In this document: positions 1 to 64,000 of the stretch, in pieces
How positions within the stretch are numbered: the first letter of the stretch is position 1
Layout: the number at the start of each line of letters is the position of its first letter
NCBI RefSeq assembly: GCF_012979535.1
Contig: NZ_CP053015.1
Coordinates: 62,001-126,000, forward strand
DNA: 64,000 nucleotides
From: Sphingomonas lacunae
GTDB lineage: Bacteria > Pseudomonadota > Alphaproteobacteria > Sphingomonadales > Sphingomonadaceae
Direction of reading: 5' to 3'
Program-made: the position numbers and the translations under genes
The notes under the pieces: generated by a model
Told to the model about the DNA's origin: nothing
What the model saw: the letters and a program-made list of their open reading frames with translations, nothing else
Database searches by the model: none

Positions 1-42
1 ACGGATCAGCAGCTCACCGAAGAAAAGGACTGGGCGGGTCAT
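1..42 (-). CDS. kdgK: 2-keto-3-deoxygluconate kinase, N-terminal 14 codons (partial)
   Basis: Only the first 14 codons are in the window, reading MTRPVLFFGELLIR from an ATG at 42-40. The FGELLIR string is the usual opening of PfkB-family sugar kinases of the KdgK type, which phosphorylate 2-keto-3-deoxygluconate to KDPG. The gene starts 10 bases after the kduD stop codon on the same strand, so it is probably the next step of the same operon: KduD makes 2-keto-3-deoxygluconate and KdgK phosphorylates it. The identification rests on a very short stretch plus context; another PfkB sugar kinase remains possible. Confidence 0.6.
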   Translation of the reverse strand, partial: MTRPVLFFGELLIR

Positions 43-52
43 GACCATCTGG

Positions 53-808
53 CTAGCGCGCAAGCCAGCCGCCGTCGACGGCAAGGATATGGCCAGTGAC
101 ATAATCCGAGGCCGAAGACGCGAGAAAAACCGCGGCTCCGGCAATATCCTCTGGTCGGCCCCATCGTCCGGCGGGTATGCGTTCCACAATCTGCCGGTTG
201 CGGGTTTCATCCGCTTGCAATGCAGCAGTGTTGTTCGTTGCAATATATCCAGGGGCGATGGCGTTGACCTGTACACCCTTGGCAGCCAATTCATTGGCCA
301 TCGCCTTGGTCACCCCTCCAACCCCGGACTTGGCAGCAGCATAGCTGGGCACACGAATGCCGCCCTGAAAGGTCAGCAGGCTAGCAATGTTGATGATCTT
401 GCCTGACCCGCGCTCCACCATATGGCGCGCGGTGGCCTGGCTGAGAAAAAACAGAGACTTGAGGTTCGTGTCTGTTACCGCGTCCCAATCCTCCTCGCTG
501 AAATCGAGCAGATCGGCGCGGCGGATGATACCGGCATTGTTGACGAGGACGTCGAGTCGGCCAAGTCCGGTTAGCGCCTCTTCCACCACCCGCTGCACAG
601 GTTCAACCGATCCCAGATCCGCTCGGATATTGACCACCTTGCGCCCGGTCGCCTCGATAAGATCCAGCGTCTCAGTCGGTTCGGATCGACCCGCGACGGC
701 AACATCGGCCCCGGCCTCGGCAAGGGCAAGGGAGATGGCCTGGCCAATGCCGGTATTGGCACCTGTGACAAGTGCGACTTTGCCAGTCAGATCAAAGGAA
801 ATCGTCAT
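53..808 (-). CDS. kduD: 2-deoxy-D-gluconate/2-dehydro-3-deoxygluconate 5-dehydrogenase KduD (SDR)
   Basis: A 251-residue classical short-chain dehydrogenase. The NAD-binding motif TGANTGIG lies at residues 15-22, NNAG at 90-93, and the catalytic Ser143, Tyr156 and Lys160 at the expected spacing. The C-terminus (YVTGHILAVDGGW) is typical of KduD. KduD interconverts 3-deoxy-glycero-2,5-hexodiulosonate and 2-keto-3-deoxygluconate in the breakdown of unsaturated uronates from pectin, alginate-like polymers or glycosaminoglycans. I chose the ATG at 808, five bases after the stop of the upstream isomerase gene; a TTG at 817 would add three residues. It is the second gene of a minus-strand unit that continues into kdgK. 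The cytoplasmic enzyme should be induced with the rest of the locus through the LacI regulator at 1543-2562. Confidence 0.88.
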   Translation of the reverse strand: MTISFDLTGKVALVTGANTGIGQAISLALAEAGADVAVAGRSEPTETLDLIEATGRKVVNIRADLGSVEPVQRVVEEALTGLGRLDVLVNNAGIIRRADLLDFSEEDWDAVTDTNLKSLFFLSQATARHMVERGSGKIINIASLLTFQGGIRVPSYAAAKSGVGGVTKAMANELAAKGVQVNAIAPGYIATNNTAALQADETRNRQIVERIPAGRWGRPEDIAGAAVFLASSASDYVTGHILAVDGGWLAR

Positions 809-813
809 GAAGA

Positions 814-1446
814 TCAAAGCCCGCGCAGATAGGCGGCAATGTCATCATCCTGACAATTCGGATAAAAGAAATCGGCGAAATGTTCGCCAGCGATGGCTGC
901 CTTGAGGAGATCCTGATCGACGCCTTTTAGAACACTCACCATGTCGCGGCAGGATGCAGCCTTCATGTCCTTCAGCTTGCTTCGATTGGCAGCCATGAAG
1001 TGTGCCCGCTCCTTGGGATAGCCGGCACCGCCTTCATTTTCGAATATCTTGCGATAACAATCTTGCAGATTCAGCTCAGCAGCCCAGCCGAACCCTTTCG
1101 AATAGGGCATGGAAATTGCATTGCCATCATTGATCTGGCTGAACAGGAAAGCATCCGTCGGATCGATGACGAGGCCGCAGAAAACTCCTGGCATGGCGTT
1201 ACAGGCCAGCATCGAACCCATTCCTGTGCCACAGCCAGTGACAACAAAGTCCGCAGCCTTTGAATTCAGCAATATGCCCGCCAGCAGACCGTTCATCACG
1301 TAAGTCAGGGAAGCACTGTCCTCCGCCGAATACATGCCATAATTGAAAACCTCATGACCAAGCGGTTCGGCAACCGCCACCAATGCCTCATGGACAAGCG
1401 CGTTCTTCGCCGCCTGGCTGTTCTCGATGATCAGCGCGATTTTCAT
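814..1446 (-). CDS. RpiB/LacA/LacB-family isomerase, probable DhuI-type deoxyhexosulose-uronate isomerase
   Basis: A 210-residue protein of the RpiB/LacAB sugar-phosphate isomerase family. The family core GCGTGMG lies at residues 71-77, with a cysteine at 72. The usual partner of KduD is KduI, a cupin, which is absent here. In streptococci an unrelated RpiB-family enzyme, DhuI, performs the same conversion of 4-deoxy-L-threo-5-hexosulose uronate next to a KduD-like dehydrogenase (DhuD). Position directly before kduD and kdgK suggests the same job here. That role is inferred from context; the family assignment is read from the sequence. The ATG at 1446 (MKIALIIEN) fits the family start better than an upstream in-frame start at 1533, which would run through the operator at 1507-1521. 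Confidence 0.75.
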   Translation of the reverse strand: MKIALIIENSQAAKNALVHEALVAVAEPLGHEVFNYGMYSAEDSASLTYVMNGLLAGILLNSKAADFVVTGCGTGMGSMLACNAMPGVFCGLVIDPTDAFLFSQINDGNAISMPYSKGFGWAAELNLQDCYRKIFENEGGAGYPKERAHFMAANRSKLKDMKAASCRDMVSVLKGVDQDLLKAAIAGEHFADFFYPNCQDDDIAAYLRGL

Positions 1447-1506
1447 ATATGTGCCGTCCCAATTGCTCCGGCCCGCAGGCCGACATTGCGTGAAATTCCG
1501 GCCAAT

Positions 1507-1521
1507 GGTAACCGGTGTCAA
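1507..1521 (-). promoter_or_regulatory. Candidate LacI-family operator over a -35-like box, isomerase-kduD-kdgK promoter
   Basis: On the minus strand this reads TTGACACCGGTTACC, 75 to 61 bases upstream of the isomerase ATG. The first 12 bases are identical to the site at 2649-2660, which stands in the same position before the divergent operon. The CCGG centre with flanking A/T is usual for LacI-family operators, and TTGACA could serve as a -35 element, so repressor binding would block initiation. The match is seen directly; the function is inferred. Confidence 0.6.
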
Positions 1522-1542
1522 GACGGGATACAACCCGGCGCT

Positions 1543-2562
1543 TCATCCTTTTGGCGGAGCAGCGACCGACGACCGGCGAATCAGGCTCGAAAGGAACAAT
1601 GACGGCTCATCAGCCGCATGGTCGGGATCAATCAGCTTGAGCGCCGCCGCTCTGGCCATAGATACGATCGGCCAGCGCACCGTGGTTAAAGGCGGCCACA
1701 TATGTGCGGCTATGGCCGTATCGTCGAACCCGACGATCGACAGTTGGTCCGGCACGCGCAACTCACGCTGCCGTGCGGCATGCAAGACGCCGGCCGCCAT
1801 CTCGTCATTCGATGCAAAAATAGCCGTTGGTCTGGGGCTGAGGTCGAGAAGCCTTTCAGCTGCAGCCCTTCCCGAATCGAAGGTATAATTGCCATCTGCA
1901 ATCATCGATCGCGGGATCGTAATGCCGGCTTCGGCCAAAGCATGCTCAAACCCAGCCATCCGCTCCTCAGCGGACCTGAAGCCGGGAGGGCCAGCAATAA
2001 AGCCGATCCGCTGGTGGCCGAGGGAAATGATATGCCGAACCGCCTCTGCGACCGCATCTCGATCGTTTGAGGCGACCAGATGCTCCGGATCATCGAGCGT
2101 GGTCGATCCCATTCGCACATAGGCGCAACCGATCTCACGGCACATGGAAGCCAACTCTTCATTCTCGGAGATTGGCGGCAACAGCAGAACCCCGGCCAAC
2201 CGCTGCTGCTCAAGGAAATTGCGGATGTCAGCAACCATGGTCGGTGATCGGCGATCAACCGGCCGGACTACCAAGGCATAGCTGGTTTCCCTGATGGCCT
2301 CGAGGATGCCTTCCTGCACACCCAGCACCATCTGCCCATTCGGATTGTCATGGATCAAGCCGATCAGAAAATTGCGCCGCAAAGCGAGAGCTCGAGCCTG
2401 AGGATTGGGAACATAGCCCAGCTCGGCAATAACCTCCTCCACCCGCCGACGTGTCTCTTCATTGAGCAGCGGCGACTGGTTGATGACCCGGCTGACGGTC
2501 TTCTTGGACACACCCGACAAACGGGCGACGTCGTTGATTGTAGGCTGCCCCGTGCGCTTCAT
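1543..2562 (-). CDS. LacI-family transcriptional regulator of the uronate locus
   Basis: A 339-residue regulator. The N-terminal helix-turn-helix at about residues 8-27 (TINDVARLSGVSKKTVSRVI) has the standard LacI layout with the hinge helix following, and the rest is a periplasmic-binding-protein-like effector domain. AGAGAAGGA just before the ATG at 2562 is a good ribosome-binding site. It lies between the isomerase-kduD-kdgK arm and the divergent hydratase-transporter arm. Two copies of an ACCGGT-centred sequence, at 1507-1521 and 2649-2663, are its likely operators, one before each arm; the second would also cover its own promoter region. The effector is probably a deoxy-uronate or 2-keto-3-deoxygluconate intermediate, by analogy with KdgR-type control; this is inferred. 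Confidence 0.9.
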   Translation of the reverse strand: MKRTGQPTINDVARLSGVSKKTVSRVINQSPLLNEETRRRVEEVIAELGYVPNPQARALALRRNFLIGLIHDNPNGQMVLGVQEGILEAIRETSYALVVRPVDRRSPTMVADIRNFLEQQRLAGVLLLPPISENEELASMCREIGCAYVRMGSTTLDDPEHLVASNDRDAVAEAVRHIISLGHQRIGFIAGPPGFRSAEERMAGFEHALAEAGITIPRSMIADGNYTFDSGRAAAERLLDLSPRPTAIFASNDEMAAGVLHAARQRELRVPDQLSIVGFDDTAIAAHMWPPLTTVRWPIVSMARAAALKLIDPDHAADEPSLFLSSLIRRSSVAAPPKG

Positions 2563-2648
2563 TCCTTCTCTCTAGGGCTAATGATGCAGTCGTGCCAGCC
2601 TCTATCAGCGCACAAAGCAAAGCCGCAGGGCAATAAGCCTTCTTGCCA

Positions 2649-2663
2649 TTGACACCGGTTTCC
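2649..2663 (+). promoter_or_regulatory. Candidate LacI-family operator in the divergent intergenic region
   Basis: Reads TTGACACCGGTTTCC. The first 12 bases repeat the site at 1507-1521 exactly, in the same orientation relative to the downstream operon. It lies 63 bases upstream of the TTG I chose for the hydratase gene and 87 bases upstream of the regulator ATG, so one site could control both directions. Confidence 0.6.
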
Positions 2664-2711
2664 TATACGCCCGCCACCACGGTCAACAAGATCGCAGACG
2701 GGAGAGACACG

Positions 2712-3587
2712 TTGCCGGACAATGGCGCCATGCACTTGCGCACTTCTGATCCTGAGGGCCCCGTCAATGATCCTGCACCAGGACAAGCGCTGCTGGCCGC
2801 ACGCGCCTTTGTCACTGCCCGACGCACTGCAACAACAGTGCCGGATTATCCCGGAACTCTGCCGCAAAGCTTTGCCGAAGCCTATGCAATCCAGTCCCGC
2901 GCGATAGACCTGTTCGATGAACCCATTGGCGGCTGGAAAGTCGGCAGGGTTCATGAGCCACAGGCCAGCCAATTGGGCACGACCCGGCTTGCCGGGCCGA
3001 TATTCGCCAGCAGCATCGTCCATGCGACCGCCGGCACCATGATCGAGATGCCAGTCTTTGCCGACGGCTTTGCCGCTGTGGAAGCGGAAATGCTGCTCCG
3101 GGTCACACAGGTTTCGGACAATCCCGCTGCACTTGATGACGCCGCGATCCTTGATCTGATCGATGCGGTCCATGTCGGAATTGAAGTGGCCAGTTCGCCC
3201 TTTGCAGGCATCAATGCGCTGGGACCTCTCGTGACAGCGTCCGATTTCGGCAACAATGCCGGTCTGGTCGTGGGCCCTGCCCTGCCCGACTGGCGCCATC
3301 GCGACCTGAGCCGCTTGCATGCCGCCATGTCGATCAATGGCGTCGATCAGGGCGAAGGCGACATGACCAGTCTGCCCGGCGGCCCCATAGAGTCGGTGCG
3401 CTTCCTGCTTGGCAATCTGGCCGAACGGGGCATTGGCGGCGGCGGGCCATTCTGGGTCTCGGCCGGAGCCATCAGCGGCGTGCATGTCATCAAGCCCTGT
3501 AGCGAGGCAGCGGCCTGCTTTGACGGACAATGGACAGTCAGGTGCCGGACGCGGGCAGCTACGCCCACGACGAAGACAACAGGGTAG
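2712..3587 (+). CDS. 2-keto-4-pentenoate hydratase-like enzyme (MhpD/FAH fold)
   Basis: About 291 residues. It has the layout of the 2-keto-4-pentenoate hydratase and fumarylacetoacetase C-terminal fold family, including GGWKVG early on and the metal-binding E-x-E in AVEAEM. Family members hydrate or decarboxylate 2-keto acids with a divalent metal. In this locus it may act on a 2-keto-3-deoxy sugar acid or a side product rather than an aromatic meta-cleavage product; its substrate cannot be read from the sequence. The start is uncertain. TTG at 2712 has GGGAGAG six to eleven bases upstream, while ATG at 2730 (MHLRTSD) lacks a clear ribosome-binding site. The last 20 or so residues are rich in Arg and Thr and look unlike the rest. 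First gene of the plus-strand arm. Confidence 0.75.
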   Translation: MPDNGAMHLRTSDPEGPVNDPAPGQALLAARAFVTARRTATTVPDYPGTLPQSFAEAYAIQSRAIDLFDEPIGGWKVGRVHEPQASQLGTTRLAGPIFASSIVHATAGTMIEMPVFADGFAAVEAEMLLRVTQVSDNPAALDDAAILDLIDAVHVGIEVASSPFAGINALGPLVTASDFGNNAGLVVGPALPDWRHRDLSRLHAAMSINGVDQGEGDMTSLPGGPIESVRFLLGNLAERGIGGGGPFWVSAGAISGVHVIKPCSEAAACFDGQWTVRCRTRAATPTTKTTG

Positions 3588-3647
3588 AGCCCATAGCAAC
3601 AATGCGGCGACCGGCAGACAAGAACCGGAGCCGCCCGGGAGAAAGCC

Positions 3648-4946
3648 ATGACAGAGGCCAGCCATACCGCCGCCACGCCGCCACCCGTGATCAAACAGGG
3701 ACACTATCGCTGGTCGATAGTCGCCCTGTTGTTCGTCGCAACAACGATCAACTACATTGACCGGACCATGCTGGGCCTACTGGCTCCTGATCTCAGCGTC
3801 GAACTCGGCTGGAGCGAAAATGACTATGGCAACATCGTTACCGCCTTTCAGGCCGCTTATGCCTGCGGCTTTTTGGTCATGGGCTGGCTGATCGACCGGT
3901 TCGGGCCAAAGATTGGCTATGCCATTGCCATCTGCGTATGGACCGTCGGCCACATCGCCCACGGCTTCGCCTCTTCGGTGACCGCATTTATGGCAGCCCG
4001 TGTGGTTCTGGGCGTCGGCGAAGCCGGCCATTTCCCCGCCGTGGTCCGCGCCAGCAGCGAATGGTTCCCGCAAAAGGAGCGGGCCTATGCGATCGGCTGG
4101 GTCAACAGCGCCACCACCATCGGCGTCATCCTGACTGCGCCGACCATTGCCCTGTTCATGCACCTGCTCGGCTTTGACTGGCGCGAGACATTCTGGATCA
4201 CCGGCATTTTCGGGGTCATCCTCCTCATCATCTGGCTTTGGCACTACAGCAATCCGCGCGAGAGCGGGCGGGTTAGCGAAGGCGAGCTGGCCTGGATCGA
4301 GCATGACCCGCCCGAGCAGGTCCAACAGATCGGCTGGAGCCGGATTGTCACCAAAAGGGAGGCATGGGCCTTTGCCGTCGCCAAATTCCTGACCGACCCT
4401 GTCTGGTTCCTGATGCTGTTTTGGCTGCCGAAATATTTCGCCAGCACCTATGATGTTGATCTCAAGGTCGTGCTCCTGCCCATGATCATCATGTACCTCT
4501 TGTCGGATGTTGGCAGCATCGCCGGCGGATGGCTGTCGTCACGGCTGATCCAGAACGGCCACAGCGCCAATTTTGCTCGCAAGATCACCATGATAGTATC
4601 GGGCATGTGCGTCCTGCCGTTGCTGTTCGTCACCGGCGTCGACAATATGTGGCTGGCGGTCGTCCTGATCGGCATCGCTCTCGCCGGACACCAGTCCTTC
4701 TCTTCCAACCTGCTGTCCTTGCCACCAGACATGTTCCCCAAACGGGCCGTGGGGTCGGCGATCGGCCTGGGCGGATTTGCAGGCGGCATCGGCGGCATGA
4801 TCATGGCGAAGTCCACCGGACTCGTCCTTGATGCCACCGGCGGCAACTATACCCTGATCTTTGCCGTATGCACCGCCACCTATTTTCTGGCTGTGACGGC
4901 CATTCACCTGCTTTCACCCCGGCTGACTCCCGTGACGGTTGAGTAA
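3648..4946 (+). CDS. MFS transporter, ACS family, ExuT-like hexuronate permease
   Basis: A 432-residue polytopic membrane protein with 12 likely helices. The motif NYIDRTMLGLLAPDL in the first helix and GWLIDRFGPKIGY after helix 2 are typical of the anion:cation symporter family, which includes the hexuronate permease ExuT and relatives for galactarate and glucarate. It probably imports uronic acids or short unsaturated uronates by proton symport. It lies 60 bases after the hydratase gene and 62 before the FAD oxidoreductase, consistent with one transcript. The start at 3648 is preceded by GGGAGAAAG. Exact substrate is inferred from the kduD/kdgK neighbourhood. Confidence 0.87.
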   Translation: MTEASHTAATPPPVIKQGHYRWSIVALLFVATTINYIDRTMLGLLAPDLSVELGWSENDYGNIVTAFQAAYACGFLVMGWLIDRFGPKIGYAIAICVWTVGHIAHGFASSVTAFMAARVVLGVGEAGHFPAVVRASSEWFPQKERAYAIGWVNSATTIGVILTAPTIALFMHLLGFDWRETFWITGIFGVILLIIWLWHYSNPRESGRVSEGELAWIEHDPPEQVQQIGWSRIVTKREAWAFAVAKFLTDPVWFLMLFWLPKYFASTYDVDLKVVLLPMIIMYLLSDVGSIAGGWLSSRLIQNGHSANFARKITMIVSGMCVLPLLFVTGVDNMWLAVVLIGIALAGHQSFSSNLLSLPPDMFPKRAVGSAIGLGGFAGGIGGMIMAKSTGLVLDATGGNYTLIFAVCTATYFLAVTAIHLLSPRLTPVTVE

Positions 4947-5008
4947 GGAAATCGCTGGAGAAATCCGATTGAAGGGGGGATGACGCGCTGTACCATTGTC
5001 GATAGACC

Positions 5009-6151
5009 ATGGCCATGCAATGCGCGGACTTCCTTGTCATCGGCGGCGGCATCGCCGGACTTTCGGCCGCGGCGCGGCTGACGCTGTCGGGCAATGTCAC
5101 CGTGATCGAGGCGGAAACGGCACTCGGCTATCACTCCTCCGGGCGAAGCGCGACTTTCTGTCACTATGGCATCGGCAATGCGACGGTGCGCGGCCTGACC
5201 AGCTTCAGTCGCGCTTTCTTCCAAGAGCCACCGGCGGGATTCAGCGACTATCCGCTCGCCAAGTCCAAATCGGCCCTGTTCATCGCGACGGAAGCCATGC
5301 TGCCGACATTGGCGGAGCTGGCCACATCGATGCGACGGTTCACGGACACAATCAGCGAGGTCGATGAGGCCGGGATGCTTGAGCTGGTCCCGGTGCTGAG
5401 GACGGGTCAAGACGCGATCATCGCCGGGGTCGTCGACAGCAGCGGCCTCAAACTCGACACCGACGCCCTGATGCAGGGCTATGCCCGGATCGTGCGGCGC
5501 GGCGGCGGCACGATCATCAACGGCCAGCGGGTCGGTGGGATCCACCGGTCTGACGGCCTTTGGCAGGTAACAACCGCAGACGGCAGCAGCCATGCCGCGC
5601 CGATCCTGGTCAACGCGGCCGGCGCCTGGGCTGACCAACTGGCCGCACTCGCCGGCGTGCGTCCGCTTGGCCTTGAGCCCAAACGGCGGACTATGATCGT
5701 CATCGATCCGCCCGCAGGCATGGCGGTCAATGACTGGCCCTTCACCAAGACCGCGACCGATGATTTCTACATGCTGCCCGACAGCGGGCGATTGATGGCA
5801 TCGCCCGTCGATGAAGTGCCGAGCGAGCCCTGTGATGCACAGCCGGAGGAGTATGACCTCGCGCTCGCCGCCTGGCAGGCGGAGCAATATACCACCCTGC
5901 CGGTCGTCCGCATCGCCCACCGCTGGGCCGGTTTGCGCAGCTTTGTTGCCGACCGGGTGCCCACCGCGGGTTTCGCTCCCGACGCGCCGGGATTTTTCTG
6001 GCTGGCGGGACAAGGCGGCTATGGCATCCAGACGGCACCCGCCATGGCGGCGATCAGCGCCGCGCTGATTACCGGCGGCGACTGGCCAAAGGAACTGACG
6101 GCGCTCGGCGTGACGCCAGCCAAAATTTTGCCCGACCGGCTGCTGGGCTGA
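5009..6151 (+). CDS. FAD-dependent oxidoreductase (DAO family)
   Basis: A 380-residue protein with an N-terminal FAD-binding Rossmann motif (VIGGGIAGLSAA, about residues 10-21) and the overall form of the D-amino-acid oxidase / glycine oxidase superfamily. HSSGRSATFCHYGIG at about 47-61 is typical of a subgroup that includes glycerol-3-phosphate and D-2-hydroxyacid-type dehydrogenases. The C-terminus holds a second FAD contact region (GFFWLAGQGGYGIQTAPAM). It is the last gene of the hydratase-transporter arm. A DAO-family enzyme is not a standard part of the kdu/kdg pathway, so it may oxidise a sugar acid or an amino-sugar-linked substrate taken up by the transporter. The second ATG at 5015 is an equally good start. 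Confidence 0.8.
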   Translation: MAMQCADFLVIGGGIAGLSAAARLTLSGNVTVIEAETALGYHSSGRSATFCHYGIGNATVRGLTSFSRAFFQEPPAGFSDYPLAKSKSALFIATEAMLPTLAELATSMRRFTDTISEVDEAGMLELVPVLRTGQDAIIAGVVDSSGLKLDTDALMQGYARIVRRGGGTIINGQRVGGIHRSDGLWQVTTADGSSHAAPILVNAAGAWADQLAALAGVRPLGLEPKRRTMIVIDPPAGMAVNDWPFTKTATDDFYMLPDSGRLMASPVDEVPSEPCDAQPEEYDLALAAWQAEQYTTLPVVRIAHRWAGLRSFVADRVPTAGFAPDAPGFFWLAGQGGYGIQTAPAMAAISAALITGGDWPKELTALGVTPAKILPDRLLG

Positions 6152-6366
6152 CCCGGCCCGGCGGCACCGCCGCGAACCGCTGGTGCCCTGCTGGTCTGCT
6201 CCACGGGCCGCAAAATCGCGCTACAGCGTGACGCTGTGCTTGACACTATATGGGGGGTAAACGACGGCCGCCTGCGGGTTTGAGGGCGGTTTTTGGGCTG
6301 TGGTGTCAACCTAAGACAGTAATACAGTGAGGGCTGCCGTGGTGCCTTGGCGTTGCTAACAGTCGT

Positions 6367-6450
6367 CGCCCCGGACCTGATCCGGGGCCGCTGTGTTGCG
6401 GGCGCGACGGCGGCGTTTTGAGGAGAGCAGGCCCGGATCAGGTCCGGGCC
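6367..6450. repeat. Pair of related imperfect palindromes in inverted arrangement
   Basis: CCCCGGACCTGATCCGGGG at 6369-6387 can fold on itself, and GGCCCGGATCAGGTCCGGGCC at about 6430-6450 is a near copy in the opposite orientation. Together they form a larger inverted repeat with a spacer of about 43 bases. Confidence 0.75.
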
Positions 6451-6480
6451 GACGGGTGGTGGAGGGCTGGGCGCCACACC

Positions 6481-6502
6481 CCTCTCCCGCTGGCGGGAGA
6501 GG
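6481..6502. repeat. Perfect palindrome CCTCTCCCGC-TG-GCGGGAGAGG
   Basis: Ten-base arms around a two-base centre. A related CTCTCCCGCTTGCGGGAGGAG occurs at 57165-57185 after purT, so it is probably a dispersed repeat family. Confidence 0.75.
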
Positions 6503-6838
6503 ATAGGGACGCTTGCCAGCTTGCTGGCTAGCGGAGCTTGGAGAGGGTGGGTGGCGCTGAGTCCCGGGAATCTCTTGGTCGCCTCTGCCGCGCCCGCCAC
6601 CCTCATCCCGCTTCGCCTGACGCCGCTTCGCTCCATAATGCTCCGCATCCTTCTCCCCTTGGGAGAAGGAAAGGGTTCGCGCGGAGGCGCGGAGGCGCGG
6701 AGAAGAGCGCGGAGAAGAAATTGGGAGAGGAGCAGGATCGCCAGCATGGCGGGAGGGTCTCATACCCGGTGCCCTGTAGGAAAGCAGAATTTGATCCGTT
6801 TTTGTTCTTATACGCCTCTGACCAGCAGTTTCGGTGTA

Positions 6839-6935
6839 CCCCGACGAAAGTCGGGGTCAGGAGCACTATGGCACAAACGTCCCACTGGCTGTTTGGGATG
6901 TCCACCTTCGCCCTGGGCCCCGGCCTTCGCCGGGG
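6839..6935. repeat. Two short hairpins with CCCCG/CGGGG arms
   Basis: CCCCGACGAAAGTCGGGG at 6839-6856 and CCCCGGCCTTCGCCGGGG at 6918-6935 each form a seven-base stem with a four-base loop. They look like members of a dispersed palindromic repeat class. Confidence 0.7.
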
Positions 6936-7097
6936 AACGCGACAGGCAAAAGAGTTCGCGCCAAGACGCCAAGTCGCCAAGGGGGCAGCGCTTACCGATC
7001 AGCAGCACCCTGCCCGAGGTGCCGCGCCACGCGGCAAGTGGTGGGCATGGACGACCTGTCAACGGATGCGACTGGTGCGCGTATTTGGGGGTTTACA

Positions 7098-7132
7098 GAC
7101 GTGTCACCGTAATTCCCGTCACCGTAGTTCCC
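7098..7132. repeat. 19-bp direct repeat copy 1 with a 15-bp tandem duplicate
   Basis: GACGTGTCACCGTAATTCC at 7098-7116 is repeated exactly at 8623-8641. Within it, GTCACCGTAATTCCC (7103-7117) is followed at once by GTCACCGTAGTTCCC (7118-7132). This copy lies 28 bases past the end of the small membrane gene of the second RHS cassette. Confidence 0.85.
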
Positions 7133-7159
7133 CGGCATTCGAGGCGACGGGATCAGATA

Positions 7160-7312
7160 CTATCTGCGGTGAATGACATTGCGGATTACAGGTCCAAAAA
7201 TTATAAGCCCAAGAACTACCATCGCCGGTATCGTATAAAACGCATACTTGCCGATCTCGGCAAGGAAGACCGTGTGAACGATGAGCAGGGCTATATAGGC
7301 GATCTTCCACAT
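7160..7312 (-). CDS. 50-residue two-helix membrane protein, candidate immunity protein of the second RHS cassette
   Basis: A short frame from ATG at 7312 to TAG at 7160 encodes 50 residues. It starts MWKIAYIALLIVHTVFLAEI, then a short polar turn (GKYAFYT), a second hydrophobic segment with VVLGLIIFG, and ends in the basic tail VIRNVIHRR. It begins four bases after the stop codon of the RHS protein, on the same strand. This is where RHS and contact-dependent toxin systems carry the immunity gene. I do not recognise a named family. The immunity role is inferred from position and from membrane topology, which would suit a toxin acting on the membrane. The ribosome-binding site is weak, so translation may be coupled to the upstream gene. 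Confidence 0.55.
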   Translation of the reverse strand: MWKIAYIALLIVHTVFLAEIGKYAFYTIPAMVVLGLIIFGPVIRNVIHRR

Positions 7313-7316
7313 AATT

Positions 7317-8474
7317 TTAACACTCAGGAATATTTGAGCTGACGACTCTGCCGCGGGTCATACTTGCAGCTGCACCGCCCCCACCTTCGAGTCCGCCTTG
7401 GATTGCAGCCAGATTCCCGTCGCCATCGAAAGAGGAATCAATGCCGACGATCGCGCCAGCCCGTAACGCTGTGCCTTGCCCGACAAGCGACCTCAAATCC
7501 GGTGATACACCGCCCGAATATCCAAGAGAGGCATACAACCCGAGGTGCGCTGAGCCGACAGCAATAACGCCTTCCGAACCTGAATACGCGTCATGGAACC
7601 TGAGGAAGGAGATGCCTGCGCCAAAGACCAGCGAAAAGTCTAGATTTGCGCCATGGAAGGTAACTACGCCGTCGTCGAGAGTCCTCGGACCTGCACCTAC
7701 AATCCGCCGACCGTTATCAGCCAAGCAGTATGGATTTTTCTTTTTCGGCCTGCGTCCGGTGACAACGATGTCCTTATTACTCTCAGTCCCTGGACTATAC
7801 CCATTAGCGTAATTCAGTGCTGGAAATGTATGCAGGATGGAATTTGTGTCTCTAGGACCAATAACAATAATAGGCCTATTCACATAGGTTGCCATCCCCG
7901 TCGGATCGCGCATATTCAGCGGATCATTGCCGACATAGGCATAGAGGTTCATCTGGTCCTGATAGCCGATGGGGTCAGTCTGCAAAAACCGGCCCAGCGT
8001 CGGTGAGTAGATGCGGGCCTTGTAGTGGTACATGCCCAGTTCCGGGATCCACGCCTGGGTCTCGGGACTTGCCTGTCCCCCGGACAGGCGCGTGCCTCGA
8101 CTATATTGGAACCGGCCAAGGTTGGTCGCGTCGGGCACGCCCCAATCGTCATAGCGATCGATCGCCAGCAGCGCGCCGGTGCCGTTGGTGATGCCCACGA
8201 TGCTCCCCTGATTATCGGCGAACAGATGGCGGCGGCTGGTCGCCGTCACCGTGGCGCCTTCATACCATATAATCGGATCATCAACAGAGGCCCCGTGCAC
8301 ATATCGGCGCAACAGGGTGCCGGTTGAACTATATTCGGCGACCAACTCATCCCCATCGTAGAGGAACCGCGTTACCCCCGCGCTGCCGCCCGAGGTTTCA
8401 TAGAGGCGACCGAGCGGATCATAGATGAGGTTGGCGGTGCGCGCGCCGGTAGCCGCGATCAGGCGGTTCTGCAC
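7317..8474 (-). CDS. Orphan RHS core fragment with a glycine-rich C-terminal domain (second cassette)
   Basis: About 385 residues from a GTG at 8474. Residues 1-194 are the end of an RHS/YD-repeat core ([16 protein letters not shown] near 157-171, ending [12 protein letters not shown]). Residues 195-385 are a variable C-terminal domain containing [12 protein letters not shown] and a long glycine-rich hydrophobic stretch. I do not recognise this domain. The RHS frame stays open upstream as recognisable YD repeat to about 8612, with no proper start, so this is a cassette cut from a larger protein. The core is nearly identical to that at 9780-10180, but residues 124-139 replace three residues of the other copy and contain a palindrome. 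A small membrane gene follows after four bases. No secretion signal is present; the piece may be silent until recombined. Confidence 0.7.
8058..8105 (-). repeat. In-frame palindromic insertion within the RHS core
   Basis: Compared with the sister core copy (9935-9943), this copy has 48 bases in place of 9, a net gain of 13 codons without frame loss. The inserted DNA contains GCCTGTCC (8071-8078) and GGACAGGC (8082-8089), a perfect eight-base inverted repeat around CCC. Confidence 0.65.
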
Positions 8475-8622
8475 ATCATAGGTGTAGCTGGTCGATCCAT
8501 CCGAAGTGAGGTTGCCCCGCGGATCATAGGTGAAGCTCGCCGTGCCAGCTGTCAGATATTGGTTGAGGCCGTTGACGCTGTAGGTGCGGGCGACATTGGC
8601 AGCGACAATTCGGGTAAATGTG
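8475..8622 (-). pseudogene. RHS YD-repeat remnant upstream of the second cassette
   Basis: Read on the minus strand this continues the RHS frame with YD-repeat sequence such as YSVNGLNQY and [13 protein letters not shown], then loses recognisable RHS character at about 8612-8622, just beside the second copy of the 19-bp repeat. There is no plausible start codon with a ribosome-binding site, so it is a truncated 5' end. Confidence 0.65.
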
Positions 8623-8641
8623 GACGTGTCACCGTAATTCC
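8623..8641. repeat. 19-bp direct repeat copy 2
   Basis: GACGTGTCACCGTAATTCC, identical to 7098-7116 and 1,525 bases away. It lies between the end of the first candidate immunity gene and the truncated 5' end of the second RHS fragment, so the two copies bracket the whole second cassette. Confidence 0.9.
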
Positions 8642-8678
8642 GTTGTTCAATTCCCAGACGAGGTTCGCACCAGCAATT

Positions 8679-9212
8679 TCAACAAAAAATTGAATCGCAA
8701 TACAATTCCCTCCTTTTGTCTGGAGTTATATCAGAAAACTGCTCAAAATTTATATTCAATTTTTTGACTATTTCCACAGATTCTATAGTATAAAAAACTC
8801 CATCTGGCGCCTCCGCCACGCTGATTCTGGCTATTTTGCCTTTGAAAGCAAAAATCTTTGCTTTATCCCATTGGCCATCTAAATCATCTACAGTATTTGA
8901 GATAAATCTATTATAACTTAACCCATTTTCCGATATAAAACCTTTATCATCGATGATTTTCAAGGCATTTATCGCCACATTAATAGTATTATCGCGACCT
9001 TGAATAGATGTGTAGCACCTTACAGACACAAAATTTGTGAAAACTTCCGTCTTGTTTTCAACAAGTATGAGTATTGCTTGAATGTCGCCTTCACTTGTTG
9101 ACCAACATTTTGGAATATTTAAATATTCTTGATATGATACATTATTTATTTGTTGGCTTTGATTAAGGTAGCCTGAACAAGCCAAGAATAATATAAATAT
9201 ATATTTAGTCAT
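8679..9212 (-). CDS. AT-rich hypothetical exported protein, candidate immunity protein of the HExxH RHS cassette
   Basis: A 177-residue protein that begins [18 protein letters not shown]. This is a short signal peptide with a lipobox-like FLAC, so it may be a lipoprotein, although Phe at -3 is unusual. No family is recognised. The gene is strikingly AT-rich, with many ATA, AAT and TTT codons unlike the GC-rich neighbours, which points to recent transfer. Its ATG overlaps the stop codon of the upstream RHS gene as ATGA (9209-9212), so translation is probably coupled. Position, size and base composition match immunity genes of polymorphic toxins. A periplasmic or membrane location would protect against a toxin active outside the cytoplasm; this is inferred. 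Confidence 0.65.
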
Positions 9213-10150
9213 GGAAACATCGGCCTCCCAGCCTCTGCATCAATAGCACTATCTATATCTTGAGAACATGTAGATCTAATAAGACAATAACTTGACATTC
9301 TAAAATGTAAATAACCTCTCCAATCCAAATTTGATCCTGCGAAATCACCAAATTCAGCTCTATTCATTAAAAATGACATAACAAAAGGCCTAACTTCACG
9401 TTCGAGTCGGTTAAGACCCCCTACCTGTTGTCCTTGGTGGACCATCTCATGGGCCACCACTGCACCTACTGACAACCCCGTTCTCTCGATTTTTCTCGTG
9501 TCTATTTCGATAATGTTTCCTACCAAATGATAGCGACCTACAGGTGTTCCGGAAATTTCGCCTGTTTGCACTGTAACACCACCGCTACCTTCTGTTCCGA
9601 ACCTGTCCATCATTCGCCCTATCGCAGCCGCTGCTGCGCGAAAAGCGTGATTCTGGGCTGGAGAGGCCGACATATTGCGAGCCTGCCTTAGATAGTAATT
9701 CCGAGCAGCCTCCATTGCACCCTGCGCACTTCTAGCTGCTGCACAAGCGTCGATTGTTTTACATTCATACATCCCCATCGGATCCCGCCCATTCAGCGGA
9801 TCATTCCCCACATAGGCATAGAGGTTCATCTGGTCCTGATAGCCGATGGGGTCCGTCTGCAGGAACCGGCCCAGCGTCGGTGAGTAGATGCGGGCCTTGT
9901 AGTGGTACATGCCAAGCTCGGGGATCCACGCCTGGCCGGTAAACTGGAACCGGCCAAGGTTGGTGGCGTCGGGCACACCCCAATCGTCATAACGGTCTAT
10001 CGCCAGCAGCGCGCCGGTGCCGTTGGTGATGCCCACGATGCTCCCCTGATTATCGGCGAACAGATGGCGGCGGCTGGTCGCCGTCACCGTGGCGCCTTCA
10101 TACCATATAATCGGATCATCAACACCCGCCCCGTGCACGTAACGGCGCAA
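9209..10150 (-). CDS. Orphan RHS core fragment with HExxH zinc-peptidase C-terminal toxin domain
   Basis: About 313 residues counted from a TTG at 10150; the RHS frame continues to about 10177 and meets a stop at 10199-10201, with no good start. Residues 1-127 are RHS core ending [11 protein letters not shown], nearly identical to the copy at about 7890-8340. The remaining 186 residues form a different domain carrying [12 protein letters not shown], with HExxH at residues 234-238, followed by [10 protein letters not shown], where Glu250 or Glu252 could be the third zinc ligand. This is the layout of a zincin-type metallopeptidase, known among C-terminal toxin domains of RHS and other polymorphic toxins. 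The candidate immunity gene follows with an ATGA overlap. Lacking an N-terminus and secretion signal, it is an orphan module rather than a complete toxin. Confidence 0.7.
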
Positions 10151-10244
10151 CAGCGTGCCGGTTGAACTATATTCGGCGGTCCATTCAGGGCGAAAACCCT
10201 AAAAAGGAACTGACAGCGCCGTTACGGCTTGCTAGGCCTTGACC

Positions 10245-10904
10245 ATGGCACGTAATACCCGCGACCGCATTCTGGGCGAAGCCCGCCGGCTGTTCAACGA
10301 ACTGGGCTATGGCAATGTCACCACCGCTGCCCTGGCGGCGAGTGTCGGCATTGCCGAGGGCAATTTATGGTATCATTTCAAGAACAAGCTGTCCCTGCTC
10401 GACGCGCTGATCGACCAGTTTGAACAGGATATTGCCAAGCGGCTAGCGCTGCGTCCGGGCGAGGTGACGGGCGGCGACCTGCTGGATGATTATGCCGCCT
10501 TTGTCCTCGCCTTTGGCAAGGAATTGCGCGACTGGCGGTTCCTTTACCGCGACCATATCGAATATGGTGACAAGGGCCCGCGCATGGCGGAGTTGCAGCC
10601 GGGCTGGTACCGGCAGAATTACCAGCAGCTTGAAAGCTATTATGCGCGGCTGATCGACGATGGGCTGCTCGACTGGCCGCGTGCCCGGCTCGCCGATCTT
10701 GTCATCAATGCGACGATTATTTTCCGTTTCTCGCTCGAATATTTTCGCGAAAGCGGCCAGCCGGTAGAGGCGGGATCGGGAGCCGTGACCAAGGCGCTGA
10801 CGCAGCATCTGACGCTGTTCGAGCACCGCATGGACCCGGCACTGGCACAGCGGCTGAGATCGGCGCTGGAACAGCCCGCTGCCGCAGCGCTCGAACCCGC
10901 CTGA
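10245..10904 (+). CDS. TetR/AcrR-family transcriptional regulator
   Basis: A 219-residue regulator with an N-terminal TetR helix-turn-helix (TRDRILGEARRLFNELGY, then VTTAALAASVGIAEGNLWYHF) and a helical ligand-binding domain. The ATG at 10245 is preferred over TTG at 10239. It stands at the head of a same-strand group of aldehyde dehydrogenase, enoyl-CoA hydratase and SDR genes and probably represses them in response to a pathway substrate or acyl-CoA. The gene begins about 45 bases from the broken end of the RHS fragment, so the RHS cassettes seem to have been placed directly against its promoter region. Confidence 0.88.
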   Translation: MARNTRDRILGEARRLFNELGYGNVTTAALAASVGIAEGNLWYHFKNKLSLLDALIDQFEQDIAKRLALRPGEVTGGDLLDDYAAFVLAFGKELRDWRFLYRDHIEYGDKGPRMAELQPGWYRQNYQQLESYYARLIDDGLLDWPRARLADLVINATIIFRFSLEYFRESGQPVEAGSGAVTKALTQHLTLFEHRMDPALAQRLRSALEQPAAAALEPA

Positions 10905-10995
10905 CGCGGGCGGCAGTTGACGCTGCGGTGCGGGTGACGCTGCATGAACACAACAACAGGTCGGCGATCAGCGGACCGGAGGGAGAGTGAAGAGC

Positions 10996-12402
10996 ATGAG
11001 TGACTATCAGATGCTGATTGGCGGCCAGATGGTCGACGGCGACATGACCATGGACGTGATCAACCCGGCGAATGAGGAGGTGGTCGCCACCTGTCCGCGC
11101 GCATCGAAGGCGCAGCTCGACGCGGCGGTTGACGCCGCCCGCGCTGCCTTCCCCGCCTGGGCGGCGACACCGATTGCCGAACGCAAGGCCTTGCTGGTCA
11201 AGGCGGCCGAGGCGATCGAGGCCAATGGTGCCGAGATTGCCCGTGTGCTGGTGCAGGAACAGGGCAAGCCGATGCAAGGGGCGATGGAGGATGTCTACGG
11301 CGGTGCCGCCTTCTTCCGCTATTTTGCGTCGCTCGACCTGCCGGTCGATGTGATTGCCGATGATGATGCCCGCCGGGTCGAGGCGCATTACAATCCGCTG
11401 GGCGTGGTCGGCGCGATCATCCCGTGGAATTTCCCGATCATCCTGATGTGCTTCAAGCTGCCGCCGGCGCTGCTCGCCGGCAACACGGTGGTTGCCAAGC
11501 CGGCCGCGACGACACCGCTGGCGACGCTGATGATCGCGCGCCTGCTCAAGGATATTTTCCCGGCCGGCGTGGTCAATGTCATCACCGACGCCAATGACCT
11601 GGGCGGCGAGATGACGGCGCATCCGGGAATCGACAAGATCAGCTTCACCGGATCGACCGCGACGGGCAAGAAGGTGATGGCGGGTGCGGCCGGCAGCCTC
11701 AAGCGCGTGACGCTCGAACTGGGCGGCAATGACGCGGCGATCGTGCTCGACGATGTCAATGTGAAGGAGACCGCGCCGAAGCTGTTCGGCGCCGCGTTCG
11801 GCAACAGCGGGCAGATTTGCATCGCGGTCAAGCGGCTCTATGTCCACGACAAGATCTATGACGAAATGGTCGATGAGCTTGCCGAGCTCGCCAACAATGC
11901 GATCGTTGGCGACGGTCTGGAGCAGGGGACGCAGTTCGGCCCGCTGCAGAACAAGATGCAATATGAGCGGGTCAAGGAGCTGCTCGACGATGCGCGCGGC
12001 CATGGCACCATCGCCGCCGGTGGCGAAGTGCCCGACGGCCCCGGCTATTTCATCCGCCCGACGATTGTCCGCGATATCAGCGATGGCGCGCGGCTGGTCG
12101 ATGAGGAGCAGTTTGGCCCGGTGCTGCCGGTGATCCGCTGGTCCGACACAGCCGATGTCGTGGCGCGGGCCAATGCCTCTGAATATGGTCTGGGCGGATC
12201 GGTGTGGTCGAGCGATCTTGACCGGGCGATGGAGGTTGCCCGGGCGATGAACAGCGGATCGATCTGGATCAACAAGCATGCAGACCTGTCGCCCGATGTA
12301 CCCTTTGCCGGGGCCAAGCAATCGGGCATCGGCACCGAACTGGGCGAAGAGGGCCTGCGCGAATTCACCCAGCGCAAGATCATCAACATGGCCAAGGCCT
12401 GA
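10996..12402 (+). CDS. NAD(P)-dependent aldehyde dehydrogenase
   Basis: A 468-residue aldehyde dehydrogenase superfamily member. The catalytic cysteine lies in FGNSGQICIAVKR and the general-base glutamate in VTLELGGNDAAIV. PWNFPI and the nucleotide-binding FTGSTATGKK are also present. Enzymes of this type oxidise aldehydes to acids in the cytoplasm, and the substrate is not evident. GGAGGGAGAG lies about ten bases before the ATG at 10996; a GTG at 10987 sits too close to it. The gene is followed by a terminator-like hairpin at 12443-12479, so the enoyl-CoA hydratase gene may have its own promoter or be reached by read-through. It is probably controlled by the TetR protein upstream. Confidence 0.9.
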   Translation: MSDYQMLIGGQMVDGDMTMDVINPANEEVVATCPRASKAQLDAAVDAARAAFPAWAATPIAERKALLVKAAEAIEANGAEIARVLVQEQGKPMQGAMEDVYGGAAFFRYFASLDLPVDVIADDDARRVEAHYNPLGVVGAIIPWNFPIILMCFKLPPALLAGNTVVAKPAATTPLATLMIARLLKDIFPAGVVNVITDANDLGGEMTAHPGIDKISFTGSTATGKKVMAGAAGSLKRVTLELGGNDAAIVLDDVNVKETAPKLFGAAFGNSGQICIAVKRLYVHDKIYDEMVDELAELANNAIVGDGLEQGTQFGPLQNKMQYERVKELLDDARGHGTIAAGGEVPDGPGYFIRPTIVRDISDGARLVDEEQFGPVLPVIRWSDTADVVARANASEYGLGGSVWSSDLDRAMEVARAMNSGSIWINKHADLSPDVPFAGAKQSGIGTELGEEGLREFTQRKIINMAKA

Positions 12403-12442
12403 CAGCATCGGCGCGGGCCGGTGCAACTGACAGCTTGACGAG

Positions 12443-12479
12443 GGCTGCGATTCCGGGCGAGCGGGATCGCAGCCTTTTT
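12443..12479 (+). terminator. Rho-independent terminator after the aldehyde dehydrogenase gene
   Basis: GGCTGCGATTCC pairs with GGGATCGCAGCC (one G-T pair) around an eight-base loop and is followed by five T residues. It lies 40 bases past the stop codon and 22 bases before the next start. Confidence 0.85.
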
Positions 12480-12500
12480 CACATCACAAGGGAGAGAGAG

Positions 12501-13274
12501 ATGTCCGACGAGAGTGCCCCCGCCGTCCTGACCGAAGTGCGCGGCAATGTTCTGATCATCACCATGAACCGGCCCGAAGCCAAGAATGCCGCCAACAAGG
12601 CGCTGGCCGAAGGCGTGGCCGCGGCGCTCGACCAGCTCGACAGCGACGACAGCCTGTTCGTCGGCATCATCACTGGTGCGGGCGGCACCTTCTGCTCGGG
12701 CATGGACCTGAAGGGCTTCCTGCGCGGTGAAACGCCTAGCATTCCGGGACGCGGCTTTGCCGGACTGACCGAAGCCCCGCCGAAGAAGCCGCTGATCGCC
12801 GCGGTCGATGGCTATGCGCTGGCAGGCGGCATGGAAGTCGCGCTGGCGTGCGACATGATCGTCGCCAATGCCAATGCCAAGTTCGGCATCCCCGAAGTGA
12901 AGCGCGGCCTTGCCGCCGCTGCCGGTGGCCTTATCCGCCTGCCGCGCCAGCTGCCCTATCGCGTGGCGATGGAAATGGCGCTGACCGGTGATTTCTTCTC
13001 GGCGCAGCGCGGCCATGAGCTGGGTCTAGTCAACCGCATCACCGATGGCGTTGCGCTTGACGCGGCGCTCGAACTGGCAGCGACGATTGCCGCCAATGGT
13101 CCGCTCGCCGTGGCCCGTTCCAAGCAGGTGATCGTCGAATCGCGCCTGTGGAGCGAGGAAGAGCAGTGGAAGAAGCAGTTCGAGATCGTCGGACCGGTCT
13201 TTGCGTCCGAAGACGCGCGTGAAGGTGCGGCGGCCTTTGCCGAAAAGCGGGCGCCGAACTGGAAGGGCAAGTAA
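12501..13274 (+). CDS. Enoyl-CoA hydratase/isomerase family protein (crotonase)
   Basis: A 257-residue crotonase-fold protein. GAGGTFCSGMDLKGF corresponds to the first oxyanion-hole segment, and AVDGYALAGGMEVALACDMIVA to the second, with the glycine-rich loop that binds the CoA thioester. Such enzymes hydrate or isomerise enoyl-CoA esters during beta-oxidation-like breakdown. The start at 12501 follows GGGAGAGAGAG directly; an upstream in-frame start at 12435 would pass through the terminator hairpin. The next gene is an SDR dehydrogenase, so the pair could carry out hydration and oxidation of one acyl-CoA series. The substrate is unknown. Confidence 0.9.
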   Translation: MSDESAPAVLTEVRGNVLIITMNRPEAKNAANKALAEGVAAALDQLDSDDSLFVGIITGAGGTFCSGMDLKGFLRGETPSIPGRGFAGLTEAPPKKPLIAAVDGYALAGGMEVALACDMIVANANAKFGIPEVKRGLAAAAGGLIRLPRQLPYRVAMEMALTGDFFSAQRGHELGLVNRITDGVALDAALELAATIAANGPLAVARSKQVIVESRLWSEEEQWKKQFEIVGPVFASEDAREGAAAFAEKRAPNWKGK

Positions 13275-13337
13275 CAGCGCCCTTCCCCTGCCCTGCCGGC
13301 CTGTGCATAGTCGCCTGAACAAACCAAGGAGAGAGCG

Positions 13338-14126
13338 ATGGATCTGGCCGGCAAGGTAGCGGTGGTAACAGGGGGCGCGGGCGGCATCGGCCAGGCGCTG
13401 GCGCGGCGGCTGATGCGGGAGGGCGTCAAGGCGGTGGTCATCGCCGATCTTGACGCGACCCGTCTGGCCGAGTTGGCCGCCGACATCGGCTGCGACTGGC
13501 AGCGCTGCGACGTCAGCAAGGAAGCCGAGGTGCAGGCGCTGGTCGCGGACACGGCGGCCAAGCATGGCCCCATCGACCTGTTCTGCTCCAATGCCGGTGT
13601 GCTCGACGTCGATGCCGATTTCAGCGATGCGACATCGGCGCCGAACAGCGGCTGGGAACGCAGCTGGGCGGTCAATGTCATGGCGCATGTCTATGCGGCG
13701 CGCGCCTGCCTCCCCGCGATGCGTGAGCGGCGCAGCGGGCATTTTCTCCACACCATCTCCGCCGCCGGGCTGCTCAGCCAGATCGGCAGCGGCCCCTATT
13801 CAACGACCAAACATGCCGCGATCGGCTTTGCCGAGCATCTGGCGATCGCGCACAAGGATGACGGCATCGGCGTGTCGATGCTGTGCCCGCAGGGCGTGGA
13901 TACAGCGATGATCCGCCGCGACACCAAGGGCGCACCGCACCCGGCGCTGGCCGACGGCGTCCTGTCGCCCGAGGTCGTCGCCGACATTGCCATCGAGGGG
14001 GTGAAAGCGGGCGAATTCCTGATCCTGCCGCATGCCGAGGTGGCAAGCTATATGGCCAACAAGGCCGCCAGCTATCCGCGCTGGATCGGCGGGATGGCGA
14101 AGATGCGGCGCGGGAGGAACGGATGA
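13338..14126 (+). CDS. SDR-family oxidoreductase
   Basis: A 262-residue classical short-chain dehydrogenase. TGGAGGIG near residues 12-19 binds the cofactor, NAG lies near 92, and YSTTKHA carries the catalytic Tyr and Lys. GGAGAGAGCG precedes the ATG. It probably oxidises a hydroxy intermediate made by the neighbouring hydratase. Its stop codon overlaps the next start (ATGA at 14123-14126), so translation of the HAD phosphatase is likely coupled to it. Confidence 0.9.
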   Translation: MDLAGKVAVVTGGAGGIGQALARRLMREGVKAVVIADLDATRLAELAADIGCDWQRCDVSKEAEVQALVADTAAKHGPIDLFCSNAGVLDVDADFSDATSAPNSGWERSWAVNVMAHVYAARACLPAMRERRSGHFLHTISAAGLLSQIGSGPYSTTKHAAIGFAEHLAIAHKDDGIGVSMLCPQGVDTAMIRRDTKGAPHPALADGVLSPEVVADIAIEGVKAGEFLILPHAEVASYMANKAASYPRWIGGMAKMRRGRNG

Positions 14127-15067
14127 GGGAAACGGTGATGCGCTTTTCAGTCAGCCTGATGCTGGGCGGCGCGGCACTGGCGCTGGGTGGCTGCGCGGCG
14201 ACCGCGCCGGCCGCGCCGCAAGTCACCACGCCCCCTGCCCTGACCCAGGCGCAGATTGCCAGCCAGGTGGGGGAAGCCGCGACGCCAGAGAGTCCACCCG
14301 CTGGACAGCAATGGCTGTTTGGTTCGGCAGAAGGCAGCATCACCATGCGCCAGACCTGGGACAGCATCGCGAGCTACACCGAAGCCGCGGCGCGCAACCG
14401 ACCGGTGTTCAGTGTGGTCCTCGAGCCGGGTGCGTCCGCATCTGATGCCCGCCGCGTGCCATGCGGCGACCGGCCGCCGGCGGCGGTTTTTGATGCCGAC
14501 GAGACATTGCTTTGGAATTTGGGGGCGATGCGCCAGTTCGCCCTGCGTAACCAGTCATTTGACCCGGCACTGTGGCTGGCGTGGGAACGGACCGGGGCGG
14601 GTCATGCTGTGGCGACGCCGGGTGCAATCGAGGCGTTCAACCGGATGCGCGCCGCCGGTGTGACGGTGATCGTCAACACCAACCGGACGCAGGGCAACGC
14701 CGAAGGGACCATCGCCACGCTGCGCGCGGCCGGGCTGGGGGACTTTGTCCACGGCCAGTCGCTCTATCTGATGGGCGACGCGCCTGACGGCACCGGCAAG
14801 GATGGACGGCGGGCGATGATCAGTGCGCGATATTGTGTCGTCGCGCTGGTCGGTGACCAATTGGGCGACATTGCCGACACATTCAACGAGCGCGGCCTGA
14901 CTGTCACCGCACGGCGGCAGCGGGCAGAGAGCCCGGCTTTCGCAAGCCTGTGGAACCATGGCTGGTTCGTCCTGCCCAACCCGGTGTACGGCCCGTCGAT
15001 CAGGGGCAGCTTCGACGATGTGTTTCCGCCGGAGTCACGCTGGGAACCGCCGGTGACGCAGCCATGA
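14123..15067 (+). CDS. HAD-superfamily acid phosphatase lipoprotein, e(P4)/class B-like
   Basis: A 314-residue protein with a lipoprotein signal ending LALGGC. The HAD motif I, DADET, lies in AAVFDADETLLWNLG, as in 5'-nucleotidase lipoprotein e(P4). VIVNTNR fits motif II and DQLGD motif III. It is probably anchored to the outer membrane facing the periplasm and removes phosphate from nucleotides or related esters. GGGAGGA precedes the ATG at 14123; a start at 14138 would also keep the signal peptide. It overlaps both neighbours by ATGA and shares a transcript with an SDR and a NUDIX hydrolase, an unusual mix of periplasmic and cytoplasmic enzymes. Confidence 0.82.
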   Translation: MRETVMRFSVSLMLGGAALALGGCAATAPAAPQVTTPPALTQAQIASQVGEAATPESPPAGQQWLFGSAEGSITMRQTWDSIASYTEAAARNRPVFSVVLEPGASASDARRVPCGDRPPAAVFDADETLLWNLGAMRQFALRNQSFDPALWLAWERTGAGHAVATPGAIEAFNRMRAAGVTVIVNTNRTQGNAEGTIATLRAAGLGDFVHGQSLYLMGDAPDGTGKDGRRAMISARYCVVALVGDQLGDIADTFNERGLTVTARRQRAESPAFASLWNHGWFVLPNPVYGPSIRGSFDDVFPPESRWEPPVTQP

Positions 15068-15825
15068 ACGATGCCTGGAAATCCCCTGAGGCCAAGACAG
15101 TCGTGCCGGCAGTGCCAGCAGCGACCGTGCTGCTATTGCGCGAGCGCGACGGGGCTATGGAAGTGATGATGGTCAAGCGCGGCGCCGGAGCCTTTTTCGG
15201 CTCGGCGCTGGTATTCCCCGGCGGCAAGGTCGATGCCGCCGACGCGCATCCCGGCTGGGACAATTTTGTCGAGGGCGCGCAGGGCCTCGAGCGGGACCAT
15301 ATCGCGTTGCGCATTGCCGGTTGGCGCGAGGTGTTCGAGGAAACAGGCGCGCTGCCCGCCAGTTGCGCGACTAGCAGCGACCTCGCCGAAGACGACATAC
15401 CCTTCATTGAACGCATCCGGCTTTCGGGCGGCAAGCTGCCATTGGGGGAGATGGTGCCCTTTGCCCGCTGGATCACGCCCAAGGTCTCACCCAAGCGTTT
15501 CGATACCTGGTTCTTCCTCTGCGCGCTTGATAGCGATGAGCCGTTGATCTGTGACGGGTGGGAAACCGTCTCGGCCGAATGGCTGACCCCGGCCAGGGCA
15601 CTGGAACTGGGCGAGAAGGGCGAACGCAACGTGATTTTCCCGACCCGGTGCCAATTGGAACGCATTGGCCAGTCATCGAGCATCGCAGAGGCCGTGGCCG
15701 CAGCGAAACAGCAGCCTATCGTCACGATCGAGCCAAAGAGGATCGAACGCGACGGCGCCTATTTTGTCGTCATCCCGGACAACGCCGGTTATCCTGTAAC
15801 CGAAACAGCTGCCGACCGGGCCTGA
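15064..15825 (+). CDS. NUDIX hydrolase
   Basis: A 253-residue NUDIX-fold protein. GGKVDAADAH begins the Nudix region and REVFEETG supplies the core of the box, with a longer-than-usual insertion between the opening glycine and the glutamates. The long form with this insertion resembles NUDT7/8/19-like or CoA-pyrophosphatase-like proteins that cleave nucleoside diphosphates linked to another group. CoA esters would fit the fatty-acid-like context, but that is inferred. The ATG at 15064 overlaps the previous stop codon. Confidence 0.82.
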   Translation: MNDAWKSPEAKTVVPAVPAATVLLLRERDGAMEVMMVKRGAGAFFGSALVFPGGKVDAADAHPGWDNFVEGAQGLERDHIALRIAGWREVFEETGALPASCATSSDLAEDDIPFIERIRLSGGKLPLGEMVPFARWITPKVSPKRFDTWFFLCALDSDEPLICDGWETVSAEWLTPARALELGEKGERNVIFPTRCQLERIGQSSSIAEAVAAAKQQPIVTIEPKRIERDGAYFVVIPDNAGYPVTETAADRA

Positions 15826-15927
15826 TCAATCTTCGGTGTTGGCCCGACCGAGCGCTGCCGCGCCGGCATGATGGGCAGCATGTGCGGTACGCTAACGACG
15901 GTCCGCACCGATGCCCACCATCGCCTA

Positions 15928-17103
15928 TCAGCGCCGCGAAGGCATGATGCCCATGGTCTTGGCGATAATTCCAAGCATCACCTCATCTGCGCCACCGCCA
16001 ATCGAGCCCAACCGACCGTCGCGGAAGGCACGGCTGATGGGCGTTTCATCCATGAAGCCCATACCGCCAAAATATTGCAGGCAACTGTCGGCCACCTCCC
16101 GCTGGAGCCGCCCACCCTTGAGCTTGGCCATCGATGCCAGCCGGGTGACATCCTCTCCATTGCAATGGGCCTCAACACATTTCCACGTCAGTGCGCGCAG
16201 GGCCTCCACCTCCGTCGCCAATTCGGCAAGACGGAAATGGATCACCTGATTGTTAATCAATGGCTGACCAAAGACATGGCGTTCACGTGTATAATCAATG
16301 GTTTGTTCGATCATGCGCTCGCAACCCGCAACCGAGCCGACAGCGGCATAGAGCCGCTCTTCCTGAAACTGGAGCATTTGGTATGTAAAGCCGGCCCCTT
16401 CCTCACCGATAAGGTTGCGCACCGGCACCCGCACCTCGTCAAACCACAGTTCGGCTGTGTCTGAAGCGTGCATCCCCATTTTCTTGAGCTTGCGGGCGAT
16501 TGTGACCCCCTTCACCAGCTTGCCGTTCTCGCGAAGCGGGAGGCAGATCAGCGACTTGTTCTTGTGGATGCCTTCGCTGGCATCGCCGGTGTTGGCCAGC
16601 AGGCACATCCAGTCGGCCTGTGTTCCGCTGGTCGTCCACATCTTGCCCCCCGAAATGACATAATCGTCCCCATCGCGGCGCGCGGTCGTTTTGATCGCCG
16701 CCACGTCAGAACCGGCATGAGGCTCGCTGACACCGATGCAGGACACAAAATCCCCGGCGATTGACGGTTTCAGAAACTCCCGGCGCACATGATCCGACCC
16801 AAAGCGGGCAAGCGCAGGGGTAGCCATGTCAGTCTGCACGCCAATCGCCATTTTGACCCCGCCCGAGCGGATCGTCGACAGCGCCTCATTGAACACGCTG
16901 GCATAGCTGTAGTCGAGCCCGAGTCCCCCATATTCAACCGGCTTGTTGATGCCGAGCAGACCTAGGTCGCCGAGTGCCTTGAACACCTGGTGCGCAGGAA
17001 AAATCTGGGCCTCTTCCCATTCCTCGACAAATGGATTGATATGCTCCTCAACGGCCTTGACCGCGGTCTGGCGGAGCTGTTCATGTTCGTGGGTAAGCTT
17101 CAT
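15928..17103 (-). CDS. Acyl-CoA dehydrogenase
   Basis: A 391-residue acyl-CoA dehydrogenase with the usual three-part fold: an N-terminal helical domain, a middle beta domain carrying CIGVSEPHAGSDVAAIKT, and a C-terminal helical domain with the flavin-contact segment YFGGMGF. It introduces a trans-2 double bond in an acyl-CoA using FAD and passes electrons to ETF. The ATG at 17103 is preceded by GGAGAGAAA; an earlier in-frame start lacks support. It faces the NUDIX gene and lies downstream of an L,D-transpeptidase gene on the same strand, separated by only 35 bases. Confidence 0.9.
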   Translation of the reverse strand: MKLTHEHEQLRQTAVKAVEEHINPFVEEWEEAQIFPAHQVFKALGDLGLLGINKPVEYGGLGLDYSYASVFNEALSTIRSGGVKMAIGVQTDMATPALARFGSDHVRREFLKPSIAGDFVSCIGVSEPHAGSDVAAIKTTARRDGDDYVISGGKMWTTSGTQADWMCLLANTGDASEGIHKNKSLICLPLRENGKLVKGVTIARKLKKMGMHASDTAELWFDEVRVPVRNLIGEEGAGFTYQMLQFQEERLYAAVGSVAGCERMIEQTIDYTRERHVFGQPLINNQVIHFRLAELATEVEALRALTWKCVEAHCNGEDVTRLASMAKLKGGRLQREVADSCLQYFGGMGFMDETPISRAFRDGRLGSIGGGADEVMLGIIAKTMGIMPSRR

Positions 17104-17138
17104 TTTCTCTCTCCGGGACTGGATCTTAAGGTCTGGGG

Positions 17139-18344
17139 TCAAATGCGGTCGCGCCCGTAAATGTCAGGCAGATAGCGGATCTCGCCATCGCCATCGGGTT
17201 CAGCGGTGAAGTAGGCGATGTAGACCGGGATAGGCCGGTCCAGCATGATGGTCCTTGTCCGGCCTGACGCAACAACCGCATCCGTATCATTCCGGGTCCA
17301 GCCATCAGAGCGCGTGGACAGCAACGCTGTCGCCAGGCTCAACGCGTCAGCGACACGAACGCAGCCATGGCTACCAACCCGCACTTCCTGCGCGAACAGT
17401 GACTGAGCAGGCGTATCGTGCAGAAACACCGCATAGCCATTTGGCATAACCAGCTTCATTCGTCCCAGCGAATTGGCTGGCCCCGGCCTCTGCCGGTAGC
17501 GACCATTTTGCACCACATAGCCGCGCCGGGCGAATTCGGCAGGGTTGTTGCGGCGAAGGGAGGCAATGCTTTCAGCCACGATGCTCGCAGGAATTTCCCA
17601 CCAGGGATTGAAATTGACGCCCGTCACCTGTGCCGAGAAAATGGGGGTGCGCGAACGGACCCGGCCGACGACCACGCGCCAGCGCATGACCTCCCTCCCA
17701 TTCTCCCAGAGGGCAGCTTCAAAGGCCGGTGCGTTGACCAATATGTAGCGCTGACCCAAGTCGCGCGGCATCCAGCGCCACCGGTCCATGTTGAGCATCA
17801 ACTGGCGTCGACGAACGGGGTCGGTCTCATGCCGCAAAGCCAACCGCAATGCGGCATAGAAGGGATGCAGGGGATCGGCCTCGCTGAAAAGGCGATTGAT
17901 CTGGTTGGTCATCAGCGCCTGATCGAGAGCCGCATCGGCCGCGGGCAATGCATCGTCAACGATGTCCCAGTCGCGCCGTGCTGCCGCATTGCAACAACCG
18001 GAGCGGCGTGCCTCAAGCAAGCGCAACGCAGCACGGCGGGCGGCAATATCAATAAGCGCCGGGCTGCCGTCGGCCAGTGCATCGCGCAGGGGAATGGCGT
18101 GACGCGCCATGTCAGGCAAACCATCATCCACCGCCCGATCATATTGGGCCAGCAGTTGCTCTGCCTGATCGACGCGCCAGCGTAACGGCGTTCCAGCAAG
18201 GGCGGCATCGCCTACCAGAACATCCCGCTGCACCACCAGATAGGGCGAGCCAGCCCGCCCGAAAACAGGGCGCTGGGCAGAAGCGGGCAACGAAAAGATC
18301 AGCACGAGCAACACCAACAGTCGGGGCAGGCTGGCATGGCGCAT
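17139..18344 (-). CDS. L,D-transpeptidase (YkuD/YcbB-type)
   Basis: A 401-residue exported protein with the signal peptide MRHASLPRLLVLLVLIFSLPASAQ shortened here to its N-terminal 24-residue region. The C-terminal catalytic domain carries FLHDTP and VGSHGCVRV, the His and Cys of the YkuD fold. The length and long N-terminal helical part fit the YcbB subgroup, which makes 3-3 cross-links in peptidoglycan or attaches proteins to it in the periplasm. It is on the same strand as the acyl-CoA dehydrogenase and acyl-CoA ligase genes but is functionally unrelated. No peptidoglycan-binding repeat is obvious. Confidence 0.85.
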   Translation of the reverse strand: MRHASLPRLLVLLVLIFSLPASAQRPVFGRAGSPYLVVQRDVLVGDAALAGTPLRWRVDQAEQLLAQYDRAVDDGLPDMARHAIPLRDALADGSPALIDIAARRAALRLLEARRSGCCNAAARRDWDIVDDALPAADAALDQALMTNQINRLFSEADPLHPFYAALRLALRHETDPVRRRQLMLNMDRWRWMPRDLGQRYILVNAPAFEAALWENGREVMRWRVVVGRVRSRTPIFSAQVTGVNFNPWWEIPASIVAESIASLRRNNPAEFARRGYVVQNGRYRQRPGPANSLGRMKLVMPNGYAVFLHDTPAQSLFAQEVRVGSHGCVRVADALSLATALLSTRSDGWTRNDTDAVVASGRTRTIMLDRPIPVYIAYFTAEPDGDGEIRYLPDIYGRDRI

Positions 18345-18378
18345 GATAACCCTCCCCTCCGTCCTGATGGTCCGACGA

Positions 18379-19959
18379 TCAGTTTACCCGACGGTCGCGC
18401 CCTTCCCAATAGGGTTCACGCAAGGTCCGTCGCAGGATCTTTCCTGACGGGTTGCGTGGCAATGCATCGATGAAATCAATGCTCTTGGGGCATTTGAAAC
18501 CGGCAATGCGGCTGCGGGCAAAAGCAATGATGTCCGCAGGGTCAGGGCTGGTGCCCGGTTTGGGCACAACAATCGCCTTGACCGCCTCCCCCCATTTTTC
18601 GTCCGGCACCCCGATGACGGCTACATCAGCAACATCGGGATGACCATAAATGGCGCTCTCCACCTCCGCCGGATAGACATTTTCGGCACCGGTGATGATC
18701 ATGTCCTTGATGCGATCCTGGAGGAAAAGATAGCCTTCCTCATCGAGCAGACCGGCATCGCCGGTGCGCAGCCAACCACCGCCGATCAGCGTTTTGGCGG
18801 TCTCTTCCGGCTTGTTCCAATAGCCGATCATGTTGGTCGGCGACTTGATCGCTACCTCGCCAACCATGTTCGGGGGAAGGTGATTGCCGTCCTCGTCAAG
18901 AATGGCGAGTTCCACGCCCGGCAACGCCTTGCCGGCAGAGCGCATCTTGTCGGCACGTTCCGGTCGGTGATCTTCTGGCGGCAGGGTGACAATCGTGCCC
19001 CATGTTTCGGTCATGCCGTACATTTGCGCAAAGTCGCACTGCATCACATCCACGCCGCGCTTGAGCAAATCGAGCGGGATCGGGCTGGCGCCGTAGGAGA
19101 AGGCGCGGATTGAGGAAAAATCGGTGCTCGCTGCCTTGGGATGTTCAAGCATGAATTTGAGAGCGGCGGGCACAAGGAAGAAGCGCTTGAGCTTGAAGTC
19201 CTGAATGATGTCGAGTGTCTGGCCCGGATCAAATTCCCGGGTGATAACCAGTTCATGCCCCGAATTGACCGCGCCGAGGACCGTGCCGACCCCGGCGATA
19301 TGGGCAAAAGGCATGCAGTTGAGCACGCTTTCGCCCGGTTCGGATTGCATCCAGGGCACATCCGCAGCCTCGATCAATGGCTTGAGCGCAGTCCCGTTCC
19401 GGTGGCTGAGAACGGCGCCTTTTGGCTTGCCGGTCGTGCCGGACGTGTAGAGCTGGATTACCGCATCATCAGCCGTAACGCCAAAGTCGACAGCGTCGCC
19501 CGGCTGGGCATCGCGCCAGCTGGCGAAATCCCGCCAGCCAGGCCTTGGCGCGGACAGATCGAGGCCGATGACGGGCAAATCAACGCCCGATGCCGCCATG
19601 GCTGCCACCGCTCCATCCTCAAGCGCGTCACCGACAAAGAAGAGTTTCGCTCCGCTGTCACCGAGGATGTAGCTGATTTCCTCCCCGGTCAAACGCCAGA
19701 TGATCGGCACCAGAACGACACCCGCGCGTGCCGCGCCACAGGTAAGTTCGGCGACGCGGTCGCTGTTCTTGCCCAGATAGGCAATACGGTCGCCCTTGCC
19801 GAGGCCCTCAGCATGGAGCGCCCGGGCCACCTGACTGGCCCGTTGATTGAGCGAAGCATAATCCTGGGTCACACCTTCAAAGGTGGTCGCGGCCTGTAGC
19901 GGCGTTTCGGCAGCCCAGCGCGCGAGGGCGGCACCAAAGGTTCCGATGGGCTCGGTCAT
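18379..19959 (-). CDS. AMP-forming acyl-CoA synthetase / long-chain fatty acid-CoA ligase
   Basis: A 526-residue ANL-superfamily ligase. The P-loop-like motif is YTSGTTGKPKGAVLSH, the central motif lies in QMYGMTETWG, and the C-terminal hinge and catalytic lysine regions are TGDAGLLDEEGYLFLQDRIKDM (split at the hinge Asp) and PRNPSGKILRR. It activates a carboxylic acid to acyl-AMP and then acyl-CoA. I chose the ATG at 19959, preceded by GGGAGAGAGC; the longer frame upstream has no family similarity. With the nearby acyl-CoA dehydrogenase, enoyl-CoA hydratase and SDR it could support complete activation and breakdown of a fatty or terpenoid acid. Confidence 0.9.
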   Translation of the reverse strand: MTEPIGTFGAALARWAAETPLQAATTFEGVTQDYASLNQRASQVARALHAEGLGKGDRIAYLGKNSDRVAELTCGAARAGVVLVPIIWRLTGEEISYILGDSGAKLFFVGDALEDGAVAAMAASGVDLPVIGLDLSAPRPGWRDFASWRDAQPGDAVDFGVTADDAVIQLYTSGTTGKPKGAVLSHRNGTALKPLIEAADVPWMQSEPGESVLNCMPFAHIAGVGTVLGAVNSGHELVITREFDPGQTLDIIQDFKLKRFFLVPAALKFMLEHPKAASTDFSSIRAFSYGASPIPLDLLKRGVDVMQCDFAQMYGMTETWGTIVTLPPEDHRPERADKMRSAGKALPGVELAILDEDGNHLPPNMVGEVAIKSPTNMIGYWNKPEETAKTLIGGGWLRTGDAGLLDEEGYLFLQDRIKDMIITGAENVYPAEVESAIYGHPDVADVAVIGVPDEKWGEAVKAIVVPKPGTSPDPADIIAFARSRIAGFKCPKSIDFIDALPRNPSGKILRRTLREPYWEGRDRRVN

Positions 19960-20111
19960 TGCTCTCTCCCTTGGATAGTGTCTTTGAAGGCAAGGTGCAG
20001 GGCAAGCCAGACAGTGTAAAGGGCTGGTACAGATGCCTGCCACGACTGACAGGCCCGCATGCAGCGGGACGATCCTGCCCCCTTGCCGTGATCGTTGCGG
20101 ACGGGCACAAG

Positions 20112-21392
20112 ATGTCCATGTCCGGCTCCCCGCTCGCGTCCATGCGCATTTCACCCATATTGATCCTGTCGTCGCTGGTCGCTGGCCTGACGGCAGGCAT
20201 TGTCCTCGCCCATTTCGCTCCCGGTCAGGTGGACAGTGCCACACAGATCCTTGATCCGATCGGCTCCCTGTGGCTGCGGGCGTTGCAGATGACCATTGTT
20301 CCCTTGGTTGTCTCCCTGCTCATCACCGGCATCGTCACATCAGTTGCCGCCGCCAGGGCCGGCAAGCTGGCCGCGACATCGATCGTCTTCTTTTTCGCGA
20401 TTTTGTGGAGCGGGGCGATCATGGCCGCCCTGGTGACGCCGCTTTTGCTGGAAGCCTTTCCGATCCCGGCAGCCGCTGCCCAGGCGCTGATCGGCGGATT
20501 GAGCGACGCGGCGGAAATTGGCGAGATCCCGCCCTTTGCCGAGTTCATCAAGGCAATGGTGCCGACCAATCCGATCAGCGCCGCTGCCAATGACGCCATC
20601 CTGCCGCTGATCATCTTCACCTGTGTTTTCGCCCTCGCCATCACCCGGCTGGACGGGGAAAAGCGCGACCGGCTCGCTGGTTTCTTCGAAGCCTTGGGCG
20701 ATGCCATGCTGGTCATCATCGGTTGGGTGCTGATGCTCGCGCCCATTGGTGTCGGCGCGCTTGCCTTTGTTGTCGCCGCGCGCACAGGAGTGGCAGCTGT
20801 TGGGGTGTTCCTGCACTATATCCTGATTGTCGTTTCTGTCGGGGCCATTGTCTGGGCATCCGCCTATCCGCTGGCGGTGATTGGTGGACGCAAAAGGCTG
20901 GGCGATTTCGCCCGGGCCGTTCTCCCGGCACAAGCGGTGGCCATCTCGACGCAAAGCTCCCTTGCATCGCTGCCAGCGATGCTGCGCGGTTCAAAGGCAT
21001 TGGGCGTGTCGGAAACAACCGCCGATGTTACCCTGCCCCTCGCCGTCGCCCTGTTCCGGGCCACAGGCCCCGCGATGAACCTGGCCGTCGCCATCTATGT
21101 CGCCTATTTGACCGGGGTTGAACTGACCCCGCTGACGCTTGCCATTGGCGTCGCCGTCGCCGCCACCACCACATTGGGGTCGGTCAGCCTGCCCGGCTCG
21201 ATCAGCTTCATTTCCGCAATCGCTCCCATTTCGCTCGCCATGGGGGTGCCGATCGAGGCGCTCGCGCTGCTGGTGGCGGTGGAAACGCTGCCCGACATTG
21301 TCCGCACGCTGGGCAATGTGTCGATGGATGTGGCCGTGACCAGTGCGGTCGGGCGCCGCAATGACACGGCGGAGGTCAGCACCGTCGCATGA
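20112..21392 (+). CDS. Dicarboxylate/amino acid:cation symporter (DAACS)
   Basis: A 426-residue membrane protein of the GltP/DctA family with about eight helices plus two re-entrant loops. AISTQSSLASLPAML is the serine-rich re-entrant loop, and RATGPAMNLAVAIYVAY with later GSVSLPGSISF corresponds to the substrate and cation site. It imports dicarboxylates or acidic amino acids with Na+ or H+. I chose the ATG at 20112; an open frame reaches back to 19959 but is not homologous. The downstream nuclease gene starts in an ATGA overlap. Confidence 0.85.
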   Translation: MSMSGSPLASMRISPILILSSLVAGLTAGIVLAHFAPGQVDSATQILDPIGSLWLRALQMTIVPLVVSLLITGIVTSVAAARAGKLAATSIVFFFAILWSGAIMAALVTPLLLEAFPIPAAAAQALIGGLSDAAEIGEIPPFAEFIKAMVPTNPISAAANDAILPLIIFTCVFALAITRLDGEKRDRLAGFFEALGDAMLVIIGWVLMLAPIGVGALAFVVAARTGVAAVGVFLHYILIVVSVGAIVWASAYPLAVIGGRKRLGDFARAVLPAQAVAISTQSSLASLPAMLRGSKALGVSETTADVTLPLAVALFRATGPAMNLAVAIYVAYLTGVELTPLTLAIGVAVAATTTLGSVSLPGSISFISAIAPISLAMGVPIEALALLVAVETLPDIVRTLGNVSMDVAVTSAVGRRNDTAEVSTVA

Positions 21393-21928
21393 GGCGATGG
21401 TTTCGGCGGATCGGATCGCTGGTGCTGCTGGCGGGATTGCTATGGCTCTGGGCGCTTGGTGACAGGCTGTTCCCGCCCGAGACGCTGAGCGGGTCGGTGG
21501 TCCGGGTGCGCGATGGGGATACGTTGGATCTGGATGGCGCAACCATCAGGCTGGCGGGCATTGACGCACCGGAATATCACCAGAACTGCAAGGATGCCGG
21601 GGGCACCCCCTGGCCATGCGGCCGGGTGGCGCGTGCTCAACTTGAGAGTTGGTCAACATCCGGACGAATTCGCTGCGAATTGACAGCAGAGGATCGCTAT
21701 GGCCGCAAGATAGGCCGCTGCGCCTCCACTTTGCAGGCTGATCTCGGCGAAGCGATGGTGCGCGCGGGGCTCGCCCTGTCCCCGGCGTTGCGCGGTGAAT
21801 CGCCCTATGCCGATGCCGAAGCGGATGCGCGGGAAGCCAAGCGGGGGCTATGGCAGGGGGAGTTTGACCTGCCAGCCGATTGGCGCGCGCAGCATCTGCT
21901 TGCGCCGCAGGTTGATGAGGGCGCATAA
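21389..21928 (+). CDS. Thermonuclease (SNase-like) family protein
   Basis: A 179-residue protein with an N-terminal hydrophobic segment (about residues 9-24) acting as a signal anchor or signal peptide, then an SNase fold: VVRVRDGDTLDLDG, IRLAGIDAPE and later DRYGRKIGRC. The Asp and Arg positions of the catalytic site are present. It probably cleaves nucleic acid outside the cytoplasm with Ca2+. Its ATG overlaps the end of the symporter gene, so the two are translationally coupled although no functional link is apparent. Confidence 0.85.
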   Translation: MRRWFRRIGSLVLLAGLLWLWALGDRLFPPETLSGSVVRVRDGDTLDLDGATIRLAGIDAPEYHQNCKDAGGTPWPCGRVARAQLESWSTSGRIRCELTAEDRYGRKIGRCASTLQADLGEAMVRAGLALSPALRGESPYADAEADAREAKRGLWQGEFDLPADWRAQHLLAPQVDEGA

Positions 21929-21951
21929 AGGCCTTCAGGAGGAGACAATAT

Positions 21952-22947
<996 letters not shown>

Positions 22948-22959
22948 ACGGAGAGCGGC

Positions 22960-23667
22960 TCAACCGCCCCACCAGCGCCAGATACCGGCAGCGACCCGCC
23001 CGCCCAAAGGCACATGCGCCCATGTCGCGGCCAGCCACAGGATGGTGCCGCCGATCAACGCGCCCATTCCCGGCCATGTGGCAGCCCAGCCGATCCGGCC
23101 AGTCAATTGTCCGGCAAAGGGAAAGAAAGCGGTACGCTGGCACCAGCCGCGCCAAGCATCGCCCATCAGCGCCGCCTTCTTGCGATCCTGTCCCGCGGAA
23201 CCGACCAGCGCCAGCACCAGCATGGCTGTGGCAAGGATGTGATTTTCAGGTGTGGGCCAGACCAACAAATGGACAATCGCCCACAGGGCGATGCTCCACA
23301 TCATCGGGTGGCGGGTGATAGCAAACACGCCAACCGGATTGCGATGGACTGCGGTCGCTGCGTCGGGAGATGGCAGCGCGGGATTGCGGTTGAAAGAACC
23401 GGCAAGCAGAATGGAGGCCAAGAGCATGAGGCCGGTTGCGACCGCCCAAACGGCATCACCGGGGACCCAGCCTGGATTATGCGCGGGTAGCTGGATCCAC
23501 GCCCAGATGATCCAGCCAAAGGTGACAAGGGCGACAAGCGAGTACAACCCCATGAACCGGCCGAGCCCCATCGCCTTGATCAAACCCATCCGCAATGGGT
23601 GCGATAGCAGCAAGTGACTGCCAACAAAGGCGGTACAGGCAATCGTCAGATGAGTCAGGTCACTCAC
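22960..23667 (-). CDS. NnrU-family membrane protein
   Basis: A 235-residue protein with about six membrane helices. The conserved segment AITRHPMMWSIALWAIVHLL and the family opening around SHLLLSHPLR identify the NnrU/MAPEG-like group, first seen beside denitrification genes but widespread in alphaproteobacteria. The RHPMMW string resembles the RxPxYxG motif of the isoprenylcysteine methyltransferase fold. No nitrogen-oxide genes are in the window, so the role is unknown. Confidence 0.85.
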   Translation of the reverse strand: MSDLTHLTIACTAFVGSHLLLSHPLRMGLIKAMGLGRFMGLYSLVALVTFGWIIWAWIQLPAHNPGWVPGDAVWAVATGLMLLASILLAGSFNRNPALPSPDAATAVHRNPVGVFAITRHPMMWSIALWAIVHLLVWPTPENHILATAMLVLALVGSAGQDRKKAALMGDAWRGWCQRTAFFPFAGQLTGRIGWAATWPGMGALIGGTILWLAATWAHVPLGGRVAAGIWRWWGG

Positions 23668-23737
23668 GGCATGGGTCCTCCCCTGTGGACCGGCATCCCT
23701 GGCGGCCCACCCGGACCACCATCGACCAGGTGCCGGC

Positions 23738-25081
23738 TTATCTATCGTAAGCGTTAGGCAAGTCTCCCTCTACCGGAGACAGGTAGCGGTCACGCAAATC
23801 AAGCTGGCGACTGGTCAGCGGTTGGGCAACACCGTCGACATAGATGGCAACCGGCGCGCTCGACAGTTCGAGCGGATCGCCATCCCATATCACGACATCA
23901 CCAACGCGCCCTGGCCGGAGCGAGCCGACATCGGCATCGACGCCGGCTGCGGCAGCGGGGCCAGAGGTAATCGAGGCAAAGGCCTGATCCCAGCTCAGCC
24001 CGCTGGCACCCGGCATCCGGGTCAAGGCCACCAGATTGCCCGCATATTGGCGCGCATAGCCCAGCTTGTGCGTTTCATTGTCGTCGACCAGGCCGATGGC
24101 CACGCTGACCCCGGCGGCGCGCATACGACCGATATTGCTTTGTGTCGCACCCAGTTGCTCGAACGTGTCAGGCAGGTCATTGAGCGCCGATGCAATCACC
24201 GGAATGCCGGCAGCGGCGATCTGCGGGGCAACCTGCCAGCCTTCAGTCACGCCAACCAATGTCGGCCTGATCTGGGGAAATTCACCCAGCAGACGGATGA
24301 CCGAAAGGATGTCCGACGCCCGTTCCACCTTTATGAACAAGCGGTCGCGACCATCCAACACCCGCAACAAGGCTTCGGCATCGGCGCGGGTCAACAGGCT
24401 GTCACGGCTGCGGCCGTCATAGGCGGCAGGGTTACGGCCAAAATCGCGCGCCTCGGCAAGCATCTGTCGGAACAGCAGGATCGCGGCGGGACGGCTGCCG
24501 CCCGCGCGACGGGCACCTGTTTCACCAAGCTCGACATACTGGAACAGACCCGCACGGGTCAGCATGTCGGGATCGTCACCCAGATCCACCAGCGCACCGC
24601 GCCCGTTGAACAGGCCGCTGCTGCGGCCCGGATAGACCAGCGCACGGGTAACACCGGCAAGACGATTGACCGCTACCGGAGTTCCGAGAGGATTGAGCGC
24701 GGGCGAAATGTCAATCGCGGCATTGAACACAGAACTGGGCGCGGACGCATCGTTGGTGCCATCGACGGCTTCCACTTCGACAATACCGACCCGGCTGAAA
24801 CCGGCAACAATGCCAGGGGTGACATATTGGCCGGCCGCATCGACACTCGGTACACCGGCGGGGACCGCAACGCCCGCTCCGGCAGCAACAACGCGGCCGT
24901 TGCGGATGACGACCGTGCCGTTTTCCACAGGCGCCGTTCCATCACCGATAACAAGCCGCGCATTGGTGATGGCAACGGTCTGGGCGTTGGCCTTGGCTGC
25001 GAACAGCGCACCCGCGAAAGCAAGGGCGATTCCGGTAGCGCCCCACAGGGTCAGGCGCTTGCTGCGACGGGCGGCGCTCAT
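23738..25081 (-). CDS. Amidohydrolase-like exported protein lacking the metal-binding motifs
   Basis: A 447-residue protein with a signal peptide ending AAKANAQ. It has the composite amidohydrolase layout: an N-terminal beta sandwich with VVIRNGRVVAAGAG, then the barrel, then DVGSLRPGRVGDVVIWDGDPLE at the end (split at the Asp). After YVTPGIVAGFSRVG, where active relatives carry H-x-H, no histidine pair is present. Later metal-ligand positions are also changed (FIKVER, GVTEGWQ). It is probably catalytically inactive or works by another mechanism. Its ATG overlaps the stop of the upstream amidohydrolase (25078-25081), which keeps those residues, so the two may form a hetero-oligomer, as do some paired processing peptidases. 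Confidence 0.8.
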   Translation of the reverse strand: MSAARRSKRLTLWGATGIALAFAGALFAAKANAQTVAITNARLVIGDGTAPVENGTVVIRNGRVVAAGAGVAVPAGVPSVDAAGQYVTPGIVAGFSRVGIVEVEAVDGTNDASAPSSVFNAAIDISPALNPLGTPVAVNRLAGVTRALVYPGRSSGLFNGRGALVDLGDDPDMLTRAGLFQYVELGETGARRAGGSRPAAILLFRQMLAEARDFGRNPAAYDGRSRDSLLTRADAEALLRVLDGRDRLFIKVERASDILSVIRLLGEFPQIRPTLVGVTEGWQVAPQIAAAGIPVIASALNDLPDTFEQLGATQSNIGRMRAAGVSVAIGLVDDNETHKLGYARQYAGNLVALTRMPGASGLSWDQAFASITSGPAAAAGVDADVGSLRPGRVGDVVIWDGDPLELSSAPVAIYVDGVAQPLTSRQLDLRDRYLSPVEGDLPNAYDR

Positions 25082-26481
25082 TTGACGTCTCCCTCACCGG
25101 GTTGACCCAGCTCAAAATCGCTGACCGGACGCAGGCGCGGGTTATAGGCATCAAACATCAAGGCTCCGTCGATCCACACCCGTTCCGGCCGCGTATAGAC
25201 GCTGAAGGGATTGCCGTTCCACAGCACGACATCAGCCATCTTGCCCGGCCGCAGGCTGCCGGTCATCATGTCGATGCCCATGGCGCGGGCAGGGTTTATG
25301 GTCAGCCAGCGCATGGCGTCGGCTTCGGAAATGGTGATGCCGGCACGACGACCGGCAGCCAAGGCCTTGGCTGCTTCCTGATTGAGCCGCTGGATCTGGT
25401 TCGCATCATCCGAATGGACGATGGCGCAGGCTCCGGCATTGTGGACAAGGGCAACATTCTCCGGAATGCCGTCATAGCTTTCCATCTTGAAGCCCCACCA
25501 GTCAGCCCACATCGCCGAGCAAATGTTCGACTCGCGCAGGAGATCGGCGATCTTGTAGCTTTCAACGGCATGGTGGAACGTCGAAACCTTGTAACCAAAC
25601 TCTTCCGCCATATCGATAACGATGGCCATTTCATCGGCACGATAGCAGTGGTTATGGATCAGGATGTTGCCGCGCAGCACTTCGGCCAGCGTCTCCATGC
25701 CGATATTGCGAGCCTGAGGTTCACCTGCGTCCGCCTTGCGCCGATATTCGGCGGCCTGTGCCCAGGTCTGGCGATTGACCGCGAGATTGCCCATGCGGGT
25801 CGATGGCATGCGACCACGCGAGCCATAGACCCGCTTCGGATTTTCGCCACAAGCCATTTTCAGGCCATAGGGGGCGCCGGGGAACTTCATGCCCTGCATG
25901 GTGCGCGCAGGCACATTTTTGAGAGTAACCGACCGACCACCCATCAGATTGGCCGAACCCGGAAGTATCTGGAGCGCAGTCACCCCGCCATTGGCCAGTG
26001 CCCGGCTGAAGCCGGGGTCCTGAGGCCAGATGCTGTGTTCCGCCCAGACTTCCGGCGTGGTCGGGTCAGTCGCCTCATTGCCATCGCTGTGCGCTTCGAC
26101 GCCAGGGCTGGGATAGTCACCGAGATGGCTGTGAATATCGATGATACCGGGGGTAACGAATTTGCCGGTGGCGTCGATGCGGGTGAAGCCTTCGGGCACG
26201 GCAAGGCCCGCATCGCCGATCGCTTCCACCTTGCCATCGCGCAGCAGCACCACGCCATTCTCAATCCGTCCGCCCTCTCCATCAAACACCGTCGCGCCAA
26301 CCAGCGCGGTCGGGACCGAGGGATAGGCGCGATAGGTGGAGGGATAGGGGTTCGGGTCGATTACGGGACGCGCGGCGCTTGAGCGTGGCGCCGTGTTTGC
26401 CGCGGTGGTTCCACCGGAAGAACAGGCGGTCAGACCGCCAACGGCAGCCACTGAGAGCAACAGTGTGGAAATGCGATTCAT
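25078..26481 (-). CDS. Amidohydrolase-family lipoprotein (imidazolonepropionase-like)
   Basis: A 467-residue exported protein whose signal ends LTACSSGG, a lipobox with Cys at about residue 20. Metal ligands of the amidohydrolase barrel are in place: IDIHSHLGDY (H-x-H), HNHCYRADEM, STFHHAVESYK and HSDDANQ. The overall form is that of the exported imidazolonepropionase-like or Xaa-Pro dipeptidase-like hydrolases. It probably cleaves a cyclic amide or peptide in the periplasm. It lies between a peptide transporter gene and a degenerate paralogue on the same strand, suggesting peptide or amino acid derivative use. Confidence 0.88.
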   Translation of the reverse strand: MNRISTLLLSVAAVGGLTACSSGGTTAANTAPRSSAARPVIDPNPYPSTYRAYPSVPTALVGATVFDGEGGRIENGVVLLRDGKVEAIGDAGLAVPEGFTRIDATGKFVTPGIIDIHSHLGDYPSPGVEAHSDGNEATDPTTPEVWAEHSIWPQDPGFSRALANGGVTALQILPGSANLMGGRSVTLKNVPARTMQGMKFPGAPYGLKMACGENPKRVYGSRGRMPSTRMGNLAVNRQTWAQAAEYRRKADAGEPQARNIGMETLAEVLRGNILIHNHCYRADEMAIVIDMAEEFGYKVSTFHHAVESYKIADLLRESNICSAMWADWWGFKMESYDGIPENVALVHNAGACAIVHSDDANQIQRLNQEAAKALAAGRRAGITISEADAMRWLTINPARAMGIDMMTGSLRPGKMADVVLWNGNPFSVYTRPERVWIDGALMFDAYNPRLRPVSDFELGQPGEGDVK

Positions 26482-26507
26482 CAGCTCGTCCCGTTTGAAA
26501 ACAAATT

Positions 26508-26538
26508 CATGGGCGGCCGGCTAATGCGGCCACCCATG
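26508..26538 (-). terminator. Strong hairpin between the peptide transporter and amidohydrolase genes
   Basis: CATGGGCGGCCG pairs with CGGCCACCCATG around a short loop, with one mismatch. No T run follows on either strand, so it could be a weak terminator or an mRNA-stabilising hairpin that lets the transporter be made in different amount from the amidohydrolases. Confidence 0.45.
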
Positions 26539-26550
26539 ATTGGCAATGGT

Positions 26551-28074
26551 TCACGCAGTCGCCTTGTCGGCCGAGTCATCCTTAAGCGTGTCAAGGTGCA
26601 TCAGCTTCTTGATCAGCGGCGATATGACAACAACGCCGACACCTACCGCAATCGCGATCCAGCCGATCTGGCTATAGACATCAAGCACAACCTGCTTGCC
26701 CGCACCTTCACCCGAAGCCGCTTCCGAACCGGTGGCCGCCGCAATCAGGCCGGCGACGAAATTGCCGGTAGCCGAGGCAAAGAACCAGCTGCCCATGATC
26801 AGGCTGGCCATATGCGCCGGGGCAAGCCGGTTCATCGCGCTGAGCCCCACTGGCGACAGGCAAAGTTCCCCGGTTGTGTGAAAGAGATAGATGAGGAAGA
26901 CGAACAGCACCGGCGTCAGATCGCCGGTCGCCGCACCCCATACCAGGACGAGGAAGCCAAAGCCCAGCTGCATGAGCGCGAGACCGAACTTGGCAGGCGT
27001 CGAGGGCTCCAGCCCGCGACGACCCAGCCAGGTCCAAAGGGCAGCGAACAGAGGCGCCAACAGAACGATGTAAATGGCGTTGATCGACTGGAATACCGAG
27101 GCCGGAACACCCGCACGATCAACATAGCGGTCTGTGTAGAGGTTGAGCGATGACCCTGCCTGTTCGAACAGCGCCCAGAAAAGGATCGAACCAACGATGA
27201 GGAACATGGCCGCAAAGATGCGGTCACGATCTTCCGAAGGCAGTTTCACGACAGCGGTGAAGAGAACATAGAGCAGCAGTGCTGCGCCACAAATCCCCAG
27301 CAGCGTTCCGACCACTGCCTGATTCTGGACCATCCACCAGCAAATGGCGACGGCAACAACGCCCACAACATACAGCAGCCATTCGAGCTTGATGCCCATG
27401 ACCGGCGACGAGAGCTTGACCGGATCGGGCGATTCCCCGCGACCGAGCAACAGCGGCTTGAATACGACAAAGACGATAAGGCCGAGCAGCATGCCGAAAC
27501 CGGCGGCGCCGAAGCCATAGGCCCAGCCATAGGTTTCGCCGAGATAGCCGCAGAGCAGCGAGCCAAGCGCGGCACCGAGGTTAATGCCCATGTAGAAGAT
27601 GGTGTAGGCGCCATCACGGCGGACGTCGGTCCGCGGGTAAAGCTGCCCGACGATCACCGAGATGTTCGCCTTGAGGAAGCCCGAACCGACAATGATGAAG
27701 GCGAGGGCCAACCAGAAGATGTTGAGGCTGGTCGGATCCTGCCCGCCATCGCCTTCAAATCCCATCAGGAAATGGCCGAATGTCAGCAATATCGCGCCGT
27801 ACAGTACCGCCTTGCGCTGCCCCAGCCACTTGTCGGCGAGATAACCACCCAGCACCGGGGTAATATAGACCAGCGCCGTATAGGCGCCATAGATGACGCC
27901 GGCCTGGGCATCCGAAAACAGCCAGTGCTTGGTGAGGTAAAAGATCAGCAGCGCCCGCATGCCGTAGTAAGAGAAACGCTCCCACATTTCGGCAAAGAAG
28001 AGAACGAACAGGCCCTTTGGATGGCCCAGGAATGTGCCGGCGGAATCGCCGTCCGGCAAAGCGACATTAGCCAT
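26551..28074 (-). CDS. Peptide MFS transporter (POT/PTR2 family)
   Basis: A 507-residue membrane protein with about 14 helices. LFVLFFAEMWERFSYYGMRALLIFYLT is the family opening, with the ExxERF(S/T)YYG motif (EMWERFSYYG) for proton coupling; GGYLADKWLGQRKAV and FYMGINLGAALGSLL follow. POT proteins import di- and tripeptides with protons. It is the first gene of a minus-strand group with two exported amidohydrolases, so imported peptides or their hydrolysis products are the likely link. The upstream 138 bases are shared with the divergent nitroreductase gene. Confidence 0.92.
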   Translation of the reverse strand: MANVALPDGDSAGTFLGHPKGLFVLFFAEMWERFSYYGMRALLIFYLTKHWLFSDAQAGVIYGAYTALVYITPVLGGYLADKWLGQRKAVLYGAILLTFGHFLMGFEGDGGQDPTSLNIFWLALAFIIVGSGFLKANISVIVGQLYPRTDVRRDGAYTIFYMGINLGAALGSLLCGYLGETYGWAYGFGAAGFGMLLGLIVFVVFKPLLLGRGESPDPVKLSSPVMGIKLEWLLYVVGVVAVAICWWMVQNQAVVGTLLGICGAALLLYVLFTAVVKLPSEDRDRIFAAMFLIVGSILFWALFEQAGSSLNLYTDRYVDRAGVPASVFQSINAIYIVLLAPLFAALWTWLGRRGLEPSTPAKFGLALMQLGFGFLVLVWGAATGDLTPVLFVFLIYLFHTTGELCLSPVGLSAMNRLAPAHMASLIMGSWFFASATGNFVAGLIAAATGSEAASGEGAGKQVVLDVYSQIGWIAIAVGVGVVVISPLIKKLMHLDTLKDDSADKATA

Positions 28075-28212
28075 TTTTGGCGTATCCTTCCCTTATCGCA
28101 TGCAAGGCGGCGCATTCGATGACAGCCGACCCAATTGCCGCCGAACCTAGCGCAATAAAATGTCTTGCCAAGCATGATTGTCGCATCTGCAACCACGGGC
28201 TAGGGGAAAGCC

Positions 28213-28806
28213 ATGTTCAACGATCCTTCTTCCGCCCTTTCGCTGTTGCTGAGCCGCCGTTCCGGCAAAGCGCGTGACATGATCGGGCCCGGCCCGGATG
28301 CGGCTGAGCTTGACCTGATTCTGCGCGCGGCGACGCGAGTGCCTGACCATGGCAAGCTGAACCCCTGGCGGCTGGTGGTGATCCCGCAAGAGGAACGGGC
28401 GGCGTTTGGTGCGATGTTGTGCGACGCCTATCGCGCCGAACGACCGGATGCGGGTCGGCTGGAAATTGAGGCCATGGACAGTTTCGCCAAGGTCGCACCG
28501 CTGATGATCGCCCTGCTCTCCACACCGGTCGAATCGAGCAAGATCCCGTTGTGGGAACAGCAGATGTCGGTTGGCGCTGTGGCGATGCAACTGCTCAACG
28601 CGGCCCACGCCCTCGGCTTTGTCGGCAACTGGCTGACCGGTTGGCCCAGTTTCAACCGGGCGGTTGCCGAATCGCTCGGTGCGCGCGGGGCTGAGGACCG
28701 GGTTGCCGGTTTCTTCTTTTTCGGGACAGCAGCCAAGCCGCTTGAGGAAAGGCCACGACCGGAAATCGCTCAAGTCGTATCGACTTGGCCGGTCGTCGCA
28801 CGCTGA
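28213..28806 (+). CDS. Nitroreductase-family flavoprotein
   Basis: A 197-residue protein of the FMN-dependent nitroreductase family, YdjA-like. LLSRRSGKARDMIGPGP and RVPDHGKLNPWRLVVI are the usual N-terminal flavin-binding parts, and GVGA/MQLLNAAHALGFVGNWLTGW matches the central helix. It reduces nitro compounds or quinones with NAD(P)H in the cytoplasm. The gene GGGGAAAGCC before ATG provides a ribosome-binding site. It is followed by a small GntR regulator after 62 bases. Confidence 0.88.
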   Translation: MFNDPSSALSLLLSRRSGKARDMIGPGPDAAELDLILRAATRVPDHGKLNPWRLVVIPQEERAAFGAMLCDAYRAERPDAGRLEIEAMDSFAKVAPLMIALLSTPVESSKIPLWEQQMSVGAVAMQLLNAAHALGFVGNWLTGWPSFNRAVAESLGARGAEDRVAGFFFFGTAAKPLEERPRPEIAQVVSTWPVVAR

Positions 28807-28833
28807 TCCTTGCCCTTGCAACCAGCTTAGATG

Positions 28834-28862
28834 TTGACGGGCCGCTGTGTTACTGTCATAAC
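28834..28862 (+). promoter_or_regulatory. Candidate promoter with overlapping GTTA-N6-TAAC inverted repeat
   Basis: TTGACG at 28834-28839 is followed after 17 bases by CATAAC at 28857-28862. The inverted repeat GTTACTGTCATAAC at 28849-28862 covers the spacer end and the -10 box. The start codon of the GntR gene lies seven bases downstream of the -10 box, with no ribosome-binding site between, so the transcript may be leaderless and autoregulated. Confidence 0.4.
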
Positions 28863-28868
28863 TCGCTG

Positions 28869-29216
28869 ATGCTGGATCAGTCCAAACCCGTATATCAACG
28901 CCTGCGTGACGTGATCGCCGCTGGCATCCTCGACGGCGATTTCCGTGACGGTGACATGCTGCCGTCGGTGCGTGCGCTGGCCGCCGAACATGGCGCCAAT
29001 CCGCTGACCGTGGCGAAGGCCTATCAGAGCTTTCAGGACGAAGGTCTGGTGCTGGTCAAACGCGGCGTCGGCATGTTTGTTGCCACTGGCGCTGCCAACA
29101 TTCTGCGCGCCCGGCTCAAGGAAGAGTTCCTCGCCAATGTCTGGCCACCGGTTGCCGAGCAGATCCGTCGGCTTGACATTGATCCGGCAACACTGATCGA
29201 CCGCCTGCCGGCCTAA
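28869..29216 (+). CDS. GntR-family regulator, YtrA subfamily
   Basis: A 115-residue regulator with only a winged helix domain (QSKPVYQRLRDVIAAGIL, then LPSVRALAAEHGANPLTVAKAY) and a short C-terminal helical tail, the form of the YtrA subgroup. Such proteins usually control transport or envelope genes and their own promoter. The ATG at 28869 fits the family start; an earlier in-frame start at 28785 overlaps the nitroreductase gene. Its stop codon overlaps that of the convergent TPR gene (29213-29216). The target genes are not obvious nearby. Confidence 0.88.
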   Translation: MLDQSKPVYQRLRDVIAAGILDGDFRDGDMLPSVRALAAEHGANPLTVAKAYQSFQDEGLVLVKRGVGMFVATGAANILRARLKEEFLANVWPPVAEQIRRLDIDPATLIDRLPA

Positions 29217-31198
29217 CTCCCAACGCGGAGAACTTCTTCCCGCCAGCTTTGCAACAGGGCGTCATCGGGTGCGAGGCTGGCTGCTTTCGCCAGCAAATCC
29301 TGCGCATCCTGACTGGCCCCGGCGCTGCGCGACATGGCTATGCCATAGACACCGCTAATGGTCGCATTGCCTGGCAACAACCGGTAGGCACGACGGGCAT
29401 AGCTGAGCGCTGAGGCGGGATCGCCCAGTTCCAGTTCGCATCGCGCCAACTGGGCCAGCAACAGCGCATCATTGGAACCAGTCCGCGCCAGGGCTGCCCG
29501 CAATTGCGCCGCACTCCTTGTCCAGTCGCCCTGCTCGGCGGCAAAGGCCGCTGCGGTGCGCATGGCGGCAACATTTTCCGGCCATCGCATTTGAAACTGG
29601 CGAATGGCCTCTCCGGCCCCTTCACGGTCGCCGGCGCTTACCAGCGCATGGACCAGACGCAGCATGACCGGTTCGTCATAACGAAGCTGACTTGCACGAC
29701 GAAACTCAGCCACTGCCCGGCGACTGTCGCCCACCATCATCGCTGCGTCACCAACCAACAGCCGGGCTTGCGCGACACCCGGATTCGCATCTGCCAACCG
29801 GCTCGCAAGCGACAGCGCGCCTGGACCATCAGCGCGCGCCAGCCTGGCGCGGATGGTCGGGATGGCTACCGCAGGATCAAGAGAGTCGCCTGCGTCATTT
29901 GCCGCAGGCAGCGGCGGAGGGTCGCCACGTTGCAGCCGGCTGGCACGATCCAGCGGCTGGCGGGCATCGGCCTGCCATTCGAGGCCGGAAAAGCTGTTGG
30001 ACAGCAAGAGCAGTGACCAGCTGTCGGCGTCAGTGCGGATGGTGACCGGGTCGAGAGTCAGCATCGCGCCGCGCGGATTGTCTCCCCTGACCTGCGCAAG
30101 CGCCAGCAGTCGCCGGCCCACGCCATTGTCCGGTTGCAGTTCAACCAGTCGCGCGGCATGGCGTTCGGCAGCACTGGGCGTATCCAGTGCCAGTTCGACC
30201 GCCGCCTTGGCCTGAAGAACAGCCGGCAGATCGGCGTCGGCGCCACCAATCCGGCCGAGCAAGGTCCGCGCCAATGGCCAGTCACCCGCCCGCGCTGCTA
30301 CCGTGCCCATCAGGAACAGCGCCCTGCCATTGCCCGGTTCCAGTTCGGTTGCTCGCCGCAACGGCTTGAGCATATCGCGATAGTGGCCGGCATCGCCAAG
30401 CGAAGCAGCCCATTCGAGCATTACCGGGACATTATCCGGATCTGCTGCCGCTGCGGCTTCATACCAGGGAATCGCGGCGACCGGCCCTTCGCGGGTACGA
30501 ACAATTTCGGCCTTAATTGCCAGCGCGGAGGCCGAACGCGGCGCCCTGCGCCACGCTTGGGTCGCTGCATCATCGGCACCCAGCACATCCTGCTCGGCCA
30601 GGCGGAACCGGGCAAAAGCCACCCAGCTTTCGACATTGTCCGGGGCCAGCCGCAGGGATTCGGCAAAGTCTGCCTGCGCCGCAGTGTAGGCACCAAGGCG
30701 ATATTTGGCTTCGGCACCAATGCGCAGGGCACGGGCCGCATCGCGCCGCAGATACCCGCCGGCCAAAGTGTTGAGCGCATCCTGGGCGCGCCCTTGCAAC
30801 AGCAACGCCTGTGCCAAGTCAGTCGCCAGAATCGCCGGCGCCGCGCCGAGCTCAGCAGCGCGTTGCAACTGGCGCTCGGCTTCGACCCCGCGACGCAGCC
30901 CATTATAGGCATGAGCCAGTTCCAGTCGCAGCCCGACATCATTGGGCTGGGCCGTCACCGCATTCATCAGGTCAACCCGGGCCGACCGGTAATTGCCGGC
31001 CGCCAAAGCGTCCCGGCCGCGGGCCAGCGGGTCGACCAGCCAGGCACGGACCGCCAGTATCGAGCCGATCAGCACGCCGGCGGCTACCAGCAAAAGGAGC
31101 GCCGTGACAATCGGTGCACGGCGTCCACCACGCGCGGCGCGGCGCGCCGCCCGTTCCGCCTCACGCCGTTGTTTGCGGATGCTAGGCGCTGAAATCAT
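29213..31198 (-). CDS. TPR-repeat membrane-anchored protein downstream of prsR
   Basis: A 661-residue protein. A basic N-terminus (KQRREAERAARRAARGG) precedes one membrane helix at about residues 30-50, and the rest is a long array of TPR-like repeats with many Ala and Leu (for example GNYRSARVDLMNAVTAQPNDVGLRLELAHAYNGL, read as repeated A-helix and B-helix pairs). The basic N-terminus suggests the repeats face the periplasm. Its start overlaps the end of prsR by 17 bases. PEP-CTERM/exosortase loci often include a large TPR protein (PrsT), and this could be its shorter counterpart. I cannot name the partner. Confidence 0.75.
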   Translation of the reverse strand: MISAPSIRKQRREAERAARRAARGGRRAPIVTALLLLVAAGVLIGSILAVRAWLVDPLARGRDALAAGNYRSARVDLMNAVTAQPNDVGLRLELAHAYNGLRRGVEAERQLQRAAELGAAPAILATDLAQALLLQGRAQDALNTLAGGYLRRDAARALRIGAEAKYRLGAYTAAQADFAESLRLAPDNVESWVAFARFRLAEQDVLGADDAATQAWRRAPRSASALAIKAEIVRTREGPVAAIPWYEAAAAADPDNVPVMLEWAASLGDAGHYRDMLKPLRRATELEPGNGRALFLMGTVAARAGDWPLARTLLGRIGGADADLPAVLQAKAAVELALDTPSAAERHAARLVELQPDNGVGRRLLALAQVRGDNPRGAMLTLDPVTIRTDADSWSLLLLSNSFSGLEWQADARQPLDRASRLQRGDPPPLPAANDAGDSLDPAVAIPTIRARLARADGPGALSLASRLADANPGVAQARLLVGDAAMMVGDSRRAVAEFRRASQLRYDEPVMLRLVHALVSAGDREGAGEAIRQFQMRWPENVAAMRTAAAFAAEQGDWTRSAAQLRAALARTGSNDALLLAQLARCELELGDPASALSYARRAYRLLPGNATISGVYGIAMSRSAGASQDAQDLLAKAASLAPDDALLQSWREEVLRVGS

Positions 31199-32558
31199 GC
31201 TGCTTCATCAGGTCGTAAAGGGTCGGACGACTGACCCCCAACATTCTGGCAGCGGCCGAAATATTATGCTCGCATACGGACAGCGCATGGCCGATGGCCC
31301 GCTTTTCGGCCGCATCGCGCACGGCCCGCAGATTGATGAAATCACCCTCACCTGCACCTGGTTCATCGAGATCGAGGTCAGCTGCGGTGATGAACTTGCC
31401 TTCGGCCATGATAGCGGCGCGTTTGACCCGGTTCTCAAGCTCACGCACATTGCCTGGCCAGCCCCAGGCTTCGACAGCGGCAATGGCGTCGGGGGACAGG
31501 TCACGCGCACCGACGCCCATTTCCTTGCCATATTTGCGCAGGAAATGGCGGGCGAGCAGCACGGCATCGCCGGGCCTTTCGGCCAGCCCGGGAATTGGCA
31601 CGACGATTTCCGCGAGGCGGTAGTACAGGTCTTCACGGAAGCTGCCGTCGGCAACCATCGCCTTCAGATCGCGGTGGGTGGCACAGACGATGCGCGTATC
31701 GACCGGGATGGGTTTGCGCCCGCCTATCCGTTCAATAACCCGCTCTTGCAGGAATCGCAGCAGCTTGACCTGGAGCGGCAGCGGAATGTCGCCGATTTCG
31801 TCGAGGAACAACGTGCCCCCGTCGGCCATTTCAATCTTGCCTTCGGTGGTTTTCACCGCACCGGTGAAGGCACCCTTTTCATGACCGAACAATTCGCTTT
31901 CCAGCAATGTGTCGGGAATGGCGGCGCAGTTGATGGCAATAAAACTGCCCTTGGCACGGGGGCTCGCTTCATGCAGGCCCTTGGCAAGCAATTCCTTGCC
32001 GGTGCCGCTGGCGCCAAGCAGCATGACCGAGACATTGGCCGATGCGACCTTTTCGATCGTGCGGGTCACCTTGTGCATCTCTGGCGCCGCCGTGATCAAG
32101 CCGCCCAGCATCGTCACCTCGCCAGGCACGTTGGCCATCAACCGCCGGTTTTCAGCCTCCAGTGCCTGCACGTGAAAGGCCCGCCGGACGATGGCGCCCA
32201 ACTCGTCAAAATCGACAGGCTTCTGGTAGAAATCCCAGGCACCCGCGGCAATGGCGGTCAAAGCGCTCTCGCGTTCATTATGGCCGGAAGCGATGATCAC
32301 CTTGGCCTGCGGGGCGAGCGCCAATATCTCCTTGAGCGTGCGAAAGCCTTCGCTAACGCCATCCGGATCAGGTGGCAGGCCCAGGTCGAGCGTGATCACC
32401 GCCGGCTCTTCCGCACGCAATAGCGTCAGCGCTTCTTCGCGACTGCCGGCGACCATCGTCGAATAATCCTCATAAGCCCAGCGCAATTGGCGCTGCAGGC
32501 CGGGATCATCTTCGACAATCAACAGCTTGGGTTTGGTTATGGTGTCCATGCGGCTCAT
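31182..32558 (-). CDS. prsR: PEP-CTERM-box response regulator PrsR (sigma-54 activator)
   Basis: A 458-residue NtrC-type regulator. The receiver domain is N-terminal with the phospho-acceptor in [14 protein letters not shown]. The AAA+ domain has Walker A (GASGTGKE), the sigma-54 contact loop GAFTGA, and Walker B ([11 protein letters not shown]). A Fis-type HTH ends the protein ([19 protein letters not shown]). It should activate sigma-54 promoters after phosphorylation by PrsK, whose gene lies directly upstream and overlaps by four bases. In exosortase A systems PrsR activates PEP-CTERM protein and exopolysaccharide genes; no such target was recognised in this window. Confidence 0.88.
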
Positions 32559-34636
32559 GCGGCCTCGCTCGTATTGGCGGCGACGTGCGTAACATCGGCC
32601 CGCGGCAGGGTAAGGGTAAAAATCGTGCCTTCGCCTTCACGGCTTTCGACATTCAGCGTTCCGCCCATGGCGACTGCCAACTGACGGGCCTGAAACGCAC
32701 CGATGCCGAAGCCGCCGTCCTTGGTCGAACTGAACGGTCGGAACAGCTGGGTCCTGATGAACTCTGGCGACATGCCGACGCCTCGATCCTCAACGGCGAT
32801 AAGGACATGCTTATCATCCTCGCCAAGCTGGATGGTCACCGGCGCATCACCAATGGTGGCGTCAATCGCATTCTGCACGAGATGGATCAGCAATTGTTCC
32901 AGCGTATGCTGGTCAGCCAGAGCCTTTGCCTTGGCCTCACCCAGCAATTGCACCCGGTGCAGCCCCCGCTTGCCCACGGCAACGCGCATCGCCGCCGCTG
33001 CCGCATCGACCGGGCCCAGCCCTTCGATCCGCACCTTTTCCTGCTGACTCAAGCGCTGCATCATCTGTCCAAGACGGTCAGCCGACAAGCGCAGGGTGAC
33101 GATCATATCCTCGCGGAAATCAGGATTATCGCCATGGCGTTCAACATTGCGGGCCAACAGCGCCATCTGACTCGTTAGATTTTTGACGTCATGCATCATG
33201 AAGGCAAAGCGCCTGTGGAACTCCTCAAAACGATTGCTTTCGGCCAGGGCTTCGGCACCGCGCGCTTCGGCAATGTGACTGGCAGCCTGTGTGCCAGCAA
33301 CCTTGAGCAGATCGAAATCTTCCCAGTCCAGCGCGCGGTCGAGCGGCGGTCGGCTCAACAGCATGATGCCTTCGGTCCGGTCGAGGTGCAGTAATGGCAC
33401 AGCAATCCAGAGGTCAGGGTTGAGCAACAGACTGCTCGGCACAACCTGCATTTCCTCTTCGGGCGAAGTGCCAGCGCGCAGTTCGTCAAACTGCACAATG
33501 CGGCCTTCACTTGCCATCCAGCGAGCCATCGGGCCCAGATCATCGTCCATCCCGATACCGGCGAGCGAATGCGGCCAAACCGCCGCCAATGACAGGCGGC
33601 CGCCACTGTCAGGCGTCAGCAACAGGCCGCCCGTGCTTTCGACAATGTCCGCCACCGCCTTGATGACACGTGATTCGAGCGTCAGCCCGGATGCCTGCGA
33701 ACGGCTCAGGGTCGCTGTGAAACGCAGCCACTCGGCCCGGTAGTCATAGCGATGCTCGAAAAAGTGCTTGGTCGTCCACACGCGCAACCGCGCGCGCAGA
33801 CGGTTCGACCGCCACAATGCAAGCGCCCCGGCGCTGGTTCCTGTGAGGACGACCAGTTGCGCAAATGCACCAAAGGTTCCGAGTGATGAATTGACTGCCA
33901 TCGTGAACAGCGAGAGGGCCACCAGCCACGCGGCAACGGCCGCCAATGCCACGGACCGAAAGGCCACCGGGCGCGACAGTCGCACCTTGTGCCCGGCGGG
34001 GCGCACCAGCGCTATGGCAAAAACCAGCGCCACCACCCCGGCAGCAAAGGGCCGCAACTCGAGCAGCAATGTCGCTGGCCGGTCGCTCAGATAGCTGATC
34101 ACATACAGGTTCAGGTCATAGGTCCACAGACCGGCAATTGCGGCCAGGGGCAGCGTCAGGCCGCGTCGTTCATCAGCATCGGCCGCTTCGAACAGATTGT
34201 GCAGCAGGACCAGACCGCCGGCACAGAACAGCATCTGCAACGTGTCAAGCGCATGGTCCATGTTGGCGTTGCCGCCCAGCAAGGTAGGCAGCAACAGCAA
34301 GGCCGCGATGACGGTTTCGACAAAGAACAGGCCAATATAGATCCAGCCGATCTGACTGATCCCTTCATCGCCAGTGCGGCGACCGGCTATGGATGCCATG
34401 AACCACAGCCAGGCAAGGTTTCTGACCGCTTCGGCGATCCAGCCCGAAACGCTGCCAATGCCTGTCAGTCCCAATGCACCCAGCCATAAGGCCATGCCAA
34501 GCAGCGCGGCCACATAGGGCGCGCGGGCGAGCGGCATTCGCCGCAGGACGCTGAGCACCGCAAGCGCCGCATAGGAGAAGGATCCCACCAGCGAAACCAC
34601 CGCCAGGCCGCCAAGGCTGAGTTCCGTGCCGGTCAT
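32555..34636 (-). CDS. prsK: PEP-CTERM/XrtA-system sensor histidine kinase PrsK
   Basis: A 693-residue membrane kinase. About nine hydrophobic helices fill residues 1-290, then comes a GAF-like region, then the kinase core. The phosphorylation site is in FAFMMHDVKNLTSQMALLA (His of HDVKN), the N box in LIHLVQNAIDAT, and ATP-binding glycines in DRGVGM and GGFGIGAFQA. It probably senses an envelope or lipid-carrier signal and phosphorylates PrsR. The genes for the glycosyltransferase, PrsK and PrsR overlap one another by four bases each, so they form one translation unit. Confidence 0.88.
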   Translation of the reverse strand: MTGTELSLGGLAVVSLVGSFSYAALAVLSVLRRMPLARAPYVAALLGMALWLGALGLTGIGSVSGWIAEAVRNLAWLWFMASIAGRRTGDEGISQIGWIYIGLFFVETVIAALLLLPTLLGGNANMDHALDTLQMLFCAGGLVLLHNLFEAADADERRGLTLPLAAIAGLWTYDLNLYVISYLSDRPATLLLELRPFAAGVVALVFAIALVRPAGHKVRLSRPVAFRSVALAAVAAWLVALSLFTMAVNSSLGTFGAFAQLVVLTGTSAGALALWRSNRLRARLRVWTTKHFFEHRYDYRAEWLRFTATLSRSQASGLTLESRVIKAVADIVESTGGLLLTPDSGGRLSLAAVWPHSLAGIGMDDDLGPMARWMASEGRIVQFDELRAGTSPEEEMQVVPSSLLLNPDLWIAVPLLHLDRTEGIMLLSRPPLDRALDWEDFDLLKVAGTQAASHIAEARGAEALAESNRFEEFHRRFAFMMHDVKNLTSQMALLARNVERHGDNPDFREDMIVTLRLSADRLGQMMQRLSQQEKVRIEGLGPVDAAAAAMRVAVGKRGLHRVQLLGEAKAKALADQHTLEQLLIHLVQNAIDATIGDAPVTIQLGEDDKHVLIAVEDRGVGMSPEFIRTQLFRPFSSTKDGGFGIGAFQARQLAVAMGGTLNVESREGEGTIFTLTLPRADVTHVAANTSEAA

Positions 34637-36021
34637 CGAACGCCTTCGGGCCAGAGCACCACGCGCAAGGTCTGCAACAGGATCAGAAGGTCGAGAAAGG
34701 GCGTGTAATTCTTGGCGTAGTACAAATCATATTCGAGCTTGCAGCGCGCATCCTCGATCGACGCGCCATAGGGATAATTTATCTGTGCCCATCCGGTCAG
34801 GCCCGGCTTCACCATGTGGCGTTCGGCATAATAGGGGATTTCGCGTTCCAGTTCCTGAACGAACTCCGGTCGTTCGGGACGCGGCCCGACAAAGCTCATT
34901 TCACCCTTGAGCACGTTCCATGCCTGGGGGATTTCGTCGATCCGCGTCATGCGCAGGAACCGACCGATCCGGGTAATGCGCGGGTCGGCTTCGGCTGCCC
35001 AGATGGCTTTGCCGCCAGCTTCGGCATCCTGCCGCATCGACCGCAATTTGAAGATGTCATAGGGTTGGCCATACAGGCCGACACGCCGCTGGCGGTACAG
35101 GGCCGGTCCGGGGCTGTCGAGCTTGACAAGAATTGCAGCGATCAGCACCACCGGTCCCATGATCAAAAGGACCAGCAGGCTGGCGACAATGTCGAACAGC
35201 CGCTTCGCGACCTTTGAAACCCGCTGTCCTGCCGTGAATCCATCAGAAAAGATGAACCAGCTTGGGTTGACGGTTGCCAGGTCAACCCGGCCAGTCTCAC
35301 GCTCCAGAAAACTGGAAATTTCGTTGACGTGCACCCCGGTGGTCTTGATCCGCAGCAGGTCGTCAAGCGGCAACGCATTGCGCCTTTCTTCCAGCGCTAA
35401 TACGACTTCCCCGACGTTCAGCGCGACCACATGGTCGGCCAGACTGTCAATCTTGGTCCTGTGGACGGCGGCCGGCACGGCGGGCGCCTCATCGGTCATG
35501 GCGACAAAACCCACCGCGTTGAATCCCGCGCTGCTTGATCGCGCCAGATCGGCAATGCGGCCAGCCCGTGAACCGGCTCCCAGGACCAGGATACGCCGGC
35601 GGAAGGCCTCACCACCCAGCGCAGCGGTAAACGCAAATCGCAGCAGGATCGGACCGAGAACAGCGAGTGGCATGGCATAAGCAAGGTTTGATCGCCACAA
35701 GGCAACGCTGGGAAAAACAAAATAAAGGGTCGCCAGCAGGATGATGCCAAGGGATACCGCCGTCAGGAGCCTCATCAACGCAAAGCGGACGGATTGCAGC
35801 GCCTCCGTCCCATAGACACCGACACCAATCATGCCCAGTTGCACCACCAGGGCAAAACTCACCATCGGAATCCAGCGCACATAAAGCGGCTCTACCGTCA
35901 TCCCGATCTGATGGGCACGCAACACCCAAGCCGCTTCCGCCGCCATCATCAACAGCAGGGCGTCAAACAGGGCAAGCAGCAGAACTGCCTTGGGAATATA
36001 ATGTTTGAACAGACGAAACAT
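34633..36021 (-). CDS. Undecaprenyl-phosphate glycosyltransferase, TIGR03013/XrtA-associated
   Basis: A 462-residue polyprenyl-phosphate sugar-1-phosphate transferase. Four or five N-terminal membrane helices are followed by a CoA-binding-like domain, and the conserved catalytic C-terminal domain has KRLFDIVASLLVLLIMGPV, RQRRVGLYGQPYDIFKLRSM and MSFVGPRPERPEFV. It starts exopolysaccharide repeat units by placing a sugar phosphate on undecaprenyl phosphate. The opening MFRLFKHYIPKAV at 36021 matches the usual start of this family; a GTG at 36045 would add eight residues. It heads the overlapping glycosyltransferase-prsK-prsR unit, the regulatory end of an exosortase A type locus. Confidence 0.87.
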   Translation of the reverse strand: MFRLFKHYIPKAVLLLALFDALLLMMAAEAAWVLRAHQIGMTVEPLYVRWIPMVSFALVVQLGMIGVGVYGTEALQSVRFALMRLLTAVSLGIILLATLYFVFPSVALWRSNLAYAMPLAVLGPILLRFAFTAALGGEAFRRRILVLGAGSRAGRIADLARSSSAGFNAVGFVAMTDEAPAVPAAVHRTKIDSLADHVVALNVGEVVLALEERRNALPLDDLLRIKTTGVHVNEISSFLERETGRVDLATVNPSWFIFSDGFTAGQRVSKVAKRLFDIVASLLVLLIMGPVVLIAAILVKLDSPGPALYRQRRVGLYGQPYDIFKLRSMRQDAEAGGKAIWAAEADPRITRIGRFLRMTRIDEIPQAWNVLKGEMSFVGPRPERPEFVQELEREIPYYAERHMVKPGLTGWAQINYPYGASIEDARCKLEYDLYYAKNYTPFLDLLILLQTLRVVLWPEGVR

Positions 36022-36129
36022 CGGTCTGGTGCGTGCCCTAGCCACCTGCGATCCACTTGCCGCATGCCCCGCTTAGCACCAGCTTCTTGCCTGTCGGTTA
36101 ACTTTACAGTCTTTCAACAGGGCAAAAGA

Positions 36130-37536
36130 TCAATCGGAAAAGCCAAAGGGAGCCAGGGTCCGGCGATACTCATCGGGCAGCACCTGCCGACCGATCGGAG
36201 GCGCCGAACGCGCGGCACAGTTGGGGCGCTGGCACAGGCGACAGCTGACGCCGATCGGTGTGGGGCGCTCTGCATCCGGTGCATCGGGGCCATCGGCATA
36301 GACCAGCCGCGGCGCATGATCCGCGGCACATCCCAGCGCAATTGCACGCTCGACACGGGCCGCGCCATGGGCTCCGCCGCCTGCGGTTACCGTCCGCGCG
36401 ATCGAAAAGAAACGCTGGCCATCGGGAAGTTCAAGCCACTGGGTCAGGATGGAACGCGGTCGCAAGAATGCCTGATGGACCGACCACAGGGGACAGGCCC
36501 CGCCATGGCGGGCAAAGGGAAAGCCCGCCCCGTCCATCCGCTTTGACACATTGCCAGCCTGATCGACGCGCAAAAAGAAGAAGGGCACGCAGGTGGAGCC
36601 CGGCCTTTGCAAGGTTGTCAGCCTGTGCGCGGTCTGCTCGAAACTGGTACCAAACTGCCTGCCCAGGACCTCTATGTCATAGCGCTTCACCTCCGCTGCC
36701 TTGGCAAATGCGCCATAGGGCATGACAAAGGCAGCCGCAGCATAGCTGGCCAGTGAACGACGGATCAGCAAGCGACCACTATCCGTCTCCAGACCGCTTG
36801 CCGACACCAGCCCATCCAGATCCTTGCGCCATTCCAGATAGGCAATTTGTAGCGCCAGCTGGAACTGCCGGCTCGAACTGTCGAGCGTTTCATCGAGCAA
36901 TATCTCGCTGCGGTGCCGGTCATATCGGCGCAGCGAACCAACCATCACATGCGATGGCAGGAAGCGGACACGCAGGCCGTACTTCCCTTTGAGAAAGGCG
37001 GTAGGACCACCCGCTTCCTCAACCTTGCCAGCCAGCACCTCGGCCAAATCGTCAAGCTGCGGGAAACTGTTGCGATTGCTGGCCAGATAGTTGCGCGCTT
37101 CGGCAACCGGATCCGCCTCCCCCGCGGCGCCGGCATCCGCGCTGGCGATACGATCGGCCAGCGTTGCCTGTTCCTGCTGCCAGCTGCCGTGCAGGCGCAG
37201 CAAGGCTTCGGTGATACCGGGAAAATTGGTCGCGACGTCCGCGATCTCAAGGGCGGGCAGGTCGATGTCGGAGAAAATCGGGTCTTTCAGGACTGTCCGC
37301 AGCCGGCTGATCACCTCGGCACTGTTGTCCACCGCCAGTTCGGCCACATCCAACCGATATGTCCGCGCAAGGCGGAGCAATATGTCGGCTGTCAACGGTC
37401 GCTGGTTGCGCTCGATCAGCGCGATGTAACTCGGCGAAATCTCGAGATCCGCTGCCATTTCCGCCTGCGTCAGGCCAAGCTCGCGCCGCAGGCGCTTGAG
37501 GCGCGGGCCCAAATAGACCGACCGTTCAACTGCCAC
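36130..37536 (-). CDS. ScfR/RamB-type XRE regulator with IrrE-like domain
   Basis: A 468-residue protein. The N-terminal XRE helix-turn-helix (RLKRLRRELGLTQAEMAADLEISPSY begins near residue 13) is followed by an IrrE/ImmA-like central domain and a cysteine-containing C-terminal domain (CPLWSVHQAF and CRLCQRPNC). Proteins with this layout (RamB, ScfR, MccR) bind short-chain acyl-CoA-linked signals and control acetate, propionate and glyoxylate genes. The gene is divergent from aceA across 168 bases that hold the palindrome at 37572-37588, so it most likely controls aceA and itself. The central peptidase-like zinc motif is not obviously intact. Confidence 0.87.
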   Translation of the reverse strand: MAVERSVYLGPRLKRLRRELGLTQAEMAADLEISPSYIALIERNQRPLTADILLRLARTYRLDVAELAVDNSAEVISRLRTVLKDPIFSDIDLPALEIADVATNFPGITEALLRLHGSWQQEQATLADRIASADAGAAGEADPVAEARNYLASNRNSFPQLDDLAEVLAGKVEEAGGPTAFLKGKYGLRVRFLPSHVMVGSLRRYDRHRSEILLDETLDSSSRQFQLALQIAYLEWRKDLDGLVSASGLETDSGRLLIRRSLASYAAAAFVMPYGAFAKAAEVKRYDIEVLGRQFGTSFEQTAHRLTTLQRPGSTCVPFFFLRVDQAGNVSKRMDGAGFPFARHGGACPLWSVHQAFLRPRSILTQWLELPDGQRFFSIARTVTAGGGAHGAARVERAIALGCAADHAPRLVYADGPDAPDAERPTPIGVSCRLCQRPNCAARSAPPIGRQVLPDEYRRTLAPFGFSD

Positions 37537-37571
37537 TGCTCACGTCCCTCCAGCAACTGCACAAGCTTTTA

Positions 37572-37609
37572 ATGTAAATACATTACATCATGACAAAGAA
37601 GCTATGTAA
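37572..37609. promoter_or_regulatory. Candidate operator ATGTAA-N5-TTACAT plus third half-site
   Basis: ATGTAAATACATTACAT at 37572-37588 is a palindrome with six-base arms, and another ATGTAA lies at 37604-37609, 32 bases (about three helical turns) after the first. All lie between the divergent ScfR-like gene and aceA, 36-133 bases from their starts. Binding by the ScfR-like protein is inferred. Confidence 0.6.
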
Positions 37610-37704
37610 AGTCTGACAGCGTGACTCCGCAGTGCATTTTCGATGGCTCCGGACAGGGATACCCCGCTTCCATCACACCGGACTCTCTCCCTAAGGACCC
37701 GATC

Positions 37705-39297
37705 ATGGACTATCAGAACCACATCACCAGCACGGACGAACTGATCCGCAGCCACAACGGCACCTGGGATGGCATCAGCGGCGAATCGGTTGCCCGGATG
37801 CGCCTGCAGAACCGCTTCAAGACCGGCCTCGACATTGCGCGTTACACTGCAAAGATCATGCGCGAGGACATGGCCGCCTATGACGCCGATCCTGCCAATT
37901 ACACCCAGTCACTGGGTTGCTGGCACGGCTTCATCGCGCAGCAAAAACTTATCTCGATCAAGAAGCATTTCGGCACGACCAAGCGTCGTTACATCTATCT
38001 GTCGGGCTGGATGGTTGCCGCGCTGCGCAGCGATTTTGGCCCGCTGCCTGACCAGTCGATGCACGAAAAGACCAGCGTTCCGGCATTGATCGAGGAAATC
38101 TATACCTTCCTCAAGCAGGCTGACGCGCGTGAGCTTGGCATGCTGTTCCGCGATCTTGATGCCGCCCGCGCCGCTGGCGACGAAGTCACCGCCAAGGCAG
38201 TCCAGGCCAAGATCGACAATTTCGAAACCCATGTCGTGCCGATCATTGCCGACATTGACGCCGGTTTTGGCAATGCCGAAGCGACCTATCTGCTCGCCAA
38301 GAAAATGATCGAGGCCGGCGCCTGTGCGCTGCAGATCGAAAATCAGGTCAGCGATGAAAAGCAGTGCGGTCACCAGGACGGCAAGGTCACCGTCCCGCAT
38401 GAGGACTTCCTCGCCAAGATCCGCGCGCTGCGCTACGCCTTCATGGAAATGGGTGTCGAGGACGGCGTCATTGTCGCCCGCACCGACAGCCTGGGCGCCG
38501 GCCTCACCAAGCAGATCGCCTATACCCGCGAGCCGGGCGACCTCGGTGACCAGTATAACGCCTTCCTCGATTGTGAAGAGGTCAGCGGTGCGGGCAACCC
38601 CGGCGACGTGCTGATCAACCGCGACGGCAAGCTGATGCGGCCGAAGCGCCTGCCGTCAAACCTCTACCAGTTCCGTGCCGGAACGGGTGAAGACCGCTGC
38701 GTCCTCGACTGCATCACCAGCCTTCAGAATGGCGCTGACCTGCTGTGGATCGAGACCGAAAAGCCGCACATCGAACAGATTGCAGGCATGGTCGACCGTA
38801 TCCGCGAGGTCATCCCCAATGCCAAGCTGGCCTACAATAACTCGCCATCGTTCAACTGGACGCTGAATTTCCGTCAACAGGTGTTCGATGCCTGGGAGAA
38901 GGAAGGCCGCGACTTGTCGGACTACGACCGGGCCAAGCTGATGAGCGCCGATTATGACGCCAGCGACCTTGCCATCGAGGCCGACAACCGCATCCGCACC
39001 TTCCAGCGCGACGCTGCGGCACGGGCCGGCATCTTCCATCACCTCATCACACTGCCGACCTATCATACTGCGGCGCTGTCGACCGACAATCTCGCCAAGG
39101 AGTATTTCGGTGACGAAGGGATGCTGGGCTATGTCGCCGGCGTGCAACGCAAGGAAATCCGTCAGGGTATCGCCTGTGTGAAGCACCAGAACATGTCAGG
39201 CAGCGACATTGGCGATGACCACAAGGAATATTTCGCCGGAGAAGCAGCGCTCAAGGCAGGTGGTGTCCACAACACCATGAACCAGTTTGCTGCCTGA
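37705..39297 (+). CDS. aceA: Isocitrate lyase
   Basis: A 530-residue isocitrate lyase of the long Pseudomonas type. The active-site cysteine lies in KQCGHQDGKVTVPHEDFL, and the NNSPSFNW segment and the final substrate-loop residues are present. The enzyme splits isocitrate into glyoxylate and succinate, allowing growth on acetate or fatty acids. The start at 37705 (MDYQNHITSTDEL) fits the family; the open frame before it does not. AACCAGTTTGC at the end of the gene is repeated 30 bases later just after the stop, followed by another in-phase-like TGA, a small tail duplication. A 55-residue gene follows after a stable hairpin. Malate synthase is not in the window. Confidence 0.95.
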   Translation: MDYQNHITSTDELIRSHNGTWDGISGESVARMRLQNRFKTGLDIARYTAKIMREDMAAYDADPANYTQSLGCWHGFIAQQKLISIKKHFGTTKRRYIYLSGWMVAALRSDFGPLPDQSMHEKTSVPALIEEIYTFLKQADARELGMLFRDLDAARAAGDEVTAKAVQAKIDNFETHVVPIIADIDAGFGNAEATYLLAKKMIEAGACALQIENQVSDEKQCGHQDGKVTVPHEDFLAKIRALRYAFMEMGVEDGVIVARTDSLGAGLTKQIAYTREPGDLGDQYNAFLDCEEVSGAGNPGDVLINRDGKLMRPKRLPSNLYQFRAGTGEDRCVLDCITSLQNGADLLWIETEKPHIEQIAGMVDRIREVIPNAKLAYNNSPSFNWTLNFRQQVFDAWEKEGRDLSDYDRAKLMSADYDASDLAIEADNRIRTFQRDAAARAGIFHHLITLPTYHTAALSTDNLAKEYFGDEGMLGYVAGVQRKEIRQGIACVKHQNMSGSDIGDDHKEYFAGEAALKAGGVHNTMNQFAA

Positions 39298-39336
39298 GCG
39301 GCATCACAGGAACCAGTTTGCGGCGTGACCCGCAAA

Positions 39337-39372
39337 GCCTGAGGGCGGTACCCCCCCGGACCGCCCAAAGGC
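39337..39372 (+). other. Stable hairpin between aceA and the small downstream gene
   Basis: GCCTGAGGGCGGT pairs with ACCGCCCAAAGGC, interrupted by a GA/AA internal loop, around a C-rich loop. No T run follows. It may protect the aceA mRNA 3' end or reduce read-through into the 55-residue gene. Confidence 0.5.
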
Positions 39373-39403
39373 AGCAGCAACCCGAACTCCACAGGAGGCC
39401 ATT

Positions 39404-39571
39404 ATGGCAGAACCGACACGTTCCCGCGCCGTCCTTTCGACGGAAGATTTCGAGCTGCTGCGTGAAGCGGTGCTCTTTTACCTGACCAACCATCAGGACA
39501 GCCCGCAATCAATCAAATATTCGCGGCTCTATCACCGGCTCGGCACCGCCGCCGGCAAGCGCGCCGCCTGA
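39404..39571 (+). CDS. 55-residue conserved-looking small protein after aceA
   Basis: An ATG at 39404 follows ACAGGAGG at eight bases' distance, an excellent ribosome-binding site, and the frame ends at TGA 39569-39571. The protein starts MAEPTRSRAVLSTEDFELLR and contains REAVLFYLTNHQDSP and YSRLYHRLG, predicted as two amphipathic helices. No membrane segment or cysteine is present. I do not recognise a named family, but its codon use, ribosome-binding site and position argue for a real gene, probably on the aceA transcript. Its role is unknown; a small partner or modulator of carbon metabolism is only a guess. Confidence 0.7.
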   Translation: MAEPTRSRAVLSTEDFELLREAVLFYLTNHQDSPQSIKYSRLYHRLGTAAGKRAA

Positions 39572-39617
39572 CAAATAGCGGCACGCGCCGCACCGAACTT
39601 TCCTGGGGAGGAAAGCC

Positions 39618-39650
39618 TGCCCGTCGGATGTCAAGCACATCCGGCGGGCA
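39618..39650. terminator. Inverted repeat between convergent genes
   Basis: TGCCCGTCGGATGT pairs with ACATCCGGCGGGCA (one mismatch) around a five-base loop. It lies eight bases from the end of the minus-strand nucleotidyltransferase gene and 47 past the small plus-strand gene. It can serve either direction, although no T run is present. Confidence 0.6.
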
Positions 39651-39657
39651 AACCATG

Positions 39658-40467
39658 TCAGCCACACTTACCTTCCCGCTCACGCGCAGCAAGGATCGCC
39701 TCGGCCTGAACGTGGTCGTTGACCTTGTCGACATCGATGGCGGCAACCGGATCACCCATCGGGATTAGCCGCGCCGTCAGGCCAAGCCTGGTGCCAGCGC
39801 GGGCCAGCGCATCGCCCAGGCCGATTGTGCGGGTGATGGCGCGCAAGGCCAGGCCAAAGCCGAAGTGCAGGAACAGCTTCAGCGGCTTCTTGCGATCCGT
39901 CTCCGCCTCCGCCCACAGGTCAAGCGCCGCATTGGCCCGGGCGCTGGTCAGCGCGAACAGGTTGGCGCCCGACCATGCGCCATCGGAAAACCGCAGCCAG
40001 GTCCGCCGGGCATCGGGGAATTTGGACAGCATCACCTCATATTCGACCATGCCGACCGCCACATCGGGCGATGGCTTGCCCGGAGCTGACAGTTGCGCGC
40101 CCAACAGGAACTCCTCGACCATCGACCGGGTCAGCAGCACATGATCGGCCGTTGTGACGAACACCGGCCAGGGCGCGACTTCAGTGCCGGCGACGCTGCG
40201 GATGCTGCTGCTGATACCCGCCCCGCTCGGCAGGATGATCGCGCCGCCGCCGGCATCGACCGCAGCCTCCATGCGCGCGGGATCCTGCGCCAGGACGATG
40301 ATGCGGCTGATGTCGGGGACGCTGCGCAAGGTACGCACGACACGGGTCAGCATCGCCTCACCGCCGACGCGCACCAGCGCTTTCCAATCCTCGCCGAAAT
40401 GGCTGGCGAGCGGATCCGGGCCCGGACGTTGCCCGGCGAGGATGATGGCGGTCCATTTGACGGACAT
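39658..40467 (-). CDS. Nucleotidyltransferase-family protein (MobA-like)
   Basis: A 269-residue protein with an N-terminal nucleotide-binding start WTAIILAGQRPGPDPLA, followed by WKALVRVGGEAML and the metal-binding FVTTADHVLL (Asp replaced by the TAD context). This is the GT-A fold of NTP transferases such as MobA. It may transfer a nucleotide to a sugar phosphate, molybdopterin or polyprenyl carrier. The start at 40467 fits the domain; two further upstream Met codons (40527 and 40578) remain possible. It is divergent from a polysaccharide flippase gene, so a role in CDP- or NDP-activated envelope precursors is plausible. Confidence 0.75.
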   Translation of the reverse strand: MSVKWTAIILAGQRPGPDPLASHFGEDWKALVRVGGEAMLTRVVRTLRSVPDISRIIVLAQDPARMEAAVDAGGGAIILPSGAGISSSIRSVAGTEVAPWPVFVTTADHVLLTRSMVEEFLLGAQLSAPGKPSPDVAVGMVEYEVMLSKFPDARRTWLRFSDGAWSGANLFALTSARANAALDLWAEAETDRKKPLKLFLHFGFGLALRAITRTIGLGDALARAGTRLGLTARLIPMGDPVAAIDVDKVNDHVQAEAILAAREREGKCG

Positions 40468-40608
40468 GCGGGCTGCGAATTCCCTGTTGCTTATTGGTCG
40501 CGCGGCGATGGCCGTCACGAAGGACATGCGTGCGACTGACCGGCGACGGCAACAATTGCAAGCGGCAAGTTGGTGCATTGTCCGTCAAGCCGCGCTAAGG
40601 CGCGCGGC

Positions 40609-42159
40609 GTGAGTGAACCCGTCCCGCCTTCCCAAGCCGACTCCGCACCTGCGGCGGTGACCAGCCGCCATGTTGCCAAGGGTGTGGGCACCACCCTGCT
40701 TTCCCGCCTTGGCGCTGTCATCGAGATTGTTGCCCAGCCGCTCTATGTCTGGATGTTCGGCCTGGCCAGCTTCGGCCTTTATGCCGTGCTGTGGGCGGCG
40801 ATCAATCTGCTCGAAAACATCTTCGACCTCGGCATGACCAGCGCGATGCAGCGCACTGTGCCGCAATCAGCCGACGACCGCGAAGCGGCTGATGCCCTGC
40901 GCGCCGCCATGCTGCTCGGTGTCGGCCCCTGCATCATCGTCGCCGCTGTCATCATGCTGGCCGCCGAACCCTTGTCGGTCTGGGTCAATGTCGCGGCGGA
41001 GGACCGGCATCTGGTTGTCCCGGCGATCCAGCTGTTCGTTTGGGCCCTGCCGCTGTGGGCCTTTGTCGAGATCGCCACATCGGCACTTCGCGCCCGTCAC
41101 CTGTTCGGACCGGAAATCCGGTTGCGCCTCGTCTGGGAAATGTTGATCCGGCTGGTGCTGGCGGTTGGCTTTTACCTGGCTGGCTTTGGCCTGACGGGCC
41201 TGTTCTATGCCCATCTTCTGTCTTTGGCGATCACTGCTGCCCTCTGCCTCAGGCTGGTGGCGCAACATTACCGGCTCGGCATGCTGGTCACCGGCCCGCT
41301 TGTCACGCCGATATTTGTCGAAACGATGAAGGCCGGCCTGTCGATCCTGCCGTCGAACATGATCGGCCGTCTGTTCGGCGATGCCCCGGCCGTCGTTCTC
41401 AACATCGCCATCCCCGGCGCGGCGGGAGCACAGGCCGGCGCCCTTTTCACCATCGCCCGCAAGGTGTCGAGCGTCGTCCAACTCGTCCGCATCGCCTTTG
41501 TCTATGTGCTCGCGCCACTTGCTTCCAGCGCCGAACGCGCCGACCGGGCACAGGTGCACGACATTTATGCCTATGCCGTCCGCCTGATCCTTGTCATCGC
41601 CCTGCCGCTTGCCGCAGTGCTCAGCGCCGGCAGCGCCCCGCTGCTCCGTCTGTTCGGACCTGACGCCATTGTCGCACAGGGGGCGATGATTATCCTGCTG
41701 CTCGCGCGCGCCATGGAGGCGGTGGTCGGCATCTCGCTGCCGGTGCTGCAAGTTGTCGCCGGTTTCCGCCACCAGCTCACCGCCAGCATCGTCGGCCTGA
41801 TCGTCGCCTGCCTGGTCGGCTGGCCGCTGATGCAGGCGATGAACCCGCTGACCGGCCTCACACTTGCGGTCTCCATCGGCTTTGTCATCGCCGCTGCCAT
41901 TCCCATGATCCAGCTTCAGGTGCATGAGGCGCTCAATCCCATTGGTCCGGAACTGGGCCGCGCCGCTGTCCGCACCTTTATCGTGACGCTGGTCGCGCTT
42001 GTTCTGGCACTGGCGGCCGCGCGCCTGCCCGACGCGGCCGCCCTGCCTCTGGTGCTGATTGTCGGGCTAGGCGCCATCTGGGTAAGTGCGCGACTGGCCC
42101 TGCCGCTGGCGGACCGGGAATCGCTAGGGAAAACAGGGCGAAAGCTGCGGCTGGTCTGA
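40609..42159 (+). CDS. Polysaccharide/oligosaccharide flippase (MOP superfamily)
   Basis: About 516 residues from a GTG at 40609. The protein has about 12-14 hydrophobic helices, opening with VAKGVGTTLLSRLGAVIEIV, the usual first helix of Wzx-type and MATE-like flippases. It probably flips lipid-linked saccharide units across the inner membrane. No ATG start was found; a TTG at 40570 would add 13 residues. It is the first of three plus-strand genes with a methyltransferase-like membrane protein and a P-loop kinase, in an envelope-biosynthesis setting. Confidence 0.8.
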   Translation: MSEPVPPSQADSAPAAVTSRHVAKGVGTTLLSRLGAVIEIVAQPLYVWMFGLASFGLYAVLWAAINLLENIFDLGMTSAMQRTVPQSADDREAADALRAAMLLGVGPCIIVAAVIMLAAEPLSVWVNVAAEDRHLVVPAIQLFVWALPLWAFVEIATSALRARHLFGPEIRLRLVWEMLIRLVLAVGFYLAGFGLTGLFYAHLLSLAITAALCLRLVAQHYRLGMLVTGPLVTPIFVETMKAGLSILPSNMIGRLFGDAPAVVLNIAIPGAAGAQAGALFTIARKVSSVVQLVRIAFVYVLAPLASSAERADRAQVHDIYAYAVRLILVIALPLAAVLSAGSAPLLRLFGPDAIVAQGAMIILLLARAMEAVVGISLPVLQVVAGFRHQLTASIVGLIVACLVGWPLMQAMNPLTGLTLAVSIGFVIAAAIPMIQLQVHEALNPIGPELGRAAVRTFIVTLVALVLALAAARLPDAAALPLVLIVGLGAIWVSARLALPLADRESLGKTGRKLRLV

Positions 42160-42304
42160 ATAGCCGGATGGCAGGTCGTAACATCACCGCCTCATTCCCG
42201 CCCGAAAGTGGCGCTACATTGACGAGATGGGGCGGCCGCAGCTATGCGCCGCCCTTTCCATAATGGACCGGCGCCGGGCGCCGGCGGCGGGGACAGGAAA
42301 CTCA

Positions 42305-43045
42305 ATGTACCAGACCGAACTGGCACGCAGCGGCAAAAAGCTGTTCTTCATTCGCGGCACCTATATCTACATCACCATCGCCATCTCGGTGCTGATCGCC
42401 TGGTGCTCGCGCGACCTTGGTCCCTTCGCCGATGCCGGTGCCGACCGTCTCTGGTTCTGGTTCGCCTTTGCCGTGGCGAGTGCCGGCGCCATCGTCCGCG
42501 TCTTCACCTCGGGATGGGCCGCACTCGGCACATCTGGCCGCGCAAAGGTCGCGGCGGAGGCGAGCGAACTCAACACCACCGGCCCCTACAGCCTGGTGCG
42601 TAACCCGCTCTATGTCGGCCGGATCCTCAACTTCACTGGCATTGCCCTGCTCTCGGGCAGCTGGGTCTATGGCGCGATCGTCTATCTCCTTGCCGTCCTC
42701 ATTTACGAGCGCATCTCCATTTACGAGGAAGAGTTCCTGCGCGAAAAATTCGGCGCCGCCCACGCCGAATGGGCGAAGGATGTGCCGGCCCTGCTCCCTC
42801 GCCTGTCGGGTTGGGTCAGCCCCAAATATCCCTTTTGGTGGAAACGGATGATCTGGCGCGAACAGAACAAGCTGTTCCTGCTCGCCACCGCTGTCTTCCT
42901 CACCTGGTTCGCCCGCATCGGGTTTGACGTCGAAGCCATTCCTGCTGCCTGCTGGCCTTGGGTCTATGCCTATGGCGCTTTGGTCGTGGTGCGCTTCGCC
43001 ATTGGTGGCCTGAAGATGATCGGCTTCTTCAAGGAACTGAGCTGA
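42305..43045 (+). CDS. Isoprenylcysteine carboxyl methyltransferase-like membrane protein
   Basis: A 246-residue protein with several membrane helices. The motif NTTGPYSLVRNPLYVGRILNF matches the RxPxYxG element of the ICMT/PEMT family (read as LVRNPLYVG), and YEEEFLREKFGAAHAEWAKDVP supplies the C-terminal E and VP residues that bind S-adenosylmethionine and substrate. It may methylate a lipid or lipid-linked saccharide. The ATG at 42305 is preferred to an upstream frame. It lies between flippase and kinase genes with only four bases to the latter. Confidence 0.8.
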   Translation: MYQTELARSGKKLFFIRGTYIYITIAISVLIAWCSRDLGPFADAGADRLWFWFAFAVASAGAIVRVFTSGWAALGTSGRAKVAAEASELNTTGPYSLVRNPLYVGRILNFTGIALLSGSWVYGAIVYLLAVLIYERISIYEEEFLREKFGAAHAEWAKDVPALLPRLSGWVSPKYPFWWKRMIWREQNKLFLLATAVFLTWFARIGFDVEAIPAACWPWVYAYGALVVVRFAIGGLKMIGFFKELS

Positions 43046-43049
43046 GGTC

Positions 43050-43739
43050 ATGGCGGAGCCGCTGGCTCCCCTGATCGCTGTCGTCGGCTGCGACGGGTCC
43101 GGCAAATCGACCCTGTCTGCCGATCTCCTTACCCATGTCCGGGCCAGCCGCAGGGCTGAAACAGGCTATCTCGGCCTCGGATCGGGTGAACAGGGCCGCC
43201 GCATTGGTCGCTGGCCGCTCATCGGGCCGGCGCTGCAACGTTTTTTCGAAGGCGTGGCCGACCGGCTGCGCGATCCCGCCCAGCCGATCCCCGGCATTCT
43301 CGCCGCTCGCTACGCCCTGCGCAAATCCCGCAAGCGGCGGGCCAAGTTCGACGAGCTGCTCGCGGCCCGCCGTGCCGGCATAGCCATCGTTACTGATCGC
43401 TATCCACAGGTGGAGGTGCCGGGACTGCACGACGGGCCGATCCTGGCCGGCATTGCCACCACGCCGGCGCTGAAGGCGATGCAGGATGAAGAGCGCGCGC
43501 TCTACGCCGAGATGGCGGCATACCACCCCACTCTCGTCATCCGTCTACACATTGACACCGACACGGTTATGACCCGCAAGCCGGATCATGACCGCAGGCT
43601 GATCGCCGCCAAGGTGGCCAGCGTACCCCGCCTAACATTCCAAGGTGCACCGATGATCGATCTTGATGCGACGATGGACTATGCCGAGGAACTGTCGCTG
43701 GCCAAGGCCGCGGTAGACAAGGCGCTGGCATCGGCTTGA
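43050..43739 (+). CDS. P-loop kinase, thymidylate kinase-like
   Basis: A 229-residue protein with a Walker A motif GCDGSGKST at about residues 13-21, a DRY motif in VTDRYPQVEV, and the lid-like basic segment TRKPDHDRR. It resembles thymidylate kinase-like proteins that occur in exopolysaccharide loci rather than the housekeeping tmk. It could phosphorylate a sugar, glycerate or nucleotide. It follows the methyltransferase-like gene by four bases, so co-translation is likely. Confidence 0.78.
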   Translation: MAEPLAPLIAVVGCDGSGKSTLSADLLTHVRASRRAETGYLGLGSGEQGRRIGRWPLIGPALQRFFEGVADRLRDPAQPIPGILAARYALRKSRKRRAKFDELLAARRAGIAIVTDRYPQVEVPGLHDGPILAGIATTPALKAMQDEERALYAEMAAYHPTLVIRLHIDTDTVMTRKPDHDRRLIAAKVASVPRLTFQGAPMIDLDATMDYAEELSLAKAAVDKALASA

Positions 43740-43773
43740 TTGCCAAGCATTGCACCGCGTGCCGCGCGGTCGG

Positions 43774-44670
43774 TCAATCCGTGACGGCGCGCGCAAAGGC
43801 GACAGAATCGGCCAACAGCGGGATGGTATCGCGATAAAAAAGCGACAGCGGCGTTACGGTGCCGGAGTGGTCAATCCCGGCATAGCGCTTGACCTCGGCC
43901 TGCCCGCCAGCGTCGATCACCGCAGCGGCCAGCCGCTCGCTATTGCCAATCCGCACCGTGGTGTCGGCATCCCCATGCGCCAGCCACAGCGGCGGCGCAT
44001 CGGCCCTGGCAAAATGGATTGGCTGCGTCTGCTCGATCGGACGGACATGACCCATTGCGCGGTCGGGGCTTTCACCCGGCGTAAAGGGCAGGAAATCGGC
44101 AGGTCCGGCAAGACCGATGACTCCCTTGATCGCGCCTCCCGGCTGCGACATCTCACCCAGCCAGCGTTGATCGAGGGCGACCAGTTCCACCATATGGGCT
44201 CCCGCACTGTGCCCCGCCAGCACCAGCCGGTCAGGGTCGCCGCCATAACGGGCGATGTTGGCATGGCTCCAGCGGACGGCGGCGGCGGCATCCTGCATGA
44301 AGGCAGGGAATTTGCCTGCCTCTCCCAGGCGGTAGCCAACGACGACGGTGACAAAGCCCTGGCTGGCAAAGGCGTGGCCAGCGAAGCCATAGACGTCGCG
44401 ACCGCCATGGTGCCAGCCGCCGCCATGGAACCATATGATCACCGGACGCTTGTCCGAAGGCACGGCGTCTTGCGGCGCATACACATCGACCAGTTGGATG
44501 GGATCATCGCTGGCATAGCGAACCGCAGTGGCTATCCGCTTGCCAGCCGGGCCGGGGGTGAAACGGTCCACCAGATCCAGCAGCCCAACCATCTGCCACC
44601 GCGCCGCATAGCCCGTCGCAGTGGCCATCAGCGCAAGAACCGCCACAGCAGCCATCATCATTCGAATCAT
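43774..44670 (-). CDS. Alpha/beta hydrolase (esterase/lipase, HSL-like) with signal peptide
   Basis: A 298-residue protein with an N-terminal hydrophobic segment (MMMAAVAVLALMATATGYA). The oxyanion motif is WFHGGGWHHGG, the nucleophile lies in LAGHSAGAHM, and the acid and His in GDADTTVRIGNS and GIDHSGTV. It hydrolyses esters, probably in the periplasm or at the membrane. It faces the kinase gene and its start region contains no clear link to neighbours. Confidence 0.87.
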   Translation of the reverse strand: MIRMMMAAVAVLALMATATGYAARWQMVGLLDLVDRFTPGPAGKRIATAVRYASDDPIQLVDVYAPQDAVPSDKRPVIIWFHGGGWHHGGRDVYGFAGHAFASQGFVTVVVGYRLGEAGKFPAFMQDAAAAVRWSHANIARYGGDPDRLVLAGHSAGAHMVELVALDQRWLGEMSQPGGAIKGVIGLAGPADFLPFTPGESPDRAMGHVRPIEQTQPIHFARADAPPLWLAHGDADTTVRIGNSERLAAAVIDAGGQAEVKRYAGIDHSGTVTPLSLFYRDTIPLLADSVAFARAVTD

Positions 44671-44892
44671 CCCCGCCTCATTTCCTTTTGGCTAACCCTG
44701 TGGGGGCCAGAACCGCTTTGTCTGCGCGTGCGACCCTGTGGCGGGCCGGCCGTGCCAACAGCTACCGGACAGTTGGGGCAACGTCCAACCCTATGGCGCA
44801 TGACCCGCTCTCGACTGCGTTGACAGGCGGACAGGCTTTGTCGCAACGGTCACTGACCGGTCATCATGGCCGGTCACCAGGGAGGCCAAGGG

Positions 44893-45627
44893 TTGAGCAT
44901 CATCCGTCTGTTCCATGCCAGCGATCTGCATTTCGGATCGGAGGACCGGCAGGCGCTCGACTGGTTCGCCCGCTGCGTGGCCGATGAACAGCCTGACGCA
45001 GTGGTCATAACCGGGGATCTGACCATGCGGGCCCGGCATCGCGAATTTGCGGCTGCCCGGGAATGGCTCCGTTCGCTCGCCCGCCCGGTTACGGTGGAAA
45101 TCGGCAATCACGACATGCCGTATTTCAACCTCATCGAACGCTTCGTCACGCCATATAAACGCTATGCAGCCATGGAATCGATGGTCGAACGGACGATTGA
45201 CCTGCCCGGTCTTGCCATTGTTCCGCTGCACACCACGGCGCCCGCCCAGCTACGGCTCAATTGGTCAAAGGGCATCGTCACGCGAAAGGCGCTGGCCCGG
45301 ACGCTGGGCACCATGCAGGCATTGCCCTCTGATGCCATGGTCCTGGTCTCGGCCCATCATCCGCTTGTCGAAACCGGAACGCGGGGGACCGCGCTGACCC
45401 GGGGTGGCAATCGTGCGCTCAGGGCGCTGGCACGGGCCGGGGCGACGGCGGTGCTGTCAGGCCACGTCCATGATCCTTTTGATATCACCCATGCCAATGA
45501 ACATGGCCAAATTCGCATGATTGGCGCGGGCACATTGTCTGAACGGCTCCGCACCACCAGCCCCAGTTTCAACCAGCTCAGCATAGCTGATGGTCAGCTG
45601 GATGTGACCGTGCGGGTCATGGCCTGA
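44893..45627 (+). CDS. Metallophosphoesterase
   Basis: A calcineurin-like phosphoesterase of about 244 residues. The metal ligands are in FHASDLHFG, VITGDLTMR, IGNHDMPY, VSAHHPLVE and LSGHVHDPF. Such enzymes cleave cyclic nucleotides, UDP-sugar bonds or other phosphodiesters with two metal ions. I chose the TTG at 44893 because GGGAGGCC lies at the right distance before it; the ATG at 44866 has no ribosome-binding site and would add nine residues. It stands alone between an esterase gene and a lipocalin-like gene. Confidence 0.87.
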   Translation: MSIIRLFHASDLHFGSEDRQALDWFARCVADEQPDAVVITGDLTMRARHREFAAAREWLRSLARPVTVEIGNHDMPYFNLIERFVTPYKRYAAMESMVERTIDLPGLAIVPLHTTAPAQLRLNWSKGIVTRKALARTLGTMQALPSDAMVLVSAHHPLVETGTRGTALTRGGNRALRALARAGATAVLSGHVHDPFDITHANEHGQIRMIGAGTLSERLRTTSPSFNQLSIADGQLDVTVRVMA

Positions 45628-45764
45628 ACCTGACCCACTGCCACTTCCGACAGATTTAGGCGGTTTGCCCTAGACGGCCCTTGCCTGTCCGGATTCTGGC
45701 TCTACCTTGTCCTCTATCTACCCGACGCATGATCGGGGAATGAGCATGTGGGAGTGACAATGCG

Positions 45765-46877
45765 ATGCTGACCGGCGGCGATGATTTTCCAATCCACCAG
45801 ACACCCGAACCGGTAGCCCTGGTCACCGACCGCAATTTTTATGACCGCTACTTCTTCAACGGCTATTCCCCTGATGGAAACATCTTCTTTGCCGCTGCCA
45901 TGGGCATATATCCTGCCCTGGACGTCATCGACGGCGCCTTTTGCGTAATGGTCAATGGCGTGCAGCATAATCTGCGCGCCTCCGCACGGATGCACGGCGA
46001 GCGCATGGCCTTGCAGGCAGGCCCGATCAGGGTGACAATCGAGCAACCACTTCATCGCGTGCGCATCACGGTTACAGCGAATGATGGTCCGTTGTCCTGC
46101 GATCTCACCATCACCGGTCGCCACTTCCCTATAGAGGAGCCTCGCTTCACCCGTCGCAACGGGACACGTCTGTTTATGGACTATACCCGCATGACGCAGA
46201 ATGGCCGCTGGTCCGGCCACATCATGGTCGACGGACAGCGTATCGAGGTCGATTCCAGCTTTGCCGGCACACGCGACCGCAGCTGGGGTATCCGGCCGGT
46301 CGGCCTGTCTGATCCGCAACCGCCACCCAGCGCCATCTCCGGCAGCATGCCGCAATTTTTCTGGCTGTGGAGCCCATGCAACTTCGACCAGCAGTCGCTG
46401 TTCTTCCACACCAACGACGATGGCGAAGGCCAGCCATGGAACCGGCGCGGCGTGCTGTTCCCCGATGGCGGCAATGAACTGCATTTCGACCAGTCAACGC
46501 TGGCGATAGACTGGAACCCCGCGACACGCCGGGTCCGCGAAGCCAGGGTTGAGCTCGGTCCCGATACCGTCGTGCGCATGACGCCTATCAGCGGCGGAGG
46601 CAGCAACGCACGCGGGCATTTTTACATGAGCGGCCTTGGCTACACGCATCCTGTATGGGGACATGGCATGGACCATGGCGAACTGGATGTCGGGCATGAC
46701 AGCATTGATCTGACCAGCATCAACGATAATGATCCGGCGCTGATGCACATTCAGGCCATGTGCGATGTCGTCCTGACCCATGCCGGGCAAGAGATAAGGG
46801 GGCGCGGCGTCGTCGAGCAGCTTTTTATTGGGCCGCACGCACCCAGCGGGTTGCATGGATTGTTCGATCCAGCCTGA
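45765..46877 (+). CDS. Conserved hypothetical protein, lipocalin/AttH-like
   Basis: A 370-residue protein without a signal peptide or membrane helix. Its beta-rich sequence (NFYDRYFFNGYSPDGNIFFAAAMG, then RSWGIRPVG, FFWLWSPCNF and later GRGVVEQLFIG) resembles the AttH/hydroxyneurosporene hydratase-type double lipocalin proteins found in sphingomonads and actinobacteria. RDRSWGIR is the best family signature. It may bind or modify a hydrophobic ligand such as a steroid, terpenoid or carotenoid. No catalytic residues can be named from the sequence alone. Confidence 0.65.
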   Translation: MLTGGDDFPIHQTPEPVALVTDRNFYDRYFFNGYSPDGNIFFAAAMGIYPALDVIDGAFCVMVNGVQHNLRASARMHGERMALQAGPIRVTIEQPLHRVRITVTANDGPLSCDLTITGRHFPIEEPRFTRRNGTRLFMDYTRMTQNGRWSGHIMVDGQRIEVDSSFAGTRDRSWGIRPVGLSDPQPPPSAISGSMPQFFWLWSPCNFDQQSLFFHTNDDGEGQPWNRRGVLFPDGGNELHFDQSTLAIDWNPATRRVREARVELGPDTVVRMTPISGGGSNARGHFYMSGLGYTHPVWGHGMDHGELDVGHDSIDLTSINDNDPALMHIQAMCDVVLTHAGQEIRGRGVVEQLFIGPHAPSGLHGLFDPA

Positions 46878-47090
46878 CAGTAAACCTGCTTCAGTTTGAG
46901 TGTCTTTTGGGCCCCATAGCGGCCAAAGGGTCAACTGTTCGCTTCAGAAACGTGGCATAACTCATTTATTTCGCTAGCGTTTTACTGCCAAATTGGGGGA
47001 GACTCCATTTGCCTTTTCACCGAAGTTCGGACATTCTCCTCCTGCGACTCAGATGGGTCGCATGTCAGCAATCTCTTGGTTTCTGACAGC

Positions 47091-47141
47091 AGGGAGGGGG
47101 GAGATCGCCGGTCTGGTCCCTGACGATGACACCCCCTCCCT
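47091..47141 (-). terminator. Long-armed inverted repeat after the PepSY gene
   Basis: AGGGAGGGGG (47091-47100) and CCCCCTCCCT (47132-47141) are perfect complements across 31 bases, just past the stop codon of the PepSY gene on the minus strand. It may end that transcript; the G-rich arm could also form other structures. Confidence 0.5.
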
Positions 47142-47152
47142 CGCCCCGCTTC

Positions 47153-47722
47153 CTATCCCAACAGCACCGCAAGCACGAAGGCCACTGCTCCTGCAGCACT
47201 GGTCCAGATCGTCATTGTGCGGAATGCCGGAATGGTGAAGCACAGCACCAAGCCCGTCGCCACGAGCATGAACAGGGTGAAGGCCACGAAGCTGGCATAG
47301 ACGCGAAACAGCGTTGCTCCCTTGGCTTTGTGCAATTGAACAAACACGCGGTAAAAAGTCGGCTGCTTGACCGTCATCGTCACGCTATTGGCGGTCTCAC
47401 CGGGCACCAACGTCACTTCGGACCGCGCGCCTGACCAGTCAAAGGTCCAGTCATCCCCTTCACCCCGAAGGCGCGTGCGCCCACTCGGCTCGGCAAAGCC
47501 AAGCTTGCCCAGTTCCGCGACGACCAGCGCCTTCACAGCGCCTTCGTCGCGTTCCAGCGGGGCGCTCAGGCTGATAGCATGCTCGCTCTCCTCATTGCTG
47601 CCGGTGATACCCCATGTATAGAGCGCCCCCGTCAACAGGAACATCAGGATCGCCGGAAAGGTGAAGGCGGCAAGCAACAGATGCACTTTGGTGAGCAGTG
47701 CGCGGGTGGACGGACGAACCAT
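47153..47722 (-). CDS. PepSY-domain membrane protein
   Basis: A 189-residue protein with an N-terminal helix (VHLLLAAFTFPAILMFLLTGALYTWG) typical of PepSY_TM proteins, a short periplasmic domain containing FDW and GETANSVTM, and two C-terminal helices. This family is often linked to siderophore uptake or ferric reductase and cytochrome assembly. The ATG at 47722 is preferred to 47764. Downstream is a strong inverted repeat; upstream, after a gap, is rpsI with its own terminator. Confidence 0.75.
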   Translation of the reverse strand: MVRPSTRALLTKVHLLLAAFTFPAILMFLLTGALYTWGITGSNEESEHAISLSAPLERDEGAVKALVVAELGKLGFAEPSGRTRLRGEGDDWTFDWSGARSEVTLVPGETANSVTMTVKQPTFYRVFVQLHKAKGATLFRVYASFVAFTLFMLVATGLVLCFTIPAFRTMTIWTSAAGAVAFVLAVLLG

Positions 47723-47811
47723 AAGTCTGGGAATCCTTGTTGAGCAGTAACAAACAATCGCCATTAATGCGATTGATTATCAGTTGCAAGTCAGTACGAA
47801 ATTCAACAACG

Positions 47812-47843
47812 AAAAAGGGGCTGCGATCGCTCGCAACCCCTTT
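47812..47843 (-). terminator. Rho-independent terminator of the rplM-rpsI operon
   Basis: On the minus strand AAAGGGGTTGCGA pairs with TCGCAGCCCCTTT around GCGA, followed by further T residues. It lies 30 bases past the rpsI stop codon. Confidence 0.9.
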
Positions 47844-47872
47844 GACATACTCGGTAAAACCGACTGGTCGGT

Positions 47873-48373
47873 TTAACGCTTCGAGAACTGGAAGCTGCGG
47901 CGGGCCTTGGCCTTGCCGTACTTCTTACGTTCAACAACGCGGCTGTCGCGGGTCAGGAAGCCTGCCTGCTTGACCACGGTGCGCAGGGCTGGCTCGTAAC
48001 GGGTCAGCGCCTGGGCGATACCATGCTTGACCGCGCCGGCCTGACCCGACAGGCCGCCGCCCTTGACCGTCGCGACGACGTCATAGGCGCCTTCGCGGCC
48101 GGCAACGCCAAAGGTCTGGTTGATGACCAGACGCAGCGTCGGACGAGCGAAATAGACTTCCTGATCGCGACCGTTGATCGTGATCTTGCCGGTGCCGGGC
48201 ACAAGCCAGACGCGGGCAATGGCGTTCTTGCGACGACCGGTTGCATAGGCGCGGCCCTGCTTGTCGAGTTGTTGCTCGCGCAGCGGGGTCGGCACGTTGT
48301 TGTTGACCGGAGCGGCAGATTCGCCGCTGGTGATGCCGCCGAGATCAGCGAGCGAGTTGACGGTGTCGGACAT
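47873..48373 (-). CDS. rpsI: 30S ribosomal protein S9
   Basis: A 166-residue S9 protein with [33 protein letters not shown], and the C-terminal basic tail [19 protein letters not shown], whose final Lys-Arg contacts tRNA in the P site. An N-terminal extension of about 40 residues ([21 protein letters not shown]) is common in Sphingomonadales. It is the second gene of the rplM-rpsI operon, overlapping the rplM stop by one base. Confidence 0.96.
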
Positions 48374-48852
48374 CAGGCACCCACCTTGTTCTTGCGGTTC
48401 ATCGACGCAACATCGAGGAGTTCAGGGTTTTGCGCGGCATGCGGATGCTCGCTGCCGGCATAGATGCGAAGGTTACGCATCTGATCGCGGCCCAGCGGAC
48501 CGCGCGGAATCATGCGTTCAATCGCCTTTTCCAGAACACGCTCGGGGAAACGGCCGCCGAGGATCTTCTCCGGCGTGGTTTCCTTGATACCACCGACGTA
48601 ACCGGTGTGCTTGTAATAGACCTTGTCCTTGAGCTTATTGCCCGTGAAACGGACCTTTTCCGCATTGATGATGACGACATTGTCGCCGCAATCAACATGC
48701 GGGGTATAGGTCGGCTTGGTCTTGCCGCGCAAGATGTTGGCGACGATGGTGGCAACGCGACCGACGACCAGGCCGTCCGCATCGATCAACACCCATTTCT
48801 TTTCGACTTCGGACGGATTGACCGACCTGGTCTGCTTGCTGAGCGCCTTCAT
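48373..48852 (-). CDS. rplM: 50S ribosomal protein L13
   Basis: A 159-residue L13 protein: [19 protein letters not shown] near the N-terminus, [19 protein letters not shown] and [15 protein letters not shown] in the middle, and [18 protein letters not shown] near the end. It is an early assembly protein of the large ribosomal subunit. It heads the rplM-rpsI operon. The promoter should be within the 189 bases before it, in which no other gene is seen. Confidence 0.96.
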
Positions 48853-49041
48853 GGCACGCTCCCTTGTCTAGTGACTATTGACCGATCCTGCGAGAGACTC
48901 GCCCGACCGAAAAACAAAATGCACCGGCCCAGACGGACTAGCGAACGCGGCGGCATTGGCGGCTATGCTGCGGAAAGTCAAGCGAAGCGGGCGATTCACG
49001 ACGGGTATTATAGTACCTTCACGGAATTCCGTCGCCTCATC

Positions 49042-49842
49042 TCATCGCGCCAGACGCCATAAACGGCTGCTCAGTATCGGGGCATTCGGCCCGGAGGCGA
49101 CGGCAGCATCCCGGCTGGTCACGACACTTTCTAAGACCAGTCCGGTGGTAAGGTCGACCCGGTCCCGCTTGTCTCTGACAATGGCAACTGTGGGATCCGA
49201 GTCGAGCCGAACGCTTGTCCGCGACACAATCTCTGCAACCTGATCAGGATGTATTGTCACGGCCAATTCATCCGGCGACTCCCGCCAAACCGCCGCCAGC
49301 ACCCCAGGATCAAGCGGGTGACCAACATAACTGAGCGCTTCCCGCAATTCCGCCATCCCCAGGGCACCGGGACTTTGCTGTTCAATCTGGGATAGGATGG
49401 CCTGTGCTTCCGGCAATCCATCACCCACGGCCAAAACATCTCCACCGACCAAGGGACGGATCGCTCCATTTGCAGCAATGGCATATCGCTGGACGGTCCC
49501 GATCCATGTCGCCATGGCCCGCCGATAGGCATTGCAGACCGGCTCAGGTCCATTGCAATCAACCGCATCCCGGCGGAGTGTGGCAATCATCCCGCCCTGC
49601 CCGCGCGTGAATCTCAGCCGATTCTCAACGCTGAACAAAACCTCTCGTCCGTCGGCCAACTGCCGTCGATCACTGATTGATAACGACAGGTCCCGGTCAA
49701 ACGGGGGATTGAACGGCACCGATTCAGGCCGGTTCCGGCCAAGAGGCTCGACTGGAAGGTCAGGCGGCGATGCACCCGAAGCGACAGCAGCCGTCAAGGC
49801 GAACAGAGCGGCGGCAACCCTAGGGCACCCCCAATTACCCAT
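49042..49842 (-). CDS. Hypothetical exported protein downstream of ctaA
   Basis: A 266-residue protein with a probable signal peptide (VAAALFALTAAVASGASPP). The mature part contains a repeated-looking beta-strand pattern and one Cys pair (DCNGPEPVC). No family is recognised. It starts directly after the ctaA stop codon on the same strand, with no bases between, so it is translated from the same message. A role in the envelope or in haem protein assembly is possible but unsupported. Confidence 0.65.
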   Translation of the reverse strand: MGNWGCPRVAAALFALTAAVASGASPPDLPVEPLGRNRPESVPFNPPFDRDLSLSISDRRQLADGREVLFSVENRLRFTRGQGGMIATLRRDAVDCNGPEPVCNAYRRAMATWIGTVQRYAIAANGAIRPLVGGDVLAVGDGLPEAQAILSQIEQQSPGALGMAELREALSYVGHPLDPGVLAAVWRESPDELAVTIHPDQVAEIVSRTSVRLDSDPTVAIVRDKRDRVDLTTGLVLESVVTSRDAAVASGPNAPILSSRLWRLAR

Positions 49843-50943
49843 TCAAGCCGGCACCGATGATGTGCCCGCGATTCGATGCGGCCCTGGGTAACTGCGACTC
49901 ACGACATGGCCGGCCCAGGCGGCCGCAGCGACTAGCAACGCACCCACTCCCTGATGCGCAACCGCGACCCAGAGCTCAACACCCGTCAGCAGTGTCGCGA
50001 CACCCAGGACAATCTGCGTAACCACCAAAAGGTGTAGTACCGCTCCGGATTTGCTGCCCGCGCGCGCAGCCTTGATACCCAACCATATCAGTGCACCCGC
50101 AGCAGCAAACGCCCACCAGCGGTGAATGAACTGAACAACAATCGGATTGTCGACCAGGTTGAGCAACCATGGCTGAACCATCGGCGTCGCCGACGGGAAG
50201 AATTCATCTCCCATCAAAGGCCAAGATGAAAAAGCATAGCCGGCCCGCAAGCCAGCTGTGAACGCGCCCCAGAAAAGTTGCAGCGTCAACACGATCAGAA
50301 CAACGGTGACCGGCAGGCGCAGTCGGGCAGGTCGCGCCGATCCATCACGCGCCAGAACCGCAAGATCACGCGCGGTCCAAACGATCGCCCCGAGAATGAA
50401 GAGGGCAAGGCACAGGTGAACAGCAAGACGGTAATGGCTTACCTCTGTCCGGCCAACCAGTCCGGAGACAACCATCCACCAACCTACGACACCCTGCAAA
50501 CCGCCCAGCGCCAGCAAGGCGACCAAACGCCATCCATAACCAACGGGTATCATCCGGCGAACGGCGAACCAGACAAGTGGGACTGCAAAGGCGAGACCAA
50601 TTATCCGGCCAAGCAGGCGATGAACCCACTCCCAGAAAAAGATGAACTGGAAATCCGCCATGCTCATGCCGACGTTGAGCTGCTTATACTGTGTCGTTTC
50701 ACGATAAAGAGCGAACTGATGCTCCCAATCGGCAGCGGTCAGGGGCGGCAACGCCCCGCTGACCGGTTTCCATTCGGTGATGGAGAGTCCGGATTCGGTC
50801 AGCCTGGTGATGCCGCCGACAATGACCATCAAAACAATCAAGGCGGCGACAGCATAGAGCCAAAGGACCAGTGCCCGCAGATTAGTGCCATGGTCCAGAT
50901 GATCGTTTAGGTGGGACTTCGGGGGAGCCAGCATGTGGCGCAT
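49843..50943 (-). CDS. ctaA: Haem A synthase (COX15/CtaA)
   Basis: A 366-residue membrane protein with eight helices. GGITRLTESGLSITEWKPV, FFWEWVHRLLGR and FIHRWWAFAAAG hold the conserved His ligands and the Glu of the active site. It oxidises haem O to haem A for cytochrome oxidase. The ATG at 50943 (MRHMLAPPKSHL) is preferred over an upstream start at 50985. The gene is divergent from the merC-zur pair. Confidence 0.93.
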   Translation of the reverse strand: MRHMLAPPKSHLNDHLDHGTNLRALVLWLYAVAALIVLMVIVGGITRLTESGLSITEWKPVSGALPPLTAADWEHQFALYRETTQYKQLNVGMSMADFQFIFFWEWVHRLLGRIIGLAFAVPLVWFAVRRMIPVGYGWRLVALLALGGLQGVVGWWMVVSGLVGRTEVSHYRLAVHLCLALFILGAIVWTARDLAVLARDGSARPARLRLPVTVVLIVLTLQLFWGAFTAGLRAGYAFSSWPLMGDEFFPSATPMVQPWLLNLVDNPIVVQFIHRWWAFAAAGALIWLGIKAARAGSKSGAVLHLLVVTQIVLGVATLLTGVELWVAVAHQGVGALLVAAAAWAGHVVSRSYPGPHRIAGTSSVPA

Positions 50944-51020
50944 ATTGGCCGGCGGATGCCGCTTCGCAAGCGAATATCTCCTCATCTGTGACCAATTATT
51001 TCGATGATGCCTTGCAATGT

Positions 51021-51034
51021 GATGTTGTAACGTC
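51021..51034. promoter_or_regulatory. Candidate Zur box upstream of the merC-like gene
   Basis: GATGTTGTAACGTC is a near palindrome (GTT and AAC arms with purine-pyrimidine symmetric flanks) and resembles alphaproteobacterial Zur boxes centred on ATGTTATAACAT. It lies 64 bases before the merC-like start, and the zur gene follows on the same strand, so autoregulation is likely. Confidence 0.45.
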
Positions 51035-51097
51035 GGCAGGAATGCCCTATGTGGACTTACAGGGTTCGGATCTGGGCATCAGGCGCAAATCCCGACC

Positions 51098-51535
51098 ATG
51101 AGGAGTCAAACGCTCGTGCCGCTGCCATTCGCCCTCCACAGCCCCATCCGGCCAGACCGGCGCTTGGGTGTGGGCGTGACAGACCGGCTTGAGGTGCTGG
51201 ACCGTGTCGGCATATGGCTATCGGCCTTGTGCGCCGCCCATTGCATCACAACCGCCATATTGATTGCGGCCCTGGCCAGCTTTGGCGGCGTCTTTCTCAA
51301 CCCGCTGATCCACGAAATCGGTTTGATCCTTGCCATACTCTTGGGTGCGGTGGCGCTGAGCACCGGCGTCCTGCGTCATGGCTACATGATGCCCTTTGCA
51401 ACTGGGTGCTTTGGTTTGGGAGTGATGGCAGGCGCATTGTCATTGGGTCACGGCGATGGAGAATTGGTTGCCACCTTGGCAGGACTCATGATCCTCGCCC
51501 TCGGCCACGATCTGAACAGTCGCGCGCGCAATTAA
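51098..51535 (+). CDS. MerC-domain membrane protein
   Basis: A 145-residue protein with four hydrophobic helices. WLSALCAAHCITTAILIAAL carries the Cys-x3-Cys-type pair of the MerC family near the first helix. MerC proteins transport mercury, but chromosomal relatives beside zur genes probably move zinc or another metal. A GTG at 51176 would give a shorter protein starting VTDRLEVL. It is followed after 56 bases by the zur gene on the same strand. Confidence 0.82.
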   Translation: MRSQTLVPLPFALHSPIRPDRRLGVGVTDRLEVLDRVGIWLSALCAAHCITTAILIAALASFGGVFLNPLIHEIGLILAILLGAVALSTGVLRHGYMMPFATGCFGLGVMAGALSLGHGDGELVATLAGLMILALGHDLNSRARN

Positions 51536-51591
51536 CCAAAGGCTTGAGCAGGTGCTTGTTTCGCACTGCTTCAGCCATTAACTTGAGCCCC

Positions 51592-52050
51592 ATGGCGCAG
51601 CATCACCATCATCAGGAATCAGGTCCCGCCTTGTCCAGGGCGGCCCAGACGACGCTGGAAGCAGCAGGTGAGCAATGGACTGACATGCGTGCCGCGATTT
51701 TTGACGCGATAGCAGCTCTCGACAAACCTGCATCCGCATACGACATCGCAGACATGGTTTCCAATCGTCGGGGACGGCGGGTCGCGCCTAACAGCGTGTA
51801 TCGGATCCTTGACCTGTTCGTTGCCAATAACCTTGTGCGCCGGGTAGAAAGCAGCAACGCATTCATCGCCAACAGTCACCCCGGCTGCCTGCATGACTGT
51901 ATTTTCCTTATCTGCGACAGTTGCGGTCAGACGACTCACATCGACAATGATGCCATAGCCAGTGACGTCCGCGCCGCAGCGCAAGCGTCGGGCTTTGCTC
52001 CAGCCCGCCCCGTCATTGAAGTGCGTGGCCGCTGCGCGGAATGCGACTGA
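51592..52050 (+). CDS. zur: Fur-family regulator, probable Zur
   Basis: A 152-residue Fur-family protein. The DNA-binding winged helix includes YDIADMVSNRRGRRVAPNSVYRILDLF, and the zinc-binding parts are CLHDCIFLICDSCGQ with RGRCAECD at the C-terminus, giving the Cys4 structural site. The start MAQHHHHQ is histidine-rich, fitting zinc sensing. It sits after a MerC-like membrane gene and a candidate Zur box. Assignment to Zur rather than Fur or PerR comes from the His-rich N-terminus, Cys pairs and context. Confidence 0.82.
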   Translation: MAQHHHHQESGPALSRAAQTTLEAAGEQWTDMRAAIFDAIAALDKPASAYDIADMVSNRRGRRVAPNSVYRILDLFVANNLVRRVESSNAFIANSHPGCLHDCIFLICDSCGQTTHIDNDAIASDVRAAAQASGFAPARPVIEVRGRCAECD

Positions 52051-52266
52051 AAATATCCCGGCACTCTTGTTCCCGGCCATTTTCTACAATCGCAGGTCCA
52101 TCCTAACTGCCAAGCTGAAGCGGTTTCGGCTTGGGGGGAGGCGGGACAGACCTTGCAGTTTCTCCCTCTTGTGACAGGATTTAAGCCAGACTGGTTCTGA
52201 TTCGCGCTAATCTGTGGTTCAGGATCGGACGGGCAAATCGATCGCGTTCAACAGGGAGAACCAACA

Positions 52267-52989
52267 ATGTACCGCTCCGCTCTCCGTAACCGCAGTTTCG
52301 TCAACGGACTGCTTGCCGCCGCCACTGTGGCCGCATTGGCCGTGCCCGGCGCTGCACTCGCCCAAAAGGGTGCCAGCGGCGGCGATTATCGCCCCGTCAC
52401 CAGCTACCGGGTTGAGGCCAACTCCGAATATTGGGTCAATCTCAACCTCTGCTCTTCCCCGGTCGTCGTTGACGTCCGCGGCGATGGCGACACCGATGTC
52501 GATTTCACTATCTATGACGAGAATAATCGTCAGGTTTATCAAGATCTTGATCTGGACGACATCACCACTGCCACGCTCTCGCCGAACGTCCGCAACGGCC
52601 GCTGCGTGGTGTATCGGATGAAGCTGAACAATCTAGGCAACGTCTGGAATCAGGTGCAGGTCACCGTGGGCAGCAGCACCGCCAATGGCGATGCCCCAAG
52701 CATCGGCAGCTATCGGGTCGAAGCGAACAATGAATATTGGGTGGATCTCACCCTGTGCCATCGTCGCGCCCGCATCGTCGCTGATGGCGACGGGGACACG
52801 GATGTCGACTATGTTGTGTATGACCGCAACGACCGTGAACTCGCTTCAGACTATGCGTTGAACGACAATATGGACGTGACGATCAACACAGGTAGCTACG
52901 ACGGCACTTGCCGCCCGTTCCGCGTCAAGATGCGCAATCTGGGCAATGTCTGGAACCAGGTGACTCTCACCGTCTACGATCTCGACTGA
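52267..52989 (+). CDS. Secreted protein with two tandem repeat domains
   Basis: A 240-residue protein with a clear signal peptide (FVNGLLAAATVAALAVPGAALAQ). Two domains of about 90 residues follow. Each starts SYRVEAN-EYWV, contains DGDTDVD (residues near 76 and 175), has a pair of Cys residues, and ends LGNVWNQV-LTV. This resembles a duplicated beta-sandwich pre-peptidase-like fold, and the Asp-rich loop may bind calcium. I do not recognise a named family. It stands alone with a good ribosome-binding site (AGGGAGAACC). Confidence 0.75.
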   Translation: MYRSALRNRSFVNGLLAAATVAALAVPGAALAQKGASGGDYRPVTSYRVEANSEYWVNLNLCSSPVVVDVRGDGDTDVDFTIYDENNRQVYQDLDLDDITTATLSPNVRNGRCVVYRMKLNNLGNVWNQVQVTVGSSTANGDAPSIGSYRVEANNEYWVDLTLCHRRARIVADGDGDTDVDYVVYDRNDRELASDYALNDNMDVTINTGSYDGTCRPFRVKMRNLGNVWNQVTLTVYDLD

Positions 52990-53051
52990 TCAGGATACTG
53001 CGGCAGGGGGCGATGATTGCGCCCCCTCGCCTGCCTACCGAGGGCCGCGCA

Positions 53052-53519
53052 TCACTGCCGTAGACGCTCAGCGGTATCCTGCATGACTGCAGCGGCCTCC
53101 CGATAGGAATCAGCAGTGTTTGCCGAAGGCCCTTCACTATCAGTTTCAGCATTCATAGCGGCAGCTGTTTCGCGGAACCTCTCGTTCAGCGCATCCGCCA
53201 GTTTTTCTTGGGCCACCGTATAGGCTGCAAGATCGTCAGACGATATTGAGTTGGCGACAGCAGTGGTTTGGCTCGGCACAGCCCGGTCATCGGACCTGCC
53301 TCGCGCTTCCGAATCTTTGGCATCGTCGCCGACGGCACCGTTGACCGCAAAGCTGACAGGCCCCGCCCAAGTCCGGTCAATACCGATCGACACATTAAAG
53401 CGCCCGGCAACGCCCAATCCGGCAATGGCTACCACCCCGCATGCAGCACATGCAAGGACCGCAAACCTGCGCTTGACCAGGATCTTCCTGTCGACGCCGC
53501 TGTTCGCTTCTTCTGACAT
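53052..53519 (-). CDS. Hypothetical single-helix membrane protein
   Basis: A 155-residue protein with a short cytoplasmic start (MSEEANSGVDRKILVKRR), one helix (FAVLACAACGVVAIAGLGVAG) and an acidic, Ala-rich periplasmic part that ends in likely helices (LADALNERFRETAAAMNAE). No family recognised. It is on its own, between the secreted repeat protein and dxs. Confidence 0.55.
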   Translation of the reverse strand: MSEEANSGVDRKILVKRRFAVLACAACGVVAIAGLGVAGRFNVSIGIDRTWAGPVSFAVNGAVGDDAKDSEARGRSDDRAVPSQTTAVANSISSDDLAAYTVAQEKLADALNERFRETAAAMNAETDSEGPSANTADSYREAAAVMQDTAERLRQ

Positions 53520-53565
53520 GGGGTAAAGGGTGACGTCTAAGGTTTAGGATCAGATTAATGGCCAG

Positions 53566-53589
53566 AGGCTAATGGCGTCAGCCTTTTTT
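53566..53589 (+). terminator. Short T-tailed hairpin just before dxs
   Basis: AGGCT and AGCCT form a five-base stem around nine bases, followed by TTTTTT. It lies 30 bases upstream of the dxs start, so it could reduce read-through into dxs; the stem is short. Confidence 0.3.
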
Positions 53590-53618
53590 GGTTCGACACC
53601 CCGCCTTTGAAACGGTAA

Positions 53619-55553
53619 ATGCCCCCCATGACAGACCGTCCTTTGACGCCGTTGCTCGACACGGTGGAATCCCCGGCCGACCTGAGGCACTTGAAGCCTG
53701 AACAGCTCCGCCAACTTGCTGACGAACTCCGCGCCGAAACAATTTCGGCGGTGGGAACCACCGGGGGCCATCTCGGTTCCGGCCTTGGCGTGGTCGAATT
53801 GACCACCGCCATCCATTATGTGTTCGATACGCCGCGTGACCGGCTCGTGTGGGATGTCGGCCACCAGTGCTATCCGCACAAGATCCTGACCGGACGACGC
53901 GATCGCATTCGCACTTTACGCCAAGGGGGGGGGCTGTCTGGCTTCACCAAGCGCAGCGAAAGCGATTATGACCCGTTCGGCGCTGCGCATAGTTCAACGT
54001 CGATCAGCGCGGCTCTCGGATTCGCCATGGCAAACAAGCTCGCCGGCACGCCCGGAAAGGGCATCGCCGTCATCGGCGACGGCAGCATGTCGGCCGGAAT
54101 GGCCTATGAGGCGATGAACAATGCGGCGCAGGCCGGCAACCGCCTTGTTGTAATCCTCAACGACAATGACATGTCGATCGCTCCGCCGGTCGGCGGTCTC
54201 AGCGCCTATCTCGCCAAACTCGTCTCATCGCGCCCCTTCCTTGGCCTGCGGGACCTTGCCAAGCGGATCTCGCGCAAGTTTCCTGAACCGATTCACAAGG
54301 GCCTCAAAAAGACCGACGAGTTCGCCCGCGGCATGGCGATGGGCGGCACCTTGTTTGAAGAATTGGGCTTCTATTATGTCGGGCCGATCGATGGCCACAA
54401 TCTCGACCACCTGATCCCTGTCCTTGAAAATGTCCGTGACGCTGCAGAGGGTCCCTGCCTGATCCACGTGGTGACCAAGAAAGGTCATGGTTACGCACCG
54501 GCCGAAGCTTCAGCCGACAAATATCATGGCGTCCAGAAATTTGACGTCATCACCGGCGAACAGGTCAAGGCCCCACCCGGACCGCCCGCCTATCAAAATG
54601 TCTTTGGCGAAACCCTTGCCAAGATCGCCAACGATGATCCGCGCATTGTCGCAATCACCGCTGCCATGCCCAGCGGTACAGGCGTTGACAAATTTGCCAA
54701 GGCGCACCCGGATCGGGCCTTTGACGTCGGGATCGCCGAACAGCATGCCGTCACCTTTGCCGCTGGACTGGCAGCGCAGGGGATGCGTCCTTTCTGTGCC
54801 ATTTATTCGACCTTCCTCCAGCGCGCTTATGACCAGGTTGTGCATGATGTGGCGATCCAGAACCTCCCGGTCCGCTTCGCAATTGACCGCGCCGGACTGG
54901 TGGGCGCCGACGGTGCCACCCATGCCGGCAGCTTCGACGTCACCTATCTCGCCAGCCTACCCAATTTTGTCGTCATGGCGGCGGCGGACGAGGCAGAACT
55001 GGTCCATATGACCTACACGGCGGCCCTGCACGACAGCGGCCCGATCGCTTTCCGTTATCCGCGCGGCGGCGGTGTCGGGATACCACTCCCCGAAGTCCCT
55101 CAGCGTCTTGAAATCGGCAAGGGCCGCATTGTCCGTGAAGGCAGCAAGGTCGCCATTCTCTCGCTCGGCACCCGTCTCGCCGAGGCGCTCAAGGCCGCAG
55201 ACGTGCTTGATGCCAAGGGTCTGTCGACAACGGTCGCAGACCTGCGCTTTGCCAAGCCGCTCGACGAAGAACTGATCCGCAAGCTACTCGCAACGCATGA
55301 AGTGTGCGTGACCATCGAGGAGAATGCGATCGGCGGTCTTGGGGCACATGTTCTGACCATGGCCAGCGACGCCGGCCTGATTGATGCCGGACTCAAACTG
55401 CGCACCATGCGCCTGCCGGACATGTTCCAAGACCAGAACAGTCCCGACAAGCAATATGACGAGGCAGGCCTCAACGCCCCGCACATCGTCGAAACCGTGC
55501 TGAAGGCGCTGCGCTGGAATGATGCGGGAGTCGACGAGGCCGGGGTGGCGTGA
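53619..55553 (+). CDS. dxs: 1-deoxy-D-xylulose-5-phosphate synthase
   Basis: A 644-residue thiamine diphosphate enzyme. The ThDP motif includes [17 protein letters not shown], and the transketolase pyrimidine-binding domain has [15 protein letters not shown]. It condenses pyruvate and glyceraldehyde 3-phosphate as the first step of the MEP route to isoprenoids. The start may be 53619 or the ATG at 53628 (MTDRPL). A short hairpin with six T residues lies 30 bases before the start and could act as an attenuator. Its stop overlaps the next start (GTGA at 55550-55553). Confidence 0.96.
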
Positions 55554-55981
55554 CCCTTACGGCGCTAGGCTATATGCTTGCCATCGCGGCGGCCGGCCTT
55601 GGCTGGTGGCGCTGGCGGAGGGAACTGAAAGAGCGACGGCTGGCGGCGCTGGACAGTGCTCGCCGAGGGTTGAGCCTGAATGAATTTGTTCGCCAACTGG
55701 CTGTCGACAATGTGGACGCAACGGTGGCTTCAGCCACATATCTGACCATCCGCCACCGCGCGAAGGTGGATGATCATCGCTTGCATCCCAATGACGCGCT
55801 GGACGCTTATTTCGACGACCGCGCCGATGTGACCGAGCTTGCTCGTGAGTTGATGCTGGTTTTTGACCGTGCCCAGGTTGCCATCGATCCGGCCGACGTC
55901 GCTGCTGGCTGGCGGACCGTGGGCGATGTGGCGCAGCATTTTTCGGGCGGGTCGCGCCCTTATCTGAGGACGGTGCAATGA
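55550..55981 (+). CDS. Hypothetical protein between dxs and purT
   Basis: A 143-residue protein starting with GTG in a four-base overlap with dxs. The first 20 residues form one hydrophobic segment, followed by basic and helical sequence ([27 protein letters not shown]). No family is recognised. Its end overlaps purT (ATGA at 55978-55981), so dxs, this gene and purT are translationally coupled. Function unknown; the tight arrangement argues that it is expressed. Confidence 0.65.
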
Positions 55982-57153
55982 CTCCGACGGCCACAATATT
56001 GCTCCTCGGTTCGGGAGAACTGGGACGCGAATTTGTCATTTCGGCCAAGCGACTGGGGGCGCGGGTGATTGCGTGTGACAGCTATGCGGGCGCACCGGCG
56101 ATGCAGGTGGCGGATGATTGCGACGTCTTTTCGATGCTTGATGGCGATGCACTGAGGGCGGCGATTGCGCGGCACAAGCCAGATCTGATCGTCCCGGAAA
56201 TCGAGGCGATCCGCACCGAAGTGTTGGGTGAGGTAGAGGCACTGGGACAGGTGGTGGTACCCTCTGCCAGGGCGACCATGCTGACCATGAACCGGGATGC
56301 CATTCGCGATGTCGCGGCACAGGAATTGGGCGTCAGAACAAGCCGTTACACCTATGCCGAGAGCCTGGACAAGGCCCAGGCGGCGGGTGCTGACATCGGC
56401 TATCCCTGCGTCATCAAACCGGTCATGTCGTCATCCGGAAAAGGCCAAAGCGTTGTCAAAACTGCCGCCGGCATGGCGGCTGCCTGGGACTATGCCGTCA
56501 GCGCCATGCGCGGTGACAGGCGGCGGGTGATTGTCGAGGAATTCATCGCCTTTGACTATGAAATCACCCTGCTGACCATCCGCGCCCGTGATGGGGTGCA
56601 TTTCTGTCCGCCGATCGGCCACCGGCAGGAGCGCGGCGACTATCAGGAAAGCTGGCAGCCGACGCCAATGCGCCCGGAACATATCGCCGCAGCGCAGGAG
56701 ATGGCGCGCAAGGTGGTCGACAATCTCGGCGGCTATGGCCTGTTCGGCGTCGAATTTTTCGTCACCGCTGACGAAGTGATCTTTTCCGAACTCAGCCCCC
56801 GACCGCACGACACCGGCATGGTGACGCTGATCGGCCAGCAGCTGTCCGAATTTGACCTGCACGCCCGGGCCATCCTCGGCCTGCCGATCCCGCCGATTGC
56901 GCTGTCAGCGCCCGCCTCCGCCTCCGCCGTGGTATTGGCTGACCGGGATGCCGAGCATTTCACCATCACCGGTTTGGCCGAGGCGCTGGCGCTGGGTGAC
57001 GATGTGAACCGGGTGGACGTCCGCGTGTTCGGCAAGCCGGTGACGCGGCCTTACAGGCGGATGGCGGTCGCGCTGGCGACGGCGGCTACGACCGATGAAG
57101 CCCGTGCGCTGGCGAAGCGCGCCGCGGATGCGGTGCGGATTGACTATCGGTAA
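55978..57153 (+). CDS. purT: Formate-dependent phosphoribosylglycinamide formyltransferase 2
   Basis: A 391-residue ATP-grasp enzyme. ILLLGSGELGREFVISAKRLG opens the protein; VVKTAAGM, VEEFIAFDYEITLLT and FFVTADEVIFSELSPRPHDTGMVTL hold the ATP-grasp elements (the last with the metal-binding Glu). It formylates GAR with formate and ATP in purine synthesis, the folate-independent alternative to PurN. It is coupled to the gene before it by ATGA and faces the DUF3035-lspA-ileS group. Confidence 0.95.
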   Translation: MTPTATILLLGSGELGREFVISAKRLGARVIACDSYAGAPAMQVADDCDVFSMLDGDALRAAIARHKPDLIVPEIEAIRTEVLGEVEALGQVVVPSARATMLTMNRDAIRDVAAQELGVRTSRYTYAESLDKAQAAGADIGYPCVIKPVMSSSGKGQSVVKTAAGMAAAWDYAVSAMRGDRRRVIVEEFIAFDYEITLLTIRARDGVHFCPPIGHRQERGDYQESWQPTPMRPEHIAAAQEMARKVVDNLGGYGLFGVEFFVTADEVIFSELSPRPHDTGMVTLIGQQLSEFDLHARAILGLPIPPIALSAPASASAVVLADRDAEHFTITGLAEALALGDDVNRVDVRVFGKPVTRPYRRMAVALATAATTDEARALAKRAADAVRIDYR

Positions 57154-57196
57154 AGCTTGGTCCCCTCTCCCGCTTGCGGGAGGAGACGCAAGGCTG

Positions 57197-57622
57197 TCAG
57201 CCGCCGGTGCGGTTGCCGGCAACCGCCTGGGCGAACTGTCCGGCCCCTGACGGAGCGGCAAGGATGTCGCGGGTCACCGTGCCCTTGTCGACGACATTGG
57301 TCTGCGGATCGCCCACCGATGAACGGATGCCGACTTCGGCGCGAGCCGCGCCAGCGCGCTGCAACAGGCTGGTTTCGGTCGGGCTCCGCGGGGCAGCGCC
57401 GCCGAACAGGGCGCGCAGCGTCTGTTCCGACGCACTGTCAGAGGTGGTGGCGGGCGTGCCCGGTGCCGGCGGGGTCAGCGCAAAGTCAGGCGGAATCACC
57501 AACGGTGCGGAACGCGTGACAGCATATTCGTCCGGCCGGTCGCGGCTCAACAGGCCCGTCGAGCCACAGGCCGACAGCAGCATGGCCGAAGCGGAAACGG
57601 CGAGGATGAGGCTCTTGCGCAT
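57197..57622 (-). CDS. DUF3035-family lipoprotein (BamF-like)
   Basis: A 140-residue protein whose signal ends SAMLLSACGS, a clean lipobox. The mature part has PDEYAVTRSAPLVIPPDFALTPP, the core signature of DUF3035, proposed in alphaproteobacteria to be a subunit (BamF) of the outer-membrane protein assembly machinery. The ATG at 57622 is preferred over an in-frame start at 57655. It is the last gene of the purK-folA-dipeptidase-ribF-ileS-lspA chain; as a lipoprotein it depends on LspA, encoded just upstream. Confidence 0.8.
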   Translation of the reverse strand: MRKSLILAVSASAMLLSACGSTGLLSRDRPDEYAVTRSAPLVIPPDFALTPPAPGTPATTSDSASEQTLRALFGGAAPRSPTETSLLQRAGAARAEVGIRSSVGDPQTNVVDKGTVTRDILAAPSGAGQFAQAVAGNRTGG

Positions 57623-57670
57623 AATCGTATCAAATCCCTTGCGGCCAGCGGCCAAACAGTCGGTTCGCCC

Positions 57671-58174
57671 TTAATCCGCCTTTTCGCGCACAAGCAGCGC
57701 GCGTGCAACCAAAAGCAGCACGCCGATGGTGATGCAGGCATCGGCCACGTTGAAAATCAGGAAGGGCCGGAAATCACCGAAGTGAAGATCAGCAAAATCA
57801 ACAACATAGCCAACGCGGATCCGGTCGATGATGTTGCCGAGCGCGCCACCGAGCACCAGCGCCAGCGCCAGTACATCCGCCTTGGCCTTTTCCCGCATCA
57901 TCCAGACGCCGACTCCGATGGCTACGAGCAGGGTGAAGCCCACCAGCATCCAGCGCTGCGCATCGCTGTCAGCAGAGAACATGCCAAAGCTGACGCCGCG
58001 ATTTTCCATCCAGGTCAGGTTGAAAAAGGGCAGCAGTTCAATCTGGTAGCGTGCTTCCAGGCCCAGCGGCCAGGTGACGATCCACTTGGTCAGCTGGTCA
58101 AAGGCCAGCACCAGTGCGGCGATGATGATGCCAAAGCGGCGGTGCGGTGACGGGGTGGCAGGTGCGCTGGTCAT
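57671..58174 (-). CDS. lspA: Lipoprotein signal peptidase
   Basis: A 167-residue membrane protein with four helices. NRGVSFGMF and ALGNIIDRIRVGYVVDFADLHF contain the two catalytic Asp residues. It cleaves prolipoprotein signal peptides in the inner membrane. Its start overlaps the ileS stop (ATGA), a conserved pairing in alphaproteobacteria. Confidence 0.95.
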   Translation of the reverse strand: MTSAPATPSPHRRFGIIIAALVLAFDQLTKWIVTWPLGLEARYQIELLPFFNLTWMENRGVSFGMFSADSDAQRWMLVGFTLLVAIGVGVWMMREKAKADVLALALVLGGALGNIIDRIRVGYVVDFADLHFGDFRPFLIFNVADACITIGVLLLVARALLVREKAD

Positions 58175-61047
58175 GCGTCCCCCAATACCGTTTCACAGCG
58201 TCCGCACAAAGCGGCTTCTTCAGCCACGTCGGGCAGATGGCGCCAGCAGCGGCCACATTTGTGGTGGGTGCTGGGGGAGACCGAAACATCCGCCCCGGCA
58301 TAGTCAACCGACGCGACAATGGCGATTTCAGTGAGTTCTTCTGCGCTTACGCCCGCCACTTCAGCCATGGTGACGGCAGCGGCGAGGCTCGAACCAACGA
58401 CCTTGTCCCGACGCAGCGGTTCGATCGCTTCGGTGATCGCGGCACGGGCTTCGCGAGTGGCCGCCCATTTGACCGCCAGCGCACTGTCCAGCCACGCCGG
58501 ATTGGCGGTCGGCCATTCGAGCAGGTGGACGCTGCCCGCATCCGGGTAACGCGTGCCCCACACTTCCTCCGCGGTGAACACGAGCACCGGCGCGGCATAG
58601 CGCACGAGCGCGTGGAACAGCGTGTCGAGCACGCTCCGGTACGCGCGGCGCTTCATCGTGCCGAGCGGTTCGGCGGGGCCGATGTCGCAATAGAGGCAAT
58701 CCTTGCGGATATCGAAGAAGAAGGCGCTGAGATCATCCTGCGCAAATTCGGTCAGCGCGCGGACATAGGCGTTGAAGTCAAAGTCGTTGACCGCCGTCTT
58801 CAGCTGCGCGTCGAGCTCGGCAAGCCGGTGGAGGATGTACAGCTCCAGTTCGGGCATGTCGCCCTCACCCACACGCTCTTCCTCACCGAACCCGTCGAGC
58901 GCGCCCAACAGGTAGCGGAAGGTGTTGCGCAGCTTGCGATACTGGTCGGCGACCCCTTTCAGGATTTCATCGCCGATGCGGTGATCCTCGGTGAAATCGA
59001 CACTGAGCGCCCACAGGCGGATGATGTCGGCACCGTTGGTTTCCATGACCTTGAGCGGATCGACGGTGTTGCCGACCGATTTGGACATTTTCATGCCCTT
59101 TTGATCCATGGTGAAGCCATGGGTCAGCACCGCGTCATAGGGCGCGCGGCCCCGCGTGCCACAGCTTTGCAGCAGCGACGACTGGAACCAGCCGCGATGC
59201 TGGTCGCTGCCTTCGAGATAGAGGTCGGCCGGCCAGCTCAGTTCGGGCCAGCGGCCGCTTTCGAGCGTGAAGACATGGGTGCAGCCGGAATCGAACCAGA
59301 CGTCGAGGATGTCGAACACCTGCTCATAGTCTTCGGCGCGGTAGTCACTGCCGAGATACTCCTGCGCCCGTGCGGCTTCCCAGGCGTCAACGCCTTCAGC
59401 CTTGACCGCGGCAACGATGCGGGCGTTGACCGCCGGGTCATTGAGATACTGACCGGTCTTGCGATTGACGAACAGGGTGATCGGCACGCCCCATGCGCGT
59501 TGGCGGCTCAGCACCCAGTCCGGCCGCCCCTCGACCATCGAGCCGATGCGGTTGCGGCCCTTGTCAGGGACAAAGCGCGTGTCGGCAATGGCCGCCATGG
59601 CCGCTTCGCGCAGCGTCGGGGAGGCACAACGCCCTTCATCCGCGGGATCAATCGCCCCGCCCTCATTCTCCCAACCCTTTTCAGCCGGGGTCTTGGCGGG
59701 GAGGTGGGTCAGCGCGCGATCCATCGGCACGAACCATTGCGGCGTGCAGCGATAGATGACCTTGGCCTTGGAGCGCCAGCTATGCGGGTAGCTGTGCTTG
59801 TAGTCGGCGCTGGCGGCGAGCAGCGCGCCGGCTTCGCGCAGAGCGGTGCAGATCGGGCCGTCAGGTGCATTGAACTTGGGGTTGATGACGCTGCCTTCGC
59901 CGCCGAGCCAGGCCCAGTCGGCGCGATAGCGGCCATCGCCCTCAACCGCGAATTGCGGTTCGAGCCCATGCGCCTTGCACAGGTCAAAGTCATCCTCGCC
60001 ATGGTCGGGCGCCATATGGACAAGGCCGGTGCCGCTGTCGGTGGTGACGAAATCACCCGGCAGGAAGGGACGGGGGCGGGCAAAAAAGCCGCCGAGATGG
60101 TGCATAGGGTGACGCGCGACAGTTCCGGCGAGAGCCTCGGTCGAAATCAGCATTTCTTCCTTGAGCTCTAGACCGGAGCGGGCTGAAAATGCCGACACAA
60201 GAGCCCTAGAAAGCAAATATCGCCGTCCGTCGTTCGCAGTGCTGACACAATAACTTGCTTCAAAATGCTCTGCGTCGATTTTGGGATTAAATGCCAAAGC
60301 CTGATTGACCGGGATCGTCCAGGGGGTCGTCGTCCAGATCACCGCATGGGCGCCGACCAGTTCGGGGATCGGGCTTTCGACTATCTCGAACGCCACATCG
60401 ATCTGCGTCGAGGTGATGTCCTCATACTCAACCTCAGCCTCGGCCAGCGCGGTCTTTTCGACCGGGGACCACATCACCGGCTTGGCGCCGCGATAGAGCT
60501 GGCCGCTCTCGGCGAACTTCAGCAGCTCGGCAACGATGGTGCCCTCGGCTTCAGGGTCCATCGTCAGATAGGGCTTGTCCCAATTGCCGAGCACGCCCAG
60601 CCGCTTGACCTGCTCACGCTGCACATCGACCCAATGCTGGGCGTAGGCGCGGCATTCGGCCCGGAACTCCTTGACCGGCACCTCATCCTTGTTGAGCTTT
60701 TTCTTGCGATACTGTTCCTCAACCTTCCACTCGATCGGCAGGCCGTGGCAATCCCAGCCGGGGACATAGGGCGCGTCCTTGCCCAGCAGCGTCTGGGTGC
60801 GGCACACCATGTCCTTGAGGATATGGTTGAGCGCATGGCCGATGTGCATGTCGCCATTGGCGTAGGGCGGGCCATCATGAAGAATGAACTTTTCGCGCCC
60901 TGCCCGGGCTTCGCGAAGGCGGGCATAAAGGTCCGCCGCCTGCCATTTGGCAAGGATGGCGGGTTCCTTTTGCGGCAGGCCGGCCTTCATCGGAAAGTCG
61001 GTCTTGGGCAGGAAGACAGTGTCTTTGAGGTCGCGCGTATCAGTCAT
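58171..61047 (-). CDS. ileS: Isoleucyl-tRNA synthetase
   Basis: A 958-residue class I synthetase. GDMHIGHALNHILKDM is the HIGH motif and KGMKMSKSVGN the KMSKS motif. The editing domain lies between, and the C-terminal zinc finger has KCGRCWRH and LCGRCETVL. It charges tRNA-Ile. It lies between ribF and lspA, overlapping lspA by four bases. Confidence 0.97.
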   Translation of the reverse strand: MTDTRDLKDTVFLPKTDFPMKAGLPQKEPAILAKWQAADLYARLREARAGREKFILHDGPPYANGDMHIGHALNHILKDMVCRTQTLLGKDAPYVPGWDCHGLPIEWKVEEQYRKKKLNKDEVPVKEFRAECRAYAQHWVDVQREQVKRLGVLGNWDKPYLTMDPEAEGTIVAELLKFAESGQLYRGAKPVMWSPVEKTALAEAEVEYEDITSTQIDVAFEIVESPIPELVGAHAVIWTTTPWTIPVNQALAFNPKIDAEHFEASYCVSTANDGRRYLLSRALVSAFSARSGLELKEEMLISTEALAGTVARHPMHHLGGFFARPRPFLPGDFVTTDSGTGLVHMAPDHGEDDFDLCKAHGLEPQFAVEGDGRYRADWAWLGGEGSVINPKFNAPDGPICTALREAGALLAASADYKHSYPHSWRSKAKVIYRCTPQWFVPMDRALTHLPAKTPAEKGWENEGGAIDPADEGRCASPTLREAAMAAIADTRFVPDKGRNRIGSMVEGRPDWVLSRQRAWGVPITLFVNRKTGQYLNDPAVNARIVAAVKAEGVDAWEAARAQEYLGSDYRAEDYEQVFDILDVWFDSGCTHVFTLESGRWPELSWPADLYLEGSDQHRGWFQSSLLQSCGTRGRAPYDAVLTHGFTMDQKGMKMSKSVGNTVDPLKVMETNGADIIRLWALSVDFTEDHRIGDEILKGVADQYRKLRNTFRYLLGALDGFGEEERVGEGDMPELELYILHRLAELDAQLKTAVNDFDFNAYVRALTEFAQDDLSAFFFDIRKDCLYCDIGPAEPLGTMKRRAYRSVLDTLFHALVRYAAPVLVFTAEEVWGTRYPDAGSVHLLEWPTANPAWLDSALAVKWAATREARAAITEAIEPLRRDKVVGSSLAAAVTMAEVAGVSAEELTEIAIVASVDYAGADVSVSPSTHHKCGRCWRHLPDVAEEAALCGRCETVLGDA

Positions 61048-61104
61048 GACGCGGCCTTAGGCGAGCGGTAGTGAAAATGGAACAATTGTGTGTGGGGGGC
61101 AGGC

Positions 61105-62028
61105 TCAGCCCAGCACCACCCGCGCTGCTTCGCAATCGGCCTGCATCTGCGCCATCAGCGCGTCCATGCTGTCGAACCTCGCTTCACCGCGCAAAAATGC
61201 GTGAAAGGCGACGCTGATCGTCTGGCCGTAGAGATCCTCGGCAAAATCAAAGAAATGCGGTTCGAGCAATTCCTTGGGCGGATCGAATGTCGGGCGGATG
61301 CCGATGTTCGCCGCGCCTTTCAGCATGCGGCCATCGGACAGCGTGCCGGTCACCGCATAGATGCCATAGCGCGGGCGCAGATAGCTGCCCATGTCGATGT
61401 TCGCGGTGGGAAAGCCGAGCGTGCGGCCAACCTTGTCGCCATGCTGCACCACCCCCTCGATGGCGAAGGGCCGGGTGAGCAGGCGTGTGGCGGTGGGGCA
61501 ATCCCCGGCTTTCAGCGCCTCACGAATGCGGCTTGAGGAAACGGTTTCGCCAGCTTCGGCCACCGGAACGATACGCGTGTATGTAAAGCCCTGTGCAGCG
61601 CCAGCGGCGGCAAGCACATCGCCATTGCCGCTGCGGCCCTTGCCGAAGACGAAATCCTCTCCGGTCACCACGCCGCTGATGCCGAGCTGGGCGAGCAGCA
61701 GATCGCCGATGAACTGGTCGGCGGTCATGCCGGCCAGAGCCGGGCCGAATTCGAGCACCAGCATCGCGTCGGCGCCAGCTTCGCCAAACAGGCGCTGCCG
61801 CTGGTCGAGCGTCGTCAGGCGGAATGGCGGGGCGTCAGGGCGGAAATGGCGGACGGGGTGGGGATCAAAGGTGGCGACAATCGCCGGGCAGCCACGCGCA
61901 CGGGCCTGCTCCACCGCTGCGCCGACCACGGCCTGATGGCCCAGATGAAACCCATCAAAATTGCCGAGCGCTATGACCGCGCCGCGCAGGGAGTCGGGAA
62001 TGGGCTGACTGGAGTGAAGACGCTGCAT
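61105..62028 (-). CDS. ribF: Bifunctional riboflavin kinase/FAD synthetase
   Basis: A 307-residue protein. The N-terminal adenylyltransferase domain has LGNFDGFHLGHQAVV and GEDFVFGKGRSG; the C-terminal kinase domain has GDKVGRTLGFPTANI. It phosphorylates riboflavin and adenylylates FMN to FAD. The ATG at 62028 starts the known fold; an upstream frame is unrelated. It lies between the dipeptidase gene and ileS. Confidence 0.95.
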   Translation of the reverse strand: MQRLHSSQPIPDSLRGAVIALGNFDGFHLGHQAVVGAAVEQARARGCPAIVATFDPHPVRHFRPDAPPFRLTTLDQRQRLFGEAGADAMLVLEFGPALAGMTADQFIGDLLLAQLGISGVVTGEDFVFGKGRSGNGDVLAAAGAAQGFTYTRIVPVAEAGETVSSSRIREALKAGDCPTATRLLTRPFAIEGVVQHGDKVGRTLGFPTANIDMGSYLRPRYGIYAVTGTLSDGRMLKGAANIGIRPTFDPPKELLEPHFFDFAEDLYGQTISVAFHAFLRGEARFDSMDALMAQMQADCEAARVVLG

Positions 62029-62050
62029 CGTCGGGGCTGTTAGTCCGCCC

Positions 62051-63211
62051 TCAACGCGCGGGCAAGGTCTGTCCCAGCACACGCAGCACATTGTCGCCCA
62101 TCGCCTTGGCAATCTCCTCATCGGTAAAGCCCTGGTCGATCAGCGCCTGGGTGATGAGCGCCATGCGGCTGACATCATAGCCCGCCGTCACCGCGCCGTC
62201 GAAATCCGTGCCAAGACCGACATGATCGATGCCGACAAGATCGCGGATGTGGCGCATGGCGCGGGCGGTGTCCGCCGGCTCGGTGCCGCAGACCGCCGCA
62301 TCCCACACGCCGACGCCGATAACGCCGCCGGTGCGGGCAACGCCGCGGATTTCCTCATCAGACAGGTTGCGGTTTTCGCGGCAGGTGGCCTGGACGCCGC
62401 CATGGCTGGAGACGACCGGGCGGGTCGCCATCGCCAGCACTTCGGCGACACAGGCGTGGCTGCAATGGGCGATGTCAATCACCATGCCGCGCCGTTCCAT
62501 CTCCCGCACGACACGGCGACCGAGCGGGGTCAGCCCACCCTTGCGCTCGCCGTGCATCGAGCCGGCGATCTGGTTGTCAAAGAAATGGGTGAGCCCCGCC
62601 ATGCGCACACCGGCGCGGTAGAGGCGGTCGAGATTGGCGAAATCGCCTTCGAGATTGTGCAACCCCTCGACCGAGAAGAGCGCGCCGGTGGTCCGTTGCC
62701 CCCGTGCGCGGGCAGCGACAAGCCGGGCCACATCGGCGCGGGTGCGGATGGCGATGATGTCGCCATTGCTCGCCGCCACCGCTGCATCCAGCTTTTGCCC
62801 GTGAAACAGGGTGCGCTCCAGCGGTGAGAACCAGGTGCGGACCGGCTGCTGCTGCGCCATGACGAGCAGCCACAGCTGGTCATTGTCGGGGTTTGACTGA
62901 TAGTTTTGTCCTCGCGGTGTCTGGCTGACCGAAGAGAAAACCTGCAGCGCGACATTGCCGGCCTGAAGGCGCAGCAGGTCGATATGACCGCGCGTGCTCG
63001 CCTCGAGCATATCGCGTTGCCACAGCAAGGTGTCACCATGCAGGTCAGCGATGGTAAGGCTGCGGTGCAACGCCTCGGCGCGGGGGGAGACGGTGGCCTT
63101 GGTGCCGACCACCTTGTTCATGCTGTTTTCGGCGATGCCGGGACCAAGGATCAGGAAGGCCGCAAGCGCGATGGCGACCAGCGCTCCTGTCCATGCTGCG
63201 ATCCTTTTCAT
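62051..63211 (-). CDS. Membrane dipeptidase (peptidase family M19)
   Basis: A 386-residue protein with a signal sequence or anchor (TGALVAIALAAFLILGPG). The M19 metal ligands are in IADLHGDTLLW, VEGLHNLEGDF and VIDIAHCSHACVAEVL, with later HGGVQATCRENRN. It cleaves dipeptides, often with D-residues, and probably acts on the outer face of the membrane. The gene stands between folA and ribF with short gaps. Confidence 0.9.
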   Translation of the reverse strand: MKRIAAWTGALVAIALAAFLILGPGIAENSMNKVVGTKATVSPRAEALHRSLTIADLHGDTLLWQRDMLEASTRGHIDLLRLQAGNVALQVFSSVSQTPRGQNYQSNPDNDQLWLLVMAQQQPVRTWFSPLERTLFHGQKLDAAVAASNGDIIAIRTRADVARLVAARARGQRTTGALFSVEGLHNLEGDFANLDRLYRAGVRMAGLTHFFDNQIAGSMHGERKGGLTPLGRRVVREMERRGMVIDIAHCSHACVAEVLAMATRPVVSSHGGVQATCRENRNLSDEEIRGVARTGGVIGVGVWDAAVCGTEPADTARAMRHIRDLVGIDHVGLGTDFDGAVTAGYDVSRMALITQALIDQGFTDEEIAKAMGDNVLRVLGQTLPAR

Positions 63212-63239
63212 TCCGGCCCTCCCCTGCCCAGATTGATGG

Positions 63240-63734
63240 CTATTGCCTGCCCCGTTTCAGCGTGACGAAATCAAACGCCGGCCGCCCATCCACCGCCGGG
63301 TGAGCGATGCGGGCAACCTCTTCCCAGTCAGCCGGATCAGGGGCGTCGACAAAGGTGTCGCCATCCGGTTCGGCATGGACTTCAGTCAGTTCGATACGGT
63401 CGGCCAGCGGCAGAAACTGCGCCCAGATTTCCGCGCCGCCGATCACGCAGACGTGAGGCGCGTTGGCCAGCGCCAGTGCCTGCTCAACACTGGTGGCGGG
63501 CTCCGCCCCTTCGGCTGACCAGTCGGCATCGCGGGTCAGGACGATATGGCGCCGTCCCTCCAAAAGGCCGGGAAGCGAATCAAACGTCTTGCGACCCATC
63601 ACCATCGGTCGGCCCATGGTAATTTGCTTGAAGTGCCGCAAATCATCCGGCAACCGCCAGGGCAAGCGCCCATCCCGGCCGATCACGCCATTGTCCGCGC
63701 GGGCAAGGACAAGGATGATCTCGGGATGGTTCAT
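63240..63734 (-). CDS. folA: Dihydrofolate reductase
   Basis: A 164-residue DHFR: IILVLARADNGVIGRDGRLPWRLPDDLRHF (N-terminal substrate site with Asp), then MGRKTFDSLPG and ICVIGGAEIWAQ-like CVIGGAEIWAQFLPLAD. It makes tetrahydrofolate with NADPH. The ATG at 63734 overlaps the purK stop (ATGA), and a longer frame starting at 63761 would overlap purK further without need. It is coupled with purK, and purine synthesis uses its product. Confidence 0.95.
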   Translation of the reverse strand: MNHPEIILVLARADNGVIGRDGRLPWRLPDDLRHFKQITMGRPMVMGRKTFDSLPGLLEGRRHIVLTRDADWSAEGAEPATSVEQALALANAPHVCVIGGAEIWAQFLPLADRIELTEVHAEPDGDTFVDAPDPADWEEVARIAHPAVDGRPAFDFVTLKRGRQ

Positions 63735-64000
63735 GCCGCCCCCGAGCCTTGGCTGACCCATGTGGCGTGGCCCATCTTTCGCCCTGCCCGGCCATGCCCC
63801 TTGCCATAAAGGTGCAGGCGACAGGTCTTGTCAGACAGGAAATGCTGCCACCGGTCGACATCAGCACCGATGATATTGTGCATTTCGACACTGGCGCCAG
63901 TCAGAGTGGTAGCGCCCAGCGGCAGGCCGCATATCGCGCGGATATGATTTTCGAACTGGCTGGTGACCGCCCCTTCGATGGTCCAGTGGCCGCTGTTGTG
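63731..64000 (-). CDS. purK: N5-carboxyaminoimidazole ribonucleotide synthase, C-terminal 89 residues (partial)
   Basis: The frame is open from the window edge at 64000 to TGA at 63731. It reads HNSGHWTIEGAVTSQFE at the start, the conserved PurK segment, then MHNIIGADVDRW, LHLYGKGHGRAGRKMGH near the end. It converts AIR to N5-CAIR with bicarbonate and ATP. The stop codon overlaps the folA start. Only the last quarter is inside the window. Its presence with purT shows that purine synthesis genes cluster at this end of the window. Confidence 0.9.
   Translation of the reverse strand, partial: HNSGHWTIEGAVTSQFENHIRAICGLPLGATTLTGASVEMHNIIGADVDRWQHFLSDKTCRLHLYGKGHGRAGRKMGHATWVSQGSGAA

What the first reader, a model, noticed from the sequence alone, without database searches (positions are those of the whole stretch)
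7160..8474. Second RHS cassette with an unannotated-size 50-residue two-helix membrane gene as candidate immunity protein
Directly seen: the RHS fragment at 7317-8474 carries a different, glycine-rich C-terminal domain, and four bases after its stop a 50-codon gene (7160-7312) encodes two hydrophobic segments and a basic tail. Genes this short are often missed by automatic gene calling. The neighbour cassette has a candidate immunity gene in the same place. Inferred: the C-terminal domain may attack membranes and the small protein protects against it.
Basis: partly seen in the sequence, partly recalled or inferred. Interest (0 to 1): 0.62.

Follow-up and report, generated by a model that had tools for sequence, protein, structure and literature searches.

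The report
Membrane guard beside RHS toxin cassette
A broken-off end piece of a bacterial toxin gene, predicted to make a small membrane-attacking barrel, is followed at once by a 50-residue two-helix membrane protein that probably protects its owner; related bacteria carry many such tiny guards behind other toxins of this kind.

Summary
A frame open from about 8678 to 7317 (-) is the tail of an RHS protein. Four bases after its stop lies a 50-codon ATG frame (7160-7312) with two hydrophobic helices and a basic tail; 1 of 20000 shuffles of that DNA gives such a frame. I found no relative of the 50-residue protein.

Of 198 RHS tails from the same bacterial family, 17 (ours included) are followed by a gene of at most 80 codons with two or more hydrophobic helices; shuffles give 16 of 3960. 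The toxin domain (CTD-B) looks like one of a divergent class of glycine-rich RHS C-termini that start and end with Cys; in all 14 members aligned the next gene is membrane-anchored, though the five clearest relatives have larger, unrelated ones. A 14-sequence model is an eight-stranded barrel (pLDDT 76) closest to the Rhodococcus equi Vap fold (Z 11.9; next other family 6.3), whose best-known member permeabilises membranes.

Best reading: a membrane-active barrel toxin with a two-helix immunity protein, present here as an orphan cassette, since no full-length RHS gene was found in the genome. Unexpected: the linker carries a TonB-box-like motif (DIVVTGRR), found in 28 of 202 tails.

The parts
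7160..7312 (-). 50-codon ORF, two predicted TM helices, basic tail; candidate immunity protein (Imm-B)
7317..8474 (-).
7893..7994 (-). end of RHS core [10 protein letters not shown]...NMRDPTGM, the conserved stretch where Tse5-type RHS proteins cut themselves (cleavage here inferred)
7737..7892 (-). linker between core and toxin domain
7755..7769 (-). TonB-box-like IVVTG within [14 protein letters not shown]
7317..7736 (-). toxin domain CTD-B (139 residues NPYC...IPEC plus stop): predicted eight-stranded Gly-rich barrel, Cys near start and at end
8035..8110 (-). stretch that holds an in-frame insertion of about 13 codons with a palindrome, relative to cassette A and L024
9209..10150 (-). neighbour cassette A: N-truncated RHS tail, C-terminal domain with AHEMVHQ (HExxH-like)
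8679..9212 (-). candidate immunity gene of cassette A, lipoprotein-like N-terminus, overlaps the toxin stop by 4 nt
7102..7130 (-). two copies of GAAYTACGGTGAC after cassette B
8627..8640 (-). GAATTACGGTGACA at the junction of cassettes A and B

Best explanation
Cassette B is an orphan toxin-immunity cassette of the RHS kind. In complete relatives (shown by reading five) the RHS protein begins with what looks like a Sec signal and shows no PAAR domain; the C-terminal piece is presumably freed at the conserved DPxG site (inferred from Tse5). CTD-B is a disulphide-clasped (inferred), glycine-rich eight-stranded barrel of Vap-like fold (predicted). It disturbs or permeabilises the inner membrane of a competitor, probably from the periplasmic side (inferred). 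The 50-residue product is a two-helix membrane hairpin, both ends probably in the cytoplasm (positive-inside), that sits in the producer's inner membrane and blocks the domain there (inferred). In this genome no complete RHS gene was found, so the pair is a silent reserve or a left-over immunity.
For: Frame and hydropathy far above shuffles: 1 of 20000. Genes of at most 80 codons with two or more TM segments behind 17 of 198 RHS tails of the family, ours included, against 16 of 3960 shuffles. Gly-rich, Cys-ending C-termini: next gene with two or more TM 26 of 45 against 30 of 147, Fisher 4e-6; TM or lipobox 39 of 45 against 81 of 147, 9e-5, ours left out. All 14 members of alignment A2 have a membrane-anchored next gene (L124 only if its 78-codon ATG frame is taken over a longer frame). 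Fold: pLDDT 75.9, pTM 0.66 with 14 sequences; Vap proteins Z 9.7-11.9, rmsd 2.4-2.7 over 101-105 residues, next family Z 6.3. VapA permeabilises liposomes and collapses proton gradients (passages of PMC10100859). Tse5 (RHS, pore-forming) is neutralised by Tsi5 with two TM regions (passages of PMC9637101); immunity proteins of CDI ionophores are modelled as two-helix hairpins with both ends in the cytoplasm (passages of PMC11630599). Signal-like N-termini in 5 of 5 complete proteins read and no PAAR in Pfam scans of their first 400 residues.
Against: No relative of the 50-mer anywhere searched. Membership of CTD-B in the class is weak by sequence: leave-one-out E 0.018, best decoy 0.038; 8 of 14 members of A2 are not recovered by the others. 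Without the alignment the model is poor (pLDDT 33.8). No Pfam, NCBIfam or PHROGs match to the domain, and no sequence-profile hit to Vap proteins. Vap homologues are described with a C-terminal Trp; CTD-B has none. Membrane activity of Vaps is only an analogy. The five HMM-supported relatives carry larger, unrelated immunity candidates. An antisense frame has a higher codon score. The cassette is truncated and its core carries an insertion.
Confidence: 0.55

Rival explanations
1. The toxin domain is an enzyme or binder in the periplasm or at the membrane rather than a permeabiliser, and the small protein only anchors at the membrane to intercept it.
For: Several relatives with Gly-rich domains have lipoprotein-like immunity candidates (L171, L184, L265; L122 has an N-terminal TM segment), which suggests a periplasmic encounter; COG5400 of Brucella, a small barrel protein, is the fifth structural match, Z 6.3, and the best A2 profile hit in the PDB, E 0.089.
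Against: No conserved polar catalytic residues in A2: the only invariant columns are C4, G53, C139. The COG5400 sequence hit is at noise level: the smaller profile A3 gives an antibody at E 0.032.
Confidence: 0.2
2. The 50-codon frame is a gene, but unrelated to immunity, for example a small membrane protein stranded at the cassette's edge.
For: No homologue to tie it to the toxin; cassette remnants lie between repeat motifs.
Against: Position four bases after the toxin stop matches the place of immunity candidates in the family: 17 of 198 small two-TM genes against 0.4% in shuffles.
Confidence: 0.12
3. The 50-codon frame is not translated; the overlapping 63-codon frame or nothing is used, in a decayed RHS remnant.
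For: RHS tail truncated, core insertion at about 8035-8110, only tails found in the genome; an antisense frame has a higher codon score, 9.5 against 6.7; a simple longest-frame rule picks the 63-codon frame.
Against: 1 of 20000 shuffles gives such a two-helix frame; the 63-codon frame has no hydrophobic segment, a GTG start and codon score -1.1.
Confidence: 0.13

Closest known systems
Tse5 / Tsi5 of Pseudomonas aeruginosa (passages of PMC9637101)
   Same: RHS protein with pore-forming C-terminal domain; immunity protein with two predicted TM regions; autocleavage before the toxin domain
   Different: No PDB sequence match of CTD-B at E 1 or better; relatives here have signal-like N-termini, not a PAAR-like domain; Imm-B has 50 residues; here only a fragment
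Vap proteins of Rhodococcus equi (fold matches; passages of PMC4118825 and PMC10100859)
   Same: Predicted eight-stranded barrel with four strands, one short helix, four strands and a Gly-rich end; flexible segment in front; VapA is membrane-active
   Different: No sequence-profile match; no C-terminal Trp; here fused behind an RHS core with an immunity candidate beside it
CDI ionophore toxins and CdiI hairpins; Ntox25 and Tse4 predicted barrels (passages of PMC11630599)
   Same: Small two-helix immunity hairpins; depolarising toxins, some predicted as barrels
   Different: The CDI ionophores are five-helix bundles delivered by CdiA; no match to an Ntox family in Pfam scans
Imm17 and Imm-CdiI, two-TM immunity families (passages of PMC3482391)
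   Same: Two TM helices
   Different: Imm17 has WxW and an Arg between the helices, absent here

Membership tests
RHS polymorphic toxin (TIGR03696) | RHS-associated core domain | tested here: met
   69.6 bits, cut-off 32.5, residues 140-194
RHS polymorphic toxin (TIGR03696) | complete RHS shell and N-terminal delivery region | tested here: not met
   3 core matches in the genome, frames 453, 329, 190 codons, all N-truncated
RHS polymorphic toxin (TIGR03696) | variable C-terminal domain after DPxG followed by an immunity gene | tested here: met
   by position, cassettes A and B; function untested
Gly-rich Cys-bounded RHS C-terminal class (defined here) | profile built from other members finds CTD-B above decoys | tested here: inconclusive
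   E 0.018, first of non-members, best decoy 0.038, among 2060 shuffles and 1356 decoy frames
Gly-rich Cys-bounded RHS C-terminal class (defined here) | Cys near start and at end of the domain | tested here: met
   C4 and C139 invariant in 14 of 14; members were chosen partly for this
Vap family | eight-stranded barrel of Vap-like fold | tested here: met
   model against VapB, VapD, VapG Z 9.7-11.9; rests on a predicted model, strand order not inspected
Vap family | sequence similarity detectable by profiles | tested here: not met
   no Pfam match up to E 10; profiles A2 and A3 do not find Vap chains. So Vap-like fold, not filed as a Vap
Vap family | Gly-rich C-terminus followed by Trp | tested here: not met
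   Gly-rich end present, no Trp in CTD-B; feature from PMC4118825 passages
Tse5 / Tsi5 | sequence homology of toxin domain | tested here: inconclusive
   no PDB sequence match up to E 1; presence of the Tse5 toxin sequence in that set was not checked
Tse5 / Tsi5 | two-TM immunity protein | tested here: met
   two hydrophobic segments
Tse5 / Tsi5 | T6SS delivery | not tested
   no T6SS search of the genome; N-terminus missing here
TonB-dependent bacteriocin | TonB box in a flexible N-terminal stretch of the released toxin | tested here: inconclusive
   motif enriched in tails; TonB binding not testable

The most novel reading that the evidence does not exclude
RHS proteins of this bacterial family are Sec-exported and, once cut at DPxG, their C-terminal pieces act like colicins: a flexible N-terminal stretch with a TonB box ([DE]IVVT[GA]x[RK]) draws them through TonB-dependent receptors into competitors, where toxins of many kinds, among them a Vap-fold membrane barrel with a 50-residue two-helix immunity protein, do the killing.
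Probability: 0.25. Interest if true: 0.85.

Novelty: new variant of a known kind. Interest (0 to 1): 0.58.

Why it matters
It would give a Vap-like barrel, known from a macrophage-dwelling pathogen and of debated mechanism, an antibacterial context with an immunity protein, so that the membrane action of the fold could be studied in laboratory bacteria. It would also show that very short two-helix genes behind RHS tails are a regular immunity type. The TonB-box-like motif suggests a testable entry route for Sec-exported RHS toxins whose delivery is unexplained in what I read.

Tried and rejected
Direct relatives of CTD-B: none at E 0.001 in 298 family genomes; in 396 order and 398 phylum genomes only weak hits, none of the loci fetched behind an RHS core; none by patterns in genome contigs or viral contigs, plasmids or the PDB. 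The 50-mer: weak hits only, inside longer frames; DUF7333 at E 0.046 is below its cut-off. Plasmids by DNA gave five records with RHS-region matches at 60-80% identity, none covering most of the query; L122 as query gave none. PADLOC: nothing.

The first idea that CTD-B stands alone was dropped after reading RHS tails of the family. Ntox25/Tse4-type barrels were considered; they are not in the Foldseek or VIA lists, which excludes nothing. A comparison of the TonB-like motif in RHS tails of other bacterial families failed for lack of rows: only 8 tails could be parsed, 0 with the strict motif. The viral fold library gave no match at E 0.001. The small two-TM proteins are not detectably related to ours. 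Papers: no paper holds 'polymorphic toxin', 'Rhodococcus equi' and 'Vap' together; a second search with five of six terms gave two unrelated genome papers (listing only); 'Rhs' with 'TonB box' and 'toxin' gave one, on colicin M (listing only); 'TonB box' with 'polymorphic toxin' gave six, on colicins, other bacteriocins and Ton (listing only); 'Rhs', 'signal peptide', 'TonB-dependent', 'Sphingomonad' gave none. EipA/DUF1134 papers were listed but not followed up. Of PMC12744356 I saw the abstract and outline only.

Full report
Where it lies. The window is part of a 2,977,834-base single-contig genome. The family is probably Sphingomonadaceae: one family member's contig (L199) has the length, and the hit position, of the Sphingomonas plasmid record (inference). 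On the minus strand two RHS tails follow each other: cassette A (9209-10150, then 8679-9212) and cassette B (7317-8474, then 7160-7312). Only three RHS-core places were found in the genome (E 0.01 or better), all N-truncated; the third (L024) has a C-terminus of about 35 residues and no immunity gene next to it. Between A and B, after B and after the third tail stands the same short motif GAAYTACGGTGAC.

The 50-codon frame. It starts four bases after the stop of the tail. It has two hydrophobic segments, a weakly charged turn (AEIGKYA) and a basic end (RNVIHRR); by the positive-inside rule (recalled) both ends face the cytoplasm. Shuffling the DNA after the stop gave an equal frame in 1 of 20000 trials; of 88 frames of 200 or more codons in the window only this one is followed by such a small frame. 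The codon score is 6.7 bits in frame, -1.1 in the overlapping 63-codon frame, but 9.5 in an antisense frame, so codon usage helps little. There is no relative, so no test of selection.

The toxin domain seemed an orphan: no family-library or PDB match, and no relative in genomes or plasmids by single-sequence search. I therefore read what follows the RHS core in related bacteria: 19 of 80 genus genomes, 66 of 298 family genomes, and three further genus-level sets, 7 of 10, 18 of 71 and 2 of 7 genomes with matches, partly genomes already seen. From the 313 loci then held, those with an RHS core gave 214 different tails, 202 with a C-terminus of 60 or more residues. Matches that one search did not list were not fetched, and tails running off a locus were dropped.

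Small membrane genes are common there. A gene of 40 to 80 codons with at least two hydrophobic segments starts between -40 and +60 of the RHS stop in 17 of 198 tails, the window's own included; shuffled downstream DNA gives 16 of 3960. With the window's cassette B left out, Gly-rich C-termini ending in Cys have a next gene with two or more TM segments in 26 of 45 cases, other C-termini in 30 of 147 (Fisher 4e-6); TM or lipobox 39 of 45 against 81 of 147 (9e-5). For the at-most-80-codon two-TM genes alone the difference is not significant (7 of 45 against 10 of 147, p 0.08). Other toxin kinds share the habit, for instance domains with a phospholipase-like Cys-His-Asp stretch (L131, L248; motif recalled).

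A class for CTD-B. L114, L125, L122, L171 and L265 form a supported family (E 7e-5 for L171 from the first three, 1.4e-6 for L265 from four). CTD-B is the best non-seed at E 0.11 when L265 is added, and in a leave-one-out test over 14 sequences it ranks first among non-members at E 0.018, the best decoy being 0.038; L171, a supported member, scores no better (0.020), and 8 of the 14 are not recovered. I chose the 14 by eye from Gly-rich tails, having seen their neighbours. Each begins near a Cys and ends near one (invariant C4, C139). The next gene is membrane-anchored in all 14: TM segments in ours, L114, L122, L124, L125, L144, L147, L177, L208, L271, L287; a lipoprotein-like start in L171, L184, L265. 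L124 counts only through a 78-codon ATG frame that a longest-frame rule would miss, as happens in the window. L104, a similar domain without the Cys pair, was left out; its neighbour has 118 residues and four TM segments. Neighbours fall into families that follow the toxin subfamily: L114 with L125 (E 3e-7 to 3e-6), and, weakly, L122 with L171 and L265 (E 0.004-0.007), as expected of immunity proteins. Our 50-mer matches none of them.

Fold. Alone, the 192-residue C-terminus gave no usable model (pLDDT 33.8). With the 14-sequence alignment the 139-residue domain gave pLDDT 75.9, pTM 0.66: four strands, a short helix, four strands. Foldseek's five best PDB rows are Rhodococcus equi Vap proteins (E 0.002-0.007; none at 0.001 or better). 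The second aligner gives VapB, VapD and VapG Z 9.7-11.9 at 2.4-2.7 A over 101-105 residues, then a Brucella COG5400 barrel at 6.3 and designed or outer-membrane barrels at about 5. The Vap strand order was called novel by its describers, with a Gly-rich end and one helix (passages of PMC4118825). I could not inspect the model's strand order myself. VapA permeabilises liposomes, VapN and VapB less so, and the authors note it may act unlike known pore formers (passages of PMC10100859). Vap homologues in other phyla are known, without signal peptides and of unknown function (PMC4118825 passages). I found no paper that links Vap to polymorphic toxins.

Delivery. Five complete RHS proteins of the family were read; all five begin with what looks like a Sec signal (judged by eye) and their first 400 residues show no Pfam domain but RHS repeats in three. 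This differs from the Tse5 kind, which has a PAAR-like N-terminus. Between the DPxG site and the toxin domain, 28 of 202 tails carry I[VI]VT[GA]; residue shuffles average 0.21 with a maximum of 2 in 200; decoy frames hold 2 in 249,779 residues; occurrences of the relaxed motif cluster in the first 80 residues. The 28 tails fall into 27 of 126 sequence clusters, and 21 have a basic residue within three positions. The cores of five complete proteins hold none of the strict motif and two of the relaxed one. The pattern resembles the TonB box of TonB-dependent receptors and colicins (recalled). CTD-B has it: [14 protein letters not shown], window 7755-7769 for IVVTG. An alternative is a docking strand for the RHS cage or another export partner.

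State of the cassette. Cassette B's core holds an in-frame insertion of about 13 codons with a palindrome where cassette A and L024 read FQFTGQAW. With no complete RHS gene found in the genome, toxin delivery is unlikely now; the small gene may persist as immunity, or both may be decaying. The GC content is 0.57 for the domain, 0.47 for the small gene and 0.32 for the immunity candidate of A, against 0.62 for the RHS core.

Verdict. I put the whole mechanism at 0.55: immunity role of the small protein more likely than not, Vap-like barrel likely if the alignment is right, membrane action by analogy. Kind: RHS toxin-immunity pair, known; the barrel domain and the extreme shortness of its guard make it a new variant.

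Noticed in passing
window 7755-7769 (-); 28 of 202 RHS tails, e.g. L073, L079, L150, L225, L231: TonB-box-like motif I[VI]VT[GA] in the linker between RHS core and toxin domain, across unrelated toxin domains (27 of 126 clusters).
   Followed up: partly
L314-L318: Complete RHS proteins of this family (about 1420-1490 residues) start with Sec-signal-like sequences and show no PAAR domain; how they leave the cell is unexplained.
   Followed up: partly
window 9209-10150 and 8679-9212 (-): Cassette A: C-terminal domain with AHEMVHQ (HExxH-like), similar by eye to L111, and a 177-residue candidate immunity protein with a lipoprotein-like start, GC 0.32.
   Followed up: no
window 8035-8110 (-): In-frame insertion of about 13 codons with a GCCTGTCC...GGACAGGC palindrome inside the RHS core of cassette B, absent from cassette A and L024.
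   Followed up: partly
window 7102-7130, 8627-8640; L024 1997-2009; 25 of 348 loci (some overlap each other): Short repeat AAYTACGGTGACA at cassette borders in this genome and near RHS tails elsewhere; it resembles repeats near REP-type transposases (recalled).
   Followed up: partly
L138, L143, L179, L214, L258, L289, L065: A second kind of C-terminus, apparently a helical hairpin ending in Cys, behind which genes of at most 80 codons with two TM segments also stand in several loci.
   Followed up: no
L131, L248, L116, L193: RHS C-termini with a CxxHDxCY-like stretch (phospholipase A2-like, recalled); L131 and L248 have small two-TM genes next door.
   Followed up: no
G000:C1:2054820-2055206 (L024): Third RHS remnant of the genome, lodged beside an aminotransferase-like gene, with a 35-residue Gly-rich end and no immunity gene.
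   Followed up: no

Follow-up and report, generated by a model that had tools for sequence, protein, structure and literature searches.

The window analyzed here, a stretch of 64,000 nucleotides, belongs to the complete 2.98 Mb genome of Sphingomonas lacunae. On its reverse strand lies an open frame of 329 aa (10198-9209, -) made up of the C-terminal fragment of an RHS core (9770-10187, -) and, after it, a distinct tip (tip 1; 9212-9769, -). The model TIGR03696 (Rhs_assc_core) covers residues 70-143 of this frame (E = 2.3e-22), and the homology of the fragment to the other core copies of the genome starts near 10178. The fragment is startless: a stop codon is found just upstream of the frame, and the first possible start, a TTG at 10150, falls inside the RHS core homology, so we judged it no credible start. 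The 187-residue tip begins after DPMG and contains HEMVH (residues 234-238, counted from the TTG at 10150). Its stop codon overlaps the start of the next gene (8679-9212, -) as ATGA at 9212-9209. This gene codes for a 177-aa product with a hydrophobic N-terminus, predicted to be exported and probably a lipoprotein, which carries a CW...C signature and is a candidate immunity protein. The GC content is 0.61 in the core, 0.46 in the tip, and 0.32 in the downstream gene, against 0.615 for the window. An earlier note, made from the letters alone, had described a startless RHS core fragment, a separate C-terminal domain with HEMVH, the ATGA overlap, and an exported, AT-rich gene of 177 residues; all of these were recovered in the present analysis. 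We refer to this unit as orphan module 1.

A second orphan module immediately follows the first one. It consists of an RHS core fragment (7893-8620, -; TIGR03696 E = 3e-19), a tip that is unrelated to tip 1 and has no Pfam match (tip 2; 7317-7892, -), and, 4 nt after tip 2, an ORF whose translation is a 50-aa membrane protein (7160-7312, -), possibly the immunity gene. Its core (7893-8340) shares 93.9% nucleotide identity with core copy 1 (10178-9770). A REP-like 15-mer, GGAATTACGGTGACA, is located where modules 1 and 2 meet (8627-8641, -), and it occurs again at the far end of module 2 (7102-7116, with a degenerate tandem copy at 7117-7131; 7102-7131, -); the two copies are direct repeats that bracket module 2. 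The genome has two exact copies of the 15-mer and one with one mismatch, and all three lie at the ends of RHS orphan modules. The third is at the end of the remaining module, in another locus (L005 7317-7331, -). The core fragment of that module (L005 6823-7315, +) has a short tip that ends at the REP-like sequence, as if cut.

Three pieces of RHS core were counted genome-wide (module 1, module 2, and one at 2,054,820), and no full-length RHS gene is encoded in the 2.98 Mb, as the earlier note had supposed from the window. The three fragments share 92-94% DNA identity with one another, carry three different tips, and probably share a common source, judging from this identity. The nearest core among the other genomes searched was that of genome G007 (75% protein identity), and the nearest named plasmid relative was from Sphingomonas changnyeongensis (72%). 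Since the genome holds only three core fragments, each with its own tip, it lacks the parent RHS gene. A main rhs gene with a near-identical core at the same locus is likewise absent from this genome-wide count; such a gene is a trait of the Salmonella and Serratia examples and does not form part of the definition of an orphan module. Its absence indicates that either the parent was lost or the modules were imported. The flanking TetR gene had a close match in none of the nine genomes compared.

The tip was found on long carriers elsewhere. When 398 genomes of the order were searched with it, two relatives stood out clearly (E = 8e-18 and 8e-10), and both form the end of long RHS proteins, of 869 aa in G261 and 906 aa in G349. 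A profile search of 398 genomes of the family extended the set: in G886, G889, G160, and G882 the domain is placed after an RHS core, in G996 the copy has a disrupted frame, and in G378 there is a fragment next to the remnants of transposases. In five of these genomes (G261, G349, G886, G160, and G889), which belong to other genera of the same family, RHS frames of 869-1,062 aa carry the tip, and next to each of them comes a small gene for an exported or lipoprotein-like product with the invariant CW...C signature. Thus the homologues on complete carriers that the earlier note had called for do exist, and module 1 combines a startless core fragment, in frame with a tip that comes after DPxG, with a tip that sits elsewhere on full-length or long RHS proteins. 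Sec-type signal peptides, judged by eye, were seen on the carriers of G261, G349, and G889.

The tip family is patchy, as it was present in nine of the 398 family genomes, this one included, and every one of them is from a different genus. The boundary of the domain is sharp after DPxG, and AHExxH is invariant in the alignment of seven tips, which are just 24-34% identical to the window tip. Leave-one-out profiles retrieved all seven complete tips (E from 1e-17 to 1e-34; 6e-26 for tip 1), and the family is therefore no product of a single alignment. None of the Pfam or NCBIfam toxin models matches tip 1. Two relatives gave sub-threshold matches to metallopeptidase models (Zn_peptidase_2, E = 1.2e-4; M91, E = 4e-4), and DUF6782 also matches weakly. 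The M91 model (PF14891) does not match the window tip, and in one relative, G349, it scores 21.1 bits, short of the cut-off of 25. Scans of genome contigs with the tip and with the tip alignment yielded no confirmed relative, and no tip was found on plasmids. The weak class-level matches in G630 and G830 and the order-level matches in G219, G231, and G397 were dropped, as RHS context was absent from the loci inspected; the order-level match in G159, whose locus was outside the inspected set, was not accepted as a relative. In the resources searched, the family appears to be undescribed, and it is unnamed in Pfam or NCBIfam.

Some of the carrier loci have arrangements of their own. The RHS carrier of G261 (L014 5178-9766, -) consists of two overlapping genes, each with a signal-peptide-like N-terminus, and this split carrier is reminiscent of Tc toxins, whose shells come in two parts. 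The congeners of G261 have both short (about 880-895 aa) and long (1,400-1,484 aa) RHS frames. In G349 (L015 9739-10803, +), the toxin-immunity pair is followed by one more RHS core fragment, which has a different tip, and G886 has the same arrangement (L027 5532-7022), with an extra core fragment and tip after the pair.

A structure model of the tip, built from the seven tips, had a pLDDT of 88.7 and a pTM of 0.87 and showed a compact zincin topology: two long helices and three short strands, with HExxH on one helix (101-113), a following helix (123-140), and a conserved acidic residue, Glu252, near the start of the latter. The zincin-like fold anticipated around HEMVH is thus predicted. The best PDB match in Foldseek was deuterolysin (E = 0.22, probability 0.98). 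With VIA-align all top five rows were M35 peptidases (Z of 9.4, 8.2, 8.2, 7.3, and 7.3; deuterolysin 1eb6, 9.4; AsaP1 2x3c, 8.2; the Grifola peptidase 1g12, 7.3), although mostly helical models may reach such Z values through arrangement alone. Sequence profiles against the PDB gave only weak zincin matches (ArdC and M48, E from 0.5 to 1). In M35 peptidases the third zinc ligand is the Asp within the motif GTxDxxYG. This motif is absent from the aligned tips, so we did not assign the tip to M35 and take the resemblance as one of fold only.

Two candidates for the third ligand, Glu250 and Glu252, had been put forward. All nine tips (seven aligned, two fragments read by eye) have E or D at the position of Glu252, whereas Glu250 is not conserved among the aligned tips; the third ligand is most likely Glu252 and not Glu250. 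In the model, then, the arrangement is that of an MA-clan zincin, with HExxH on the active-site helix and a candidate third ligand on the next one. We hold with moderate confidence that the tip is a zincin, a prediction from the model that is strengthened by the invariant AHExxH.

A small gene is located directly after the tip in seven other genomes. The hydrophobic N-terminus of its product ends in Cys, and the product also has an invariant Cys-Trp, with another Cys further on. The 177-aa protein of the window matches the neighbor protein of G261 with E = 2e-13. The neighbor protein is poorly conserved across the relatives. Leave-one-out profiles recovered six of the eight neighbor proteins (the window protein with E = 5e-11) and missed those of G889 (E = 50) and G882 (E = 0.12), so these two rest on position, the hydrophobic N-terminus, and the CW. 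Nine hits were obtained with the immunity profile over the 398 family genomes, of which eight adjoin a tip, these eight being the same sequences from which the profile was built. The ninth, in G854 (L056 1279-1692, -), is a lone homologue without a tip, beside a Doc/Fic-like gene, and may be an orphan immunity gene. The strict lipoprotein (lipobox) pattern was present in five of the nine sequences, including that of G854, and is not satisfied by the window protein. The structure model of the neighbor protein reached a pLDDT of 68 and a best Z of 4.0, and with these values the idea of a potempin A-like inhibitor with an OB fold (Foldseek E = 0.29) was unsupported; a match to the Pfam model Tox-PL-2 (E = 0.09) was rejected as chance. 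There is an invariant Cys in both the tip and the neighbor protein, which fits an oxidizing compartment. Position, export signal, and co-conservation support the neighbor as a candidate immunity protein located in the envelope.

Several known systems resemble this one. In Pseudomonas aeruginosa, VgrG2b is a periplasmic metallopeptidase toxin with an exported immunity protein, PA0261 (PMC6899460). The C-terminal domain of VgrG2b is also an HExxH zinc metallopeptidase tip with a Glu as third ligand, which in our tip is predicted; it is toxic in the periplasm, and the immunity proteins of the PA0261 type are exported and in some relatives are lipoproteins (PMC6899460). The likeness is one of description, and the carriers differ: VgrG2b is borne by a T6SS VgrG spike and the present tip by an RHS protein, several of the carriers bear signal peptides of the Sec type, and VipB is missing from the host genome. 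The loci do not present the picture of a T6SS-delivered RHS effector, as the sheath gene VipB/TssC is absent from the S. lacunae genome and several carriers elsewhere have signal peptides. Tox-MPTase1-5 are small zincin-like HExxH domains at RHS C-termini (Zhang et al. 2012, PMC3482391), and the tip is likewise a small domain of this predicted kind ending an RHS protein, but it is matched by no Pfam or NCBIfam toxin model; the table of that study gives no immunity protein for Tox-MPTase1-5 (PMC3482391). Orphan rhs modules have been described in Salmonella (PMC3967940), and displaced tips in Enterobacteriaceae (PMC2935791). The rhs-CT/rhsI orphans of Salmonella share with our modules a startless core fragment, a tip with an immunity gene, a low GC content of the tip, and an arrangement of several in tandem. 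However, the orphans of Salmonella and other Enterobacteriaceae have a full-length main rhs gene upstream of them, whereas S. lacunae has no full rhs gene.

On this basis we regard it as very likely that module 1 is a displaced (orphan) RHS toxin-immunity module, formed by a zincin-type peptidase tip and an envelope immunity protein. In the full carriers, the RHS shell would be exported, several of them having Sec-type signal peptides; the variable tip, a zincin-type zinc endopeptidase, would arrive in the envelope of a rival and cleave proteins there; and the product of the next gene, probably a lipoprotein in the envelope, would block the peptidase in the producer. Modules such as those of S. 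lacunae would have been displaced by recombination. Peptidase activity, the periplasmic target, toxicity, protection, and this displacement are what we infer from the predictions above. The carrier signal peptides, the conserved cysteines of both proteins, and the exported neighbor suggest a site of action outside the cytoplasm. In S. lacunae the toxin is probably silent because its carrier is absent, and at most the 177-aa immunity gene may still protect the cell as an orphan.

The last point can be taken further: only the 177-aa gene would matter, kept as an orphan immunity gene against neighboring cells, and the toxin fragment would be a dead relic. We consider this possible, although we lean against it, and it is a variant of the displaced-module explanation and not its opposite. 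The toxin has neither a carrier nor a start, the region is AT-rich with promoter-like sites exceeding those of shuffled sequences (a weak signal), G854 carries its immunity homologue without a tip, and in Serratia orphan immunity genes do protect (PMC10539506). Nevertheless, the frame of tip 1 is still open and every conserved residue is present, so that signs of decay are absent, which speaks against a dead relic. It is much less probable that the HExxH domain is a protease that processes the RHS protein for its release or maturation, with the small exported protein as its partner or chaperone. Zincin domains can act as releasing proteases in toxin carriers, as does the PVC-metallopeptidase (PMC3482391), but here the domain comes last, behind DPxG, where the variable toxin sits, with nothing after it, and the same position bears unrelated tips in other RHS genes and on the other two cores of this genome. 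That the tip targets eukaryotic hosts as an effector, like the M91 (NleD-like) family, is the most improbable reading, since the M91 match of G349 (E = 4e-4) is below the curated cut-off and concerns one of seven members, and the conserved exported neighbor gene suggests self-protection and hence antibacterial use.

As to the sequences at the ends of the modules, the simplest reading is that the modules share a source already bearing the REP-like repeats. In G996 the neighbor gene of the tip is followed by the same motif and a RAYT-type gene, and in G378 by a piece resembling the end of a RAYT gene; the S. lacunae genome has no Y1 transposase. The motif as a general mark of RHS loci was rejected, as 16 other sites in eight family genomes had no RHS nearby, by a simple motif check; two loci among the motif sites in those genomes adjoin a RAYT gene. 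It is a speculative and rather unlikely idea that REP-like, RAYT-related sequences mark the ends of the cassettes and helped to spread or excise RHS tip-immunity cassettes; if true, REP-mediated spread or excision would explain orphan cassettes in a genome without a carrier.

Our literature search found no RHS work dedicated to sphingomonads, and the present analysis adds a family of predicted peptidase tips with exported immunity proteins to the RHS toxin repertoire of this group. It also documents orphan RHS modules that have either outlasted every parent RHS gene or come in without one, and the tip and its neighbor provide a clean pair for asking what periplasmic metallopeptidase toxins cut.
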